From contig NZ_CP140255.1 in the NCBI RefSeq assembly GCF_034479615.1, positions 1,798,001 through 1,862,000 of the forward strand: a stretch of DNA of 64,000 nucleotides. The letters are read 5' to 3'. A program made the translations under genes and the position numbers. This DNA comes from Vreelandella neptunia. GTDB taxonomy: Bacteria > Pseudomonadota > Gammaproteobacteria > Pseudomonadales > Halomonadaceae. The notes beneath the pieces are model-generated. The model made no database searches and had not been told where the DNA came from. It worked only from the letters and a program-made list of their open reading frames with translations. Numbering within the stretch: the stretch's first letter is position 1; each line of letters opens with the position of its first letter. Below are positions 1 to 64,000 of the stretch, one piece after another.

Positions 1-1555
1 TTAGATATATTGTTGAATCTCCTTCTGTCCGAAGATTTTTAATTCTCCTACCTTCTGGGCCTGCTAACGTTTCAGCTTCATTGTAGAGATGGTACAAAAT
101 ATCAGTCATGTAATTTTTATTTTCACCTGCTATTTCGTTTTGAAGGTCGTTATCAATAATCATATCAAGGTAAGAGGCAATGTTGGCTTGGTTTGCATAC
201 CAAGCGGTCATCGCTATGTTTATGTGCTTAAACTGATATTTTATATCCAATAGAGAAGCTAATTTGTTGCGTACCAAGTAAACAGCAAAAGTACGCCGAA
301 AACAGTGAGGGTGGACTTCTAATATGTCGCCTGTTTTCAATTCACCTGTTCGCGTAGGGTTTAAGAGATTGAATTCTTTTACTTCTTCCTTATTTGCACG
401 ATAGTCTAGTGAACGCACGAACTTTCTAAGAGAATGAGCGAGTGACTGCTTTCCTGCTTTAGGTGTATTAGCCGTTGTGTATGGAAGTGTTAAGAACAAA
501 CTATTCACATCGTTTAAAACTCTATCTCTTTCATCTTTATGCTGTATATTTGCTGCTCGATTCAACCATTTTTCACGAGCAAAGCCGAAAGCATCCCACA
601 AAAGCTCAATAGCTTTTTTTACACTCGGAATAGTAACCCATGAGGTTTGCCTCTCAACGCCGCCTACGTTAGGCTTAGTATGCTTTCCGTTAAGAATAGA
701 TACTGTAAAGCCTGCATATTTTTTTTCTTGGTATGATTCGATATTAAAAGCTTTGATTTCACTGTCCCTGCACCCTGTGAAAGCAGCAATAACGATATAG
801 CACGCCCCTCTTAATTTTGATAGCCAAGCGCCGCTATAGTCAAAAGTAATATCTAAACCATTAGGTGCGCTTTTTACATTTTTAAGGGCATACTTAATGC
901 GCGTCCTAACTGCTGAGTATTTTCCAATCGATATTTCGTATTCGCTAGTATACTCATCATAAGACGCAGATATTTGATGCCTGTATGGGTGTAGTTTTTC
1001 AACGAAACTGAGAGCTTCGCTGTAGTAAGCTGAAGCTATTTTTTCAGGCAAACAAACAGACTGTGAAAAAGTATCACCATGTGGTGCTAAATAAATAGAT
1101 AGTTTTTCAAAATTATCGATCTTTCGAGTTATGATGCCTTCATTTTGAGCATGGGTGACAAAAATAAGGTGATTTTTCCATGTTTTATACTTAAGATTTC
1201 TTTTTTTAGCTTCTTCTAGAAAAACTCTATAGTTATGGTCATTATTTATAAAGCCAAAATCGCTTCCGCCACAAGCTGTGATGCAACGCTCAAATATTGC
1301 GGCACCTGATAATAGATTTTCAATAGAGCTTTTCTGAGAGCTAAGTGTTGTTTTGTTAAGAAGATTGTAAACAATTTCTTTGGCGCTAGACTTAAAGTTT
1401 CCGGTAAGCATGCTGAAAGAAATGTTGAAGTTGAGTGACCATATAATCCATTTGTCAGATATGTAATAACTATAAGGTTGTCCATCGGAGTCGTAAGACA
1501 CTATAACATCGCTGGAGTTGTTGTATAGCTCTTTGGTTTTAAGTTTTTGGTTCAT
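1..1555 (-). CDS. Tyrosine recombinase-like protein, third gene of the trio (C-terminus outside window)
   Basis: This leftward frame opens with ATG at 1555 and stays open to the window edge, giving at least 517 residues; the end is not seen. Near residue 261 it has TGCRDSEI, which fits the first catalytic Arg of tyrosine recombinases. Near residue 417 it has HCFRRTFAVY, the His-x-x-Arg pair, and near residue 451 AMTAWYAN supplies a candidate nucleophilic Tyr. The N-terminal 250 residues resemble nothing I recognise. Its ATG overlaps the stop of the upstream gene as TAATG, so translation is probably coupled. The low GC differs sharply from the core genes to the right. Three adjacent recombinases at an island border recall the Gamma-Mobile-Trio proteins (GmtY/GmtZ/GmtX) or RIT elements; the protein lengths favour the former, but this is inference. 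Confidence 0.75.
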   Translation of the reverse strand, partial: MNQKLKTKELYNNSSDVIVSYDSDGQPYSYYISDKWIIWSLNFNISFSMLTGNFKSSAKEIVYNLLNKTTLSSQKSSIENLLSGAAIFERCITACGGSDFGFINNDHNYRVFLEEAKKRNLKYKTWKNHLIFVTHAQNEGIITRKIDNFEKLSIYLAPHGDTFSQSVCLPEKIASAYYSEALSFVEKLHPYRHQISASYDEYTSEYEISIGKYSAVRTRIKYALKNVKSAPNGLDITFDYSGAWLSKLRGACYIVIAAFTGCRDSEIKAFNIESYQEKKYAGFTVSILNGKHTKPNVGGVERQTSWVTIPSVKKAIELLWDAFGFAREKWLNRAANIQHKDERDRVLNDVNSLFLTLPYTTANTPKAGKQSLAHSLRKFVRSLDYRANKEEVKEFNLLNPTRTGELKTGDILEVHPHCFRRTFAVYLVRNKLASLLDIKYQFKHINIAMTAWYANQANIASYLDMIIDNDLQNEIAGENKNYMTDILYHLYNEAETLAGPEGRRIKNLRTEGDSTIYL

Positions 1556-3339
1556 TAGTAAATGTCCAGCATGAGTTCAATGTCGTTAGTGTCTTGCCAA
1601 AGAGGGTGTGGTGCATCTAAGTATTTTTGATAAGCCTCAAAGTAAACAGCTTCGTGTTTATCTCTCATTCGTTCAATAATAACCTGAACAGTATTGCTAA
1701 CTTTATGCAGTAAGCTTGTTGGTTTTGAGTTGATAGATGGGGTCGTAATAGACTCTAATATAACATCGCTGAATGATAGTAGTAACCATATATCTTCTAC
1801 TTCTGCTACCACTGCATGATGCATGCAACCAAAACACTCTAAAAACTTATGGCAAGCAACAAGCTCCGATTCGTTGGCAATTCCTTCTTTAATTAACGCA
1901 TTTTTTATCTTAATGGATTTTTCTTCAAAGGCTCCGCCGCATCTTAAACCGTTTGATAGTTTCTTGTATTTAGTGTCTGCATTGCTTTCTTTGATGGGGT
2001 CTTTGAAGATGAAAGCACTGTCTTTTATTGCTTTATCTAACGGTGTTCCTAACGCAGTTTGCTCACGTACGTATAGCGCAGAAGCCAATGAAAATTCAGT
2101 AGTTACTGGATCTCCATTAGCGTAATGCTTAGATGCGGTTGCTACAGAGTTATTTAGCCCTTGAGCAACCATGAATATGCTTTCTGTCGCTCTCATTATA
2201 AGAGAGGCCTTCGTCTTTCTAAATCTTTGGCTTCTAAATGAAGGAATGTCAAAGCTGTTGATGTATTTGTTAAGAGAGCTAGCGTTACTGCTAGTCATTT
2301 TTGATGGCTCATTCTTAGACAGGTTTGGAAATATATAGCCATCCTTGTATGAGTTTAGCTTTTTGCTGATTCTGAGCCATCTATCAAAAAAGATTTTACC
2401 TTTTTTGGTAAAGCCAGCTCCTATTTTGTTTGTTTTACCTGATTGTCTTCCTTTTACTGTTTTTAGTGTGTAGGTTCCGCGAGAAATATCTTGGAAAGGC
2501 TCTTCAGTGATATCTGATATTTTTAATTCAAGAAGAGGGTTAGAGTTTATACCAGTATGTAAGCAGGTAATGAAATATGCAGCTCTAACTAAGTCAGTTT
2601 TCCATATACTAGAACTGTTTCTGTATGTTGTGTGTCTTATTGCACTGCCGTTGCTGATGAACTTAAAAGAGCCATCTTCATTTTTTTCATTATAAAGTGG
2701 AAATGTTGTTGGTGTGGTACCGTATTCTATATGTTTTGCGTAATTATTGAAGATGGTGTAAAGAGCCGAGGCTATTTTTTTAAGCTCAGCATCTGTGTAT
2801 GGCTTTGTAGGTTCATTGTCTGCTGGGAAAACTGTAAATATATTTTCACATTGCTCATAAAGAACGATATCTAGTTCTTTTATTAATGATTTAATGGCGT
2901 TCTGGCGAGAGGATATGCTTTTTCCTTTTACACCTTTTTTATATAATTTTACAAGCTCGTTGATATACTGAGATACAGCATCAAAGCTAAAAAAATTTTC
3001 AATACCTTCTGAGTCCATCATTCTAATAAATGACACGGTCTCTCGAAATATATTGATTTTAGTTCTATCAGTTTTGTCCATGCTGTGGATTGCGTTGCAA
3101 ATTTTAATAGCCGTCAACTTTCTATTCGCATCAACAATGGAGGGCTGGTCTTTATTGTGGTATATACGCCGTCCCTCCATTGGAAGAACAGGGCAGCCTA
3201 TGTAAAGCAACCGTTCAAAATTAGCGGTACTATGTCCATCTGTAATGAATTTGTCGTTTAGGTTTATACTGACTATATCTTCACCAACGATTGATGTTAC
3301 TGCTGATATTTTTCTTCTGCTTTCTTTTAGAAAAGCCAT
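1555..3339 (-). CDS. Degenerate tyrosine recombinase-like protein, second gene of the trio
   Basis: A 594-residue protein between two other recombinase-like genes, overlapping both as TAATG (start at 3339, stop at 1555-1557). The C-terminal half keeps part of a tyrosine recombinase fold: SQRFRKTKASLIM near residue 372 looks like the second-Arg region and ASKHYANGD near 405 could hold the Tyr. The segment where Arg I is expected (CLHTGINSNPLLEL, about 263) lacks the Arg. About residue 500 there is a Cys/His-rich stretch (CHKFLECFGCMHH) that could bind a metal. It is therefore probably not an autonomous recombinase but a partner of the flanking two. In Gamma-Mobile-Trio elements the middle protein is GmtZ; assignment here rests on gene order and length only. 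Confidence 0.75.
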   Translation of the reverse strand: MAFLKESRRKISAVTSIVGEDIVSINLNDKFITDGHSTANFERLLYIGCPVLPMEGRRIYHNKDQPSIVDANRKLTAIKICNAIHSMDKTDRTKINIFRETVSFIRMMDSEGIENFFSFDAVSQYINELVKLYKKGVKGKSISSRQNAIKSLIKELDIVLYEQCENIFTVFPADNEPTKPYTDAELKKIASALYTIFNNYAKHIEYGTTPTTFPLYNEKNEDGSFKFISNGSAIRHTTYRNSSSIWKTDLVRAAYFITCLHTGINSNPLLELKISDITEEPFQDISRGTYTLKTVKGRQSGKTNKIGAGFTKKGKIFFDRWLRISKKLNSYKDGYIFPNLSKNEPSKMTSSNASSLNKYINSFDIPSFRSQRFRKTKASLIMRATESIFMVAQGLNNSVATASKHYANGDPVTTEFSLASALYVREQTALGTPLDKAIKDSAFIFKDPIKESNADTKYKKLSNGLRCGGAFEEKSIKIKNALIKEGIANESELVACHKFLECFGCMHHAVVAEVEDIWLLLSFSDVILESITTPSINSKPTSLLHKVSNTVQVIIERMRDKHEAVYFEAYQKYLDAPHPLWQDTNDIELMLDIY

Positions 3340-4682
3340 TAATATTCACCGCTTTCAAGAATTATGTCTGTGGCTATTTCATGAATTTCATTAGCCGTAA
3401 CTACCTCCTCTGAAAGCTTGAGATAGCCCAGTAGTGTGGCTCTGCTTTTGTGCCCCATCACAGACTGGAGATAGTCGAGGGCTTTTCCTTCTTTTATTCC
3501 TGAATTTAATAATTCTTTTAATCTTTCGATAGCATAGGTAGAGCGTAAATTATGGAATTTATGGCTAAAATTTGGAAGTTCGTTTTTAATAGCATTTCTT
3601 AGCTCACCCCATCGTGCATCAATACTTTTAGGTGAATATGGTTTGCCTAGTTGGTTTAAGAGCAGTGGGGGGCCATATTTATCTTCAGGATTGCTTTCCT
3701 CATATAGTTTCCTGCGCTGTATATATCGGGCTGAGTTGGTATAGTGATAAAGCCGTTGCATTAATTCGGAAGGAATTTCAGCTATCCTTACCGTACCATT
3801 TTTAGTTGCCACACCCGCCCTTGGGTCAAGAGTTAAACCATCAGCGTTGATCAGGTAGTTCTTCCTCAGTTGTTCTGAGTTAGGCTTGTAAATTGCATTT
3901 ATGGGAAGGGTTATAATTTCTGATCTTCTCAATCCACAGTATCGGCTTAGCTCGATTGCAATTTTGAACTCCTGAGATAACGCAACGCTCTTTGTATTAT
4001 TGCCTCTGTTAGAAACTCCAGTTTGAAGCTCCTTATAGAATTTTTCAGCCACGCGCCATTCCTGATGGTTCAATGGGAGCAGTTTGCGTGATAGGCCATA
4101 ATAGCTCGTATCATTTGGTAGCTTTAATCTTAGATCAGTGGTGTCCACATGAACCAATGTTTTTCTCATGTACTCATGTGACCCACTCGTATTGACTTTG
4201 ACTATCTCGTACTTAAACGGTGGGTATTCAAATGGGTGATTTCTAGCTAGATAAAATTTATAAAACTTGATCACTACGCCCATATAGCTATTGGCAGTAG
4301 ATTTAGCTATATCTCCATTTTTATATGCTTCACGCAGGTGCTTCTTAAACCCATAGGTAGGTCTTTTTCTAAGGGCGGCAGGCATAGTGTCCCAAGCCAT
4401 GCCTGTATCATTTAGGAACGTAAAATAGTGAAGTAATGCCTGGGCTTGCGTGTTAACCATTTTCTTGCGCAAATTGGCTTTTAAATGAATGAGCCAAATG
4501 TTCGCAACACTAATACTGACACCGTCATCTTTATACAAAAGAGGAAGTTTTCCTAGAGAGTTGCCGGTTCCTTCAAAGCATATCGATAGCTCTCCGGTGC
4601 CGCTATCAATCTCTCTGTTAATTTGCTGATCTACAATTAAGTCAGGAATTTCCCATAGCACTATGCCCACATGACCACCCAT
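3339..4682 (-). CDS. Site-specific tyrosine recombinase/integrase, first gene of the trio
   Basis: A 447-residue protein with a complete set of visible tyrosine recombinase motifs: Arg I in CGLRRSEIITL (about residue 249), HKFHNLRSTYAIE (His-x-x-Arg, about 378), VMGHKSRATLLGYLKLS with the His/Trp-position His (about 412) and the nucleophile Tyr (about 418). The N-terminal part should contain the core-binding SAM-like domain. It is the outermost gene of the island, only 69 bases from the junction with topB, and reads inward; topB transcription would run straight into it. It is the best candidate for the catalytic integrase of the element (GmtY-like by position). AT-rich codon use marks it as acquired. 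Confidence 0.88.
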   Translation of the reverse strand: MGGHVGIVLWEIPDLIVDQQINREIDSGTGELSICFEGTGNSLGKLPLLYKDDGVSISVANIWLIHLKANLRKKMVNTQAQALLHYFTFLNDTGMAWDTMPAALRKRPTYGFKKHLREAYKNGDIAKSTANSYMGVVIKFYKFYLARNHPFEYPPFKYEIVKVNTSGSHEYMRKTLVHVDTTDLRLKLPNDTSYYGLSRKLLPLNHQEWRVAEKFYKELQTGVSNRGNNTKSVALSQEFKIAIELSRYCGLRRSEIITLPINAIYKPNSEQLRKNYLINADGLTLDPRAGVATKNGTVRIAEIPSELMQRLYHYTNSARYIQRRKLYEESNPEDKYGPPLLLNQLGKPYSPKSIDARWGELRNAIKNELPNFSHKFHNLRSTYAIERLKELLNSGIKEGKALDYLQSVMGHKSRATLLGYLKLSEEVVTANEIHEIATDIILESGEY

Positions 4683-4750
4683 GCTGTTATTTCACTATTT
4701 CATAGATTGTAAACGTAACAATCGCTTTCAATAGAAAAATCGTAACAGTG

Positions 4751-5066
4751 CTCGGTCGGGGTCGCCGGCGTGAACCACATCGGTGGCTTGTTTGATCAGC
4801 TTGCGAATTACTGCCAGTTGGCCCCGCGCTTTGGGGCGCGGCATCAGTTTCCACTGCTGCGGCACAATGGGTAGACGGTCAAGTCGCCACTGTTTATCTG
4901 CGGGGTCGTAGGCTTCCGGCGGCGCTTGCTCTAATAAGTGCCCAAGGCACCAAGTGACCGTGGTATCGCCACACACCATCGCGCCATCCTGGCGTTTGCT
5001 ATAGCCCGGTAACGCCTCGGCAATGGCTTGGGCGAGGCTGGGTTTTTCGGCAATTATCAGGCGCAT
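4751..5066 (-). pseudogene. topB: topB 5' fragment, DNA topoisomerase III interrupted by the island
   Basis: The frame from ATG 5066 gives MRLIIAEKPSLAQAIAEALP, the start of type IA topoisomerase III, with GHLLEQAPPEAYDP and LPIVPQQWKL following in the expected order. About 105 codons are present of a family length near 650. It breaks at HAGDPDR, the metal-binding DxD of the TOPRIM domain, after the G of the next codon (normally Glu). Eight unrelated residues from the island follow before a TGA at 4728-4730. All catalytic Tyr and DNA-gate domains are missing, so this copy is inactive unless the distal part is rejoined by island excision. A GAAGG ribosome site precedes the ATG. The protein is a decatenase that acts with RecQ in E. 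coli. Confidence 0.87.
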
Positions 5067-5255
5067 AGCAGCGAAGCCTTCATCGTATCCTTTGATGTGC
5101 CTATGGTAGCAGACACATTGATCTATATAGAGCAAGGAGTCGTAGGGGGATGTATAGTGATGCTAAATATTTCCAAAGATATTTAGATGTATATATCTTG
5201 TATAAATAGTTAGGCTTAGTTAAGTGGCGAGTTGAGTAACCAGGAGATACAGCAA

Positions 5256-6494
5256 ATGCGTGATCGAGGCAGAACACGGCGTTTAATGGGATTGGGCGCA
5301 CGCACCGGTGGGGCGTTGCTGAAAACTCGTTTAGGCGGTCAAGCGGATTGGCGTGCCCTGGGCGAAGCGCTGTTTGAGGGGCTTTCAGAGCTAAAAGGCC
5401 CGGCCATGAAGCTGGCTCAAATTATGTCCCAGTGGGATGACCTGTTGCCTCCTGATCTCGCCGAGGAGCTTGCCCGCTTGCAGCGGCAGGCGGAACCCAT
5501 GCCCTGGCCACGTATTCATGAAGCGCTGATTCAGCAATATGGCGACATTGACCACTATTTTAGCGAAGTCGAGGAGCGCCCCTTTGCCAGCGCCTCCATG
5601 GGGCAGGTTCACCGCGCGACCACCCACGAGGGCGAAACGGTGGTGCTCAAGGTTCAGTATCCTGGCCTTGCTGAAGTGTTGGAGAGCGATTTAATCCAGG
5701 TGCGGCGCATTATGCGTTTAGGACGCTGGTTTAAAGTACCCCAGGCGCGCTTGGACGCCCTGTTTGAAGAGCTCGCCGAGAGCCTGCGTGGGGAACTGGA
5801 TTACTACGCCGAAGCCGATGCCCTGGCCCGCTATCGTGAGCGCTATAAGGATGATCCGCGGCTTGTGATTCCCGAGCCTTTGCCAGCGCTCTCTGGCCCC
5901 CATGTGCTGGCGATGCGCTATGTGGAAGGGACGCCATTGCGCGAATTAACCGATGCAGATGACGCGACGCGCCAGGGTATTGCCCAAACGCTGGCCGATT
6001 GGATTACCCAAGAACTGTTTACTTACGGCGAACTACACGCAGACCCCCATGCGGGCAATTTCGCTGCTGATGGTCAGGGACGGCTGGTGATTTACGATTT
6101 AGGTGCGGTGATTGCCGTGCCAGATGCGCGCTTGAAAGCAATGATGCAACTGCTTGATGCCACGTTGAAACATGATGCGATGGGCATGGACGAAGCCTTG
6201 ATGCAGATGGGCGGACGCCAGGGGCAGGGGGCGCCGCTAGCACTGTATCGAGAGTCCGCCGAATGTATCGCGCCACTGTTTGAGCCGGGGGAGCAGGATT
6301 TCAGCGATGTTAGGGTGCACCGCCGCTTACGCGAGCTAACCCCTAAGGTGTGGGCGGCGATGGATCGCCTGCAGCCCCCTGCAGATACGCTGCTGCTCTC
6401 CCGGGCGCTGAACGGCCACTACTGGAATTTAGTGCGCTTAGGGGCGCGGTTGGATATGCATGAGCGAACCCGACCATTGCTTGAGTGGGCATAA
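5256..6494 (+). CDS. ABC1/UbiB-family atypical kinase (AarF-like)
   Basis: A protein of 412 residues of the ABC1 (UbiB/COQ8) protein-kinase-like family, which supports isoprenoid lipid or ubiquinone homeostasis in relatives. Visible motifs are the invariant Lys in VVLKVQYPG (about 131), the Ala-rich loop ASASMGQVHRA, the catalytic LHADPHAGNF (about 260) and the metal-binding YDLG (about 281). The N-terminal KxGQ signature appears as MKLAQ. No transmembrane segments are seen, unlike UbiB proper, so it belongs to the soluble AarF-like group often annotated as an ABC transporter kinase. I chose ATG 5256 because AGGAG sits nine bases upstream; a TTG at 5232 is the alternative. It is divergent from topB across an AT-rich gap (5067-5255). 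Confidence 0.88.
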   Translation: MRDRGRTRRLMGLGARTGGALLKTRLGGQADWRALGEALFEGLSELKGPAMKLAQIMSQWDDLLPPDLAEELARLQRQAEPMPWPRIHEALIQQYGDIDHYFSEVEERPFASASMGQVHRATTHEGETVVLKVQYPGLAEVLESDLIQVRRIMRLGRWFKVPQARLDALFEELAESLRGELDYYAEADALARYRERYKDDPRLVIPEPLPALSGPHVLAMRYVEGTPLRELTDADDATRQGIAQTLADWITQELFTYGELHADPHAGNFAADGQGRLVIYDLGAVIAVPDARLKAMMQLLDATLKHDAMGMDEALMQMGGRQGQGAPLALYRESAECIAPLFEPGEQDFSDVRVHRRLRELTPKVWAAMDRLQPPADTLLLSRALNGHYWNLVRLGARLDMHERTRPLLEWA

Positions 6495-6506
6495 ACGAGT
6501 AATTGC

Positions 6507-7100
6507 CTAACTAAGAGGCTTTAGCCAAAACACCATTGGCTTATGGCTTTCCGTCTGCTCGCCAATATCTCGCCAAGCGAAGGTGGTGGCTAGCTCGCCG
6601 TGGCGCTGGTAGCCATGGGCGTTCCAGAAACCGTGAAGCGGTTGGTAGTCGGCAGGCTTATAGGGATGATCAATTGGCCGCTCTACCGCACAAAAAGCCG
6701 CTAAATCAAAGCCCTGTTGTTTTGCGTGGGCTTCTCGTTCGGCCAAAAAGCGCTTACCCGTTCCGCTGCCCCGGTAGCTGTGAAGCAACACGGATTCTCC
6801 ATAATAGAAGACGCGCTCGGGCTTGATACCGTTAGTCTCAAACGGCTGGCGGAATTCGTCGACTTCATCCTGCAGAGGCTGTCCGGTGGCGGCCCCCACC
6901 AGTTCTTCTCCGTCGAAGGCCAGTACGAATAAGCTATTCGGGTTCTCTGCATAGCGACCTAAATACTCCGCTTCGTAGCTGAGTTCGCCATCGTAGAGGT
7001 AGGGGAAATCGCGAAATACCCGAATGCGAAGACGGGCAAGCGCTGGCAAATGGGGGGATATCGCCTGACCTTGGCAGAGAATAACTGTCACTTCGCTCAT
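6507..7100 (-). CDS. GNAT-family N-acetyltransferase
   Basis: A 197-residue GNAT acyltransferase. The central segment LFVLAFDGEELVGAATGQPL forms the predicted beta strands of the acetyl-CoA fold, and LHSYRGSGTGKRFLAEREAHAK (about 105-125) matches motif A with its R/Q-x-x-G-x-G/A pyrophosphate-binding loop. The substrate cannot be predicted. ATG at 7100 has GGAG seven bases upstream. The gene converges with the ABC1 kinase, with 12 bases between the stops, and no shared operon is apparent. Confidence 0.85.
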   Translation of the reverse strand: MSEVTVILCQGQAISPHLPALARLRIRVFRDFPYLYDGELSYEAEYLGRYAENPNSLFVLAFDGEELVGAATGQPLQDEVDEFRQPFETNGIKPERVFYYGESVLLHSYRGSGTGKRFLAEREAHAKQQGFDLAAFCAVERPIDHPYKPADYQPLHGFWNAHGYQRHGELATTFAWRDIGEQTESHKPMVFWLKPLS

Positions 7101-7244
7101 TGCATCGCTCCAGCCGATTCAAACGCTGCATGGTTCGCTCAAATCGCTGCACTTTAGCAGCCCTTACGGTCGTCGCCAATCCTCTCTGCGGGAACCCTAA
7201 GGGTCATGCTAAACTATGCCGCTTTTAACACAGTGGAGACGGCA

Positions 7245-9062
7245 ATGCTGGCGGTATGGGTCGATCAGCTGCTGGGATTTGCCTCCGGGGCACTCTCGGC
7301 AATCAGGCAACAAGAACACTATCCGGATTTTATGACCTGGGTGCGCGCCAAAGGCGCGGATTCTTTTGAAGGCGATGTGGCTATGGCCCAGGCGCTGGCG
7401 CCGGTGCTATGGTCGCAAACCCCGCTGGAGAGGCTCGACTTTGCCTGTGAGCCCCTCGCCACGCCAGGGCGTAATGAACCTTGCTGGTGCGACTCCGGGC
7501 GCAAATTCAAACAGTGTTGCTACCAGATCGAGTTTCCTACCGAGATTCCCGATCAGATGATGTGGATGCTCTCGCTACGCGAATGGAAGGGCGCCACCCT
7601 GAAGGCCGCGCTGGAAAGCCAACAGGCACCGGCTCAAGCGCTCCTGGAAGCCGGGCTGATTGCCGCTGAAAGTGGCCAGACGGGCCGCGCTATGCAAATC
7701 CTTGAATCGCTGTTCGATGGCAGCGATTGGTCACGGCTGCCCGAACAGGCCGAACCCGCCTTTGAAATCCTGCTGGATATTTACCAAGAGCGCGGCTTTA
7801 GCCGTAAACGCGCCGACCTGCTTGATGACGTGATGGAGCGGGGGCCGCTGTTCTTACGCGGCGTGGCTCTTGAGCGTTTATGTTTGATGCACCTGGATAA
7901 CGATGACCTGGATAGTGCCCGCGGTGCCTTTGTAAAGGCCCAGCAGGCGCTGCCCGATTCGCCAACGCTGGCCTACATTGAAGCCATGCTGTTACTGCAT
8001 GAAGGCCACGAACAGGAAGCCAAAGAGCGCGCCAACTTCTGGTATCGCCGACTGGTTCGCCAGGGTGATCTGGATGAAGATCAGCTGGATTTCTTAGCCG
8101 CGTTGGCGGAAAACCCCGGCGCGACGCTTGCCGATCAACTGCTGAGTGCGGAAGAGGATCTGGCCACACCGCTGGTGGCGCTTCAGGCATTGTTAGCCGC
8201 GCTGCCCACTGCCCCCAAAATTGATGTGAGCGCCGACCCTGAAAGTGGCCGATTGCTTTACAACACCAGTGCACGTGAAGCGACGCTGTTTGCCGCCTGG
8301 CACGAGCAGTTTCAGGTGCTGGTGGATGAAGACGTAGCGCTGGGCTTCCGCGATGACCCTTGGGGCAACGCCATTGAGTGGATGTCGGCACTCTGTGCAC
8401 ATCCCGAGTGGCTGGACGCCCCCCAGGTAGTGCAAGACTTAACGTTGGCGCTCACCAGCCGCTTTGGCAGTCTGCCGTGGATGGCCCCAAGCCTGCTGGA
8501 ACCACTGGCGCTGCGCCTATCGAGGTGGTTGGAACAAGCCCGCGCCGAAGGCGACGGCAACCTTTGCTGGGACGATGCCAACAACGCCATGTTGCTACGC
8601 ACGGGGCTAGCGTTGGTGGTCGGTATGGAGCGCGGGGCGCGACAGCACTCCAGGGAGCTCGCCGAGGAGCTACTGCTGATTGACCAGGAGGATAGCCTGG
8701 GCCTGCGCGAGTTGGTGCTTGATCAACTGCTGCGTGATGATCGCAACGAGGAGGCGTTGGCGCTTGCGGAAGAGAGCGACGACGACGGCTCGCTGGTGCT
8801 CGGGCTGCTGATGGGCAAAACCCTGGCGCTCTATCGATTAGAGCAGCATGAAGCGGCAGAAGCGGCGCTAGGCGATGTGCTTGGCCATAACCGCTACGCG
8901 TTAGAGCTGATTTGTGCCGAAAATCCTCGGCCGTCCATGCCTCACCCGGATGGCCAGGTTGACCCCGGCACCCGGGCGGAAGCATGGCAGTACCGCACCT
9001 TGATGCGCGATCAGTGGCGCACTACACCAGGGGCGTTGGACTGGTTGGAAGCCCACCGCTAG
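7245..9062 (+). CDS. SEC-C motif protein with TPR-like repeats
   Basis: A 605-residue soluble protein of unknown role. Near residues 77-95 it has NEPCWCDSGRKFKQCC, the zinc-binding SEC-C motif also found at the C-terminus of SecA. The rest is mainly alpha-helical, with several degenerate TPR-like helix pairs (for example AGLIAAESGQTGRAMQILE and LAYIEAMLLLHEGHEQEAKE). This suggests a protein-interaction scaffold. GGAG lies six bases before ATG 7245, so I prefer it to ATG 7206. It is transcribed away from the GNAT gene and has no clear partner. Confidence 0.8.
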   Translation: MLAVWVDQLLGFASGALSAIRQQEHYPDFMTWVRAKGADSFEGDVAMAQALAPVLWSQTPLERLDFACEPLATPGRNEPCWCDSGRKFKQCCYQIEFPTEIPDQMMWMLSLREWKGATLKAALESQQAPAQALLEAGLIAAESGQTGRAMQILESLFDGSDWSRLPEQAEPAFEILLDIYQERGFSRKRADLLDDVMERGPLFLRGVALERLCLMHLDNDDLDSARGAFVKAQQALPDSPTLAYIEAMLLLHEGHEQEAKERANFWYRRLVRQGDLDEDQLDFLAALAENPGATLADQLLSAEEDLATPLVALQALLAALPTAPKIDVSADPESGRLLYNTSAREATLFAAWHEQFQVLVDEDVALGFRDDPWGNAIEWMSALCAHPEWLDAPQVVQDLTLALTSRFGSLPWMAPSLLEPLALRLSRWLEQARAEGDGNLCWDDANNAMLLRTGLALVVGMERGARQHSRELAEELLLIDQEDSLGLRELVLDQLLRDDRNEEALALAEESDDDGSLVLGLLMGKTLALYRLEQHEAAEAALGDVLGHNRYALELICAENPRPSMPHPDGQVDPGTRAEAWQYRTLMRDQWRTTPGALDWLEAHR

Positions 9063-9097
9063 TCTAAACCTTCACTCGGCTAATCCTTCAAGCCTGA

Positions 9098-10459
9098 TCA
9101 AGCAGGCTTGGGGGTGGGCACTAATTGTTTGTCTCGGCTGATCCAGATCGCCAATACAATCGCCGGTATGCCTAGCAGTGTGGCGATTACAAAAAAGCTA
9201 GGGTAGCCCTGAGCAGTGACTACCAGCCCGCCAAAACCGCTTAAAAATTTCCCTGGCAGTGTCATTAATGACGAGAACAGCGCGTACTGCGTGGCGGTGT
9301 AGGCGCGGGATGTGAGACTGGAGAGAAAGGCGATAAACACCGCGCTCGCTAAGCCGTTGGCAAGGTTATCGCCGATAATCGTGACCACCAGCATGGGCAG
9401 CTGGTTACCCACCACGGCAAGCACCGCAAACAGCAAGTTCGTTACCATTACCAACCCCGCGCCGAAGATCAGCAGCGGGCCGATGCCGTAGCGGGCCACG
9501 AAAAGCCCGCCTAACATCCCGCCAGTAATGCTCATCGCAATGCCAAATATATTGGTCACGTTGGCAATCTCTGCCAGCGAAAAGCCCAGGTCGATATACA
9601 GCGGATTGGCCATGGAGGCCATGGCTAAATCGCTGATTCTAAATACGGCAATAAATACCAAAATCCACAGCGCTTTCACCCCATAGCGGCTAAAGAAATC
9701 GGTAAAGGGGCAGACCAGCGCGCCAATGCTCCAGGCACCCAGGCGGCGTAACAGTTTGGGTTTGCCCCGGCTGGCGCGAATAAACGCCCGCACCTTAGGT
9801 TCGTGGATAAGTTGAATAGAGAGGGAGGCGCGCTTTGGCTCAGGGCGTAGCAGCACGGTAAGTACGCCAATGCTCATCAGCGCCGCCATGCTCATATACG
9901 CCACATCCCAAGAGGCCGACGCTGCGATATACAGCGCGCCGGCACCGGCGGCAAGTAAGCCACCGCGATAGCCAATAATATAGGTCGAGGCCATGGCGGC
10001 CTGAACATTGTCGTCGGCGGACTCAATACGATAGGCGTCGATAGCGATATCTTGCGTCGCTGAGCCAAACGCTACTAGCAGTGCAAAGAGAGCCACCCAG
10101 CCGAGATTACCCACCGGGCTCAAACCGGCTAGCCCCACTAACCCTGCAACGATCAACCCCTGGGCTAACAGCATCCAGCCGCGACGCTGGCCGAATGCGC
10201 GGGTCAATATCGGGAGCGCTAAACGATCCACCACGGGCGCCCAGAAAAACTTGATCGAGTAGAGCATGCCAATCCAGGCAAAAAAGCCAATTGCAGCTAC
10301 CTCCACGCCGTCGCTGCGCAGCCAGGCGGAGAGTGTTGAAAACACCAGCAAAAAGGGCAGGCCTGCGGAAAACCCCAAAAACAGCATGGTGATAACGGGC
10401 GCACGAAAATAAACAGCCAGCGCAGCAAGCCAACTGCGTTGGGGGGTGGGGCTTAACAT
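9098..10459 (-). CDS. ampG: AmpG-family muropeptide MFS permease
   Basis: A 453-residue polytopic protein with about 12 predicted membrane segments. LGFSAGLPFLLVFSTLSAWL near the start, KFFWAPVVDRL and FGSATQDIAIDAYRIE are typical of AmpG, the inner-membrane importer of anhydro-muropeptides in cell-wall recycling, which feeds the signal for AmpC-type beta-lactamase induction where that system exists. AGGAG lies nine bases before ATG 10459. It diverges from the FKBP gene. The nearest recycling-related gene is the lytic transglycosylase at 18.0 kb, too far to be an operon partner. Confidence 0.9.
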   Translation of the reverse strand: MLSPTPQRSWLAALAVYFRAPVITMLFLGFSAGLPFLLVFSTLSAWLRSDGVEVAAIGFFAWIGMLYSIKFFWAPVVDRLALPILTRAFGQRRGWMLLAQGLIVAGLVGLAGLSPVGNLGWVALFALLVAFGSATQDIAIDAYRIESADDNVQAAMASTYIIGYRGGLLAAGAGALYIAASASWDVAYMSMAALMSIGVLTVLLRPEPKRASLSIQLIHEPKVRAFIRASRGKPKLLRRLGAWSIGALVCPFTDFFSRYGVKALWILVFIAVFRISDLAMASMANPLYIDLGFSLAEIANVTNIFGIAMSITGGMLGGLFVARYGIGPLLIFGAGLVMVTNLLFAVLAVVGNQLPMLVVTIIGDNLANGLASAVFIAFLSSLTSRAYTATQYALFSSLMTLPGKFLSGFGGLVVTAQGYPSFFVIATLLGIPAIVLAIWISRDKQLVPTPKPA

Positions 10460-10518
10460 TAAACGCTACTCCTGGTGGAAAGACGCTGGCAACGGCCAAG
10501 TGATAAACTGAAGCAGTG

Positions 10519-10570
10519 TTTCTATTACAAAGTTCTATCACAAAGTTCTATCACAAAGTTCTATCACAAA
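10519..10570. repeat. Four tandem 13-bp repeats (unit GTTCTATCACAAA)
   Basis: Three exact copies at 10532-10544, 10545-10557 and 10558-10570 follow one imperfect copy at 10519-10531. They lie in the divergent gap between ampG and the SlyD-like gene, ending 29 bases before its start. They could be a regulator-binding array or a slippage-prone promoter spacer; nothing identifies the binder. Confidence 0.8.
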
Positions 10571-10599
10571 ACCGACAGCTTACCGGAGAGGAGTTTTTC

Positions 10600-11118
10600 A
10601 TGTCGATTACGGCGCATCAGGTAGTTACCTTGCACTATGTTCTTAGCGACGTGCTCAACGATGGCAGCAAGCAGGTATTGGACGACTCCCAGGCGCGCAA
10701 TAAGCCGTTAGAGTACTTGCATGGTCACGACAATATCGTGCCTGGGTTGGAAAGGGCACTAGCAGGCCAAACAGCTGGCGCCGAGCTAAGCGTTCAGCTA
10801 ATGCCCGCGGATGCCTACGGTGTGCGCAACGAGGCCCTGGTGCAAGAAGTCAGCCGCGGCTCTTTTGGTAACGCTGAGTTGGAGCCAGGCAGCCGCTTTC
10901 AAACCGAAGGCGAAGCCGGGCCGCAAATTGTCACGGTACTCGAAGTCGATGGCGACCGCGTCACTGTCGATACCAACCACCCCCTGGCCGGGCGCACGCT
11001 GAACTATAAAGTGACCATTTTAGACGTACGCGAAGCTACCCGTGCAGAGTTAGCCAAAGGCCACCCGTTACCGCCAGGTACCGAGCACAGCAAAGTCGAA
11101 GACCGCAAGGTGCTCTAG
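10600..11118 (+). CDS. SlyD-like FKBP-type peptidyl-prolyl cis-trans isomerase
   Basis: A 172-residue cytoplasmic FKBP. VVTLHYVLSD opens the first strand, LEYLHGHDNIVPGLERALAG is the SlyD/FkpB flap region, and the inserted chaperone-like domain follows (MPADAYGVRNEALVQEVSRG). DGDRVTVDTNHPLAGRTLNY is the family C-terminal FKBP motif. The His-rich metal-binding tail of E. coli SlyD is absent: the protein ends after HPLPPGTEHSKVEDRKVL. It should catalyse proline isomerisation and assist folding. A strong GGAGAGGAG precedes ATG 10600. The TAG stop is embedded in the left arm of a long palindrome. Confidence 0.88.
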   Translation: MSITAHQVVTLHYVLSDVLNDGSKQVLDDSQARNKPLEYLHGHDNIVPGLERALAGQTAGAELSVQLMPADAYGVRNEALVQEVSRGSFGNAELEPGSRFQTEGEAGPQIVTVLEVDGDRVTVDTNHPLAGRTLNYKVTILDVREATRAELAKGHPLPPGTEHSKVEDRKVL

Positions 11119-11282
11119 CAGCCTGTCGGACTTAACACTGATCTACTGCGAATCCCGGTATTTTGGCCAACTTTATTCGATCGATTTCGTTAAATAGCGC
11201 GCTATTCGCCTCAATCGATCGATAAATTTGGCTCAAAATCCGTGCTTCTCGCTACGATCGGCCAAGCCCGACAGGCTGCTAG
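11115..11282. repeat. 168-bp imperfect palindrome, MITE-like
   Basis: Perfect 15-bp inverted ends CTAGCAGCCTGTCGG (11115-11129) and CCGACAGGCTGCTAG (11268-11282) bound a sequence whose two halves remain complementary with mismatches right to the centre, around AATAGCGCGCTATT. The slyD-like stop codon lies in the left arm. The unit could be a non-autonomous miniature element or a chromosomal repeat acting as an mRNA 3' hairpin. It has no coding potential. Confidence 0.75.
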
Positions 11283-11300
11283 GCTCATCACGCCCAAATA

Positions 11301-11314
11301 TTGATCGGTATCAA
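11301..11314. promoter_or_regulatory. FNR/Anr-type box TTGATCGGTATCAA
   Basis: A perfect match to TTGAT-N4-ATCAA, the binding sequence of the oxygen-sensing FNR/Anr family. Its centre lies 50 bases upstream of a second, weaker site and about 91.5 bases upstream of the predicted start of transcription for the 40-residue protein at 11424. Confidence 0.7.
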
Positions 11315-11350
11315 TTTCCTGTTTAACTGCCTTCTCCCGCCTGCCGTAAC

Positions 11351-11399
11351 TTGACCCAGGTCAGCATTCTTCCGCCATTGAGTGACTAGTATGAACACA
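11351..11399 (+). promoter_or_regulatory. Predicted class II FNR-type promoter of the 40-residue protein gene
   Basis: TTGACCCAGGTCAG (11351-11364) is a weaker FNR/Anr site. TAGTAT at 11387-11392 is a good -10 element, placing transcription start near 11399. The site centre is then 41.5 bases upstream, the classic class II FNR position. No -35 consensus is needed at such promoters. Confidence 0.55.
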
Positions 11400-11423
11400 T
11401 ACATCACGGCGGGAGGATTCACC

Positions 11424-11546
11424 ATGTATTGGGATGACACAATTATCTTCGGCTTAGCCTCCGTCGCGTTAGTAATCGCATTTATGGTGGGTTGGGTGGG
11501 CTTCGTGATTCGCGATCATCTTCGTAAAGGTGGACGCAAGAAGTAG
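11424..11546 (+). CDS. Small single-pass membrane protein, 40 residues
   Basis: The frame MYWDDTIIFGLASVALVIAF continues into MVGWVGFVIRDHLRKGGRKK and stops at 11544-11546. An acidic N-terminus, one hydrophobic segment of about 22 residues and a strongly basic C-terminus predict a single membrane helix with the tail in the cytoplasm. GGGAGG stands nine bases upstream of the ATG. It has its own FNR-type promoter region and a strong terminator, so it is an independent transcription unit, probably induced at low oxygen. I do not recognise the family; small accessory subunits of respiratory oxidases have this architecture, but nothing here proves that. Confidence 0.7.
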   Translation: MYWDDTIIFGLASVALVIAFMVGWVGFVIRDHLRKGGRKK

Positions 11547-11609
11547 CTTTCCCGGTTCATGTAAACCTTGTCAGGGGAGGGGGTTTGCTAACGTAGCAAG
11601 CCTCCTGTT

Positions 11610-11639
11610 GCCAGCCCATTATGGGCTGGCTTTTTTTTT
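11610..11639 (+). terminator. Rho-independent terminator after the small membrane protein gene
   Basis: The stem GCCAGCCCAT/ATGGGCTGGC is followed directly by nine T residues. Confidence 0.9.
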
Positions 11640-11749
11640 GAAATCTCAAAATCGACTGGGTTGAAAGCACGTAGCGTGCGTTTAAGAGCAATGTAAAGCT
11701 TGCTCTGGTAAAGTTCTTTAAAAGAATTAACACACCAGGAAGCTTTGCC

Positions 11750-12250
11750 ATGAACGTAGTTGCCTTACACCGCAGCCCATGGGGGCGTGTACGTGATCGA
11801 TTGGCGTGCGCATTAATTGTCGTGGGCATAACACTTCCCGCGACTGCCTTTGCCCAGGCATTGAATATGATCAACAGAGATGTCACTCAAAAGGTCGCTT
11901 TAAGTGACTTGCACGCCATGTCCGATACGACGTTTACGCTTTATGACCCCTATCAGGGGCGTGAAGTAGAGATGCAGGGCGTAGAGTTTCGCGCCTTTCT
12001 GATTGAACAGTTTGGCGAAGTACCCCCGGCGCTTCACTTTACCGCCTGGGATGACTACGAGGTTACCCTAGAAGGGTGGGATGACCCTAACTGGTACCTG
12101 GTTAGCTCTGAGGATGGCGATCCGCTCACCATCCGTACGCGAGGCCCTGTGCGGCTAGTAGAGCGTGACTATGGTGATCGCGACGTAGAAAACCTGCGTG
12201 AGTTTAACGACTGGATCTGGATGATTCGTAGCATAGAGGCGAAGTGGTGA
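11750..12250 (+). CDS. Periplasmic molybdopterin-binding-fold (sulfite oxidase-like) small protein
   Basis: A 166-residue protein with a cleavable signal peptide (hydrophobic segment LACALIVVGITLPATAFA, cleavage near AFA-QA). The mature part resembles the short oxidoreductase molybdopterin-binding domain: GVEFRAFLIEQFG, ALHFTAWDDYEVTLE, DPLTIRTRGPVRLV and FNDWIWMIRSIE follow the family pattern. It lacks a Cys in the mature chain, so it cannot supply the usual cofactor-ligating thiolate; a sensory or structural role is likelier. Its stop overlaps the start of the following GGDEF gene, so the two are co-translated. This pairing suggests it conditions the cyclase. Confidence 0.75.
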   Translation: MNVVALHRSPWGRVRDRLACALIVVGITLPATAFAQALNMINRDVTQKVALSDLHAMSDTTFTLYDPYQGREVEMQGVEFRAFLIEQFGEVPPALHFTAWDDYEVTLEGWDDPNWYLVSSEDGDPLTIRTRGPVRLVERDYGDRDVENLREFNDWIWMIRSIEAKW

Positions 12251-13395
12251 CATCCAAACCCAAGCTAGCTGCGCAGCCAACGATGCAACCACGGCCTTTA
12301 GCTCGCCAGCATCGCTACATTACGTGGTTGTCGCTGAGCTTGATGAGCTTTTTGGCGCTTATGGTGCTGATAGTTTATGAATCGCGCTGGGTCTATCCCG
12401 AAATACAGGCGTACTTTAGCCAAACGGGGAGCCTTACAGGCCAGCAGCTCTCTACTCGGGCACGCGTCTACCTACAAGATGCCCAGTCCGAGCTGTTGAG
12501 CGATCAGCCAGAGCAAGAGGCGCTGGAGGCTGCCACCATGGATATTGACTTGGCTTACGGTTTAGCCGATATGCATATATATCGGCGTGAATATGCCTGT
12601 GCCGAGCCTAGTTTGACGGAGTTAGATCGGCTGGCGGCTTTGTTAGCGGCGCGCGACATTGACCGTATCGCGGCGGCGATGGCGTTGTTCGCACCGATTC
12701 AATGTTTAACCCACATTGAGATGGATCAGCTTGATCGCCGGGGGGCGGCGATTAATGATTTTTCAGAAAGTACCCGTCAGCATAGCCTAGTGCTGACTTA
12801 CTCCAGTTTATTGATCTTTGTCATGGGGTTGTTGTTTTGGTGGCTTCACGAGCGCCAGTTACGGCGCACTGATCGCGCCACCCAGGAGACCTTCGAGTGG
12901 ATGCAGCGTGCCATGCGCGACCCGCTCACCGGGATAGGCAATCGCAGCGCTTTGCACCAGGATGTGTTGGCGAAGCAGCATCAATCGTTGGGACTGATTC
13001 TGGTCGATATCGACTTCTTTAAACAGTACAACGATGCCTACGGGCACCCGCAAGGCGATACTCTCTTGCGTCAGTTGGCTGCATTGATTGGTAAAACGCT
13101 GAATGATAAAGCGCAGCTCTACCGCTTGGGAGGCGATGAGTTCGCGGCACTACTCCATTGCCCAGACATTGATACGCTAAAGAGCTACTGCCATCAGTTA
13201 ATTGAAGGGCTGCGTGAAGCTGACTTTATGCATCCCGCCCATCCGGATAAAAAAGGCGTGACGTTAAGCGTAGGCGGCAGCTGTTTTGTGGCCGATGAAG
13301 CAACGTTTCCCTACGCTTACGAAGCCGCTGACAAAGCACTATACCGGGTAAAAACGATGGGTCGTGACGGCTGGCAGGTTACTGAAGACGCATAA
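12244..13395 (+). CDS. Membrane-bound diguanylate cyclase (GGDEF)
   Basis: A 383-residue protein with two membrane helices (about 25-45 and 178-200) bracketing a roughly 130-residue periplasmic sensor region with two Cys residues. A C-terminal GGDEF domain follows (about 225-380). The active-site loop reads YRLGGDEFAAL and is intact; DPLTGIGNRSAL and LVDIDFFKQYNDAYGH hold the metal and substrate residues. The RxxD inhibitory site expected just before GGDEF is absent, so product inhibition is probably missing. It should make cyclic di-GMP. The start is GTG 12244 or GTG 12247, both overlapping the upstream stop. Its 3' end overlaps the convergent haemoglobin gene by 17 bases. Confidence 0.9.
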   Translation: MVTSKPKLAAQPTMQPRPLARQHRYITWLSLSLMSFLALMVLIVYESRWVYPEIQAYFSQTGSLTGQQLSTRARVYLQDAQSELLSDQPEQEALEAATMDIDLAYGLADMHIYRREYACAEPSLTELDRLAALLAARDIDRIAAAMALFAPIQCLTHIEMDQLDRRGAAINDFSESTRQHSLVLTYSSLLIFVMGLLFWWLHERQLRRTDRATQETFEWMQRAMRDPLTGIGNRSALHQDVLAKQHQSLGLILVDIDFFKQYNDAYGHPQGDTLLRQLAALIGKTLNDKAQLYRLGGDEFAALLHCPDIDTLKSYCHQLIEGLREADFMHPAHPDKKGVTLSVGGSCFVADEATFPYAYEAADKALYRVKTMGRDGWQVTEDA

Positions 13396-13846
13396 CGCCT
13401 GCGTACATGGGGGCGAGTCTGCCCAGCAGTTCATTACGCGCGCCAAGGGCAATACCTTCCTCCTGCATAGCCGCATCGAGATGTTCCACCAAGCGATTAA
13501 AGTGCACGTCTGTTAGCCCCATATGTTGATGAGCACGATCCATCGGCGGGCCTTCATAGCGGCAGGGGCCATCGCTTACATCGCATAGCTGGCTGGCCAG
13601 GGATTTAGCAAATAAATCGATATTGGTGTTAGCAAAAAACACCACTACTTCTGGGTCATCGGCAATTCGGTATAAGAGGTTCTCCACTACCGTATCGATA
13701 GTGTCCTGCCCGCCAAGCCGTTCGTAAAGCGTTGTCGATTGAGTGGCTGACTGATGAGTACAGCCTGCGAGTGAAAACGCCACCGCCATAAAGGTAAGCG
13801 CTATTAAACAACGGCGTGTACGGTAGTGTTTGCGTGGAAAGCTCAT
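13379..13846 (-). CDS. Truncated haemoglobin-like lipoprotein
   Basis: The N-terminus ends in the lipobox FSLAGC (Cys about residue 29), predicting lipid anchoring after export. The rest is a group I truncated haemoglobin: TTLYERLGGQDTIDTVVENL, ADDPEVVVFFANTNIDLF and a conserved DRAHQHMGLTDVHFNRLVEHL, whose first His is the proximal haem ligand. Exported truncated globins are uncommon; an O2 or NO binding role at the membrane is inferred. I start at ATG 13846 because the longer upstream reading overlaps DUF3034 and would bury the signal sequence. It is the last gene of the leftward cupredoxin-EAL-DUF3034 operon. Confidence 0.83.
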   Translation of the reverse strand: MSFPRKHYRTRRCLIALTFMAVAFSLAGCTHQSATQSTTLYERLGGQDTIDTVVENLLYRIADDPEVVVFFANTNIDLFAKSLASQLCDVSDGPCRYEGPPMDRAHQHMGLTDVHFNRLVEHLDAAMQEEGIALGARNELLGRLAPMYAGVMRLQ

Positions 13847-13856
13847 AGCGCCCCGC

Positions 13857-14747
13857 TTAAAAAGCTGCTTGAAGTGAAAGATAGCCGCCGCGTTGAGAGG
13901 GTAGGCCGGCAATATCGCCTAAGTCTAACCAGGCGCCTGTGAGTGATACGTGCTTATTGAAGAAATAGGCGCTGTAGAGACTTTGCCAATCATCCTCTTC
14001 AGCCACGCTTAGGTTATCGGGTTTCTGGCGATACTCCGCGCCGACAACCCATTGTGGGGTAATAAAAACGCCCACGCTCCCCTCAGCCATCCACGAGCGG
14101 CCACCCTGATCACCGCCGAAGCCGATTAGGCCGCCCTGGTTGGCATCGGTATTGCGCAGGGTGGCGTTGAGCAGCACATTGCGCCCGGCAACAGCGCTAA
14201 ACAGCAGCTTGCTGGCGCTGAGATAAACATCGGTACCGCTTGCCTCATCGGCGCCGAGGGCGGTGGGAATGGTGCCATCAACCAGTCGTTTATGCTGCAT
14301 CCCAACACTCCAAATGCCCCAAGGGTGATAGAGCACATCGCCGAGCAAGCGCACCTTGGCACCGTAAATATCCTGGCCTAGCTCGCCACCCAGGGTATCT
14401 AGGTCAAGCGTTTGACGCGCTACTGAGAGTTCAACACGGTCATAAACATTCAGGCTAGCGCCGGTCACCGTTAGCCGATAATCGTCCACCCAGGCGCGGG
14501 TAGCGGCGGCAGTGACGCCAATTTCCTGTTCGCTGGCGGTGCTGGTCAGCACTGCCCAAGGCGATAAACCGCCCCCTGCAGCTCCTTCAATGGCACTTAC
14601 CCCACCGGTACCTACAATACGGCTACCGGCAGAGGAGGGTGCAGCGGCAAGCGCTAAACAGACCGCGATGCAGGGTGCAAGGTAGCCGGAAAGGGAGTGC
14701 CGAAAGGAGGCGGTTGGCGGCGAAAACATAGATTGAAATAACATCAT
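13857..14747 (-). CDS. DUF3034 family outer-membrane-like protein
   Basis: A 296-residue exported protein (signal peptide hydrophobic core LAPCIAVCLALAAAPSSA) matching the DUF3034 pattern: GGVSAIEGAAGGGLSPWAVL early, then alternating hydrophobic/polar strands typical of a beta barrel, ending GGYLSLQAAF with the terminal aromatic residue of outer-membrane proteins. Its function is unknown. It overlaps the stop of the upstream GGDEF/EAL gene by four bases (ATGA), so it is translationally coupled to it, and ends 10 bases before the globin gene. The association with a cupredoxin and a c-di-GMP protein is seen in other proteobacteria (from memory). Confidence 0.83.
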   Translation of the reverse strand: MMLFQSMFSPPTASFRHSLSGYLAPCIAVCLALAAAPSSAGSRIVGTGGVSAIEGAAGGGLSPWAVLTSTASEQEIGVTAAATRAWVDDYRLTVTGASLNVYDRVELSVARQTLDLDTLGGELGQDIYGAKVRLLGDVLYHPWGIWSVGMQHKRLVDGTIPTALGADEASGTDVYLSASKLLFSAVAGRNVLLNATLRNTDANQGGLIGFGGDQGGRSWMAEGSVGVFITPQWVVGAEYRQKPDNLSVAEEDDWQSLYSAYFFNKHVSLTGAWLDLGDIAGLPSQRGGYLSLQAAF

Positions 14748-17113
14748 GGCTTTCTCTGGAACGACTTGAGTATGGAAGACATCGGGTGGGGCAATGACAG
14801 CGGCGTAAAATTATCCAGCCAAGCAGGAAGTTCATCCGCTGGCATTGGTTTAGCAATCCAGTACCCCTGTAAATAGTCACAGCCAAGCTTGCTTAACAGC
14901 TCGGCGCTGGCGCGGTTCTCAACGCCTTCGGCGACTAAGCGCAGTCCTAAACTATGGCCCATTTCGATGGTCGAGCTGACAATGGTTAAGTCATCTTTTT
15001 GGGAGTCAATCGCCAGCACGAAAGACTTATCGATCTTGAGTTCATCCACGGGTAGACGTTTGATTTGCGCGAGGGAAGAGTAGCCAGTGCCGTAATCATC
15101 TATCGCAATACGCAGCCCTAGTTGGTTGAGCTCCATCAACGTGGCCATAGCGGCATCAACATCCTGCATAACGGCACTTTCAGTGACCTCGATACTCAGG
15201 CGGGCAGGGGCAAGGCGATAGCGTTCAAGTAGGCTGGCCAAATAAGTAGCTAGTTGGCGATCCATGACATCACTGGCGGAGAGATTAACCGCTACGGATA
15301 AATGATAACCACGTTGCTGCCAGGTATGCAGCTGAGCGCAGACATTGGCCAACATCCAGTGGCTAAGCATGCTGATACTTCCCGAGCGCTCGGCCAGGCT
15401 AATAAACTCATCGGGGGGTACAAAACCTAATGAGGGGTGGCGCCAGCGCATCAACGCTTCGCACTGATCGACACGGCCGTTACGGCTGTCTACTTTGGGT
15501 TGGTAGGCCATCCACAGTTCACCGTTGCCCACCGCATCCTGTAAATCCCGAATCAGGGTGAGCTGGCGCAAATGATGCTCATCCTGACCTTCCAGGTAGC
15601 GCTGGTGGTGGTGTCGGTGACGGCGTGCCATATCCAGTGCTATATCGGATCGCCGCAGCAGCAGTTGTGGGCTGTCGCCATGGTCGGGGTAGTTGGTTTC
15701 CCCTGCTGAAAGTGAGGGTGTGATGGGTGATTTATCAAGATCGATAGGGTGGTGCAGCGTAGTGAACAGTCGGGTACGCCAGGCAAAGTCGCTTCTTGAC
15801 TGCTTGGCGAGCAGTAGTAGCTCATCACCATCAATCCGGTAGGCAGTACTCTCCGAGCCATCAAAGTGCTGCAAGCGTTTGGCCAGGGTGACCAGCACGT
15901 GATCCCCCAGCGCATAGCCGAAGGTGTCATTAATGTCGCGAAAGTTGTTAATCGCCAGGCGCAGAAGGGTAAACGGCTCGCCGCGTTTGATCAAAAGGCT
16001 GATATCTTCCTGGGCGCTGATGCGATTGGGCAGGTCGGTAAGTAAGTCGTGACGGGACTGATGATGAAGAGTGGACTCACGCTGAGCGATACCCTCCTGC
16101 ATGGCCAGTAGTGTCGACGCTAAAAGCCCGGTTTCGCTTCGCTCTGTACCGATCGGTAACTCAGTGAAACGCTCTCCGCGCCCAATGCGCTGAGCCGCCT
16201 TCGCCAGTTCCATTAGCGGTTTGCTCATGCTCCGCGCGCTCCACATGGCTATGAGCACGGTAAACAGCAGAATCAGGGCAATGATCCCCAGCAGTTGCCA
16301 CTGCAGCGAGCGGTAAGCGCCAAGCAACTCGTTGCGGGAGAGTTGTAACAATGCGTAGGTCTGGTTGAGGTCATCGGAATAGAGCTGAGTCGCGTAGGTC
16401 AGGTACTCGGCATCCGGCGTCATCTGGCTGTGTAAGGCATATTCGCCTTCGATTAGCTCATCGTCACGCCCGCTCATTAACTTCTGGGCCAGTTGCTCGG
16501 GATGAGAGCTGGCAAGATAGCTGATCTCGCCGTTATCGCGATAGTTGACTACGCTAATGTCCAACCCCGTTAGTGCATTAATCTCTTCCGTGACCGCTTC
16601 ATTGATTAAAAAGCCCATACCCACCCAGCCAATCAGGTTGGGGGCACGCACTGGCAGCAGGGCAAACTCGTACGGCTGCCCTTCGGCGATGACGACGCTA
16701 ACAGCTTCCCCTTCTTGGCTAGCCCGATCAAACAGCTGTGGGAAAGGCATTGGGCTATTTTGCGCGTGATGGCTGCTTGCCAAAATACGTCCGTCCAGGC
16801 CGCTAAGTAACACTATATCCGCCTTGGCTCGATCACCGTGGTTGGCCAATACGGAGTAGAGCGTTTCGGTGTCCTGGGTGGAAACGGCGCTTTTAAAACC
16901 GAAGTCATCGGCGAGGATGGCGACGTTATTAACTAACTGCTCACCACGTGTGTCCAGCAGTTGATCCAATACATTGGCACCCACTTCTAAACGTTGGGAG
17001 CCTTTTGCAACGACGTCGTTTTGGGTCGCACGAAGAAACGCCAAACCGGTGGCGAGCTGCGAGACAATCACCACTGTCAGTAGTACGAGCATCAGGCGCG
17101 TTCTAAAGCGCAT
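14744..17113 (-). CDS. Membrane GGDEF/EAL protein with periplasmic sensor and HAMP
   Basis: A 789-residue protein: N-terminal helix (8-28), a periplasmic Cache-like sensor (about 30-275), a second helix (LLGIIALILLFTVLIAMWSA), HAMP, then GGDEF and EAL. The GGDEF loop is degenerate (YRIDGDELLL), so cyclase activity is doubtful. The EAL domain looks active: QCEALMRWRHP, the metal-binding DDYGTGYSSL and LKIDKSFV are all present. Net activity is therefore predicted to be cyclic di-GMP hydrolysis. GAGG precedes ATG 17113. It lies between the cupredoxin and DUF3034 genes in one operon and opposes the GGDEF cyclase converging from the left. Confidence 0.9.
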   Translation of the reverse strand: MRFRTRLMLVLLTVVIVSQLATGLAFLRATQNDVVAKGSQRLEVGANVLDQLLDTRGEQLVNNVAILADDFGFKSAVSTQDTETLYSVLANHGDRAKADIVLLSGLDGRILASSHHAQNSPMPFPQLFDRASQEGEAVSVVIAEGQPYEFALLPVRAPNLIGWVGMGFLINEAVTEEINALTGLDISVVNYRDNGEISYLASSHPEQLAQKLMSGRDDELIEGEYALHSQMTPDAEYLTYATQLYSDDLNQTYALLQLSRNELLGAYRSLQWQLLGIIALILLFTVLIAMWSARSMSKPLMELAKAAQRIGRGERFTELPIGTERSETGLLASTLLAMQEGIAQRESTLHHQSRHDLLTDLPNRISAQEDISLLIKRGEPFTLLRLAINNFRDINDTFGYALGDHVLVTLAKRLQHFDGSESTAYRIDGDELLLLAKQSRSDFAWRTRLFTTLHHPIDLDKSPITPSLSAGETNYPDHGDSPQLLLRRSDIALDMARRHRHHHQRYLEGQDEHHLRQLTLIRDLQDAVGNGELWMAYQPKVDSRNGRVDQCEALMRWRHPSLGFVPPDEFISLAERSGSISMLSHWMLANVCAQLHTWQQRGYHLSVAVNLSASDVMDRQLATYLASLLERYRLAPARLSIEVTESAVMQDVDAAMATLMELNQLGLRIAIDDYGTGYSSLAQIKRLPVDELKIDKSFVLAIDSQKDDLTIVSSTIEMGHSLGLRLVAEGVENRASAELLSKLGCDYLQGYWIAKPMPADELPAWLDNFTPLSLPHPMSSILKSFQRKP

Positions 17114-17163
17114 AGCAACCTCACTAAGTGGCTGATCGCCATCTCCTGAACACTGATAGGGGC

Positions 17164-17865
17164 TTAAGTGGCATCTTTGAATCGCTGCTGAAGGGGAGAG
17201 AGGGTTGGCGCTGGGGGTGGCAGCGCATTGAGTTTCAAGCTGACGTTTAGTTGGTCGTTATCGGTAATGACGCCTTCCCACCAGACTTGCTGGCTGTCAT
17301 CAAGCAGCGGGTGCCAAACGCGCACACGATGCTCACCTGATGGCAGCTCAGGCAGGGTAAGTACGCCTTCGGCGCCCGTTTTCGCCGAGTAGGGGGCGTC
17401 GCTAACAACAATAAAAGCCTGCATGTGATCGTGAATATTGCATCCTAAAACGACAATGCCGGATTGGTCGAAGTGAACCGGTGGCGGCGTTTCTTGCAGG
17501 TAGAGATTTAAATCAAAGGTTTTGGCCGGTGAAAAAGAGTAGACGTGATGACGGGTTGTGTCTTGGTTGGGAAATGCCACATGGCTGCCGGTAGGAACGG
17601 TTAGTACTTTGGGGTGGAAGGCTGCATCACGCTGAAAGATGCTCTCTTCTTGGGGAGGGTTGCTCGCCTCCGAAGTATAGTAAATCTCAACCACTGCGTT
17701 CTCAAGCGGTTGGCCATCAGCACTGCTTATGGTTATTTGCGCAGCGTTAACGTTGGGGGCAAGCAGGGTGATTACTGCCAGTGCCAATAGCGGGGCTGCG
17801 TATGCATTGATAAACCCGCTAAAAGGGCGACGTCGTAGTGTTGGCTTTGGCATTGAGGTTGGCAT
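17164..17865 (-). CDS. Exported cupredoxin-like methylamine-utilisation-type protein
   Basis: A 233-residue protein with a signal peptide ending near NVNAA and a cupredoxin fold. The type I copper ligands can be read as the His in RHHVYSFS and the Cys, His and Met in VLGCNIHDHMQ. A carboxypeptidase-regulatory-like beta domain follows (TGAEGVLTLPELPSGEHRVRVWHP). Such proteins are often annotated methylamine utilisation protein, without mau genes nearby, as here. It is the first gene of the operon leading to the GGDEF/EAL protein and probably acts as a periplasmic electron carrier or copper sensor. ATG 17865 is used; ATG 17853 is possible. Confidence 0.82.
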   Translation of the reverse strand: MPTSMPKPTLRRRPFSGFINAYAAPLLALAVITLLAPNVNAAQITISSADGQPLENAVVEIYYTSEASNPPQEESIFQRDAAFHPKVLTVPTGSHVAFPNQDTTRHHVYSFSPAKTFDLNLYLQETPPPVHFDQSGIVVLGCNIHDHMQAFIVVSDAPYSAKTGAEGVLTLPELPSGEHRVRVWHPLLDDSQQVWWEGVITDNDQLNVSLKLNALPPPAPTLSPLQQRFKDAT

Positions 17866-17929
17866 CCCGCATTAAGCTGGCAAAGTGTTTACCATAATAG
17901 TGAATGGATTGTGCAGGAAAGTCATGCGT

Positions 17930-17949
17930 TTGGCTTAACGATAAGCCAA
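17930..17949. other. Short perfect hairpin upstream of the cupredoxin operon
   Basis: TTGGCTTA-ACGA-TAAGCCAA forms an 8-bp stem with a 4-base loop. It has no T tract, so it is either a weak transcript end for the lytic transglycosylase gene or an operator for the cupredoxin operon. Confidence 0.4.
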
Positions 17950-18028
17950 CACTATTGCTTTTACTTTTACTAAATGCGGGCGTTGGCGATCAGGTTAGCT
18001 GGTACCGATGAGATAGGATGCGAGGCGT

Positions 18029-18625
18029 TTAGGGCAATGTTGGCTGGCGCCAGGTATCCCGCCAGGCGCGCATGACCCGCTCCGGGTACCAGGTTTCGCC
18101 CAGGCTGCCATTGTAGCGGGCTAGCGCGCGGGTAAAGTCGCCGTTCTCGATAGCGAGGTAATGCGCCAAAATGGTACATCCATAGCGCAGGTTGCGCGGC
18201 GGATAGGTTAAGTCATCAATCGGCAGCCCAAGTTCGCTGACCCAAAACGGCATGATTTGCATCAAGCCAACGGCGCCTGCTGAGGAGATAGCCTCGGCTT
18301 TAAAGGCGCTCTCCACCTGAATCAAAGCTAACACTAACTCTGGCGGTAAGCCTGCCAGCCTGGCCTCTTGGTAGATACGCGTGAGCAGTGTCTGGCGCTG
18401 TACGGCATCATCAATAAAACGCGCTAGCGGCGTGTCCATACGCTCACGCCACTGACGCGCTGCCCACTGCTGTTGAGCCGTTTGATGCTGCTGATTGGCA
18501 GACTCAAGGGTAGGGCGTAGGGTTTGAGGCAGCGGCTGAGCCGCTACTGGGCTTGTTGCTACAAGCCCGGCGCCGCTCAGCAAGACTCCGCAAAGCGTTG
18601 CTACCTTAACTGCTCGCTTTCTCAC
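18029..18625 (-). CDS. Lytic transglycosylase, SLT domain
   Basis: About 198 residues: a signal peptide ([22 protein letters not shown]), a helical linker and a C-terminal SLT domain. [28 protein letters not shown] carries the catalytic Glu and the GLMQ signature; ARYNGSLG is the substrate-groove motif. It should cleave peptidoglycan to anhydro-muropeptides, the cargo of AmpG. The start is uncertain: GTG 18625 gives a good signal peptide but lies inside the end of proS with no clear ribosome site. Overlap with proS (20 bases) implies translational coupling. Confidence 0.82.
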
Positions 18626-20327
18626 GCAAAAAGTCGATGATTTGATCAGCAGGCACCATGGTGGCTTCGCTATCTCGGCGACCTTTATACTCCAGCTCAC
18701 CGTTGTCCAGGCCGCGGTCGCCGATCACCAGGCGATGAGGAACGCCCATCAGTTCCAAATCGGCAAACTTAACGCCGGGCCGGGTGTCGCGGTCATCCAG
18801 CAAGACGTCTAAGCCAGCGGCGGTGAGCGCTTGGTAAAGACGTTCAGACTCTTCGCGAACACGCTGGGATTTGTGTGCATTCATCGGCACCAGTGCCACC
18901 TGGAAGGGCGCAATAGCGTTGGGCCAGATAATGCCGGATTCGTCGTGGTTCTGCTCAATGGCGGCGGCGACCACGCGGGTCACGCCGATGCCGTAGCAAC
19001 CCATCCAAGGATGGCTGGTTTTACCGTTGTCGCCCAGCACATTGGCGTTCATGGCCTGGGAGTACTTTTGGCCAAGCTGGAAGACGTGACCCACCTCGAT
19101 GCCACGCTTGATAGAGAGCGTGCCGTGGCCATCAGGAGAGGGGTCGCCTTCCACCACATTGCGCAGGTCGGCTACCTCGGGCAGGGCCACATCACGCTCC
19201 CAGTTAATGCCGAAATAGTGTTTGCCTTCAATATTGGCACCCGCGCCAAAGTCGCTCATCAGGGCAACGCTGCGGTCGGCAATAATGGGCATATCAAGGT
19301 TCACCGGGCCAAGCGAGCCAAAGCCTGCGCCGGCTGCTGCGAGAATTTCCTCTTCGCTGCCCATGGTCAGCGGGGCCGCCACTTGGGGAAGGTTCTCAGC
19401 TTTTACCTCGTTCAGCTCATGATCGCCGCGCACCAATAGGGCAATCAGGCCGCCTTCGGCGGCACGTACGATGAGGGTCTTGACCGTTTTCTCGATCGGC
19501 AGATCAAACTGCTCAACCAGGGCGGCAATGGTCTTGGCGTTAGGCGTATCTACCAGGTGCATCTCTTGGGTAGGCGCTTCGCGCTGTATGTTGCTGCCCA
19601 GGGGAGCAGGCAAGGCTTCGGCCTTTTCCATGTTTGCGGCGTAGTCGGAAGAGTTGGAAAAGACGATGTCGTCTTCGCCAGACTCGGCCAGCACGTGGAA
19701 TTCGTGAGAGCCGGTACCGCCAATAGAACCGTTGTCGGCGATCACCGGGCGGAAGTCGAGGCCCAGGCGCGTGAAAATGCGTGTGTAAGCGTCGTACATA
19801 TCCTGGTAGGTCTGCTTCAGCGAGTCTTCATCCAGGTGGAAGGAGTAAGCGTCCTTCATGATGAACTCGCGGGAGCGCATTACCCCAAAGCGTGGGCGAA
19901 TCTCGTCACGGAACTTGGTCTGAATCTGGTAGAAATTGACCGGCAGCTGTTTGTAGCTGGCGATCTCTTTACGCACCAGATCGGTAATCACTTCTTCGTG
20001 GGTCGGGCCAACGCAGTAGTCGCGGTCGTGGCGATCTTTTAGGCGTAATAGCTCAGGGCCGTACTGTTCCCAACGGCCAGACTCCTGCCAAAGCTCAGCA
20101 GGCTGCACGGCGGGCATCAGTACCTCTTGAGCACCGGCGCGGTTCATCTCTTCGCGCACAATGGCTTCCACTTTGCGCAGGGTACGCAGGCCAAGGGGCA
20201 GCCAGGTGTAAAGGCCAGAGGTTAAGCGGCGAATCATCCCGGCACGGAGCATTAGCTGGTGGCTAATGACTTCGGCGTCAGCCGGGGTTTCTTTGAGAGT
20301 GGCAATCAGTAATTGGCTGGCGCGCAT
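18606..20327 (-). CDS. proS: Prolyl-tRNA synthetase
   Basis: A bacterial-type ProS of 573 residues. It begins [20 protein letters not shown] and contains class II motif 1 to 3 regions ([14 protein letters not shown] region, [26 protein letters not shown], and the C-terminal [17 protein letters not shown]). An inserted editing domain (about 225-395) and an anticodon-binding domain follow. It charges tRNA-Pro. ATG 20327 matches the family N-terminus; an ATG four codons upstream (20339) sits directly on AAGGA. Upstream are three imperfect copies of a TTTTGAAAACWGG-like sequence at 20346-20388. Confidence 0.95.
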
Positions 20328-20581
20328 GGGCGTGAGCATTCCTTAAGTTTTGAAAACAGGTTTTTGAAAACTGGATTCTTGAAAAAAGTGCTGGGAAGCG
20401 TTGAATGGGAACATTGTACGGCCTAGCGGTTAAAGCGGCAAAATAGTGCTCATGTTCAAATGATCTATGCTTTTGGATGGCTGTGCTAAGCTAATCGAGT
20501 TTTATGGCGCGATAGTCGGCAAAAATGAAAGCGCAATACACTATATCGACTATCGTTACTTTTTTGTTTGAGGGAACCTTC

Positions 20582-21016
20582 ATGCATCAAGCAGTTCGTC
20601 GCTGGTTGACTGGCGCCGTGGTTGGCGTTTCCATCGTGTCGTTGAGTGGTTGTGGTACGCTTTTTCACCCTGAGCGTAAAGGGCAATTGAGCGGTGATAT
20701 TGACCCGGTAATTGCTGTCGCCAACGGGGTCGGTTTGCTGTTTTTTATTGTACCCGGAGTGATTGCCTACGCCGTGGATTTCTCTAATGGCACCATCTAT
20801 TTGCCGGGCCGCAACAGCGCCTCAGTAGATGTTCACCACTTAGACGACGCTATGGATGTAGCTTCTCTGGAAAAATTGCTTTCTGAAACAGCCGGTCAGC
20901 CGGTGAGCTTAGAGAGCGAGTTAGTCATGATTGAAGAGATGAGCAACTTGGATGAAGCGCTGGCTATGGTGCGCATGTCGGGCGTGTTAGACCAAGAGAA
21001 ACTCTCGGCGATGTAA
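20582..21016 (+). CDS. Conserved small lipoprotein
   Basis: A 144-residue protein with lipobox SLSGC following a hydrophobic signal. The segment CGTLFHPERKGQLSGDIDPV, a hydrophobic stretch VANGVGLLFFIVPGVIAYAVDF and TIYLPG resemble a widespread uncharacterised proteobacterial lipoprotein family (sometimes misnamed polynucleotide phosphorylase). The hydrophobic stretch may be a second membrane contact. GAGGGAACC precedes ATG 20582. It is a single-gene unit, divergent from proS and closed by a strong terminator. Confidence 0.8.
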   Translation: MHQAVRRWLTGAVVGVSIVSLSGCGTLFHPERKGQLSGDIDPVIAVANGVGLLFFIVPGVIAYAVDFSNGTIYLPGRNSASVDVHHLDDAMDVASLEKLLSETAGQPVSLESELVMIEEMSNLDEALAMVRMSGVLDQEKLSAM

Positions 21017-21038
21017 CGTTCGCTATTGACCGTTAAAA

Positions 21039-21071
21039 CCCAGCCAGGCATTACACCTGGCTGGGTTTTTT
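21039..21071. terminator. Bidirectional-type terminator between lipoprotein and amidase genes
   Basis: AACCCAGCCAGG pairs with CCTGGCTGGGTT and is followed by a T run on the plus strand; it sits between two convergent genes. Confidence 0.9.
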
Positions 21072-21085
21072 CATGCGGTACAAGT

Positions 21086-22501
21086 TTAAGCATACTGGGC
21101 AGGGTTGGGTACGCTGGGAAAGCGCGGCGGATGCGCTTCTATGTAGGCATGGCAGGCGCGCAGAACGCGGGCATCATCATATTTGCCTCCTGCTAGCTGA
21201 AAACCTACCGGCAATCCTTTATCGGTAAATCCGCAGGGCACCGAGGCGGCGGGCTGCTGGCTAAGGTTGAAAGGATAGCTAAATGGAGCCCACTCCTCCC
21301 AGTCCCGCATGTCGCTGCCGGGGGGGACTTCCTGGTTTATTTCAAACGGCGGTATCGCCACCGAGGGTGTCATTAGCAGGTGGTACTCTTGGTTAAAGTG
21401 CTCCAGGCGCTGGGTTAACTCTGCACGGTCTGCCAAGGCACGGAACAGCTCAACGGCTTTCCAGGGTTCGGCCTCACGGGCATTGGCCACCATGCCGGGA
21501 TCCAGCAGCGTACGCTGGTGATCATCCATTTGTGACCACTGCTCTAAAGAGGCGGTAAACCAAAGCTTGCGGAAGGTATCCAGCGGTGACGAAAAGCCGG
21601 GATGTACTTCGACGATCTCAGCGCCCAACGCCTCCAGTCTGCCGGCTGCTTCTCTCACGCGTTCGGCAACCTGTGGATCTACTTTGGCGTAGCCAAGATC
21701 AGCCGAGTAGCCAATCCGTAGTCCGGTTAAACATTTATCCAAATCCATCCCCCAGCACTCGGGCTGCCCGCGGGTGGCGTAAGGGTCACGGTAGTCGTAG
21801 CGGCCTATCACATTGAGCATGCTGACCGCATCCCGCACGGTGCGCGTTAACGGCCCCAGGTGCGATAGGCTGGGCTCTTTAGCCGGTGGCCATTGGGGCG
21901 TCCAGCCAAATGTGGGTTTGAAGCCAAAGACACCGGTGAACGCCGCGGGGATACGTATGGAACCGCCTGAGTCGCCGCCCTGGTGCAGCACACCCATATT
22001 GAGCGCGGCGGCCGCAGCGGCCCCGCCGGAAGAGCCGCCGGGGGTTAACCGCGTATCCCAGGGGTTGGCCGTGGCGCCAAAGACGCGGTTATCGGTCACG
22101 GCTTTCCAGCCAAATTCGGGCGTGTTGGTTTTGCCTAGCAGGATAGCGCCCGCTTCACGCAGCATGCGCGCGGGTGGAGCATCGGTGTCACATAGCGCTT
22201 TAGAAGAGGTTAGCGAGCCTTCCCGGCAGGGCATGCCTGCCACTTGGGTCAGGTCTTTAAGCGATACCGGCACCCCGTCAATGGGGCTTAGCGGCTTGCC
22301 TTGCCCCCAGCGCCGTGCCGAGGCTTTGGCCGCCGATTCTGCGCCTTCAGCATCTACATATACATAGGCGTTAACGTCTGGGTTGAAGCGCTCGATTCGC
22401 TCAAGAGCGGCACGAGTCGCTTCTAGCGGGGAGGCCTCTCGGCTTTCAAACAAGTGAGCTAGGGTCTGGGCATCTAAACTGCCGAGATCGGTATCGCTCA
22501 T
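21086..22501 (-). CDS. Amidase signature family amidase
   Basis: A 471-residue member of the amidase signature family. The Ser-cisSer-Lys triad is visible: Lys in VPVSLKDL (about 80), cis-Ser in GGSSGGAAAA (about 157) and the nucleophile in GGDSGGSIRIPAAF (about 176). It hydrolyses carboxamides; the substrate is unknown, and gene context does not suggest GatA (no gatB/gatC). AAGGAG lies six bases before ATG 22501, which is chosen over a longer upstream frame. Confidence 0.88.
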   Translation of the reverse strand: MSDTDLGSLDAQTLAHLFESREASPLEATRAALERIERFNPDVNAYVYVDAEGAESAAKASARRWGQGKPLSPIDGVPVSLKDLTQVAGMPCREGSLTSSKALCDTDAPPARMLREAGAILLGKTNTPEFGWKAVTDNRVFGATANPWDTRLTPGGSSGGAAAAAALNMGVLHQGGDSGGSIRIPAAFTGVFGFKPTFGWTPQWPPAKEPSLSHLGPLTRTVRDAVSMLNVIGRYDYRDPYATRGQPECWGMDLDKCLTGLRIGYSADLGYAKVDPQVAERVREAAGRLEALGAEIVEVHPGFSSPLDTFRKLWFTASLEQWSQMDDHQRTLLDPGMVANAREAEPWKAVELFRALADRAELTQRLEHFNQEYHLLMTPSVAIPPFEINQEVPPGSDMRDWEEWAPFSYPFNLSQQPAASVPCGFTDKGLPVGFQLAGGKYDDARVLRACHAYIEAHPPRFPSVPNPAQYA

Positions 22502-22612
22502 TGCACACTCCTTACGTAGGCTGGGGCTTGGGTAAAGGAGTTTAAGCGTAGGCAAGCATTACCGGGCGTGCAAAAACCGCTGCATCGTAGGCTGACTCTT
22601 TGTATCCACTGT

Positions 22613-23455
22613 TCAGGAGGCTTGAGCGCGTAGCCAAGCTATTTCATCGGCCCATATCTCGGGTTCGATAGTCTCCAGGATCATGGGAATAGCGTTTATC
22701 CGTGGTTCCTGCATGATAGCGGTAAAGGCGGGCAGGCCGATGTTGCCTTTGCCCAGGCTATGGTGGCGATCCACGCGGCTGGCAAGGTTGCTTTTGGCAT
22801 CGTTTAAATGCATGCCACGCAGATACTCAAAGCCCACAACGCTGCCTAGCTCATCGAGCGTTGATTGGGTGGCCTCGGTCGTGCGTAAATCATAGCCCGC
22901 CGCAAAGGCGTGGCAGGTGTCAATGCACACTCCCACGCGAGTTTTGTCGTCCACGTGGGCAATGATTTCGGCCAAATGTTCAAAGCGCCAGCCCAGGTTA
23001 GTGCCTTGGCCAGCGGTATTTTCAATCACCGCCGTAACGCCCTGGGTATGCGTTAGCGCTTCGTTAACGGATTCAGCAATACGCTTTAAGCAGTCGCTTT
23101 CACTGATTTTGTTCAAATGGCTGCCAGGGTGGAAATTAAGTAGCGTCAGTCCCAGCTGCTCGCAGCGCTGCATCTCGTCCAGAAAGGCATCTCGGGATTT
23201 GCGTAGGCCTTCCTGATCGGGGTGGCCGAGGTTAATCAGATAGCTGTCGTGGGGCAAAATCTGTTCAGGGGCAAAATTATGCTCGGAGCAGGCGTCGCGA
23301 AAGGCTTGAATGGCCTCATCGGTGAGCGGTTTACCTTTCCATTGACGCTGATTTTTGGTGAATAGCGCAAACGCATCCGCACCAATTTCCACCGCTCGCT
23401 GCACGGCTTGGTCTGCGCCGCCAGCGGCGCTCACGTGGGCTCCTAAGTACTTCAC
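22613..23455 (-). CDS. nfo: Endonuclease IV
   Basis: A 280-residue AP endonuclease of the Nfo family. It begins with [12 protein letters not shown] and contains [51 protein letters not shown] and MHLNDAK, which carry the His, Glu and Asp ligands of the trinuclear zinc site. It cleaves at abasic sites in base excision repair. GTG 23455 is preceded by AAGGAG six bases away and aligns with the family start. The next gene (a glycerophosphodiesterase) ends 43 bases upstream, so they may share a transcript. Confidence 0.95.
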
Positions 23456-23498
23456 GGTGGACTCCTTGTCAGTGTTTGAACGTATCACGCGTTACTGG

Positions 23499-24254
23499 TC
23501 AATGGCTGTCTAAAAAACGTTTGAACGCGGCGGGTTCATCGGTGATGACACTGCCGATACCCCACTCCCAGCGGCTATGGAAAGCGCTGGGGTCATTGGC
23601 GGTATAGCACAATATTTGATAGCCATCGCGCTGTATAGCGTCGGCTTGGGCGCGCTTCAAACGCGGCCAGTGGGGGTGCACGCTAAAAGCCTCAATGGCT
23701 TCGCACTGCTCACGCCAGCTTTTGGGCACGCTTCCGAACAGTACGCCCAGAGCAAGCCGCTCTTTGCCGGCAAATTGACGGCAGTGGACAAGAGCAGCGG
23801 CATTGAAGGAGGAGATTATCAAGCGCTCGGGGGGGAGAGTGTCGAGCATCTCCGGTAGCGCGCGTTCCACCAGCGCGATGGGGTCGTGGCCTTTATTGAC
23901 CTTGATTTCCATATTGACGCCCATTTCCAGCTCGTTAAGCAGTGCCAACATTTCGCTGAGGCTAGGCATCTTCTCACCTGCAAAACGATCGTCAAACCAC
24001 CCCCCGGCATCCAGGGTTTGCGCCTTGGCCCAGCTCATGGAGGCGAGTCCGCCCCGTCCGTTTGAGCAGCGCGCTACATCGCCGTCGTGCCAGATCACTG
24101 GGGTGCCATCACCCAGTAGCTGCACATCCAGCTCTACCCATGTGGCTCCCGCTTCATGAGCGGCGTGCACCGCAGCTAGGGTGTTTTCAGGGGCAGCGGC
24201 GGAGTAGCCGCGGTGAGCAATCAGCGCAGGGAGTTGAATAGCGGGATGCGTCAT
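23499..24254 (-). CDS. Cytoplasmic glycerophosphodiester phosphodiesterase
   Basis: A 251-residue GDPD-family enzyme without signal peptide, therefore UgpQ-like. AHRGYSAAAPENTLAAVHAA and WVELDVQLLGDGTPVIWHD supply the catalytic His and acidic metal ligands; EIKVNKGHD provides the third acidic motif. It should hydrolyse glycerophosphodiesters to sn-glycerol-3-phosphate plus alcohol, possibly feeding GlpD. It lies just upstream of nfo on the same strand. ATG 24254 has only a weak ribosome site (GAGA). Confidence 0.9.
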   Translation of the reverse strand: MTHPAIQLPALIAHRGYSAAAPENTLAAVHAAHEAGATWVELDVQLLGDGTPVIWHDGDVARCSNGRGGLASMSWAKAQTLDAGGWFDDRFAGEKMPSLSEMLALLNELEMGVNMEIKVNKGHDPIALVERALPEMLDTLPPERLIISSFNAAALVHCRQFAGKERLALGVLFGSVPKSWREQCEAIEAFSVHPHWPRLKRAQADAIQRDGYQILCYTANDPSAFHSRWEWGIGSVITDEPAAFKRFLDSH

Positions 24255-24480
24255 GACAAATCTCTAAGCCTTAGACGATAAAGAAGCGCTAATACTAGCA
24301 TGGGCGCATGACAGCAGGATTGCATTGCCTTGCGTTCTAATGGGTAAAAATACGCTAGCGTGCTAGCTTGATTTAAACGCCGCGACGCGCTTGTATAGCA
24401 GCACCTGTTGCCATGCTTAGCATTATTCAGAGATGGCGTCTCAACCGAATAATTAGCAAATTACACAAGAAGGAGTCCTA

Positions 24481-25458
24481 ATGTCTCAGCGTATTCAGTT
24501 TGCCCGCACCGGCGGTTCTGAGGTACTTGAACTGGTCGACGTTACCCCTGCTGAACCTGGTCAGGGTGAAGTGCGTGTTGCCAATAAAGCCGTTGGCCTT
24601 AATTTTATCGACATCTATTTTCGTACCGGGCTCTATCCAGCCCCTTCCATGCCTTCTGGCCTAGGCACCGAAGGTGCAGGTGTGGTCGATGCGGTTGGCG
24701 AAGGGGTCACACATCTTAACGTTGGCGATCGCGTGGCCTATGCCCAAGGCCCGTTGGGCGCCTATGCAGAGCTGCATGTGCTGCCAGCGGCTAAAGTGGT
24801 CAAACTCCCCGACTTCGTTGATTTCGAAACCGCAGCGGCGAGTATGCTCAAAGGCCTTACCGTGCAGTATCTGCTGCGCCAAACCTATGAACTACAAGGT
24901 GGCGAAACCATTCTGTTTCACGCCGCAGCGGGCGGGGTAGGTTCGATTGCCTGCCAGTGGGCGAAGTCGTTAGGCGTTAAGCTGATCGGCACAGTCAGTT
25001 CTCAGGAAAAAGCGGATCTAGCCATGGCCAACGGCGCCTGGGCGACGATTAATTACAGCGAAGAGAACGTGGTGGATCGCGTACGCGAGCTTACCAACGG
25101 CGACATGTGCGATGTGGTGTACGACTCGGTGGGTAAAGACACCTGGGAAATGTCACTGGATTGCCTAAAGCCCCGTGGGCTGATGGTCAGCTTTGGCAAC
25201 GCCTCTGGCCCGGTGGAGGGCGTCAATATCGGTATCCTTAACCAGAAGGGCGCGCTTTACGTTACCCGTCCCAGCCTCAATGGCTACGCCGACACCCGCG
25301 AGCGTTTTGAGAAGATGTGCGAAGAGTTTTTCGCCATGATTGAAAGCGGTAAGGTCAAGATCGATATCGCCAACCGCTACCCACTTGCCGAAGCGGGCAA
25401 AGCACAAGACGCGCTACAAAGCCGCAAAACCACCGGGTCTACTATTCTTTTACCGTAG
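24481..25458 (+). CDS. NADPH:quinone reductase, zeta-crystallin type
   Basis: A 325-residue zinc-free medium-chain dehydrogenase/reductase close to E. coli QorA. SGLGTEGAGVVDAVGEGVT in the N-terminal domain, the Rossmann motif FHAAAGGVGSIACQWAKSLG and the closing SRKTTGSTILLP are typical. It should reduce quinones or activated alkenes with NADPH. AAGGAG lies eight bases before ATG 24481. No regulator is adjacent. The Tn3 remnant was inserted 80 bases after its stop. Confidence 0.92.
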   Translation: MSQRIQFARTGGSEVLELVDVTPAEPGQGEVRVANKAVGLNFIDIYFRTGLYPAPSMPSGLGTEGAGVVDAVGEGVTHLNVGDRVAYAQGPLGAYAELHVLPAAKVVKLPDFVDFETAAASMLKGLTVQYLLRQTYELQGGETILFHAAAGGVGSIACQWAKSLGVKLIGTVSSQEKADLAMANGAWATINYSEENVVDRVRELTNGDMCDVVYDSVGKDTWEMSLDCLKPRGLMVSFGNASGPVEGVNIGILNQKGALYVTRPSLNGYADTRERFEKMCEEFFAMIESGKVKIDIANRYPLAEAGKAQDALQSRKTTGSTILLP

Positions 25459-25538
25459 CGAGTTCACTTTAGCCGACGATAGAGCTTTGAGAGGAGGAGC
25501 AGAGTTCAACCTAAAGCGGTGGCTTTCATCAGGCTAGG

Positions 25539-25574
25539 GGGAGATTCCGGTAGGGGCAGGATCGTATCATAAGG
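25539..25574 (+). repeat. Left terminal inverted repeat of the Tn3-family remnant
   Basis: 36 bases starting GGGAGATTCCGG and ending ATCGTATCATAAGG. The stop codon of the tnpA remnant lies inside it, as is common in Tn3 relatives. Because G residues run on both sides of the junction, the outer edge is uncertain by two bases. Confidence 0.75.
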
Positions 25575-26169
25575 CCCTCCGGGCTTGGTTTTTCCACCTG
25601 TATTCGCCTGTGAGCAAGATATGAGCCCATCCGAGTGGCGAGATATGCGCCAGGAGTTCAGGTGTGTAGTCCATTCCCGCCGCCGGGAAGAACTGGTCAT
25701 CGCTAGAGGCCGTAATGCCGCCTCCTCAGAGCTGGGCCATGGGCAGGTCTGATTGGGCTTTGACCATCATGGCTAGGGCGCGTTTGATCGCGTCGCTTTC
25801 CACGTGCCAACCGGACAAGCGCGAGAGTTGGAAGAAGTTATGTGTGTTGGTTGCCTCGGCCATCTTGCTCAGGCCGAGGTTCAACCCCTCGGCCAGCAAT
25901 ACATTCAGCAATCCTACGCTATCCTTGCAGAGCGAGCCGGTGCGCAGTTGTGTGAAGGCGTCCGTGAAGCCGGTTTCGTCATCGACTTCCTGTAAAAGGT
26001 AGGTAATGCGAGCGGCAGGCAGACGGCCATAGAGGTCGAGCACCAATTCGACAGCTTCCTTTGGCACCGCTGAACTTAGCCGGTCAATCTTGAGCACGCT
26101 ATTTTCAATGACTTTCGAGTTGGACCGTTCGCACGGTCTAATGATGACCACCATGCTCGCAGGCTTCAC
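25568..26169 (-). pseudogene. tnpA: Tn3-family transposase tnpA remnant
   Basis: The frame carries LLQEVDDETGFTDAFTQL, LLAEGLNLGLSKMAEAT and LSGWHV, then GGGITASSDDQFF, the Tn3 DDE-domain region containing the first catalytic Asp. A TGA at 25726-25728 replaces the conserved Trp before that motif. After DDQFFPAAG the sequence jumps to TPELLAHISPLGWAHILLTG, the very C-terminus of the family, so a central block of some 250 codons with the other catalytic residues is deleted. The N-terminal half (over 500 residues) is also missing. Clearly dead. Confidence 0.85.
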
Positions 26170-26205
26170 TCAGTTCGAACGCGATGCTCATCGTGCAAGA
26201 ATGGG
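26108..26205 (+). pseudogene. Serine resolvase (tnpR) fragment, left copy
   Basis: Plus-strand reading FELDRSHGLMMTTMLAGFTQF followed by ERDAHRARMGF matches the helix E region of Tn3-type resolvases, where relatives have MMATMLAGIAQFERDLIRERVKSG. Only about 33 codons survive, fused on the left to the tnpA remnant and on the right to noncoding sequence before the symporter gene. Confidence 0.7.
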
Positions 26206-26242
26206 GTTCGCTCTCCGCCGACGGGGGAGAGCGGTTGTTTTG

Positions 26243-27703
26243 TTATTTGGCGTGCTTTGCGGCAGGTTTGGCAGCCTCAGACGTTGATGCCGCCTCCTTG
26301 CTCCAGATGCCCGGTTCAACACGATCCTGAAGTTCCGGGAAGCTGGCAATATCAAATTCCGGCTCACCGGTTCGCCGTTGTGCGATGTAATCGGTGGTGA
26401 GTTTCCTGACGGTGCCCGAAAGCAACAGGATGACAACCAGGTTGATTGTTGCAAGTATTCCCATGATCGCGTCCGCCATGTTGAACACCAGGGTAACCGT
26501 CTGGAGGGATCCCCAGAACGTTGCCGCCAGCAACACTGCTTTCAGCATTGTCTGCACCACTGCGTTGCTGCCGAAAACGATCGAGATTGCGTTTTCAGTA
26601 AAAGAGTATATCCCCATAATAGTAGTGAACGCGAAGAACAGTACGGCAATGGCAAGGAAATAGCTTCCGGCACCGCCAATATGCGCGCTGAGAGCGGCTT
26701 GGGTTAACTCGATCCCTTTGAGAGTGGAATCGGAGCCCATCACACCGGACGTCAGGATCAAGATCGCGGTCGCTGTGCAGATCACGATGGTGTCGATGAA
26801 GACGCTTAGCGCTTGAACGAACCCCTGCGCAACTGGGTGGTGCGGGTTCGGCGTGGCCGATGCAGCGATATGCGGCACGGTGCCCATACCCGCTTCGTTG
26901 GAAAACAAACCGCGTTGTACGCCATTCAGCATTGCCGCGAAAACACCGCCCGCGGCACCGCCTGCGGCTTCCTGCCAGCCAAAAGCGCTGGCGAAGATCG
27001 TACCGATGACGTCCGGTACCTCGGTGATGTTGATCGCCATGACAACCAGTGCAATAAAAACATATGCGGCGGCCATGAACGGCACGATGACTTCGGCGAC
27101 AGAGGCAATTCTGGAAATACCGCCATGGATCACCACACCGATCAAAAGGCTCACCACAGCCCCGGTCATCCAGGTGGGGAAATTAAAGGCTCCATTCATG
27201 GCTCCGGCGATAGAGTTAGACTGAACGGAAGCAAAAACCAGCCCGGCGATGGCAAAAAGAACCGCGAACACAGTGCCGAGCCAGGGGAGTTTCAAACCTC
27301 TGGCGATATAGAACTCGGGGCCTCCGCGAATGCTGCCGTCTTCAGTACGGGCCTTGTACAACTGCGCCAGCGTGCTTTCCGAAAAGGCCGTGGCCATGCC
27401 CAGAAGTGCGACGAGCCACATCCAGAATATGGCACCCGGCCCTCCATAAAAAAGCGCAATGGCCACCCCTACGATGTTCCCGGTTCCAACACGCGAAGCT
27501 AGGCTGATTGTCAGTGCCTGAAATGGCGAGATACTGCCGATTTCACGCTCTCCCGAGGCGGAGATAGTCCTGATCATCTCCCTGACATGTCGAAACTGGA
27601 TGAACCCGAGTTTGAAAGTAAGGTACAGGCCTGCAGCCAGAAGGCCATACGTCAGAACGTATAACCATAGATACTCGTTGATAGTGTTGACGATCGTTTC
27701 CAT
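26243..27703 (-). CDS. AGCS-family amino acid:cation (alanine/glycine) symporter
   Basis: A 486-residue polytopic protein with about ten membrane helices. SISPFQALTISLASRVGTGNIVGVA is the cation/substrate-binding signature of the alanine/glycine:cation symporter family (AgcS/DagA). GGPGAIFWMWLVALLGMATAFSE, GGPEFYIARGL and RGLFSNEAGMGTVPHIAASA are also diagnostic. It should import a small neutral amino acid with Na+ or H+. It lies within the Tn3 remnant, 135 bases downstream of the glutamine amidotransferase gene on the same strand, and its codon use looks more evenly GC-rich than that of neighbouring island genes, suggesting transfer. Confidence 0.92.
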   Translation of the reverse strand: METIVNTINEYLWLYVLTYGLLAAGLYLTFKLGFIQFRHVREMIRTISASGEREIGSISPFQALTISLASRVGTGNIVGVAIALFYGGPGAIFWMWLVALLGMATAFSESTLAQLYKARTEDGSIRGGPEFYIARGLKLPWLGTVFAVLFAIAGLVFASVQSNSIAGAMNGAFNFPTWMTGAVVSLLIGVVIHGGISRIASVAEVIVPFMAAAYVFIALVVMAINITEVPDVIGTIFASAFGWQEAAGGAAGGVFAAMLNGVQRGLFSNEAGMGTVPHIAASATPNPHHPVAQGFVQALSVFIDTIVICTATAILILTSGVMGSDSTLKGIELTQAALSAHIGGAGSYFLAIAVLFFAFTTIMGIYSFTENAISIVFGSNAVVQTMLKAVLLAATFWGSLQTVTLVFNMADAIMGILATINLVVILLLSGTVRKLTTDYIAQRRTGEPEFDIASFPELQDRVEPGIWSKEAASTSEAAKPAAKHAK

Positions 27704-27838
27704 TTTCTCGCTGACCTTATTATTATTTCGGATGGGTTATTCGACGGAACAACCCAATCTTCAGGTGGGTTTTAGGTTTCATTCCTGCGACAGAAATTAT
27801 CCCTGTTGGCCATCTGCAGTGACCTGTTGGGCTTGAGA

Positions 27839-28546
27839 TCACGGAGATAAGTTAAGCCAGCGTTCGGCCATTTGTGTGCATAGTTGAGACTGACGCTTAA
27901 AATCTTCGATGGTGAAGTTGAGCATCCTTTTGCTGATCATTTCACCGTTTTCGTCGACCCTATCGGCGACCACCTTTGCCAAATTCTTCACTTCTTCCAC
28001 GGTCAGTTCCGGGTGAAACTGCACGCCATAGCAGTGTTTGCCGACGCGATAAGCCTGATTTGTAAGATTGTCCCCGGTCAGCAGTAAGTCGGCGCCTTGC
28101 GGCAGTTGAAAGCGATCCTCGTGCAGTTCGTAGAACCGTGATCTCTCGGGAACCACCGAGAAGACAGGGTCGTCCTTGGCGGCCTGCGTCGACTGCAAAT
28201 CGGTGAACGCGATCTCCCAACCGTCATTGGACTCGTTCTCGGTGCCCATTGATCGCGCCAGGAGCTGCGCGCCCAGGCAAATGCCGAAGATCGGTTTCTG
28301 CGACGTGCGAAATTCCTCTATGATCTCGAGCACGTGGGGCAAGAACGGGTTGGTCTCATCGTCGAACCCGTTAGCCCTGCCGCCAAGTACAACCAATCCG
28401 TAGTATCCCTTGGCGTCGATTGGCGAGAACGTTTGCCCTTCATAGACTAGCAGCGTCTCAAGCTCTGCCCCGGCCTTTTCCAGAGAAGCCCCGAAGTGAC
28501 CACTCGGCGCGTATAGATCGTTCTGAACGACCAGTATCTTTTTCAC
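27839..28546 (-). CDS. Class I glutamine amidotransferase-like protein
   Basis: A 235-residue single-domain class I glutamine amidotransferase. The nucleophile elbow is FGICLGAQLLA (Cys about 95) and the His-Glu pair is in GVQFHPELTVEE (about 178). There is no synthetase domain, so it resembles GMP-synthase-like amidotransferases that hydrolyse or deglutamylate small molecules. Partner and substrate are unknown. GTG 28546 follows GAGGATGAACT. It precedes the AGCS symporter in the Tn3-borne cargo, suggesting use of an imported amino acid or gamma-glutamyl compound, under the TetR regulator encoded beyond the IS; this is inference. Confidence 0.87.
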   Translation of the reverse strand: MKKILVVQNDLYAPSGHFGASLEKAGAELETLLVYEGQTFSPIDAKGYYGLVVLGGRANGFDDETNPFLPHVLEIIEEFRTSQKPIFGICLGAQLLARSMGTENESNDGWEIAFTDLQSTQAAKDDPVFSVVPERSRFYELHEDRFQLPQGADLLLTGDNLTNQAYRVGKHCYGVQFHPELTVEEVKNLAKVVADRVDENGEMISKRMLNFTIEDFKRQSQLCTQMAERWLNLSP

Positions 28547-28884
28547 AGTTCATCCTCATTTTGGCAGCCAAAAGCGACTTTTGTTGTTAAAAAGATGATA
28601 ATTGTCATATAAAGATTCTGTCAAGGGATACTTTGCGGGTACTGCGCGAGCGAGATGGGAAGCAATTTCACTTTATTCGGTCGCTTTTCCGGGGCGCGGT
28701 CGCGGGCGCGACGCCGAGACTGCGGCGCAGAAGAAACCACAGCACTGTTTACAGGAAACATGTTGTGTACTTTGTCCGCAGGGGGCAGGGTTCGACAGTC
28801 ACGGGACGCACACGGTAATCCACCCGAAAAACCAGGGTGCTCAAAAGTAGAATTTTCCGTAAGCTAAACGCAGGTAGGTTCTGC

Positions 28885-29151
28885 ATGAAAAAATCACGCT
28901 TTTCCCATAGCCAAATCATGGCCATCCTGAAGCAAGCCAAGAGCGGAGTGCCGGTGCCTGAGCTCTGCCATGAACACGGCATGAGCAGTGCTAGTCTTTA
29001 TAAGTGGCGAGCCAAATTCGGCGGCATAGATACCTCTATGATCAAGCGTATGAAAGAGCTTGAGGATGAAAATCGGCGTTTGAAAAAAATGTACGCCGAA
29101 GAGCGTCTCAAGTCCGAACTGCGTAAGGAAGCCCTTGAGGGAAAGTGGTAA
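28885..29151 (+). CDS. IS3-family transposase OrfA
   Basis: An 88-residue protein: a helix-turn-helix (SHSQIMAILKQAKSGVPVPELCHEHGMSSASLYKWRAKFGG in relatives' order) followed by a leucine-rich coiled coil (MIKRMKELEDENRRLKKMYAEE). This is the DNA-binding OrfA of IS3-type elements, normally joined to OrfB by programmed frameshifting. It is intact, but its OrfB partner is broken. Confidence 0.85.
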   Translation: MKKSRFSHSQIMAILKQAKSGVPVPELCHEHGMSSASLYKWRAKFGGIDTSMIKRMKELEDENRRLKKMYAEERLKSELRKEALEGKW

Positions 29152-29955
29152 AGCCATCTCTCCGCCGTGAGATGGCGCAAAAAGCGGTAGCGCATGTCCG
29201 TTGTAGCATTCGCCTGGCTTGCGTCACCTTCAGCGTCAGCGAGTCCTGCTATCGCTACCTAGGCAAGCTCAACTCTGAAAACGCCGAGATTGCCGACCTG
29301 CTGGTGCGATTGACCCATCACCAGCGCAACTGGGGCTTTGGCCTATGTTTCTGTATCTGCGCAACGTGAGGGGCTATCCCTGGAACTACAAACGCGTTTA
29401 CCGAATTTATCGGGAGCTGGAGCTGAACATGCAAGCCCCGCAAGCGGCTGGTACGTGAAAAGCCCGAGCCGCTGGTAGTGCCCAAGGTCATCAACGCCAG
29501 TTTGACCATGGATTTCAAGCCTGAACAGCTAGAAGCTGGACGTAGTTACCGGCTATTCAATGTGATCGATGATTACAACCGGGAAGGCCTGGGCATTGAG
29601 TGGATCTGTCTTTACCCTCTGAGCGGGTAATGCGAGCACTGGATCAGATCATCGAGTAGCGTGGAAAACCTGCCCAGATTCGCTGTGACAACGGTTCAGA
29701 ATACATCAGTGCTGCCCGGGCTGAGCAACAGGGTATTACCTTGGTCTTTATCCAGCCCGGCAACCCGCAGCAGGTGAGTATATCGAGCGCTACAATCGAA
29801 CTGTGCGCTACGACTGGCTGGTTCACTACCTGTTCCACTCCCTTGAGGACGTTCAGGAATATGCAACGCAGAGGCTATGGACTTACAATAACGAACGACC
29901 CAACATGGCCCTCGGAGGCATTACTCCTCAACAGAAACTGGCCATGGCGGCCTGA
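29148..29955 (+). pseudogene. IS3-family transposase OrfB with several frameshifts
   Basis: Recognisable pieces occur in different frames: RCSIRLACVTFSVSESCYRY, then FLYLRNVRGYPWNYKRVYRI, then KPRKRLVREKPEPL with MDFKPEQL and VIDDYNREGLGIE (two of the DDE acidic residues), and finally NNERPNMALGGITPQQKL at the end. At least three frameshifts interrupt the rve integrase domain, so this copy cannot transpose alone. Confidence 0.85.
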
Positions 29956-30009
29956 ACTCTATTCTTGAAGCCCTCTTAAAATGGGGGGATTACCTTACAA
30001 GCAACAGCA

Positions 30010-30675
30010 ATGGCCAAGAGAAAAGAACAGATTTTGTCAACTCAAAAAACGCGAAAACCCGTGCAGGAACGAGGCATCAAGCGCCGCAGTGAGATCCTTT
30101 CTGCGGCGGTTCAGATCATTTCAGAGACCGGCACTACCGGCGCAACCGCTCACAAGATTGCAGAGCGGGCTAACCTACCGGCATCTTCGGTCTATCAGTA
30201 TTTTCCGAAACCAGAGATGATTTTTGAGGTGTTGGCAGAACAGCGTGCATCGGACATGATAGAACACCTGAAGAAAGAATTTGCCGGCAGGGATTTCGAC
30301 AACTGGTGGCAGATGTACGAGATTGTTGCAAAAGCTACTTGTGAATTTTACAGGGACGATCCGGTTAACGCCCGTCTCTTTTTGGGGATGGATGCTGCGA
30401 TTATCGTGCGGCTTGGCGCAGCCTCCCGTCTGACCCGGTTCGCCGAATGGTTCTGTGAGGAACTGGAAAGCAGATTCATCGTCACCGACCTCCGTGGAAT
30501 GCGTGAGCCTCTGGCGATTTCGGTGAATGTCTTTGACGCCGCCCTGTCGCGGAGTATTTCTCTATACGGCGAAATCCGGCCGCAATATTTTGATGAGGCC
30601 AAAGAGGCCGTATTCGGGTATCTCAATGCTCGAATAGAACCCAACGTGAAGAAAAGAGTTGTGAAGGCTACATAG
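30010..30675 (+). CDS. TetR-family transcriptional regulator
   Basis: A 221-residue protein. The N-terminal domain (about 24-70) has the TetR helix-turn-helix: RRSEILSAAVQIISETGTTG, then KIAERANLPASSVYQYFPKPEMIFEVL. The C-terminal ligand domain is not assignable. It is encoded just after the IS element within the Tn3 remnant, divergent from the amidotransferase and symporter genes across the IS insertion, so it probably once repressed them. The start could be ATG 30010; no strong ribosome site is seen. Confidence 0.88.
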   Translation: MAKRKEQILSTQKTRKPVQERGIKRRSEILSAAVQIISETGTTGATAHKIAERANLPASSVYQYFPKPEMIFEVLAEQRASDMIEHLKKEFAGRDFDNWWQMYEIVAKATCEFYRDDPVNARLFLGMDAAIIVRLGAASRLTRFAEWFCEELESRFIVTDLRGMREPLAISVNVFDAALSRSISLYGEIRPQYFDEAKEAVFGYLNARIEPNVKKRVVKAT

Positions 30676-30964
30676 GGCTCTCGATTGTTTTGCGCCCGTG
30701 CTGACAACTGGAACGGGGCTCTCTTGGCCGGAATTCATACGACTCATGACCAGGGCAGCCAGGTTTGAAAACCAGACAACACCGAACGTCTGCATAGCGT
30801 CAGCGCATACTGTCTTTACCTCGGCGACTACTGACTTGGCGAGAAAGGCCTCTTTCATGATGGGTTCGTGCTCTGATTTTTCGGTCAGTTGAAGCGAGCG
30901 TAAGCTGCTTTCCAAGTTCCCTGGTTTTTCTTCATAACGCTCAAATATGCACGCTCGATCCAGC
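30676..30964. other. Unassigned stretch between TetR gene and resolvase remnant
   Basis: The minus strand has an open frame (about 30700-30900, including MKEAFLAKSVVAEVKTVCAD and MQTFGVVWFSNLAALVMSRM) without a ribosome site or recognisable family. It may be the tail of a deleted cargo gene. I see no other signal. Confidence 0.35.
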
Positions 30965-31255
30965 TGGGCCGAGCTTCGAGTTGGGCAGCCCGCACGGCCG
31001 TATGATGGCCACCATGCTCGCATCGCCCAGTTTGAACGCGGCCTGCTCAACGTGCGCGTAAAATCCGGCCTTGCCGCTGTGCGGGCGCGAGGAAAGAAAC
31101 TCGGGCGGTAACCGGATCAACGCCCGAAATCAGATAAACTCGTACCTAAGGTGATCTAGGCCGTTGCCGAAGGCAAGTCATACCGATGGATTGCCTGCGA
31201 TCTCAGCATTTCCAAAATACCGTATCAGAAATCGTGAAACGGAACCGACAGACCG
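30965..31255 (+). pseudogene. Serine resolvase (tnpR) C-terminal remnant, right copy
   Basis: With small frameshifts the plus strand reads IAQFERGLLNVRVKSGLAAV, RARGKKLGR, PDQRPKSDKLVPKV and AVAEGKSYRWIA-DLSISK, the linker and C-terminal helix-turn-helix of a Tn3-type resolvase. The bases around 31003-31035 closely resemble the left fragment at 26136-26170. At least two in-frame stops and one base deletion are present. The right inverted repeat starts immediately afterwards. Confidence 0.75.
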
Positions 31256-31290
31256 CCTTATGATACGATGCTCCCCCTACTGAATCTACA
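31256..31290 (-). repeat. Right terminal inverted repeat of the Tn3-family remnant
   Basis: On the minus strand it reads TGTAGATTCAGTAGGGGG and ends ATCGTATCATAAGG. Relative to the left end it has one base deleted and a few substitutions, mostly in the outermost bases, so this end is probably no longer a good transposase substrate. Confidence 0.75.
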
Positions 31291-31423
31291 CTAGGCCAGG
31301 AAGTGCCCTGTACCTCGAAGTCTGCACGGATCGCTATAAGATAGTTGATGCTCGCAGTATTGTTGATTACAAAAGTAAGCGCTTTTATTAGCCCGTTTTA
31401 CCCTTCATTACACTATCGCTATG

Positions 31424-31448
31424 AAGCTCGGCTTTGCCGAGCTTTTTT
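31424..31448 (+). terminator. Rho-independent terminator
   Basis: AAGCTCGGC-TTT-GCCGAGCTT followed by a T run. It lies in the 31296-31602 gap, which otherwise holds no gene; it probably ended a transcript whose gene is now beyond the transposon, or insulates the permease gene. Confidence 0.85.
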
Positions 31449-31602
31449 ACCTTTTGGCTAAGTGTTTATAGGCTTGGTATATGCAGGGTCTATACCTCTG
31501 TATAGTAAACGTCTAATGTGCAGAAGAAATAGCCATGTTAGAGCGTGGCGTGCATCGATCGCGTGGTGAACTTTCAAATGCCTGCAAGGGAGTGGGAAAA
31601 GG

Positions 31603-33561
31603 ATGTCGGCTGAGGACATAAGTGTTGAGGGCTCAAGCGCTGAGGGCTCCGGTATTGAAAACGTTAATATTGAAGCATTGGATCTTGGCGGGTTAACGCT
31701 TACACCTAGCACACTGGTGTTTATCGTACTTGGGCTAACGCTCGCTGCGTTTATCTGGGGCCGCTTTCGCTATGACTTAGTGGCGCTGGCGGCGTTGCTG
31801 GGTTCGGTCATGCTGGGGCTTGTGCCGGCCGAAAGCGCTTTTGCCGGTTTTGGCCACCCGGCGGTGATTACCGTAGCCGCTGTATTGGTGCTTAGCCGAG
31901 GGTTTGAGCGCTCGGGCGTGGTGGATATTATTGCCAATCAAGTGCTCAAGGTGGGGGAGAACCTGTTGCTCCAACTCCTGGTGCTGGTGGGTACAATTGT
32001 TTTGTTGTCGGGCATTATGAATAACGTGGGCGCCCTGGCACTGCTACTACCGGTAGCTATGCGGCTTGCCCGCGAACACAACACCTCGCCTTCCTTACTG
32101 CTTATGCCGCTGGCGTTCGGCTCTTTACTCGGCGGCCTGACAACGTTAATTGGCACCCCACCCAATATCATTATTTCCAGTTATCGCCGAGAGGTGACGG
32201 ACGAAGCATTTAGTATGTTTAGCTTCTCGCCTGTCGGCATCTTGGTTGCGCTGGCGGGTCTGGCCTTTATTGTTCTGGTGGGCTGGCGCTTGACGCCCAA
32301 GCGTAGCGGCCAGGCCTCTACGGATGAAATGTTCGATACCGCCAACTATTTAGTCGAATTGAAAGTAGGCGAAGAGTCGAAAGCTAAAGGCCTAACGCTA
32401 CAGCAGCTGCGCGACGAGCTGGACGAAACCATTCCCGTGTTAGCAGTGGTGCGCGATGACAACCGCCGGGCGGGGTATAACTTCCACGGCGCCTTGGAAG
32501 AGGGGGATATTCTGCTATTAGAAGCAGGGCCTGATGAACTCCAAATGCTGGAAGACAAAGTGGGGCTTAGCGCGATTGCTGAGCTGGATGAAGAGGCCGA
32601 AGCAGATTCAGAAGTGGAAGACGCTGAGCATCCAGCCAGTAACAAAGAGGCAGATAAGGCTAAAAACAAAGACGCTGCCCAGGATCAACAACGCGTGGAT
32701 ACCGAAGGCCTGCAGTTGATCGAGGCCGTGGTGCGCAATGACTCTATGATGATTAACCGCAGCGTGCGAGAGCTACGTTTAAACCACCAATTTGGGCTGC
32801 ACTTGGTGGCCGTCGCCCGGGATGGCGGGCGCTTGAAGCAGCGGCTACGGGATATCCGCTTTAAGAACGGCGACGTTTTGCTGTTGCAGGGCAGTGAAAA
32901 TGAAATCTCTGACAGCTTGGCCTCGCTGGGCTGCCTACCCCTGGCTAGCCGCGAGTTGCACCTGGGGCAGCCGCGCAAGCTTGCCGTGTCGATTGCCATT
33001 TTTGCTTTGGCGATTATGGCCATGCTGTTTGACCTACTTCCGGCCGCAGTGGCCATGAGCACTGCAGCACTGATTTCGCTGCTGATTGGCGTGTTACCGT
33101 TACGCGAAGGGTATCAAGCGATTGATGGCCCGGTGATCGTGCTGCTAGCGGCGATGATACCCGTGGGTGAAGCATTAGAAACCAGCGGTGGTGCGGATTT
33201 GATTGCTAACGCGCTGCTCAGCTTTGGCAGCGATTGGCCGGTGGTCGTCACTATGGTGGGTCTGTTTTTACTCTCTATGCTGCTATCCAACGTGGTCAAC
33301 AATGCGGCGGCTGCACTGCTGATGGCACCGATTGCGGTGAGCTTAGCCAATGGCTTTGATGTGTCTCTCGACCCGTTCTTGATGGTGGTGGCTGTCAGCG
33401 CTTCCTGTGCGTTTTTAACCCCTATTGGTCACCAATCCAATACGCTGGTGTTAGGGCCTGGCGGCTACCGCTTTGGCGACTATTGGAAACTGGGCCTGCC
33501 GCTTTCACTGGTGGTACTGATTGTGGCCATGCCCATGATTCTTTTGGTGTGGCCGCTATGA
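31603..33561 (+). CDS. SLC13/DASS-type permease with two RCK_C (TrkA-C) domains
   Basis: A 652-residue transporter. The N-terminal membrane half (about 32-225) contains GSLLGGLTTLIGTPPNIIIS, the Ser-Asn-Thr-type substrate/Na+ signature of the DASS family. Two cytosolic RCK_C domains follow (about 245-330 and 375-450), separated by an acidic, Lys-rich linker (roughly 332-370). The second membrane half (about 465-652) contains the matching SCAFLTPIGHQSNTLV repeat. Relatives take up divalent anions such as sulfate or dicarboxylates; the substrate is open here. It is a single-gene unit upstream of glpR. Confidence 0.9.
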   Translation: MSAEDISVEGSSAEGSGIENVNIEALDLGGLTLTPSTLVFIVLGLTLAAFIWGRFRYDLVALAALLGSVMLGLVPAESAFAGFGHPAVITVAAVLVLSRGFERSGVVDIIANQVLKVGENLLLQLLVLVGTIVLLSGIMNNVGALALLLPVAMRLAREHNTSPSLLLMPLAFGSLLGGLTTLIGTPPNIIISSYRREVTDEAFSMFSFSPVGILVALAGLAFIVLVGWRLTPKRSGQASTDEMFDTANYLVELKVGEESKAKGLTLQQLRDELDETIPVLAVVRDDNRRAGYNFHGALEEGDILLLEAGPDELQMLEDKVGLSAIAELDEEAEADSEVEDAEHPASNKEADKAKNKDAAQDQQRVDTEGLQLIEAVVRNDSMMINRSVRELRLNHQFGLHLVAVARDGGRLKQRLRDIRFKNGDVLLLQGSENEISDSLASLGCLPLASRELHLGQPRKLAVSIAIFALAIMAMLFDLLPAAVAMSTAALISLLIGVLPLREGYQAIDGPVIVLLAAMIPVGEALETSGGADLIANALLSFGSDWPVVVTMVGLFLLSMLLSNVVNNAAAALLMAPIAVSLANGFDVSLDPFLMVVAVSASCAFLTPIGHQSNTLVLGPGGYRFGDYWKLGLPLSLVVLIVAMPMILLVWPL

Positions 33562-33684
33562 TGTGAAATAAACGCTCGGTCTGTCGGTTTGGCACCTGCC
33601 GAATTGTTTGAAGAGTGCTATTAGATTTCGAAAATTTTGCTAAATTATGTTCAGATATCAATAAAAATCGAACAGGCCGGGCTT

Positions 33685-34443
33685 ATGAATCAACAATTTC
33701 GTCAGGATGCCATTGTCGAGCTGGTTCGTCAGCACGGCTATATGAGTATCGAGCAGCTCACCGATCATTTTGCCGTGACGCCACAAACCATCCGTCGTGA
33801 TTTGAACACCCTGGCGGATGAAGGTCGGGTTCGGCGGGTGCATGGCGGGGTGGGAATAGAGTCGAGTACGGTGAATACCGCCTACAGCACGCGCAAGACG
33901 CTCCATCTGGAAGAGAAGGAGCGCATTGCGCGCTGTCTAGCCCAACACATCCCTAACCACTCCTCACTGTTTATTAATATCGGCACCAGCAACGAAGTGA
34001 TTGCTCAAGCGTTATTAGAGCACCAGGGCCTTGAGATCATTACCAATAATCTTAACGTGGCCGCCATACTGCAGCATAAAGAGGATTTTACCGTCATTAT
34101 CGCGGGTGGTCAGGTGCGCTCCAGGGACGGCGGCATCATCGGTGAAGCCACTATCGACTTCATCAATCAGTTCAAAGTGGACTACGGCATTATCGGCATC
34201 AGTGGTATCGATGAAGATGGCTCACTGCTGGAATTTGACTATCAGGAAGTGCGCGTTGCTCAGGCGATTATCGCCAATTCGCGGCGCATCTATTTGGCGG
34301 CGGACTACTCTAAGTTTCATCGTAATCCGGTCGTACGGCAAGGTAATCTGGAACAGCTGGATGCGCTATTTACGGATCGCAAACCCCCAGAAGCGATTCA
34401 GCGTTTGCTGACGCAACACGATGTGGCGCTCTACATTGCATAA
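33685..34443 (+). CDS. glpR: DeoR-family glycerol-3-phosphate regulon repressor
   Basis: A 252-residue protein, the same length as E. coli GlpR. The N-terminal DeoR helix-turn-helix is QDAIVELVRQHGYMSIEQLT, with DHFAVTPQTIRRDLNTLADE and RRVHGG. The sugar-phosphate sensor domain has INIGTSNEVIAQALL, NLNVAAIL and GEATIDFINQFKVDYGIIGISGID. It should repress glycerol genes until glycerol-3-phosphate binds. ATG 33685 matches the family start. It lies 110 bases upstream of glpK on the same strand. The upstream region has a TTTCGAAA and a TGTTC...GAACA spacing that may be autoregulatory. Confidence 0.92.
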   Translation: MNQQFRQDAIVELVRQHGYMSIEQLTDHFAVTPQTIRRDLNTLADEGRVRRVHGGVGIESSTVNTAYSTRKTLHLEEKERIARCLAQHIPNHSSLFINIGTSNEVIAQALLEHQGLEIITNNLNVAAILQHKEDFTVIIAGGQVRSRDGGIIGEATIDFINQFKVDYGIIGISGIDEDGSLLEFDYQEVRVAQAIIANSRRIYLAADYSKFHRNPVVRQGNLEQLDALFTDRKPPEAIQRLLTQHDVALYIA

Positions 34444-34500
34444 TGAGGTAGTTTCAGCCTTGAGCATTTTGGGCGGCTAGAGTAGCCTTGGATGATAATA

Positions 34501-34549
34501 AAACGAAAGTAAATATACAAAATCGAAAGACAATACAACAAAGCGAACT
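34501..34549 (+). promoter_or_regulatory. Three phased CGAA-type half-sites upstream of glpK (candidate GlpR operator)
   Basis: AAACGAAAGT at 34501, AATCGAAAGA at 34521 and AAGCGAACTC at 34541 are spaced exactly 20 bases apart, about two helical turns, immediately before the glpK start at 34554. The ACGAAAG core recurs in the palindrome upstream of the importer operon (44114-44129), and E. coli GlpR sites share the TTCG-N4-CGAA core. Confidence 0.55.
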
Positions 34550-34553
34550 CGAT

Positions 34554-36038
34554 ATGTCCTCTTTTATACTCGCCATTGATCAAGGTACCACCAGCTCCCG
34601 CGCCATTCTGTTTGACCGCCAAGGGCAGGTGGCCGCTGTTGCCCAGCAAGAATTCGCTCAGCACTTTCCCCACGACGGCTGGATTGAGCACAACCCTGAA
34701 GACATTTGGGAAACAGTCGTGGCCACCTGCCGGGACGTAATGCGCAACGCTGATATCTCCGCTGACCAAATCGATGGTATCGGTATTACCAATCAGCGGG
34801 AAACCACTATTCTGTGGGATCGGAAAACGGGCAAACCACTCTATAACGCCATCGTTTGGCAGGATCGCCGCACCTCGGATCTGTGTCAGTCGCTGCGCGA
34901 TAAAGGGCACACCGATGTCGTCCAAGCTAAAACAGGCCTGTTGATTGACCCCTACTTTTCAGCCACCAAGCTTGGTTGGATACTGGATAACGTTGAGGGC
35001 GCTCGGGAGCGCGCTGAGCAGGGTGAGCTGGCGTTTGGAACGGTAGATAGTTTCTTAATCTGGCGGCTTACCGGTGGCCAGCAGCATGTGACCGATGCCA
35101 CCAATGCTTCACGCACGGCGCTGTTTAATATCCATACCCAGGAGTGGGATGAAGAGCTGCTGACGCTGTTTAATATTCCCGCCAATTTATTGCCCGAAGT
35201 AAAAGACTCTAGCGATGATTTTGGCACCACCGAAGCGCACTGGCTGGGCGCCTCACTGCCGATTGCTGGGGTAGCAGGGGATCAACAGGCGGCGCTGGTG
35301 GGGCAGGCGTGCTTTCAACCGGGAATGGGTAAAAGCACCTACGGCACCGGCTGTTTTATGATTGTGAATACCGGAGAAACGCCGTCGCTGTCGCGCAATC
35401 GTCTATTGACCACCATTGGCTACCGGCTTAACGGCAAGCCAACCTACGCCATGGAGGGCAGTATTTTCGTGGCGGGGGCAACGGTGCAGTGGTTGCGTGA
35501 CGGCTTGAACCTGTTTGCCGACGCATCAGAGACTGAAGCCTTGGCCCAGGAGACCCGCAGCGGCCACAGCGTTTATCTGGTACCCGCCTTTACCGGCTTG
35601 GGCGCTCCACACTGGGATCCCAAAGCGCGTGGCGCTATTTTTGGGTTAACCCGCGATACGGGCATCGCCGAAATAGTCGCCGCTGGCTTGCAGGCGGTGT
35701 GCTATCAAACCCGCGATTTGCAGCACTGTATGAACGACGACATGGAGGCCCCTCCGGGCACTCTTCGCGTCGACGGCGGCATGGTAAAGAACAGCTGGGT
35801 GATGCAGTTTCTTGCCGATATGCTGGGTGTCCAGGTAGATCGTCCCACCATTCTGGAAACTACCGCCCTGGGAGCGGCTTACTTGGCTGGGCTGCGTCTA
35901 GGCTGGTATCAAACTCTGGAAGAGATCGAGCAGCTGTGGCGCTGCGAGAAGAGCTTTCTGCCTGAGATGGAGGAGTCCACCCGCGAGGAGCTCTATCAGG
36001 GATGGTTGGATGCCGTTTCGCGTGTGCGCTCTAGCTAG
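34554..36038 (+). CDS. glpK: Glycerol kinase
   Basis: A 494-residue FGGY-family kinase. [17 protein letters not shown] is the N-terminal phosphate-binding loop, [17 protein letters not shown] and AIVWQDRRT the glycerol-binding region, [13 protein letters not shown] holds the catalytic Asp, and [12 protein letters not shown] the adenosine motif. It converts glycerol to sn-glycerol-3-phosphate in the cytoplasm, the inducer of the GlpR regulon. ATG 34554 gives the standard N-terminus [11 protein letters not shown]. It follows glpR and is separated from the convergent glpD by a terminator. Confidence 0.97.
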
Positions 36039-36087
36039 ATAAGGATTAGTAGCCGACGTTTAATTACTATTTTGATTTAACCACGCT

Positions 36088-36120
36088 AAAGCCCCCTCAT
36101 TTAGATGAGGGGGCTTTTTT
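36088..36120. terminator. Bidirectional terminator between glpK and glpD
   Basis: AAAGCCCCCTCAT pairs with ATGAGGGGGCTTT and has T tracts on both strands; it lies between the convergent glpK and glpD genes. Confidence 0.93.
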
Positions 36121-36138
36121 GTTTAATCTCTGAATATG

Positions 36139-37782
36139 TTAAACCACAGATGAAGAAGTAGGCGGCAGCGCAGTATCGCGGTTCTGCTCAAAATAGTGGT
36201 TAAAACGCTCGTCAGCGTCGTCGCCAAATAGCACGCGGCACGCCTCTTTTAAGCCTGTGGATTGGCGCAGTTGCTCGTGAGGTACCACTAGAGAGACTTT
36301 GGCACGACGGCGCAGGAAATCCTCAAGCTGGGTGATCATCTCATGGTCGCGGGCATGCTCGATCTCACAGCGAATGTACTCAGTGCCTTCAATTAAAATT
36401 TCGCCCTGAGCGGGATCCTGACGAATTTTCTCAAGCATCTGGATAGCCTGGTCGGCATAGCGCCGCCACAACCGAGTAGAGAGCAACTCCGATGACGTAG
36501 AGGCGGTCATGGCATCCAGGTTCATACGCTTTGCTTGATCCATAAACTGCTGTTTCACGGGTTTCGGCGGTTCCCCATACCACTGAAAGTCTGGGTCTGA
36601 CAGGGAAACGCCCAGGCGGCTCATCTCTTCGGCAATTTCATCGCCCACGTTCAAACAATCGGTAAGCTTGCCGCCAAAGATGCTGATATGGGAACTCTCA
36701 GCATTGGTATCGACTACGTGTTTGCGAGAGAGCTGTAAAAAATCGCGATCATTGCCCTGATTGTCTTTGATGGCTAACGGTCGTACGCCGCAGCGCGTTG
36801 AGATAATGTCGTCCTGGGTGAGCGGTTTATCTAAAGTGAGTCGCTTATTGATATTTTCCAGCACGAAGGCGATATCGTCAGCGGTAACGTCTACCTCAGG
36901 GTGCTCCATATGGGTATCGGTAGTGCCGATACAGGTGCGATTACCCATGGGTATGACAAAAAACAGCCTGCCATCGTCGGCAAAAAATGCCAGCACCCGC
37001 TGAGAGTCGGTTAGCTGCGGAACGATGAGGTGAATGCCCTTGGAGTAGAGGTGATGATGGGTGGTTTTCTGACCGGTCAGCTCGTTATGCTGATCTACCC
37101 AGGGGCCTGCGGCGTTGATCAGCACTTTGGCACGGATGTCGAAGGTGTTGCCATCCATCACGTTGCGTGCTTTGGTCACCCATAGGTCGCCGTCACGCTC
37201 AGCGCCGAGGGACTCTACGTAGTTGGCGGCAATTGCCCCGTAGTTAAGCGCATGGCGCACAAAGTTGAAAACAAACCGTGCGTCGTTGTCGTGGAGGTAG
37301 GCGTCGGAGTATTCGAAGCCTCCTACAGCGCCCTCAACATCAATAATGGGCTCTTGCTGCTTAATCTTGTTCGGCGAGAGCAGGCGCGGCAGTTTGGTAA
37401 AGCCGTTGCCCATCAGCCAGTAAAGCCAGGTGCCCGCCCACAGGTAGCGTGGTGAGTGGCGGAAACCTTTCGAAATAGTGGTCAGGAAACGAATCTCCTG
37501 CACGGTGGAGGGGTAACTCTTTATTAAGTGATTGCGGCTTTTGCACAGTTTGCGAACCAGCGCAAAATCCTTGCTTTCCATGTACTTAATGCCTCCCCAT
37601 ACTAAGTTGGAGGAGTGCATGCTGGTGCTGCCAGCGAAGTCGCCGCGATCAATCAACGCGACTTTGGCTCCTTTACCCGCCAGCGCCGCCGCAGTGGCCG
37701 CGCCATTAATGCCGCCCCCGATAATCAGGGCATCAAAGGTCTCGGTAGGTAATTTTTCGATATTTCGATTTCGCAGTTTCAT
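36139..37782 (-). CDS. glpD: Aerobic glycerol-3-phosphate dehydrogenase
   Basis: A 547-residue FAD enzyme of the GlpA/GlpD family. DALIIGGGINGAATAAALAG near residue 17 is the dinucleotide-binding motif; STMHSSNLVWGGIKYMES, INAAGPWVDQ and FFVIPMGNRTCIGTTDT are family landmarks. At the inner-membrane face it oxidises glycerol-3-phosphate to dihydroxyacetone phosphate and reduces ubiquinone. The longer upstream frame is rejected because MKLRNRNIEKLPTETFDALI matches family starts. It is the last gene after glpV, separated by a GC-rich hairpin that may dampen read-through. Confidence 0.95.
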   Translation of the reverse strand: MKLRNRNIEKLPTETFDALIIGGGINGAATAAALAGKGAKVALIDRGDFAGSTSMHSSNLVWGGIKYMESKDFALVRKLCKSRNHLIKSYPSTVQEIRFLTTISKGFRHSPRYLWAGTWLYWLMGNGFTKLPRLLSPNKIKQQEPIIDVEGAVGGFEYSDAYLHDNDARFVFNFVRHALNYGAIAANYVESLGAERDGDLWVTKARNVMDGNTFDIRAKVLINAAGPWVDQHNELTGQKTTHHHLYSKGIHLIVPQLTDSQRVLAFFADDGRLFFVIPMGNRTCIGTTDTHMEHPEVDVTADDIAFVLENINKRLTLDKPLTQDDIISTRCGVRPLAIKDNQGNDRDFLQLSRKHVVDTNAESSHISIFGGKLTDCLNVGDEIAEEMSRLGVSLSDPDFQWYGEPPKPVKQQFMDQAKRMNLDAMTASTSSELLSTRLWRRYADQAIQMLEKIRQDPAQGEILIEGTEYIRCEIEHARDHEMITQLEDFLRRRAKVSLVVPHEQLRQSTGLKEACRVLFGDDADERFNHYFEQNRDTALPPTSSSVV

Positions 37783-37861
37783 AGCGGATCCAATTAACAA
37801 ATAAATAGCCCTATTGCAGTGGGTGTTTTCTCTTGTGCTATGGCCTGCCGCCAATGAAACC

Positions 37862-37893
37862 CTTGCAGGGCGGGCGGCTGCCCACCCTGCAAG
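37862..37893 (-). terminator. GC-rich hairpin between glpV and glpD (attenuating or mRNA-stabilising)
   Basis: CTTGCAGGGCGGGC and GCCCACCCTGCAAG pair with one mismatch around a 4-base loop, 12 bases after the glpV stop. There is no T tract, so partial termination or protection of the binding-protein mRNA from decay is likelier than full termination. Confidence 0.6.
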
Positions 37894-37905
37894 CGTTACG
37901 CGTGG

Positions 37906-39672
37906 TTACTCTTGGCGCGTACCGGCTGCCATCCAGGCTTCCATCATTTCGTCATAAGGAACGGTGGTGCCTTGGGGCATTTCATTATCTAGCTTGGGTT
38001 TGGGTGAGCCTTCTTGATCCAACCAGTATTGCGGATCCTGCTCTTCGTTGAGCACGGGCGCATAGCTGTCGAAGACGTTGGCCCGAGCCAGGCGGTTCAT
38101 CGTGCTGTCCATATCCGCCGCCAGTTTATCGAGACCTTCCTGAGGCGTGACTTCACCACTCATGACGGGTGCCAGGTTTTGCCACCACAGCGGAGCCATA
38201 CGCGGGTAATCAGGCACGTTGGTACCGGTAGGCGTCCAGTTCGACTCGTTGGGGCTGCGGTAGAACTCCACCAGGCCACCCAGCTTGGGCGCCATCTCGG
38301 TCATCTGCTCAGAGAAGATGTCGGATTCACGAATCGGCGTTAGACCGTGCATGAGTTTTTCCAGCGACACCGTTTTAGACACGGTGAACTGGCCGAACAG
38401 CCACGCCGCGGTGCGACGATCTTCTGGCGTTGAATCGAAGAACGTCCATGCGCCCACATCCTGATAACCCACCTTCATGCCTTCTTCCCAGTACGGGCCA
38501 GTAGGCGAAGGTGCCATGCGCCAAAGCGGGTTGCCCTCATCATCAGTCACCGCGACCGCAGGATCGGTCATGTCGGCAGTAAAGGCGGTATACCAGAAAA
38601 TCTGCTGGGCGATGTGCCCCTGCGCAGGTACTGGGCCCGCTTCACCAAAGGTCATCCCCTGCGCTTCGGGTGGGGCGAAGTCACGTAGCCAATCGACGGC
38701 TTTTTGCATGGCAAACACCGAGGCCGGTGAGTTAGTTGCACCACCGCGACTAACACTTGCACCAACTGGCTGGCTATCTTCATTAACGCGAATACCCCAG
38801 TCATCTACTGGGTTGCCGGAAGGAACGCCAGGGCTGCCCATGCCTGCCATGGAGAGCCAGGAGTCGTGGAAACGCCAGCCCAGTGACGGATCACGGCGGC
38901 CGTAATCCATATGGCCATATACCTTGGTTCCGTCTATTTCACCCACGTGCTCGGTGAAGAACTCGGCAATGTCTTGATAAGCTGTCCAGTTGGTGGGCAC
39001 GCCTAAGTCATAGCCGTAAATATCGCGGAATTGTTCCTGAAGGTCTTCACGCTGGAACCAGTCATAGCGGAACCAGTAAAGGTTCGCGAATTGCTGGGTA
39101 GGTAGTTGATAGAGGCTGCCATCAGGCCCGGTGCCGTACTGCAGCCCAATGAAGTCGTCTAAATCCAGTGTGGGCAACGTATAGTCCGCCCACTCGTTCT
39201 CCATGGCTTCCGACAGGTTGATGGTGGTGCCATAACGAATATGCGTGCCGATAGCGTCGGTGTCATTGACGAAACCGTCGTAGATGCTGTTGCCCGACTG
39301 CATCTGGTTCTGCATGGTGTCCACCACATCACCTTCACCGATGATGTTGTGGGTCAGGTTAATGCCGGTCAGCTCGCTGAAGGCTTCCGCGAGCACTTCA
39401 CTTTCATAGACGTGAGTGGTTAAACCTTCGGCGACGGTCTGGATGTCCATACCGCGAAAAGGTTCTGCTGCCTTGGCAAACCATAACAGCTCTTCGATCT
39501 GCTCTTCACGACTTAGTGTCGAGTTCTGAAAGTGCTCGTCGACCAAGCGTTCAGCAATGGCGCGGGCGTCCTGTTCCTGTGCTGACAGTGTACCCGATGC
39601 CAGTAACAAGCCGGCGGCGAGGGTTGTCAGCTTGAACTTAGTCAGTCTGGACTTGTTGTAGTGCTTTTGCAT
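37906..39672 (-). CDS. glpV: Glycerol ABC importer, substrate-binding protein
   Basis: A 588-residue exported protein with a signal peptide (LTTLAAGLLLASGTLSA, cleavage near SAQ-EQ). It belongs to the extracellular solute-binding family 1, as a large version of about 580 residues typical of GlpV of the Rhizobium-type glycerol importer GlpSTPQV. The mature part includes DIQTVAEGLTTHVYESEVLA and FSELTGINLTHNIIGEGDV. It would deliver periplasmic glycerol to GlpP/GlpQ. Start is ATG 39672, because the longer frame lacks a signal. A 108-base gap separates it from glpU, and a hairpin follows it. Confidence 0.92.
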   Translation of the reverse strand: MQKHYNKSRLTKFKLTTLAAGLLLASGTLSAQEQDARAIAERLVDEHFQNSTLSREEQIEELLWFAKAAEPFRGMDIQTVAEGLTTHVYESEVLAEAFSELTGINLTHNIIGEGDVVDTMQNQMQSGNSIYDGFVNDTDAIGTHIRYGTTINLSEAMENEWADYTLPTLDLDDFIGLQYGTGPDGSLYQLPTQQFANLYWFRYDWFQREDLQEQFRDIYGYDLGVPTNWTAYQDIAEFFTEHVGEIDGTKVYGHMDYGRRDPSLGWRFHDSWLSMAGMGSPGVPSGNPVDDWGIRVNEDSQPVGASVSRGGATNSPASVFAMQKAVDWLRDFAPPEAQGMTFGEAGPVPAQGHIAQQIFWYTAFTADMTDPAVAVTDDEGNPLWRMAPSPTGPYWEEGMKVGYQDVGAWTFFDSTPEDRRTAAWLFGQFTVSKTVSLEKLMHGLTPIRESDIFSEQMTEMAPKLGGLVEFYRSPNESNWTPTGTNVPDYPRMAPLWWQNLAPVMSGEVTPQEGLDKLAADMDSTMNRLARANVFDSYAPVLNEEQDPQYWLDQEGSPKPKLDNEMPQGTTVPYDEMMEAWMAAGTRQE

Positions 39673-39780
39673 ATTGACCTCGTTTTGTTGTGTTCTTCCT
39701 TGATGGCTTGGCCGTCCTTGATACCGATTAAACGCTGATGGCATTTCCCAAGGGCTAGTCTCAAGAGCTAGTCTCAAGGG

Positions 39781-40053
39781 CTATCCCCAGCGCATTAAAA
39801 CCAGCAGCCATAGGGCTGATACCGCTAGTGCTATCCAAATGGAGAGTGACGTAAAGCCGATCACGCCCAAATGGATAAAGGCGGCGGAGAGCAGACCGAT
39901 AAACAGCCGATCCCCGCGAGTGGTGGCAATGGGTAGAAACCCTTTGCGCTCAATAGTGGGCGACATAATCTCCCATATCGTCATGCCTGCCAGCATGGCC
40001 GCAATTGATGAAAAGAATATGGCGGTGGGCACAGTCCATACCATCCAAGACAT
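39781..40053 (-). CDS. glpU: Small membrane protein of the glycerol importer operon (DUF2160)
   Basis: A 90-residue protein with two to three hydrophobic helices (VPTAIFFSSIAAMLAGMTIWEI, LFIGLLSAAFIHLGVIGFTSL, IWIALAVSALWLLVLMRWG) and a short TIERKGFLPIATTRGDRLFI loop. This is the DUF2160 pattern found between permease and binding-protein genes of glycerol ABC loci (GlpU). It is not known to be required for transport. It starts 12 bases after glpQ. Confidence 0.87.
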   Translation of the reverse strand: MSWMVWTVPTAIFFSSIAAMLAGMTIWEIMSPTIERKGFLPIATTRGDRLFIGLLSAAFIHLGVIGFTSLSIWIALAVSALWLLVLMRWG

Positions 40054-40065
40054 AGCGAGATCTCC

Positions 40066-40962
40066 TCAGGTACGGCCCAGGGCAAAGCCCTTGGCGATAT
40101 GGTTACGAACGAAGTAGACCACCAGAATGCCGGGGATAATGGTGAGCACCCCTGCAGCGGCCAGGGTGCCCCAGTCAATCCCCGAAGCAGTCGATGTGCG
40201 TGTCATGATCATGCCAATGGGCTGGGCATCAGTGGCTGTCAACGTGCGGGCCAGCAACAGCTCTACCCAGGAGAACATGAACAGGAAGAACAGTGTGACG
40301 CCAATGCCTGAGCGGATCATGGGGATAAAAATCTTGACGAAGAAGCGCGGAAAGCTATAGCCGTCGATGTAGGCGGTTTCGTCGATCTCCTTAGGCACGC
40401 TGCTCATAAAGCCTTCCAAAATCCAGATAGCGAGGGGGATATTGAACAGGCAGTGAGCCAGCGCGACGGCGATGTGGGTATCGAACAGGCCAACCGAGTA
40501 GTAGAGCTGGAAGTAAGGCAGCAGAAATACTGCAGGCGGGGCCATTAGGTTGGTCAGTAGCCAGAAAAACAGATGCTTGTCGCCAATAAAGGTGTAGCGG
40601 CTGAAGGCGTAAGCGGCCGGTAGCGCCACGCAGATGGTAATCAGCATGTTCATCGCCACATAGATTATCGAATTGACGTAACCCATGTACCAGCTTGAGT
40701 TGGTGAAAATGCCGATATAGTTGTCAAAGGTGAGGTTCTGGGGCCACATCGTCATGGATCCCAGAATTTCGCTATTGGTCTGGAGCGACATATTGATCAG
40801 CCAGTAAATGGGCAGAATCATTAGCGCGAGATAAAGACCAAGCAGGAGACGTGAACGCCAGTGCGCACGGGCAGTACGGTTACGCCGCTTGGCCGGTGAA
40901 ACCTTGCTAAAAATGGTGTTGTACTTTTCACCGCGCTGAGTGTTTTCGAGTTGATAGCTCAT
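40066..40962 (-). CDS. glpQ: Glycerol ABC importer, permease subunit
   Basis: A 298-residue MalG-like permease with six predicted helices. The EAA loop near residue 190 reads EIDETAYIDGYSFPRFFVKIFIPM with the conserved Gly-x-x-x-x-x-x-x-x-Pro. ATG 40962 has GGAGG eight bases upstream, just inside the end of glpP, and is preferred to GTG 40971. It pairs with GlpP to form the membrane channel. This glpQ is unrelated to the E. coli periplasmic glycerophosphodiesterase of the same symbol. Confidence 0.92.
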   Translation of the reverse strand: MSYQLENTQRGEKYNTIFSKVSPAKRRNRTARAHWRSRLLLGLYLALMILPIYWLINMSLQTNSEILGSMTMWPQNLTFDNYIGIFTNSSWYMGYVNSIIYVAMNMLITICVALPAAYAFSRYTFIGDKHLFFWLLTNLMAPPAVFLLPYFQLYYSVGLFDTHIAVALAHCLFNIPLAIWILEGFMSSVPKEIDETAYIDGYSFPRFFVKIFIPMIRSGIGVTLFFLFMFSWVELLLARTLTATDAQPIGMIMTRTSTASGIDWGTLAAAGVLTIIPGILVVYFVRNHIAKGFALGRT

Positions 40963-40963
40963 G

Positions 40964-41851
40964 TTAGGCACCTCCGTGCGGCGGTTTGTCTTTCTGCATA
41001 TTCATAATGGTGGTGTAGAACACCCAGCTCACCAGCAGAATGACCAGGAAGTAGATCAGCGAGAAAGCTGCAGAAGGGCCTAAATCCTGTTGGCCGACAG
41101 CCATAGTGGTTAGCGATTGACTTAAGAAAGTGGTGGCGCTGCCCGGCCCGCCGCCCGTCAGTACAAAGGGTTCGGCATAGATCATAAAAGAGTGCATAAA
41201 GCGCAGCAGCACGGCGATGACCAGCACGTTGGTTAGCTTGGGGAGCTGAATGTAGCGGAACACCGCCCACTTAGAGGCACGGTCAATACGTGCAGCCTGG
41301 TAGTAGGCTTCAGGAATCGAGCGGAGACCGCTATAGCACAGCATGGCCACCAGCGGCGTCCAGTGCCACACGTCCATTAAAATGATGGTTACCCAGGCGT
41401 CGCCGGCATTGCGGGTAATGTTGTATTCGATGCCCAGTTCGCGAAGCCCCCAGCCCATTAGGCCGATATCGCCACGGGTAAAGATTTGCCAGATACTGCC
41501 CACTACGTTCCAGGGAATCAGCAACGGAAGAGTAATCAGGATTAGCACCGCCGAGGCTTGCCAACCGCGTTTGGGCATAATGAGTGCGATGCCAATCCCA
41601 AGTGGAATCTGAATGGCGAGAATAATCAGCGAGAACGAAATTTGGCGCAGAAACGCTGCCTGTAGCGCGTCGTCGTTGAGTATGCTTTTAAACCACTCGG
41701 TGCCAGTAAAAAAGCTCGCATTGGGGCCAAGCACGTCCTGTACCGAGTAGTTGACCACGGTCATGAGTGGAATGATGGCCGAGAACGCCACCAATACCAG
41801 CATGGGGAGCACCAGTAGCCAGGCTCTGTTATTGGGTACTTTGTTATTCAT
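40964..41851 (-). CDS. glpP: Glycerol ABC importer, permease subunit
   Basis: A 295-residue MalF-like permease beginning MNNKVPNNRAWLLVLPMLVL with six helices and the EAA loop SIPEAYYQAARIDRASKWAVFRYIQLPKL. The upstream-extended frame inside glpT is rejected: ATG 41851 gives an 8-base overlap with glpT (ATGAATAA), consistent with translational coupling. It stops one base before the glpQ ATG. Confidence 0.92.
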   Translation of the reverse strand: MNNKVPNNRAWLLVLPMLVLVAFSAIIPLMTVVNYSVQDVLGPNASFFTGTEWFKSILNDDALQAAFLRQISFSLIILAIQIPLGIGIALIMPKRGWQASAVLILITLPLLIPWNVVGSIWQIFTRGDIGLMGWGLRELGIEYNITRNAGDAWVTIILMDVWHWTPLVAMLCYSGLRSIPEAYYQAARIDRASKWAVFRYIQLPKLTNVLVIAVLLRFMHSFMIYAEPFVLTGGGPGSATTFLSQSLTTMAVGQQDLGPSAAFSLIYFLVILLVSWVFYTTIMNMQKDKPPHGGA

Positions 41852-42944
41852 GGCCAGCCTCCACCAGGTATTCATCGATATACAGCGCAACGTGCGCCTC
41901 GTCGAAGTGCGCAAACGCCGCTTCACTGACCGGCGGATGGCCTTCAGGTAGGCGTGCCTTAAACGTTTGTTCGTTGAGTTTGAAGGTCAGCAGGGAGTAG
42001 GTGCCCAGATCTTGCACGCTGGTCACCTGAATCGGCACGCTATTGGTCACTTCGCTTGAGGAAATGGCGATAAACTCGGGGCGTATGCCCAGCTTAATGT
42101 TGTTAGAGTTAGCGTTGGCGACTGCGTGTTTCATCTGCTCGCTAACCGGCAGTGGCTGTGTGCCGAACATTACCTGATCGTCGCGATATTCCACGGCCAT
42201 AAAATTCATGCCCGGGCTGCCAATAAAGTAACCCACAAAGGTATGCGCAGGGCGCTCGAACAGCTCACGTGGGGTGCCGAATTGCACCACCTGGCCCTCA
42301 TACATCACGGCAATTTTATCCGCGAAAGTAGAGGCCTCGAGCTGATCGTGGGTCACGTAGATCATGGTGATATTGAAGCGCTCGTGAATCTCCTTGAGTT
42401 TGCGGCGCAGTTTCCACTTTAGCTGCGGGTCGATAACGGTGAGCGGCTCATCAAACAGAATCGCCGTTACGTCATCGCGCACCAGCCCACGGCCCATGGA
42501 AACCTTCTGCTTCTCGTCGGCGGTCAGGTTTTTGGCTTTACGATCCAGCAAAGGGGTCAGCTCAAGAATATCGGCGACTTCGAGCACCTTGGGTTTCACC
42601 CGGTACTCGGGGGTATTCATGTTGCGCAGGGGAAAGGCAAGATTATCGAACACCGTCATGGTGTCGTAGATCACCGGAAACTGGAACACCTGGGCAATAT
42701 TGCGCTCTTCAGGGGGCAGTTCATTGACCCGCTGGCCGTCGAAAAGTACGTCGCCCTCTGAAGGTTCAAGCAGGCCCGAAATAATGTTCAGTAGGGTCGA
42801 TTTACCGCACCCTGATGGGCCCAATAGGGCATAGGCGCCGCCCTGGTGCCATACGTGATCCATCTGTCGGATGGCGTAATCCGCCGCACCTTGGGGCGTT
42901 TTTTCGTAGGAGTGCGCCAAGCCTTTTAGTGTGATCTCAGCCAT
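41844..42944 (-). CDS. glpT: Glycerol ABC importer, ATP-binding subunit with degenerate signature
   Basis: A 366-residue ATPase of the MalK group. Walker A is intact (LLGPSGCGKSTLLN), Walker B is ILFDEPLTVIDP and the H-loop YVTHDQLEAS is intact, but the ABC signature is LTADEKQKVSMGR instead of LSGGQ. A C-terminal TOBE-like regulatory domain follows (about 235-360). It overlaps the start of glpP and the end of glpS. With GlpS it should form a heterodimer in which only one nucleotide site is canonical. This glpT is not the E. coli glycerol-3-phosphate antiporter. Confidence 0.92.
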   Translation of the reverse strand: MAEITLKGLAHSYEKTPQGAADYAIRQMDHVWHQGGAYALLGPSGCGKSTLLNIISGLLEPSEGDVLFDGQRVNELPPEERNIAQVFQFPVIYDTMTVFDNLAFPLRNMNTPEYRVKPKVLEVADILELTPLLDRKAKNLTADEKQKVSMGRGLVRDDVTAILFDEPLTVIDPQLKWKLRRKLKEIHERFNITMIYVTHDQLEASTFADKIAVMYEGQVVQFGTPRELFERPAHTFVGYFIGSPGMNFMAVEYRDDQVMFGTQPLPVSEQMKHAVANANSNNIKLGIRPEFIAISSSEVTNSVPIQVTSVQDLGTYSLLTFKLNEQTFKARLPEGHPPVSEAAFAHFDEAHVALYIDEYLVEAGHE

Positions 42945-44034
42945 GGGCAGCTCCTCCCTGACGCGCAGGAATATGTACCGTGTGACCCTGTTTGTCGAAG
43001 GCGTAAAGTTGATGAATGGGGAAGTACACTTTCAGGGGTTCATTAACACTAAACTGTTGAATGCCCGCTAAGTGCAGCACTAAGGGGAAGCGTTCGTGGC
43101 GTACATGTAGGAAGGTTTCAGAGCCGCTAATTTCCGCTACGTCCACATGGACATCCAGGGCCAGGTCATCGGCCTGCTGGGGTTGTAGAGTAAGATGCGA
43201 AGCTCGCACGCCAAAGTCGTAATCACCCGGTTCAAGACGCTTTAGCTCGTCATCACAGGGAAAGTGAAGCGTTTGGTCGAAGGTGATCTCGCTGTCGGTC
43301 AATTGGCCGGGAACGATATTGATTGGGGGTTCGGAGAACATTTCTGCGCTAAAGCGGCCATTGGGCTCGCGATAGACCTGCTCGGTAGGGCCGTATTGGA
43401 GAAGCCTGCCTTCGTGAAGTACCGCCGTGTTACCGCCCAGCGCCAACGCTTCATTGGGCTCGGTGGTGGCGTATACCGCAATACAGTTGCGCGCTTTAAA
43501 CAGGTCACGCAACTCATCGCGTAGCTCTTCGCGGAGCTTGTAATCCAGATTGACCAGCGGCTCATCAAACAGAATTAAGTCGGCATCTTTGATCAGTGCG
43601 CGACCCATGGCGGTACGCTGCTGCTGGCCGCCGGAGAGTTCCTGAGGGTAGCGTTTTAGCAGATGTTCGATATGCAGCATCTCAGCAATTTCGCCAACCC
43701 GCTTATCAATTTCGCTTTTTGGCTGCTTGGCCAGTTTAAGCGGGGACGCAATGTTGTCGTAAACGGTGAGGCTGGGGTAGTTGATAAACTGCTGGTACAC
43801 CATGGAGACGTTGCGTTTACGCACAGAGACGTTCGTGACGTCTTTGCCATCCATAATAATTTTGCCCCGAGTAGGCGGTTCAAGCCCTGCCATTAGGCGC
43901 ATCAAGGTGGTTTTTCCAGCAAGCGTTCGCCCAAGCAGCACGTTGAAGGAGCCTGGCTCAAGGGCTAGATCAACTCCACTGATATGCGGCACACCGTTAA
44001 CGATGTGATCGATATTTTGTAAATGTAAGGACAT
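42937..44034 (-). CDS. glpS: Glycerol ABC importer, ATP-binding subunit with H-loop change
   Basis: A 365-residue MalK-group ATPase and the first gene of the importer operon. Walker A is [14 protein letters not shown], the signature [14 protein letters not shown] is intact and Walker B is [12 protein letters not shown]. The H-loop reads [12 protein letters not shown], with Thr where the His normally stands. A TOBE-type domain occupies about 230-360. It overlaps glpT by eight bases. The palindromic GlpR-like operator at 44114-44150 lies about 80-115 bases upstream. Confidence 0.92.
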
Positions 44035-44113
44035 GCCGATCTCGCTAGCGTCATTGTTATTGGAAATAGCGGTTGGAGAGCGCTATTTAAATGCGACTTT
44101 ATAGGACTAGTCG

Positions 44114-44150
44114 CTTTCGTTTACGAAAGGCTAGTTGATCGTTTGCGAAC
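44114..44150. promoter_or_regulatory. Candidate GlpR operator pair upstream of the glycerol importer operon
   Basis: CTTTCGTTTACGAAAG (44114-44129) is an inverted repeat with the TTCG-N4-CGAA core known for GlpR sites. ATCGTTTGCGAAC (44138-44150) is a second copy of the same core, centred 23 bases away. Both lie upstream of glpS, the first gene of the operon. Confidence 0.6.
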
Positions 44151-44205
44151 TTGCAACGCGTTTTTGATTCATCGGACTACGCATTTAGGCGTAGAAAGTG
44201 AACAC

Positions 44206-44237
44206 AAAAAAACCGACCCCTGGCACGCAGGAGTCGG
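44206..44237 (-). terminator. Terminator of fadE
   Basis: On the minus strand CCGACTCCTG and CAGGGGTCGG form a stem followed by seven T residues, 33 bases after the fadE stop. Confidence 0.92.
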
Positions 44238-44269
44238 CTATTTACAGGTAATACATTGAAAATAGGGTG

Positions 44270-46756
44270 TTACTTAATGTTTTCCTCGGCCTGCTTCGGC
44301 GCTGGCGAAGGTTTTCCGTTGTGATCGATCAAGGTGGACTTATTCTTGGCAAAGGCATCGTAGGCGAAATCGTCTACGGTGAGCATTTCCAATACTTCGG
44401 TCTCGAAGGTGCGCATAAACTCCGCTTCCTCAGCACTGATCAGGCCTTTTTCCAGGCCAGCCTCAACGCGTGCTTCCGGATGTAGAGCTGTCTGCGGTAG
44501 CTCGCCTTTGGCATAGGCCTTGTTAACCGTCCGGTAAATCGCCTCGGCGCGGTCATAATCGACCAGCAAGGCGTTGTAGCGTGCCAGCGGGTTGCGCTGT
44601 TCGCCGTCGTCTGCGTCCCAGGTGTTTTCCAGCAGTTTGGTGCGTAGAGCACTGTGAGTAGACACACGCTTAGCGATATCGCGAGCCAGATCGTCGTGGG
44701 GTTTGTTCCAGCGGCGGCCGGTGGGCATCACTACGGCGTTGAGCGTTTTGCCCAGCGCACGGTTGGGTAAATTATCAAAAATCTCCACAAACGCCTGCTC
44801 GGCACGCTGTAGCAAGAAACGGCAGCTGTAGTGCAGCAGCGCCTCTTCGCCTTCGACCTTGCTGCCTGCTTGCCACTGCTTGAGAACCATGGAGGCGAGA
44901 TAGAGGTTAGACAGCACGTCCCCCAGCCGCGCGGAGATCATTTCGCGTTTCTTAAGTGCTGAACCCAGACTCGCCATGGCGGCGTCGGCACACAGGCCAA
45001 AGCCAGCGGAGAGACGGGCAATATCCTGGGCATAGGCGGCGGCGGGGCCATCGAAGGGTACGCTGGCTTTGCCGATGCCAAAGCCTAAAGTAAAGGCCCG
45101 CGCCGCGTTACCAAAGATTAAGCCCGCGTGGCCGAAGAAGGCTTTATCAAACGCCTTGATATCGTTGGCGTCTTTCGCCGCCAGCTCGTCCAGCACGTAG
45201 GGATGGCAGCGGATAGCACCCTGACCAAAGATCATCAGGTTGCGGGTCATGATGTTGGCGCCTTCCACGGTGATTGCCACCGGGTTGGCGCTGTAGCCGA
45301 TACCCAGGTAGTTGCGTGGGCCGAGGGTAACCGCCTTGCCGCCGTGAACGTCCATGGCGTCGCTAAGCAGTACGCGCTGGAACTCGGTCAGCTGGCTTTT
45401 CAGGATCGCCGAGGGTACGGCGGGCTTTTCGCCGTGATCGATCATATTGGCGGTTTGATACACGGTGGCCTGGGAGATATACGCCAGCGCCGCCATGCGG
45501 GCGAGGGGCTCTTGTACACCTTCCATCTCGGCTACCGGTACATTGAACTGGCGACGAACGCGGGTGAAACCGCCGCTCCAGCCTAGGGCGTAGCGTGCGG
45601 TGCCGGTCGCGCCTGACGGCAGCGTGATACAACGGCCGATAGACAGACACTCGACCAGCATCCGCCAGCCTTGGCCGATCATGTCAGGGCCACCAATGAT
45701 GGTATCCAGCGGTACAAAGACATCTTTACCAATGATCGGGCCGTTCATAAACGGGCTGCCGATGGGGTGGTGGCGGCGGCCAATTTCCATGCCGTCGGTA
45801 TCGCGTGGGATCAACGCCAGGGTAATGCCGCGATCTTCTTCGTCACCGAGCAATTTTTCCGGGTCAAACAGACGGAATGCAAGGCCGACCACAGTGGCGA
45901 TAGGCGCTAGGGTGATCCAGCGTTTTTCGAAGTTAAGGCGCAGGCCAAGCACTTCTTCGCCGTTAATGGTTTGCTTGCACACTACGCCGGTATCGGGCAG
46001 CGAAGTGGCGTCAGAACCTGCGCGGGGGCCGGTGAGGCCAAAGCAGGGGATCTCACGGCCATCGGATAGGCGCGGCAGGTAGTGGTCTTTCTGTTCTTGG
46101 GTGCCGTATTTAAGCAGCAACTCGCCAGGGCCTAGAGAGTTAGGCACGCCCACGGTCACCATCAGGGTTTCATTGGCGGAGAGCTTCTGCAATACCATGG
46201 ACTGCGCTTTAGCTGAGAAGCCAAGGCCGCCGTACTCCTTCGGAATAATCATGCCGAAGAAGCCTTCTGCTTTCAGGAAGTCCCACAGCTGCTGGGGCAA
46301 GTCGGCGCGCTCTTGGGCGATATCCCAGGCGTTACACATGCCAGCGGCTTTGGCGCATTGATTGGCCAAGAAGGCTTTTTCATCGTCGCGCAGGCCGTCG
46401 TCTTTAAAGGCGAGCAGCTTTTCCCACTGGGGTTTGCCTGAAAATAGCTCGCCGTCCCAAGAGACGCTACCTGCTTCCAGGGCCGTGCGCTCGGTGGCGG
46501 AAACTTTGGGGGCGACTTTTTTAAAGGTGGCGAATAGGCGCGGCGTGAGCCACTTGCGACGCAGCGCTGGCAGGCCGGCTACTGCCACGGCCGCTGCGCC
46601 AATCAGCAGCAGTACGCCAATGACTTCCGCGTCAAACAGCAGGCCAACAAGGCCCAATACGCCAAGCACCGCTAGTGCAGCTGGGGCACCTGCTTCGCGA
46701 CGCATTACGACGAGCAAGCCAGCAATGGCGAGCACGATAAGGAGTAGGGTGAGCAT
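44270..46756 (-). CDS. fadE: Acyl-CoA dehydrogenase, FadE type
   Basis: An 828-residue FadE-type enzyme, close to E. coli FadE (814). Two N-terminal hydrophobic segments (about 1-65) would tether it to the inner membrane. The acyl-CoA dehydrogenase core follows: IPKEYGGLGFSAKAQSMVL, CFGLTGPRAGSDATS at the FAD/substrate site, DAMDVHGGKAVTLGPRNYLG and VEGANIMTRNLMIFGQGA. A C-terminal extension of about 230 residues is typical of the family. It catalyses the first step of fatty-acid beta-oxidation. AGAGAGAC precedes ATG 46756. A palindrome 85 bases upstream could bind a fatty-acid regulator. Confidence 0.95.
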   Translation of the reverse strand: MLTLLLIVLAIAGLLVVMRREAGAPAALAVLGVLGLVGLLFDAEVIGVLLLIGAAAVAVAGLPALRRKWLTPRLFATFKKVAPKVSATERTALEAGSVSWDGELFSGKPQWEKLLAFKDDGLRDDEKAFLANQCAKAAGMCNAWDIAQERADLPQQLWDFLKAEGFFGMIIPKEYGGLGFSAKAQSMVLQKLSANETLMVTVGVPNSLGPGELLLKYGTQEQKDHYLPRLSDGREIPCFGLTGPRAGSDATSLPDTGVVCKQTINGEEVLGLRLNFEKRWITLAPIATVVGLAFRLFDPEKLLGDEEDRGITLALIPRDTDGMEIGRRHHPIGSPFMNGPIIGKDVFVPLDTIIGGPDMIGQGWRMLVECLSIGRCITLPSGATGTARYALGWSGGFTRVRRQFNVPVAEMEGVQEPLARMAALAYISQATVYQTANMIDHGEKPAVPSAILKSQLTEFQRVLLSDAMDVHGGKAVTLGPRNYLGIGYSANPVAITVEGANIMTRNLMIFGQGAIRCHPYVLDELAAKDANDIKAFDKAFFGHAGLIFGNAARAFTLGFGIGKASVPFDGPAAAYAQDIARLSAGFGLCADAAMASLGSALKKREMISARLGDVLSNLYLASMVLKQWQAGSKVEGEEALLHYSCRFLLQRAEQAFVEIFDNLPNRALGKTLNAVVMPTGRRWNKPHDDLARDIAKRVSTHSALRTKLLENTWDADDGEQRNPLARYNALLVDYDRAEAIYRTVNKAYAKGELPQTALHPEARVEAGLEKGLISAEEAEFMRTFETEVLEMLTVDDFAYDAFAKNKSTLIDHNGKPSPAPKQAEENIK

Positions 46757-46840
46757 AAAGTCTCTCTCTGTTGTTGGCCTTTATTGCTGGCCAGCTGTTA
46801 TTAGATAAATCTGAGTCAAGAGCGGCAATAAAACCGTCAA

Positions 46841-46856
46841 TCGAACACTTGTTTGA
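46841..46856. promoter_or_regulatory. Palindromic operator candidate upstream of fadE
   Basis: TCGAACACTTGTTTGA is a 16-bp near-palindrome, of the size bound by TetR-type fatty-acid regulators such as PsrA or FadR-like proteins. The regulator is not encoded in the window. Confidence 0.4.
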
Positions 46857-46928
46857 ATATTGGCAGATGAAAGCCGCCTCGTGCAAGTATTTAGCCATGT
46901 TTAACGCTGCAAATGCGTTGTGCCCATC

Positions 46929-46962
46929 AAAAAAAAACGCCATGGCGATAGGCCATGGCGTT
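46929..46962 (-). terminator. Terminator of the bet operon
   Basis: On the minus strand AACGCCATGGCC and GCCATGGCGTT pair with a short loop and run into nine T residues, 25 bases after the betA stop. Confidence 0.93.
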
Positions 46963-46986
46963 TGGAGTAAAAAACCGACTAAATGT

Positions 46987-48660
46987 TCAGGCGCGTTTGG
47001 CCGGTGCGCCGTTGGCGACGTAATAGTCAACGCTGGCGCGGGGGAGCGGCTGGTGACCTTTGATACGGTCGGCGATTTTTTCGGCCAGCATAATGGTGGG
47101 TGCGTTCAGGTTGCCGGTGGGAATCACCGGGAATAGTGAAGCATCTACGACGCGAAGGCCTTCAATCCCATGGACGCGACCCTGGCCGTCGGTGACGGCC
47201 ATTTCACCCTCGCCCATGCGGCAGCTACCGCAAGGGTGGTAGGCGGTTTCGGCGTGCTGTTTTACAAAGGCGTCGAGTTCGTCATCCGACTGCACGTCGG
47301 GGCCTGGCGCTATCTCGCGACCGCGGTATTTATCAAACGCTGGCTGGGCGATGATATCGCGGGTGAGGCGAATGGCGTCGCGGAATTCCTGCCAATCTTT
47401 CTCTTTGGCCATGTAGTTGAACAGGATGCTAGGCGCCGCGTGTGGATCCTTTGACGTCAGTCGGATGCGCCCGCGGCTTTCTGAGCGCATAGAGCCAACG
47501 TGGGCCTGGAAGCCATGGGCCTGTACCGCGCTTTTGCCGTTGTAGCTAATGGCAATGGGCAGGAAGTGGTATTGCAGATTGGGCCACTCCTCTTCATCGC
47601 GGCTGCGGATAAAACCACAGGATTCAAACTGGTTGCTGGCGCCTACGCCGGTGCCCTTAAACAGCCATTCGGCGCCAATTTTGGGCTGGTTGTACCACTT
47701 AAGCGCGGGGTAGAGCGAAATAGGTTCTTTACACTCGTACTGGATGTACATCTCCAGGTGGTCCTGGAGGTTTTCACCTACGCCGGGCAGAGCGTGTACC
47801 GTCTCGATACCCAGCTCCTTCAGCAGTTCAGGGTTGCCGATGCCTGAGCGCTGAAGAATTTGCGGAGAAGCGATGGCCCCACCGCACAGGAGTACTTCGC
47901 GGCGGGCGTAGGCCTGCTGTTTTTCGCCTTTCTGCTCATAGCGCGCACCCACTGCACGTTTACCTTCAAACTCAATAACGTCGGTAACGGCGTGGGTTTC
48001 GATGGTGAGGTTGTGGCGCTGTTTGGCGGTATCCAGGTAGCCTCGGGCCGTTGATGCACGGCGGCCTTTGGGCGTAACGAAGCGATCCATAGGGCCGAAG
48101 CCCTCTTGCTGGTAGCCGTTAACGTCTTCGGTTTCCGGGTAGCCAGCCTGCTTACCGGCTTCAATAAAGGTGCGGTATAGCGGGTTATTATCCGCCTTGG
48201 GCGTGGTCACGCTGACCGGGCCGTCGCCGCCGTGGTAGCTGTTGGGCCCAATGTCGCGGGCTTCGCACTTTTTGAAGTAAGGCAGGCAGCTTAGGTAGTC
48301 CCAATCTTCAAGGCCGGGCTGCTTGGCCCAGTTGTCATAATCGAGTGCGTTACCGCGGATATAGCACATGCCGTTAATCAGCGAGGAGCCGCCCAGCCCT
48401 TTGCCACGACCACACTCCATGCGGCGACCATCCATATGCGGCTCGGGGTCGGTTTCAAACGCCCAGTTGTAGCGCTTGCCCTGTAGTGGGTAAGCCAAGG
48501 CGGCGGGCATTTGGGTGCGGAAATCGAAACGATAGTCCGGCCCGCCCGCTTCTAACAGCAGTACGCTGACGCTGCTGTCTTCGGTGAGGCGGGTAGCGAG
48601 CACATTACCCGCCGAGCCTGCGCCGATAATGATGTAATCAAATTCGCGTGGTTGAGACAT
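46987..48660 (-). CDS. betA: Choline dehydrogenase
   Basis: A 557-residue GMC oxidoreductase. [22 protein letters not shown] near the N-terminus binds [23 protein letters not shown] is the GMC signature 1, [18 protein letters not shown] signature 2, and [11 protein letters not shown] holds the active-site His. It oxidises choline to betaine aldehyde, and partly on to glycine betaine, at the membrane. ATG 48660 follows GAGGGAAG and gives the canonical start [13 protein letters not shown]. It follows betB after a 211-base gap in which I see no gene. Confidence 0.95.
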
Positions 48661-48871
48661 CAGTGCTTCCCTCATCAAGATGGTAATGAGTTGGCATAGG
48701 TAGGCATGACACGAAAACGCTGTGAACCCATCCATGGGCGCTCGGCTTTTTCATCTGACCGCAATGGATGGCGGGAATGCCGGAATTGCATGGAGCTCTT
48801 TCCGGCCCTGAAAAAGACGTTTCGCTTTCATGCCTACCTGTGCCGCAGTGTTTAGAGTGTTAATTCAGGGA

Positions 48872-50341
48872 TTAAAACACTGACTCAAACGGCCCCATCT
48901 CGATTTGTACCGACTTGGTCTGGGTGTAGTGATTGAGCGTCTCAACACCATTTTCGCGACCAATACCTGACTCTTTATAGCCGCCTACTGGCATCTCCGA
49001 GGGTGACTCGCCCCAGGTGTTTATCCAGCAAATACCCGCTTCTAACTGGTGAATCACTCGGTGGGCGCGGTTCAGGCTTTCGCTGAAGACACCGGCGGCA
49101 AGGCCGTAGGTAGTGTCATTGGCGCGGCGAATGACTTCTGCTTCGTCATCAAAGGCGAGTACCGACATCACTGGGCCAAAGATCTCTTCGCGCACGATAC
49201 GCATCTCATCAGTGCAGTCGGTGAACACGGTGGGGGCGGCCCAGGCGCCATCGGCAAAGCTACCAGTGTTCCAGTCGTCGCCACCCACGAGCAGACGGGC
49301 GCCTTGCTCTTTGCCCAGGGCAATATAGGAGAGCACTTTCTCCTGATGCTCAAAGCTGACCAGGGGGCCAAAGTTGACGCTGGGATCCATTGGGTCGCCT
49401 GCTTTGATGCGCTTAACGCGCTCTACCAGCTTGGCTTCAAAGGCCTCTTTAACGCTGCGTTCAACAAATACCCGTGTGCCGTTGGTGCAGATTTGGCCGC
49501 TGGAGTAAAAGTTGGCCATCATGGCGGCATCAGCAGCGCGATCAAGATCGGCATCTGCAAAGACCAACAGCGGAGATTTGCCGCCCAGTTCCATGGTGAC
49601 GTCTTTGAGCGTCGAGCTTGCGGCGGCGGCCATGACTTTTTTGCCGGTGCCGGCTTCGCCAGTGAACGAGACTTTGGCGATGCCCGGATGTTCGGTAAGC
49701 ATGGCGCCCACGCGGCCGTCGCCCTGCACCACGTTAAAGACGCCGTTGGGCAGGCCTGCCTCGGTGAAGATTTCCGCCAGTTTCATCACGGTGAGCGGGG
49801 TTACTTCGCTGGGCTTGAATACCACGGCGTTGCCTGCCGCCAGCGCCGGTGCGGCTTTCCAGCAAGCAATTTGGATCGGGTAGTTCCAGGCGCCAATGGC
49901 GCCAATGACACCCAGCGGTTCGCGGCGGGTGTAGACAAAGGAGCTATCGCGCAGGGGAATCTGGCTACCTTCGATAGCCGGTGCCAAGCCTGCGTAATAC
50001 TCCAGCGCATCTGCACCGGTAACGATATCGACACTGGCTGTTTCGCTGATCGGCTTGCCGGTATTGCGGGTTTCAAGCTTGGCAAGCTCGTCGTTGCGCT
50101 CTCTTAACAGCGCGACGGCGCGCAGCATGATACGTGAACGCTCCATGCCGCTCATCGCGGCCCACTGGCGTTGGCCGCGCTGGGCTGCAGCAACCGCGCT
50201 GTCAACATCCGCTTGGCTGGCTTGGCCGATAGTGGCCAGCAGGCTGCCATCGAAGGGGTTGGTAACGGTAAAAGTATCGCCTGAAGTGGCGTTTACCTGG
50301 CGACCATCAATATAAAGTGGCTGTACGTCTTGAGCGGCCAT
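48872..50341 (-). CDS. betB: Betaine aldehyde dehydrogenase
   Basis: A 489-residue NAD(P)-dependent aldehyde dehydrogenase. Catalytic Glu lies in [14 protein letters not shown] (about 252) and catalytic Cys in [14 protein letters not shown] (about 286). [14 protein letters not shown] and [13 protein letters not shown] belong to the NAD fold; [17 protein letters not shown] is the C-terminal motif. It converts betaine aldehyde to glycine betaine, the osmoprotectant. GGAGGAG precedes ATG 50341. Order betI-betB-betA matches the E. coli arrangement without betT. Confidence 0.95.
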
Positions 50342-50369
50342 GTAGGTCTCCTCCAGTAAGGTAATAAAA

Positions 50370-50990
50370 TTAGCTGTAAGTGTTGGATGCGGCCTTTGGG
50401 CATCCATAGTGAGCAAAAAGTTGATCGAGATAGGTGTGAGCAAGAAAGCGTGCTTCTGCAGCATCGAGGCCTTCGGGCGTTAGCGCGCCGCGCAGCCATA
50501 GGCCATCAATCATGGCGGCTAAGCCGCGTGCTGCGTTGCGGGCTTCTGCACGGGGCATAACACGTCGGAACTGGTGACATAAATTGCTGTAAAGCCGGCG
50601 ATCATTGACGTTTTGCAGCCGCTGCAGCATAGGCTTATGCATGCTGCTGGCCCAGAACGCTAACCATGTCTTGGCGGCGGGGCCGGTGACCTGAGTGCGG
50701 TCAAAGTTACCCTCAATAATGGCACCGATATAGGCGCGGGGAGAGTCGTCTTCCAACGCATTGCGACGCACCGCAACGGCTCCAGACAGGTCGGTCAGGA
50801 TTTGCCGCATCGTCGCTTCCAGCAAGCCATCTTTACCGCCAAAGTAGTGGCTGATGATGCCTGCTGAAACGCCCGCATGGCGGGCAATGCGCATCACGGT
50901 AGTTTCGGCTAAGCCGACCTCATCAATGGCTGCCATGGTCGCGTTGATTAACTGCTGGCGGCGTATCGGTTCCATTCCCACCTTTGGCAC
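50370..50990 (-). CDS. betI: Choline-responsive TetR-family repressor
   Basis: A 206-residue BetI protein beginning [20 protein letters not shown], with the helix-turn-helix [31 protein letters not shown]. The ligand domain includes [26 protein letters not shown]. It should repress the bet operon in the absence of choline. It is the first gene of the operon, 28 bases before betB, and a perfect palindromic site lies 91 bases upstream of its start, shared with the divergent binding-protein gene. Confidence 0.95.
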
Positions 50991-51080
50991 GACGTTCTCC
51001 TAATTCGTTGAATGCCTATCAGGGTCGTTGCTTGAAACCCGAGCGTAGACATGATTACCTAACAATGATGGCATTTTTTT

Positions 51081-51094
51081 ATTGAACGTTCAAT
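51081..51094. promoter_or_regulatory. BetI operator candidate ATTGAACGTTCAAT
   Basis: A perfect 14-bp palindrome within a longer A/T-rich inverted repeat, in the gap between betI and the divergent choline/betaine binding-protein gene. Position and TetR-type symmetry make it the likely BetI site for both units. Confidence 0.75.
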
Positions 51095-51219
51095 CAATAA
51101 AAAGACGCCGATGATTTCTACGCACTGCGACCACGGCAGTAACTGAGTGTTCGTATCCATGTTTTGGCAATACGTTTTGGCAACACGTATTGGCAATCAG
51201 CTTATAAAAGGGGACAACG

Positions 51220-52158
51220 ATGATGAGCAGAACTTCTTCACGCTATGCAGGTGTTTTATTGCTGGCAGCGGGTCTGCCCGCGGCAGCCTATGCAAACGAG
51301 TGCAGCAGCGTGCGCTTTGCCGAAGTGGGCTGGACGGATATTACCGCTACTACTGCGCTCGCTAGCGAAGTCCTCGAAGGGCTTGGCTATGAGCCAAGCG
51401 TCGATACCGTTTCCGTTCCGATTGCCTATGCCGGTATGCGTAACAATGATTTCGATGTTTTCCTGGGTAACTGGATGCCTTCGATGGCCTCGATTAGTGA
51501 TCCCTATATCGAGCGCGGTGAAGTTGAGCGCTTGGCAACCAACCTGGAAGGGGCAAAGTACACCCTGGCGGTTCCCCAATATGTTTACGATGCGGGTGTA
51601 ACCTCGGTTAACGATTTAGCGGAACATGCGGAGCAGTTCGAGCGTAGCGTGCACGGCATCGAAGCGGGTAACGACGGCAACGAGTTAATTGAGCAGATGA
51701 TCGATGACGATGCGTATGGGTTAGGCGATTGGCAGGTGATCGATTCCAGCGAAGCGGGAATGCTTGCGGAACTGCGCGCCCGGGTGCCCAATGAACAGTG
51801 GATGGTGTTTTTGGGCTGGGAGCCACACCCCATGAACTCTAACTTCGATATGGCTTATCTTTCTGATGCCGACGACTATTTTGGCCCAGATTTAGGCGGC
51901 GCCACCGTGCACACCAATACCCGTGCGGGATTTGTGGATGAGTGCCCGAACGTGGGTGCCTTGCTGCGCAATATGACCTTTACGCTGGAGATGGAAAATC
52001 AGCTAATGAGCGCGATCATGGATGATGGCGAAGACCCCCGTGATGCGGCGCGTGACTACTTGAAGGCTAATGATAGCGTACTGGACGAATGGCTAGAGGG
52101 TGTTACAACACGTGACGGCGAGCCAGGCGTAGAGGCTGTACGTACCGCTATTCAGTAA
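51220..52158 (+). CDS. Choline/glycine betaine ABC substrate-binding protein
   Basis: A 312-residue exported protein (signal AGVLLLAAGLPAAAYA, cleavage before NECSS) of the ProX/ChoX quaternary-amine binding family. FAEVGWTDITATTALASEVLEGLGYE is the family N-terminus; VFLGNWMPSM and VFLGWEPHPMN carry aromatic residues of the choline cage. It starts after GGGGAC and faces the bet operator. No permease or ATPase gene is adjacent, so it either supplies an importer encoded elsewhere or acts with a separate transporter. Probably choline-specific (ChoX) given the bet context. Confidence 0.9.
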   Translation: MMSRTSSRYAGVLLLAAGLPAAAYANECSSVRFAEVGWTDITATTALASEVLEGLGYEPSVDTVSVPIAYAGMRNNDFDVFLGNWMPSMASISDPYIERGEVERLATNLEGAKYTLAVPQYVYDAGVTSVNDLAEHAEQFERSVHGIEAGNDGNELIEQMIDDDAYGLGDWQVIDSSEAGMLAELRARVPNEQWMVFLGWEPHPMNSNFDMAYLSDADDYFGPDLGGATVHTNTRAGFVDECPNVGALLRNMTFTLEMENQLMSAIMDDGEDPRDAARDYLKANDSVLDEWLEGVTTRDGEPGVEAVRTAIQ

Positions 52159-52245
52159 GCGAATTTCGGTGATGGTGGCAAGCCGGAATCCGGCTTGCCT
52201 TTCGTCATTAAGGTAGGCATAATCTGCACCCGTTGATGAGGGAAA

Positions 52246-52322
52246 GGCTACGTAGCTCAGCTGGTTAGAGCACATCACTCATAATGATGGGGTCCCCTGT
52301 TCAAATCAGGGCGTAGCCACCA
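52246..52322 (+). tRNA. tRNA-Met (CAT)
   Basis: A 77-base cloverleaf: acceptor GGCTACG/CGTAGCC, D-arm GCTCAGCTGGTTAGAGC, anticodon stem CATCA/TGATG with loop CTCATAA (anticodon CAT), T-arm CCCTGTTCAAATCAGGG and encoded CCA. The perfectly paired acceptor first base indicates elongator methionine rather than initiator, though a CAT anticodon can also be modified to read isoleucine AUA. Confidence 0.93.
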
Positions 52323-52365
52323 CATCAGCCTCAGCACACTTACGAGATAACATTGTGTGCCGTTA

Positions 52366-52479
52366 TGGTGGCCCCTTAGGTCCTCCCGCAACGCTAAACT
52401 GCGAACCCCGCCAGGCCCGGAAGGGAGCAACGGTAGTGGTGGCTGCGTGTGCCGGGATGTGGCTTTTGGGGTCGCCTCC
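52366..52479 (+). ncRNA. ffs: 4.5S signal recognition particle RNA
   Basis: The apical domain is clearly present: GCCAGGCCCGGAAGGGAGCA contains the conserved GGAA tetraloop and Ffh-binding symmetric loop, flanked by CCCGCAACGCT and GTGTGCCGGGATGT as in E. coli. GGTGGCCCC at the 5' end pairs with GGGGTCGCC at the 3' end, defining about 114 bases. It binds Ffh for co-translational targeting. It lies 43 bases after the tRNA and may share its promoter. Confidence 0.93.
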
Positions 52480-52619
52480 ATTTTCAGTCCTCGTTAATCT
52501 TATTACCCTTTCAATCCCCTTTCTTGAATGCTGCCACTTCCTTAATCGTTTAGTTACATACTTGCGCCCAACGTGCTATCGCGGTACTAAGCAGATTATT
52601 TTCAGTTACGGATAAAGCA

Positions 52620-53378
52620 ATGAAAATGCTACTGCGTTGGTTGTTCCGTCTTATGGTGCTTTTAGCGCTGCTGTTGGCGGGGCCTGTGTGGATACTGGCG
52701 AGTAACCAGGTGGAGATTGATGCCCATTGGTCGTCGTTGGATCGATCCTCAGCTGGTATAGCGCCTGACCCAGCGGAAACCGTTGAAGCCGTGGTTCAGG
52801 TTTATTCTGCTCGTGCTTACAACTGGCGCGGGGCGTTTGGCGAACATATCTGGATTGCGACCAAGGCGGAGAACGCCGATAGCTATCGACTCCATCAAGT
52901 ATTGAGCTGGCGCCGTCCTACTGTAGTGTCTTCAATCGATACGCCTGATCGAGCCTGGTTTGGCAATCCTCCGACGCTGTTAGCTGACTATCGCGGCGAT
53001 GCGGCTACGCTAATGATACCGCAGATAGAGGCCGCCGCCGCTGACTATCCCCAGGCGGAGCTTTATCGAGTGTGGCCTGGTCCGAACAGCAATAGCTTTA
53101 TTGCTTGGGTTATCCGCGAAGTGCCAGGCTTTGAGGTGACGCTGCCCGTCACGGCCATTGGCAAAGATTATATTTTCAATGGCGTTTTGGCTCCTGCGCC
53201 CAGCGGCAGCGGTTACCAGCTGTCATTGGGTGGGGTGTTCGGCATTATGCTGGCACTGGAAGAGGGGCTTGAACTCAACTTACTTGGCTTGAGTTTTGGT
53301 ATTGATGTCATGCGACCTGCTTTGAAGTTGCCAGGCATAGGGCGGCTGGGGATGCCTGCCAAAGTGTCAAAAAGCTAA
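52620..53378 (+). CDS. DUF3750 family protein
   Basis: A 252-residue protein with one N-terminal signal anchor (LLRWLFRLMVLLALLLAGPVWIL). VVQVYSARAYNWRGAFGEHIWIATK, YRLHQVLSWRRP and YRVWPGPNSNSFIAWVIREVPG match DUF3750 (from memory). The conserved His, Trp and Asn positions suggest an enzyme-like periplasmic domain, but no function is known. No operon partner; the ATG follows an A-rich stretch with a weak AAAGCA site. Confidence 0.8.
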   Translation: MKMLLRWLFRLMVLLALLLAGPVWILASNQVEIDAHWSSLDRSSAGIAPDPAETVEAVVQVYSARAYNWRGAFGEHIWIATKAENADSYRLHQVLSWRRPTVVSSIDTPDRAWFGNPPTLLADYRGDAATLMIPQIEAAAADYPQAELYRVWPGPNSNSFIAWVIREVPGFEVTLPVTAIGKDYIFNGVLAPAPSGSGYQLSLGGVFGIMLALEEGLELNLLGLSFGIDVMRPALKLPGIGRLGMPAKVSKS

Positions 53379-53470
53379 TTGATAAGTAGATGAAAGTTTG
53401 AATGAGTATTTGCGGATACTTTTTTGTTAAACTAGTGTCTGTAGACAGCATGTGACGGCAAGGTAATACT

Positions 53471-53896
53471 ATGCAGACGGCACACGATATTTTCCAAAAC
53501 AGAGCAGCGGCGATACGCTTGAAACGGCGATTGCCGAAGTAAAGCACCACCAGCAGGTGTATTGGCAAAATGTGTCAGGATTGCACTACGAACGGTTTGT
53601 TTTTCGTGGTTTAAAAGCCACTTTTGATCAGGGTGGGTGTTACGATGCGCTCGTTTTACCTATTGAGCATGCTATTTATACGCCCGATGATATATTCAAT
53701 ATCGCAACCCTTTGGCGCTGAAATACGACGGTGTGGGGGTGGGCTTCGCTACCACTCCGTTCGCAAACTTAATGCAAAATGCTGGGCGCTGATGACACCA
53801 AGCTGTGTGGCTGACATTATCCAAACCACTGACCTGGAAATGATTTGGAACGGCGCGATTACCCAGGTGAATCATCTGCGATTTTCACACCGATGA
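53471..53896 (+). pseudogene. Frameshifted remnant of an unrecognised gene
   Basis: Protein-like segments occur in successive frames: TLETAIAEVKHHQQVYWQNV continuing ERFVFRGLKATFDQGGCYDA and DDIFNIATLW, then LALKYDGVGVGFATTPFANL, then VADIIQTTDLEMIWNGAITQ followed by VNHLRF. Each piece has coding-like composition, and a start region at 53471 (MQTAHDIFQNRAAAIR) precedes them. No single frame is open, so at least three frameshifts are implied. I do not recognise the family. A TGTCTGTAGACA-like palindrome lies just upstream at 53434-53445. Confidence 0.5.
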
Positions 53897-53908
53897 CGAG
53901 CAGCGGGT

Positions 53909-54388
53909 TTAACTGTTGTGCTGCTGCTCGGTAAAGCGCTGCATGATGGCGAGGGTTTCGTCGCTAACGTGGTGCTCCATGCCTTCAGCGTCAATACGCG
54001 CAGTCGCATCTCTTACCCCAAGAGCACGTAAGAAGTGCAGCACGATATCGTGGCGGGCGCGTGACGTTTCTGCCATTTTTTGACCCGCTTCGGTTAGAAA
54101 CAGCGAGCGATATGGCTTACTAGTGACCAGCTCCAGCTCATTTAAACGCCGAATCATTTTTGAAACCGTCGCTTGGCTGACCGCCATACGGTTGGCAATG
54201 TCCGCCGCACGCGCCTCGCCGCGGTGAGCCAGCAGGTCGCCAATTAGCTCGACATAGTCTTCGATCAGTTCGGTTTCGTGCGCATTTCGCACCGTTGCAT
54301 ACTGCTGGGCATGCTGCTCCACGGGGGGCAGCGCATCTCCAGGAATGCTTGGGGTAGTCAATGAGGCGTTTGGATTAGAATCAGTCAT
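53909..54388 (-). CDS. mntR: Manganese-responsive regulator MntR (DtxR family)
   Basis: A 159-residue DtxR/MntR-family regulator. ETELIEDYVELIGDLLAHRGEARAADIANR and AVSQATVSKMIRRLNELELV form the winged helix-turn-helix; ARHDIVLHFLRALGV and DAEGMEHHVSDETL contain the metal-binding His and Glu residues. It resembles E. coli MntR throughout, with a slightly longer N-terminus. It represses manganese uptake when Mn2+ is high. No mntH or manganese exporter gene is adjacent. The gap 54389-54653 holds no gene I can support. Confidence 0.92.
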   Translation of the reverse strand: MTDSNPNASLTTPSIPGDALPPVEQHAQQYATVRNAHETELIEDYVELIGDLLAHRGEARAADIANRMAVSQATVSKMIRRLNELELVTSKPYRSLFLTEAGQKMAETSRARHDIVLHFLRALGVRDATARIDAEGMEHHVSDETLAIMQRFTEQQHNS

Positions 54389-54653
54389 TGGTAAATTATA
54401 TCGGAAGCAGTGGAAACAATCATTGGATAGTCGGGGAGGATATTAACGTATTTTTGTGCAATATTGTTAGCCAAGGCTAAACTGTTTGCACAAAGCTTTC
54501 TTGCTGAGCTAAAGTCCACGTATCGGTCATGAACAAAAAGTGAGAGGCAACGAGTAAGCACAATTTAGGTATGGCCCTGTTGGTCCTTATGGCGCTGCTG
54601 TTCCGTTTTTTGGCGGCAATCGTCACATTGGTTAACACCACTTTCTCAAGCGT

Positions 54654-56195
54654 CTACAACGGCGGCGACTGCAGGCATTCCCAAGTTTTCTCGGCAATAC
54701 CGATGCCCGCACCGGTCATCAGCAAATACGTTTGATCTACTCCAGCGGCATGCAGCGGGTCGGCTTCATCCTGGAAGTGGATGCCCGCAATAATGTGGCC
54801 AGTGAAGCCCGCTTCGCGTAGTTCGCGGGTGGCAATAAGCTTGCTCTCAAGTTCCGGAGTGGCTAGCGTAACAGCAGTTATTTGCGCAATATCAAGGTGG
54901 TGCCAAAAGCCCACATCCTCGATATCACCATAAAAAACATGTCGTTGAGTACTTATTTTATTGGGATCTGAATCAATGCCCACTGCCGACAAGCCCTTGT
55001 CGGTAAAAAAATCGTAGGCGGCGTTACCTGTTCTACCCATGCCCAATACCAGAATGGTGGCGCTACCTAAATCTACCGGCTGCTCGTCAGGGTGTCGGGC
55101 GTGCCGCTCAAAACGGAGCAGCCTATTCTCCCAACGATCAAAAAGTTGATGGGCAATGCGGTTAAGCGGTGCAGCGATAACAAAGGATAGGGCAACGGTA
55201 ATAGCCAGCGGAACCAGCCACTCTGGCAAAATGCTCGCAGCGACAATCAGACCAAACTCACTATAGGCCGTTAGGCTCAAGCCACCCAGAAAGGCGTTGC
55301 GCGCTCTGATACGGAAGGCAATGAGCAGGGCAAAAAACAACACCCCTTTAAATGGAAGCAGAACAGCCAGGATTACCGCAAAGACAAGTGCTTCTTTATC
55401 GGGTAATCCTGCCATGCCAATCTGCAGAAAGAAGCTGACTAATAGCACTTCTTTCACTCCCCACAGCGCCTTAGATAACTCCTGTGCACGGGGGTGCTTG
55501 GCAAGCAGAAGCCCCATCACCAAAGCGCCTACTTCAGAGCTTAAACCAACGGCTTCAAAGCCCATGCCGCCAACGGCAATGGCTAACACGGCGCCTAGCA
55601 GCACCAGCAGCTCATCGTGCTGTGCGGCATTCATAAGCCAATAAAGTACCGGCCTTAACAGTGGCAGTAGGAAAACCAGCACAGCCCAGGGGCTGGGGGA
55701 GTCACCGCCATAAACGCTAAGAACCACTAAGGCAACTAGGTCCTGAATGATTAATATGCCAATCGCGATTCGGCCGTGCAGGGCGCGTAATTCGCGTTTG
55801 CTTTCGAGTACTTTGGCCGCTAACACCGTGCTTGAAAAAGACAGCGCAATGGCAAGTAGTATTGCTTTATCAAGAGGCAGCGATAGGAAAATGACAAAAC
55901 CTGCTGTAAACAACACGCAGGTAATCGTCAAGTGTATAAAGGCGCTTCCCAGTACAACGGGTTCAGCCAAACTGCGTATATTGAGTTTAAGACCAATGGT
56001 AAACAGCAGTAGCAGCACCCCCAGATGGGCAAGGTGCTCAAGTAGTGGGCCCGCATCCGCTGGTAGGCCAATATTGGGGCCAAAAGCATTGAGTGCAAAC
56101 CCTGCTGCTAAGAACCCTACAAGGGGAGGTAAACTTAGCTGCCGCGCTGCGATGCCAAAAACAAATGCTACCGATAGAATAACTACTTCAAACAT
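54654..56195 (-). CDS. CPA2-family cation:proton antiporter with RCK_N domain
   Basis: A 513-residue protein with 12 or so membrane helices of the Na+/H+ exchanger fold (residues 1-380) and a cytosolic RCK_N Rossmann domain (about 395-500, ATILVLGMGRTGNAAYDFFTDKGL). FTIGLKLN, LSFSSTVLAAKVLE and the double-Asp-like region GILIIQDLVALVVLSVYGG match CPA2/KefB-type exchangers. It lacks the KefB/C C-terminal extension. It probably exchanges K+ or Na+ for protons under nucleotide control, fitting a halophile. It starts 31 bases after the ion-channel gene and may be co-transcribed with it. Confidence 0.9.
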   Translation of the reverse strand: MFEVVILSVAFVFGIAARQLSLPPLVGFLAAGFALNAFGPNIGLPADAGPLLEHLAHLGVLLLLFTIGLKLNIRSLAEPVVLGSAFIHLTITCVLFTAGFVIFLSLPLDKAILLAIALSFSSTVLAAKVLESKRELRALHGRIAIGILIIQDLVALVVLSVYGGDSPSPWAVLVFLLPLLRPVLYWLMNAAQHDELLVLLGAVLAIAVGGMGFEAVGLSSEVGALVMGLLLAKHPRAQELSKALWGVKEVLLVSFFLQIGMAGLPDKEALVFAVILAVLLPFKGVLFFALLIAFRIRARNAFLGGLSLTAYSEFGLIVAASILPEWLVPLAITVALSFVIAAPLNRIAHQLFDRWENRLLRFERHARHPDEQPVDLGSATILVLGMGRTGNAAYDFFTDKGLSAVGIDSDPNKISTQRHVFYGDIEDVGFWHHLDIAQITAVTLATPELESKLIATRELREAGFTGHIIAGIHFQDEADPLHAAGVDQTYLLMTGAGIGIAEKTWECLQSPPL

Positions 56196-56226
56196 GCCGG
56201 ATCCCTAGAGCGCGAAACGGTGCTGA

Positions 56227-56676
56227 CTATCTGCCAACCCGCCAGTGCTTTTGCATTTCTATAAAAGTGAACGATGCTGACCAAGTGATCAAAACGAAGC
56301 CTGTCAAGGCCAACGTACCGTACAGAAAGCGTATCGGCCCAATGGCATAAATATCGCCATAGCCCACGGTGGTATAGGTCACCGCAGAGAAGAAGATATA
56401 ATCAAGGACGTTGAAGCTGTCGTACCCTCGTAAAGCCCCGATGCTTAACTGGTCGGTTAACCACCAGCCCGTAATCCCGAACAGCCAAATTTCAGCAATG
56501 TGTGTCATTAATACGCCAAACGCCATCGCCAGGATGCGTTGCCGGTGGGGCCGTCGAGACTTTTCTATTTGGCGCGAGATAAGCCACAGGGCTTCATAGT
56601 GAAGCAGTACTGCAATGACAACGGTAACAAAAGTGGTTACCACCACGGCGACATGTTCAGGGTAGGGAATAGTCAT
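56227..56676 (-). CDS. Two-helix potassium-channel-like protein
   Basis: A 149-residue protein with hydrophobic segments at about 9-30, 50-70 and 120-140 and a pore loop ending in VTYTTVGYGDIYAIG. TVGYGD is the potassium selectivity filter, so one subunit of a tetrameric K+ channel is predicted, with an extra N-terminal helix and no regulatory RCK domain. Its neighbour is the CPA2 antiporter carrying an RCK_N domain, so the pair may manage K+ together. Confidence 0.9.
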   Translation of the reverse strand: MTIPYPEHVAVVVTTFVTVVIAVLLHYEALWLISRQIEKSRRPHRQRILAMAFGVLMTHIAEIWLFGITGWWLTDQLSIGALRGYDSFNVLDYIFFSAVTYTTVGYGDIYAIGPIRFLYGTLALTGFVLITWSASFTFIEMQKHWRVGR

Positions 56677-56702
56677 CTTAACAAGTAGTCAACCTTTGCT
56701 CG

Positions 56703-56828
56703 TTAGCATAACCGGGTTCCCATCAGTAACAAGGCAGCATCCATATGCTGCCAGCCCCACCATGCGAGCATTAAGCAGGTTAGCAGCAGAATTGCTACCA
56801 TGGCCTTGAGTGAGTTATTGATTGTCAT
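56703..56828 (-). CDS. Small membrane protein coupled to an MFS transporter, 41 residues
   Basis: A 41-residue frame, MTINNSLKAMVAILLLTCLM then LAWWGWQHMDAALLLMGTRL and a final Cys. Its ATG (56828) overlaps the TGA of the MFS gene by four bases as ATGA, so it would be translated by re-initiation. It has a single hydrophobic segment (about residues 10-26) rich in Leu and Trp. It belongs to no family I know. A short frame overlapping exactly at ATGA is suggestive of a real accessory subunit, but chance cannot be excluded. Confidence 0.55.
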   Translation of the reverse strand: MTINNSLKAMVAILLLTCLMLAWWGWQHMDAALLLMGTRLC

Positions 56829-58036
56829 GGAGTCACCGTTGTTGATTGCGAGCGCTCAAGCGGCTTTTCATTGATAAACCAATGCAGTGCAGCAGCGACG
56901 ACCGAGAGCACAATAGCAATTTGCCAGACCGTATTATAGTTGCCAGTAAGGTCATAAAAATAGCCACCTAGCCATACCCCCATAAAAGAGCCTAACTGGT
57001 GAAAGAGAAATACGATGCCGCCCAGCATGGAGAGGTGGCGAACACCAAACACGGAAGCCACAATGCCGTTGGTTAACGGCACGGTAGAGAGCCATAGAAG
57101 TCCCATGACGATACCAAATAGGTAAGCGCTGACGGGGCTTAACGGCAAATAAACAAACGCCGTAATCACCACGCCGCGAATCAAGTAGAGCCAGGTTAGC
57201 AGCTTAGGTTTTGACCAGATGCCGCCCATCCAACCCGCGGTATAAGTGCCAACAATATTGAACAGTCCCACTAAGGCCAGTACCGTCGTGCCCACCTGTA
57301 CCGCCAGGCCGTTATCGAATAAGTAGCCGGGAAGGTGCACGGCAATGAACACCACCTGAAAGCCGCAGACAAAAAAACCTAAACAGAGTAGCCAGAAGCC
57401 TTTTTGGCTAGCTGCTTCGTTGAGCGCATCTTTCAGGCTTAAATCGGTTGCCGTTTTGGCCGAGGGCTTATCGCGCAGCATTGCCCCCAGGGGAATGATG
57501 ATGGTTGCGATAGCCGCCATCGCCATCAGCGCTGCAGCCCAGCCGAGCCATTCGAGCAAACCAAGAGTGCCGGGCAGCATGGCAAATTGCCCGAACGAGC
57601 CCGCTGCGCTAACGATCCCCATGGCCATACTGCGTTTTTCAGGCGCTACTGCGCGGCCCACGGCACCTAAAATGACTGAGAATGTGGTGCCTGAGAGGCC
57701 AAGTCCAATCAACAGTCCGGCGCTGACTGTCATGCCTAGTTCAGACGTAGAGAGGCTCATAAACAGCAGCCCCAAGGCATATAGCAAGCCGCCTACAACG
57801 ATAATTCTGGCCGCGCCGAAGCGATCCGCGAGTGCCCCGGTAAAGGGTTGCGATAAGCCCCAAACCAGGTTTTGTAAGGCTAATGCAAAGGCAAACACGC
57901 CACGCCCCCAGCCTAGTTCGCTGCTGAGTGGCTCCATAAAGAGGCCAAAACCATGGCGTAAGCCCATGGCTGTAGAAAGAACCAGGCTTCCCAATATAAT
58001 CAGCAGCATCGAGTGGCGAAGAACGAAGGCCATCAT
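56825..58036 (-). CDS. MFS transporter, oxalate/formate-antiporter-like
   Basis: A 403-residue 12-helix major facilitator. The first-helix pair has the motif A variant GALADRFGAARIIVVGGLLYALG, and SAAGSFGQFAMLPGT fits the OFA/monocarboxylate branch of MFS. The substrate is probably a small carboxylate. It lies downstream of the GntP-type permease on the same strand, with 56 bases between, so both may import related acids. Confidence 0.88.
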   Translation of the reverse strand: MMAFVLRHSMLLIILGSLVLSTAMGLRHGFGLFMEPLSSELGWGRGVFAFALALQNLVWGLSQPFTGALADRFGAARIIVVGGLLYALGLLFMSLSTSELGMTVSAGLLIGLGLSGTTFSVILGAVGRAVAPEKRSMAMGIVSAAGSFGQFAMLPGTLGLLEWLGWAAALMAMAAIATIIIPLGAMLRDKPSAKTATDLSLKDALNEAASQKGFWLLCLGFFVCGFQVVFIAVHLPGYLFDNGLAVQVGTTVLALVGLFNIVGTYTAGWMGGIWSKPKLLTWLYLIRGVVITAFVYLPLSPVSAYLFGIVMGLLWLSTVPLTNGIVASVFGVRHLSMLGGIVFLFHQLGSFMGVWLGGYFYDLTGNYNTVWQIAIVLSVVAAALHWFINEKPLERSQSTTVTP

Positions 58037-58092
58037 GTTCTCTTTATTGGCGGGCTAACAGTTAGGCTCACTATCGCATGCGTTGTGCGCTT

Positions 58093-59490
58093 TTAGAAGC
58101 TGCCAAAAAGTGTACCCAAGGTAATTACGCTGATTAGTGCAAAGATCGGCAGAGCGATGGTTACCATGGCAACGTTGCCATACGATTGGCGATGGGTAAG
58201 GCCGCAGATAGCCAGCAGGGTGATAACCGCCCCTGAGTGGGGAAGCGTATCCATGCCACCTGCAGCCAGCGTTGCTACGCGGTGCATGAGTTCAGGGCTA
58301 ATACCTGCTTGTTGGGCCATGGCCAAGTATTCGCTGCCCAGAGTTTCTAGCGCAATTGAGAGCCCGCCGGAAGAGGAGCCAGTGATCCCCGCTAACACGC
58401 TCATTGCCATGGCTTCTGAAATCAGTGGGTTGCCAGGTGAAGCAGTAAGCACGGCATCGCGGATAATGGCAAAGCCTGCCAAGCTGGCAATGACGGCACC
58501 GTAGCCTACCTCTGAAGCCGTGTTGAAAATTGGTAGCAGTGAGCCCAAGCAGCCTTTATTGACACTCTCTTTAAGATCCAGCCAGTGCTTCCAGCGGGTA
58601 ATAATCAGCCATGCAGATGCACTGAGCAGGGCGATCAGAATGGCCCAAAGCCCGCTCTGACCTGATGGCGATACATTTTCAAACTCGTCGCTGATAAACC
58701 TTAAATCAAGGGCGGGAAACACACCGTAGGTAAACAGTGCGTTCAAACCAATCACCATAATGATGGGTATCAGTGCCAGCCACAGCGGAAGGCTAGTGGG
58801 TGCTTGTTCTTGCTCCTCATTGGCAACTGCTTCGCGCTCAGTATGGTGGCCGTATCCTTCACCCTTTGATGCGGCTTTTTTTACCCGTGATTGAAGATAG
58901 AAAGTCCCCAGCCCAAGCATAATCAGCCCGGCGATAATACCGAGACCGGGTGCCGCAAAGCTGTTGGTTTCATAATAAGGAATGGGAATCGCGTTCTGTA
59001 TCGAAGGTGTCCCTGGCAGGGCTGTCATGGTGAAGGTGAAAGAGCCTAGCGCAATAGAAGCTGGAATTAGCCGTTTGGGCACATTGGCGCTGCGAAACAG
59101 TTCGCGGCTGATCGGGTAAATGGCAAAAGCAACCACAAACAGCGATACGCCGCCATAGGTGAGCACCGCGCAGGCCATGACCACGGTAAGCACGACATGG
59201 TGGGTACCAAGCTTTTTGACAATCCCGTTGGCAATCGATTGGGCGGCACCGGAATCGGCCATCAACTGCCCAAACAGAGCGCCCAACAGAAACAGCGGGA
59301 AGAACTGGATGACGTAGTTGCCCAGCGCGCTCATAAAGGTATCGGTGTAGATCGGCAATAAAAAGGCGGCATCTCCAGAGAGCAACACCGCTAAACATGC
59401 CATAAGAGGAGCCAGCAGCAGCACCGAGATGCCTCGATAAGCGAGGAACATTAATAAAAGTAGCGAAATGACAATCGCAAGTATGCTCAT
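58093..59490 (-). CDS. GntP-type permease
   Basis: A 465-residue permease with about 12 hydrophobic helices of the gluconate:H+ symporter (GntP/CitMHS-like) type: YGGVSLFVVAFAIYPISRELFR, GSFTFTMTALPGTPSIQNAIP and TGSSSGGLSIALETLGSEY are conserved in relatives that transport gluconate-like or hydroxy acids. ATG 59490 follows TTAGGAG and is preferred to the longer frame with an implausible polar extension. The cytosolic loop (about 195-225) is acidic. Confidence 0.85.
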   Translation of the reverse strand: MSILAIVISLLLLMFLAYRGISVLLLAPLMACLAVLLSGDAAFLLPIYTDTFMSALGNYVIQFFPLFLLGALFGQLMADSGAAQSIANGIVKKLGTHHVVLTVVMACAVLTYGGVSLFVVAFAIYPISRELFRSANVPKRLIPASIALGSFTFTMTALPGTPSIQNAIPIPYYETNSFAAPGLGIIAGLIMLGLGTFYLQSRVKKAASKGEGYGHHTEREAVANEEQEQAPTSLPLWLALIPIIMVIGLNALFTYGVFPALDLRFISDEFENVSPSGQSGLWAILIALLSASAWLIITRWKHWLDLKESVNKGCLGSLLPIFNTASEVGYGAVIASLAGFAIIRDAVLTASPGNPLISEAMAMSVLAGITGSSSGGLSIALETLGSEYLAMAQQAGISPELMHRVATLAAGGMDTLPHSGAVITLLAICGLTHRQSYGNVAMVTIALPIFALISVITLGTLFGSF

Positions 59491-59696
59491 GCGAGCTCCT
59501 AAGAAAATAGTAAAGTAGCCGACGCTGAAATTAATCGAAAGAGAGATGGTAGGTAGTATGGTGCATCGCAGCAATGGCGTTGAGACTAAAGTGGCAATGC
59601 GTTCAGCATGCATCGTGGCCTTAGGTTTAGATATTTAATCTGCTAAAATCCGCCCCCTTCGCCGTTAATGACCTTTCAATTGCTCTAGGAATTTTC

Positions 59697-61046
59697 ATGA
59701 ATGCAGTAATTCTTGCGGTGCTGGTGATGGTGGCGCTATCGCTGGCGCGTGTCTCGGTGGTATTTGCTTTAGTGGTGGGCGCTTTAGTCGGCGGTTTAGT
59801 GGGCGGGTTGTCACTAGAACAAACGCTGGATGCCTTTAATACAGGCGTGGGCGGTGGTGCTCAGGTGGCGCTGGCCTACGCCACCTTGGGGGCCTTTGCG
59901 GTGGCGATCTCCCGCTCTGGCCTACCGGATATGTTGGCTAATCGTTTGATTACGTTATTGGGTAAAGAAGAGGCCACCGTTGCGCAACAGACGCGGGTCA
60001 AAATGCTGTTGCTAACGGCAGTGCTGTTGGTGGCTATCTCTTCTCAGAACGCGATCCCGGTACATATTGCCTTTATACCGGTGTTGATTCCGCCACTGTT
60101 AACCGTGATGAACCGCTTAAAGCTGGATCGACGCGCAGTAGCATGTGCGCTTACGTTTGGTTTAACGGCGCCTTATATGCTGCTTCCGGTAGGGTTTGGG
60201 GCGATTTTTCTAAACGATATTCTTTTGGCCAACTTAAATAGCGCTGGGGAACCGCTAGGTTTAGAGATTACCCGTGGCATGGTGCCTATGGCTATGGCAG
60301 TGCCGGTAGGGGGCATGGCGTTGGGGCTAATCGTTGCGCTATTTTGGAGTTACCGCCGCGCGCGTGAGTATCAAGCCGAAGATATCGCTAACGCCAACGT
60401 TAGTGAAGGCCATACGCCCGCCGCACCGCATATGCTAGGGCTTGTGATGTCTGGAATAGCTATTGTCGCAGCACTCGGTCTCCAGCTTTATAGCGGCTCG
60501 ATGATTTTGGGGGGCTTGGTAGGGATTGGCCTGCTTTCAATGGGCGGCATCTTTAAGTGGCGAGAAGCAGACGATCTATTTACCAGTGGTATGCGCATGA
60601 TGGCGTTGATCGGTTTTATCATGATCTCCGCGGCGGGCTTTGCTGAAGTCATGAAAACCACCGGTGAAATTGATGCGCTGGTGTCGGGGGCTTTTTCACT
60701 ATTTGGCGATAACCGAGGCTTAGCGGCACTGGTGATGCTGCTGGTAGGGCTATTCATTACCCTGGGTATCGGCTCGTCGTTCTCCACGATACCGATCATT
60801 GCCGCGATTTTTGTGCCCTTGGCGGTACAGTTTGGCTTTTCCCCTATGGCCACGGTGGTGCTGGTGGGTACGGCTGCGGCATTGGGTGATGCTGGCTCGC
60901 CTGCCTCTGACTCGACCCTGGGGCCCACTTCAGGCCTTAACGTTGATCGTCAGCACGATCATATGTGGGACAGCGTGGTGCCGACGTTTCTGCACTACAA
61001 CATTCCGTTAGTGGGCTTTGGCTGGCTAGCGGCAATGATGCTTTAA
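59697..61046 (+). CDS. NhaC-like Na+/H+ antiporter family protein
   Basis: A 449-residue polytopic protein with about 11 membrane segments. [25 protein letters not shown] and [22 protein letters not shown] are hallmarks of the sodium/proton antiporter family related to NhaC/DcuC. It could export Na+ or carry a small acid; the name in databases is usually Na+/H+ antiporter family protein. It is divergent from the GntP-type gene across a 206-base gap and closed by a terminator. Confidence 0.87.
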
Positions 61047-61065
61047 AAGCCCCTATCTCCAAAAT

Positions 61066-61095
61066 AAAAAGGGACAACTTGGTTGTCCCTTTTTA
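61066..61095. terminator. Bidirectional terminator between the antiporter gene and trmJ
   Basis: AAAAGGGACAAC pairs with GTTGTCCCTTTT around a short loop, with A/T tracts on both sides, between convergent genes. Confidence 0.92.
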
Positions 61096-61113
61096 GTTGC
61101 TTAATCTCTATCA

Positions 61114-61845
61114 CTATTTAGGCAGATAGCTTTCAAAAGCGCTTAACAGCCCACGCAGAAGCGAAAGCTCTTTGCGGCTGGGTTGGGCGCGAGCGAAGAG
61201 GGCTTGAAGCTGCTCTTCAGTGCGGGCATGTGGCTGGGTTAAAAAGCCGCTCTCCTGCATTAAACGTCCCAGATGGGCCTGAAAGTGTAAGAACTGCTCA
61301 CGGCTGGGCGGCGTTGCTTCCAACGGGCGCTGATAAGCAAAGCCGCTCTCCTCACCTTTACGCCAGGCTCGATGCACTTCATAAGCGAGTATCTGTACCG
61401 CTTGAGATAAGTTCAGGATGCCGTAATCAGGATTAGCCGGAATGCTGACCTGATGCGTGCAGCAGCGAATCTCATCGTTAGTCAGCCCCGAACGTTCACG
61501 CCCAAAAACCAGCGCCACTGGCGCCGTTTGCGCACTCTGAATGACATCTGCCGCCATCTCATCGGGTTCGTCGAAGTGAGGCAAGGGTAGGCTGCGTAAG
61601 CGCGCACTGGCACCAACGACCTGAACGCAGTCGTTAACCGCCTCATCAAGCGTTGTCACTATCCGTGCACTGCCCAGGACATCGGTCGCCCCTGCGGAGA
61701 GGCGAGTGGCTTCTTCATCGGGAAATAGGCGGGGATTAACCAGTACCAGCTCGGTTAGGCCCATGGTTTTCATGGCCCGTGCCGCCGCGCCGATATTGCC
61801 GGGGTGGAAAGTCTGAACGAGTACGATACGGATATGCTGCAACAT
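61114..61845 (-). CDS. trmJ: tRNA (cytidine/uridine-32-2'-O)-methyltransferase
   Basis: A 243-residue SPOUT methyltransferase. IRIVLVQTFHPGNIGAAARAMKTMG at the start, PVALVFGRERSGLTNDEI and YGILNLSQAVQILAYEVHRA form the knotted AdoMet-binding site. It methylates the 2'-hydroxyl of residue 32 in tRNA anticodon loops. The C-terminal helical extension (about 165-243) is the family dimer and tRNA-binding part. In many gammaproteobacteria it precedes iscR; here groEL follows on the other side. Confidence 0.93.
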   Translation of the reverse strand: MLQHIRIVLVQTFHPGNIGAAARAMKTMGLTELVLVNPRLFPDEEATRLSAGATDVLGSARIVTTLDEAVNDCVQVVGASARLRSLPLPHFDEPDEMAADVIQSAQTAPVALVFGRERSGLTNDEIRCCTHQVSIPANPDYGILNLSQAVQILAYEVHRAWRKGEESGFAYQRPLEATPPSREQFLHFQAHLGRLMQESGFLTQPHARTEEQLQALFARAQPSRKELSLLRGLLSAFESYLPK

Positions 61846-61952
61846 GCTTGCCCTATAGCCTTATAAAAATCCGCGCTGATAGTACCACGTTCGCTCTACG
61901 CGATGGGGCAAGGAGATATTGGGTTGCAATGAATCTAGTGATCTTTTAAAAC

Positions 61953-61983
61953 GCAACAACCCCGCACGAAGCGGGGTCGTTGG
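61953..61983 (-). terminator. Terminator of the groESL operon
   Basis: On the minus strand AACGACCCCGC and GCGGGGTTGTT pair around TTCGT and run into GCGTTTT, 58 bases after the groEL stop. Confidence 0.88.
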
Positions 61984-62040
61984 TGACTGCTTTGCAGCTA
62001 GTAATAGCTGGCAGTCTTGAGCAGAGGGCTCAGGGTTGCA

Positions 62041-63696
<1,656 letters not shown>

Positions 63697-63766
63697 CTAA
63701 ATTGAATGCAAAAACGTGAAGTAATGATTCGAGGCGCCCACTAAAAATTGTGAGCAACAACGATTG

Positions 63767-64000
63767 TTAGCCTTCAACAACGGCAAGAATATCGGCTTCG
63801 CTCATGATCAAGACTTCTTCGCCGTCGATTTTTTGCTTCTCAACGCCGTAGCCATCTTTAAAGATCACGTTATCGCCAACCTTGACGTCTAACGGGCGGA
63901 CATCACCATTTTCCAGAATGCGACCATTACCGACGGCGAGGATTTCACCACGTGTCGGCTTTTCTTGTGCATTGCCCGGAAGCACGATGCCGCCAGCAGT
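63767..64000 (-). CDS. groES: 10 kDa co-chaperonin GroES (N-terminus outside window)
   Basis: The C-terminal 77 residues are present, starting within the mobile loop ([20 protein letters not shown]) and continuing [25 protein letters not shown] and [17 protein letters not shown]. The start codon and the groESL promoter lie beyond the right edge. It caps the GroEL ring. Confidence 0.96.

Follow-up and report, generated by a model that had tools for sequence, protein, structure and literature searches.

We consider it very probable that the host gene for topoisomerase III (topB) in Vreelandella neptunia has been interrupted, at the codons of the acidic triad of the enzyme, by an element of the SE type (strand-biased circularizing integrative element), and that this element carries a TopB of its own which likely replaces the broken one. 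The element occupies the left edge of the window, by which we mean the whole stretch of 64,000 nucleotides analysed here, and extends beyond it. The SE type is known and rescue copies have been proposed before (for bcp and tgl); topB as a target was not found in the literature searched.

Recombinase genes and the interrupted host gene

Table 1. Features of the element and its border (L003 coordinate = window coordinate + 12000)
Feature	Coordinates	Strand	Description
intA	3339..4682	(-)	tyrosine recombinase, 447 aa; open frame, alignment, Pfam
tfp	1555..3339	(-)	594 aa; has the tyrosine-recombinase fold, lacks the catalytic set; fold prediction, tblastn
intB	2..1555, on past the window edge to L003:11684 (window -316)	(-)	tyrosine recombinase, whole protein 623 aa
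srap	L003:11205-11681, beyond window	as intB	fourth gene, 158 aa
element topB	L003:9298-11208, beyond window	as intB	topoisomerase III (TopB), fifth gene, 636 aa, frame complete
native topB 5' fragment	4751..5066	(-)	ATG at 5066, codons 1-105 to GDPDR; frame continues into the element, stop at 4728
attL spacer ACCGAG	4751..4756	(-)	6 bp, host-derived centre of attB; on the D105-R106-E107 codons
motif C CACTGTTACGA	4740..4750	(-)	left terminus of the element; sister counterpart is an inverted repeat with C'
382-aa gene	L003:8054-9202	(+)	no recognised family, no PADLOC match
insertion sequence	L003:6570-7875		IS3-type by our reading of the frames; 3-bp flanks unlike (GTA, GCC); between element remnant and host lysR

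An earlier note on this DNA, made from the letters of the window, had described three leftward genes of 447, 594 and at least 517 residues, overlapping as TAATG and with catalytic motifs in the first and third proteins. The genome bears out each of these points. Both the intA/tfp and the tfp/intB junctions read TAATG, the third gene has its full length beyond the window, and the R-H-R-H-Y residues are invariant in alignments of five rows for IntA (R252/H377/R380/H411/Y420) and for IntB (R263/H417/R420/H444/Y453). IntA scores above the Pfam Phage_integrase cutoff (30.6 bits vs 27.1) and IntB below it (24.8 bits for the part in the window and 24.2 for the whole protein), while Tfp has no match to this Pfam model. 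By our reading of the alignment, the Arg of box I and the His are missing from Tfp, in which R374 and Y406 remain. Its predicted fold, a coarse model with mean pLDDT 70.6 and pTM 0.45, has XerH and Cre as the top structural matches (nearest XerH 5JJV), with five matches at E ≤ 0.001 and TM-scores of 0.26–0.30 over the query.

The description of the module as a trio at an island border in a halophile needs to be amended in part. A module of several recombinases does lie at a border, and the nearest named homologues of the carried TopB and of Srap come from Halomonas and Vreelandella, in keeping with the halophile setting, but the set has four genes, intA-tfp-intB-srap, with topB as the fifth. 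The last two lie outside the window, at whose edge the view of the earlier note ended, and the broken host topB was overlooked in it. The gap between intB and srap is two bases, and srap and topB overlap as TTGA, with the topB start codon overlapping the srap stop. The model of Srap (mean pLDDT 82.5, pTM 0.47) consists of three short helices and an 88-residue C-terminal helix at residues 59–146.

The border itself is clear. The 5' fragment of native topB adjoins intA, six fetched relatives cease to match at window position 4751–4753, and the GC content is 37.8% in positions 1–4682 compared with 54.6% in 4757–64000. In the same six relatives the match continues past topB into the flank that is present in the window, and the motif GDPDREGQ is unbroken in L010–L020. 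The fragment scores 40.3 bits for Toprim and 144 bits for the DNA topoisomerase 3 model, of which it covers positions 1–104 of 669; 105 codons of the gene remain up to the break at GDPDR|E, which falls on the codons for the metal-binding acidic triad, and the 3' part of the gene was not found in the window's own genome. The 105-residue fragment was matched in 18 of 18 other genomes of the genus searched, in 17 of them with 77–96% identity and open frames of at least 646 codons; the match in the remaining genome, G012, reaches only 50% because that genome holds a TopB of the element type. The cut falls on D105-R106-E107, and E. coli TopB likewise has Glu at 107. By way of the TOPRIM motif, Glu107 would correspond to E115 of topoisomerase I, whose triad D111-D113-E115 is described as strictly conserved and Mg2+-binding (PMC7823277).

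Sister elements, ends and class

Further copies are inserted at the same codons of topB. Two loci were found by an IntA search of genome contigs, in Pantoea sp. WMus005 (70%) and Tatumella sp. JGM91 (62%), both with the same gene order and with the remaining 3' portion of native topB at the far end, 16.0 and 23.0 kb off. Searching 82 genomes of the genus with Tfp added one element of 25.1 kb in a second genome of the genus, G075, where native topB is split and intA is broken by an insertion sequence; among 369 genomes of the class the Tfp search returned only the window's own copy, which shows that the query misses distant SEs. Three of 5,426 E. coli genomes have a match covering at least 80% of the query, with elements of 14.6–15.8 kb between selD and ynjI. 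The matches in the other 1,288 matching E. coli genomes have 60–80% identity and cover less than 80% of the query, and the 12 listed are short pieces of native topB. The three E. coli copies share identical att sites and are treated as a single lineage; in two of them an insertion sequence lies between intB and srap. Copies with both ends measure 14.6–25.1 kb.

Imperfect inverted end repeats, a 6-bp spacer, and attB halves at attL and attR were found in Pantoea, Tatumella, G075 and E. coli, that is, in the sisters, while the window's own copy has the left end only. In the Pantoea copy, C is TACTGTTACAA and C' is TTGTAACAGTA, with the spacer ATCGGG on the left and on the right, which predicts an attS of TTGTAACAGTA-ATCGGG-TACTGTTACAA. 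The spacer of the window's copy also occurs in the uninterrupted topB of L011 and L019, and its position is the same in the four sister lineages. Left and right spacers are unlike in G075 (ATCGAG and ACGACG) and in the E. coli copies (ATCGTG and ATGATG), and in both the host sequence resumes directly beyond the 6 bp. This is the footprint of SEs, and the left-right difference points to attR spacers brought by the donor and attL spacers left by the host. In Pantoea and Tatumella the two spacers are alike and therefore uninformative on donor origin. E. coli DSM 30083 reads ATCGCG at this position, compared with ATCGTG at attL of the element copies.

In the published descriptions an SE is defined by the genes intA-tfp-intB-srap, by RHRY residues in both IntA and IntB, and by a Tfp that shares their fold but has no catalytic set; its end repeats are imperfect and its spacer measures 6 bp (PMC10214605, PMC9345347). 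Read from sequence, the anatomy places the module in this class. The gene order stands at one end in our own copy and in those of Pantoea, Tatumella, G075 and E. coli, in comparison with pAQU1; RHRY is found in IntA and IntB and not in Tfp, and Tfp and Srap are homologous to those of known SEs. SE-Pda04Ya311 of pAQU1, an SE reported active (PMC10214605, PMC9345347), has the same gene order, RHRY, Tfp fold, long C-terminal helix in Srap, 6-bp spacer and inverted end motifs, with 28, 26, 28 and 34% identity over the full length of IntA, Tfp, IntB and Srap (tblastn E of 8e-43 for Tfp); it differs in target and cargo and in that no copy of a flanking gene was found within 6.5 kb after its srap. 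SE-6945, which we know from the papers, shares the gene set and end features. A search for Srap in phages gave no match.

The earlier note had proposed a GMT-like or related trio. The GMT, GInt, RIT and Tn554 systems all have several recombinases, and GMT islands, rich in defensive tools by the title of the paper on them, would suit the CBASS genes of G075. We nevertheless regard membership in any of the four, in place of SE, as unlikely. GInt has catalytic ginA and ginB, a ginC without the first Arg, and ginD (PMC5385486), so that its non-catalytic protein is the third, whereas here it is the second. RIT elements have three recombinases of 315–410 aa, all with the catalytic Tyr, and 34-bp terminal repeats, and Tn554 has TnpA, TnpB and TnpC with no counterpart of Tfp (both as described in PMC10214605 and PMC9345347). 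The proteins here have 447, 594 and 623 aa (Tfp, too, retains a Tyr, Y406), the motifs have 11 bp, and tfp is present; RIT, GInt and Tn554 fit worse than SE. This comparison covered SEs by sequence and GInt, RIT and Tn554 by description, and if GMT and SE are one family the choice between them is a matter of names.

The carried topoisomerase III

An uninterrupted TopB directly follows srap in 7 of 7 copies read, and in all of them Glu107 of the triad is replaced by Val. Val107 stands in each of the six loci compared (our own, G075, G012, Pantoea, Tatumella and E. coli BR1220) and also in the remaining pair of E. coli copies. The carried protein retains E7, K8, D103, D105, Y328 and R330 (E. coli numbering). 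The best 120 of 7,994 TopB matches comprise 117 proteins with Val, one with Glu, one with Gly and one without the region. Val is thus common to a wider clade, and immunity need not be the reason why it arose. Because Val107 drops a residue of the triad called strictly conserved in topoisomerase I, the activity of the carried TopB is unsure.

The three genomes of the genus with the carried type show no intact native gene. A TopB with 94–100% identity to the carried one is present in 3 of the 82 genomes of the genus, and native topB is split in G075, reduced to its 5' piece in our own genome and not found in G012. For the 76 remaining genomes of the genus that gave a match, the assessment used the tabulated identity (≤ 50%) and open frame, and 3 of the 82 had no match. 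In G012 the carried-type TopB fills the topB slot and has the same gene as its neighbour, which by our reading is a kinase-like frame; the genome yielded no tfp, the 19.9 kb read contained no recombinase frame, and a short stretch upstream resembles the end of srap, again by our reading. We take the G012 TopB as a fixed replacement of native topB. We infer from this pattern that the carried TopB is a rescue copy for the broken gene, and we grade both rescue and immunity below the anatomy, for which genes, target, sister ends and shared codons are read directly.

Two other roles for the carried TopB deserve weighing. Topoisomerase III acts on single strands, and the enzyme might be a working part of the movement, passing or unlinking the single strands of a copy-out, which its place as the fifth gene of the run, with a start overlapping the srap stop, would then reflect. 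We hold this to be improbable: the annotated ones among the plasmid SEs scanned show no topoisomerase after srap, G012 holds the TopB without tfp, a role in movement fails to explain why topB is also the target, and SE-6945 moves with a beta-lactamase gene as reported cargo (PMC10214605, PMC9345347). A second scenario makes TopB ordinary cargo of the ICE type, whose presence in an element inserted into topB is a coincidence. Genes for TopB do occur on other genomic islands and ICEs, and papers on islands and ICEs often mention topB. This scenario is the least credible that we weighed, as the gene has the same slot after srap in 7 of 7 copies, the closest TopB on a plasmid reaches just 57.7% identity to the carried one, and intact native topB is absent in 3 of 3 genomes of the genus holding the carried type. 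In 369 genomes across the class, with matches at E ≤ 1e-150, none but our own exceeded 58% identity to the carried TopB. A host/element hybrid as the origin of the carried topB was ruled out, both halves being about equally distant from native TopB. A hybrid-looking TopB was seen elsewhere, in P0035 (Nitrincola lacisaponensis), with 59% identity to the carried TopB in the N part, 82% in the C part and Glu at 107; it has perhaps arisen by recombination of a native 5' end with an element copy.

In a scan of the 6.5 kb that follow srap, 5 of 5 topB loci (E. coli being represented by one of its three copies) showed a homologue of the broken gene, compared with a flanking-gene copy in 0 of 5 plasmid SEs (six plasmid loci were fetched from a search that took the best 30 of 213 records, and L079, without gene annotation, was left out). 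A copy of the target gene as a general rule for SEs is therefore unsupported, and SEs do not need a rescue copy. The closest precedent for a rescue reading is SE-6283 (Tn6283), known to us from its published description, which breaks bcp and brings along a bcp homologue, seemingly right after srap to judge by the locus tags VYA_19790 and VYA_19800; that copy has already been proposed as a rescue (PMC10214605, PMC9345347). It differs in that the gene encodes a peroxiredoxin versus topoisomerase III here. In the Tn554-like Tn552-II of Staphylococcus aureus, tgl follows the recombinase genes and its authors propose a possible rescue (PMC12486829). This element shares the target-gene-like copy and the att brought in at the right end but has tnpABC and a 7-bp att, and its tgl keeps a copy of att whereas the carried topB is changed at the target codons. 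The literature searched, which did not extend to the supplementary list of 37 published SEs, contained no SE with topB as its target.

The change at the target codons suggests that the carried TopB has perhaps been recoded against self-insertion. Fixed differences between 116 Val-type proteins (the 117 less a short one) and 20 native rows occur at 4 of 11 conserved positions in residues 100–110 compared with 9 of 209 elsewhere (p = 0.002). The native rows represent 19 independent genomes, as G005 enters twice (L013, L055), and L058 was dropped, the motif being absent. With the 8 native rows from outside the genus the counts are 3 of 10 and 7 of 184 (p = 0.0099), and with the 12 rows from within the genus, which stand for 11 genomes, they are 4 of 11 and 98 of 319 (p = 0.46). 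Because residues 100–110 were picked after the site had been seen, the clustering is weak support.

By analogy with published SE work, IntA and IntB would cut and join strands, Tfp and Srap would assist in assembling the complex, and the element would move by copying out a circle that inserts elsewhere. Under the rescue reading, the carried TopB, start-stop overlapped with srap, would restore topoisomerase III activity and keep the cost to the host low, and Val at the target codons likely prevents insertion into the element's own topB. A bolder extension, to which we give not quite an even chance, is that the element takes over a housekeeping gene: it would target invariant triad codons, a site offered by most hosts, gain immunity through the change from D-D-E to D-D-V, and have given rise to a line of natural type IA topoisomerases that function in the absence of the third acid and can be the sole topoisomerase III of a host, as in G012.

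The system is a natural example, recurring in several genera, of an element that disrupts the gene of a conserved enzyme at the active site and brings a probable substitute with it. The rescue idea, proposed until now for bcp and tgl, thereby becomes directly testable. If the carried enzyme works, it also tests whether type IA topoisomerases need the third acid of their triad. For annotation, a split topB beside intA-tfp-intB-srap signals an SE both of whose ends are defined, and helps to locate cargo, such as CBASS in one sister.

Cargo and the lost right end

The earlier note had suggested that cargo to the left of the window may be defensive or offensive, and had proposed to look there for the other end of the island. 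The sequence there was read: the window's own copy extends about 8.9 kb beyond attL, to an insertion sequence and then host genes, which rules out a far cargo; the element stops at the insertion sequence and its far end is gone. After topB come the 382-aa gene and a truncated gene, regulator-like by our reading; no defence gene was recognised in this cargo, nor any family apart from topB in the remaining part. Homology to the sister element ends at the edge of the insertion sequence, beyond which lysR and an M20 peptidase gene follow in the same order as in the relative G006, with G005 and G008 matching further on. The right end and the remainder of native topB have probably been deleted beside the insertion sequence in this genome, in an order of events that we can only suggest, and with its right end lost the window's own copy is likely immobile. 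The suggestion of defensive cargo does fit the sister in G075, which carries an apparently full CBASS set (cyclase, E1-E2, JAB, SAVED-2TM) and AbiTii, at L047:458-5082 and 6995-7873, together with PDC-S51. In E. coli BR1220 the cargo consists by annotation of response regulators and a TPR protein. A stretch 94.8% identical to the insertion sequence of the window's own copy is present in the G075 element. Separately, on the Shigella dysenteriae plasmid p69-3818 (L078) umuD is followed by an SE-like module of four genes, and a gene annotated as AbiH lies behind the fourth.
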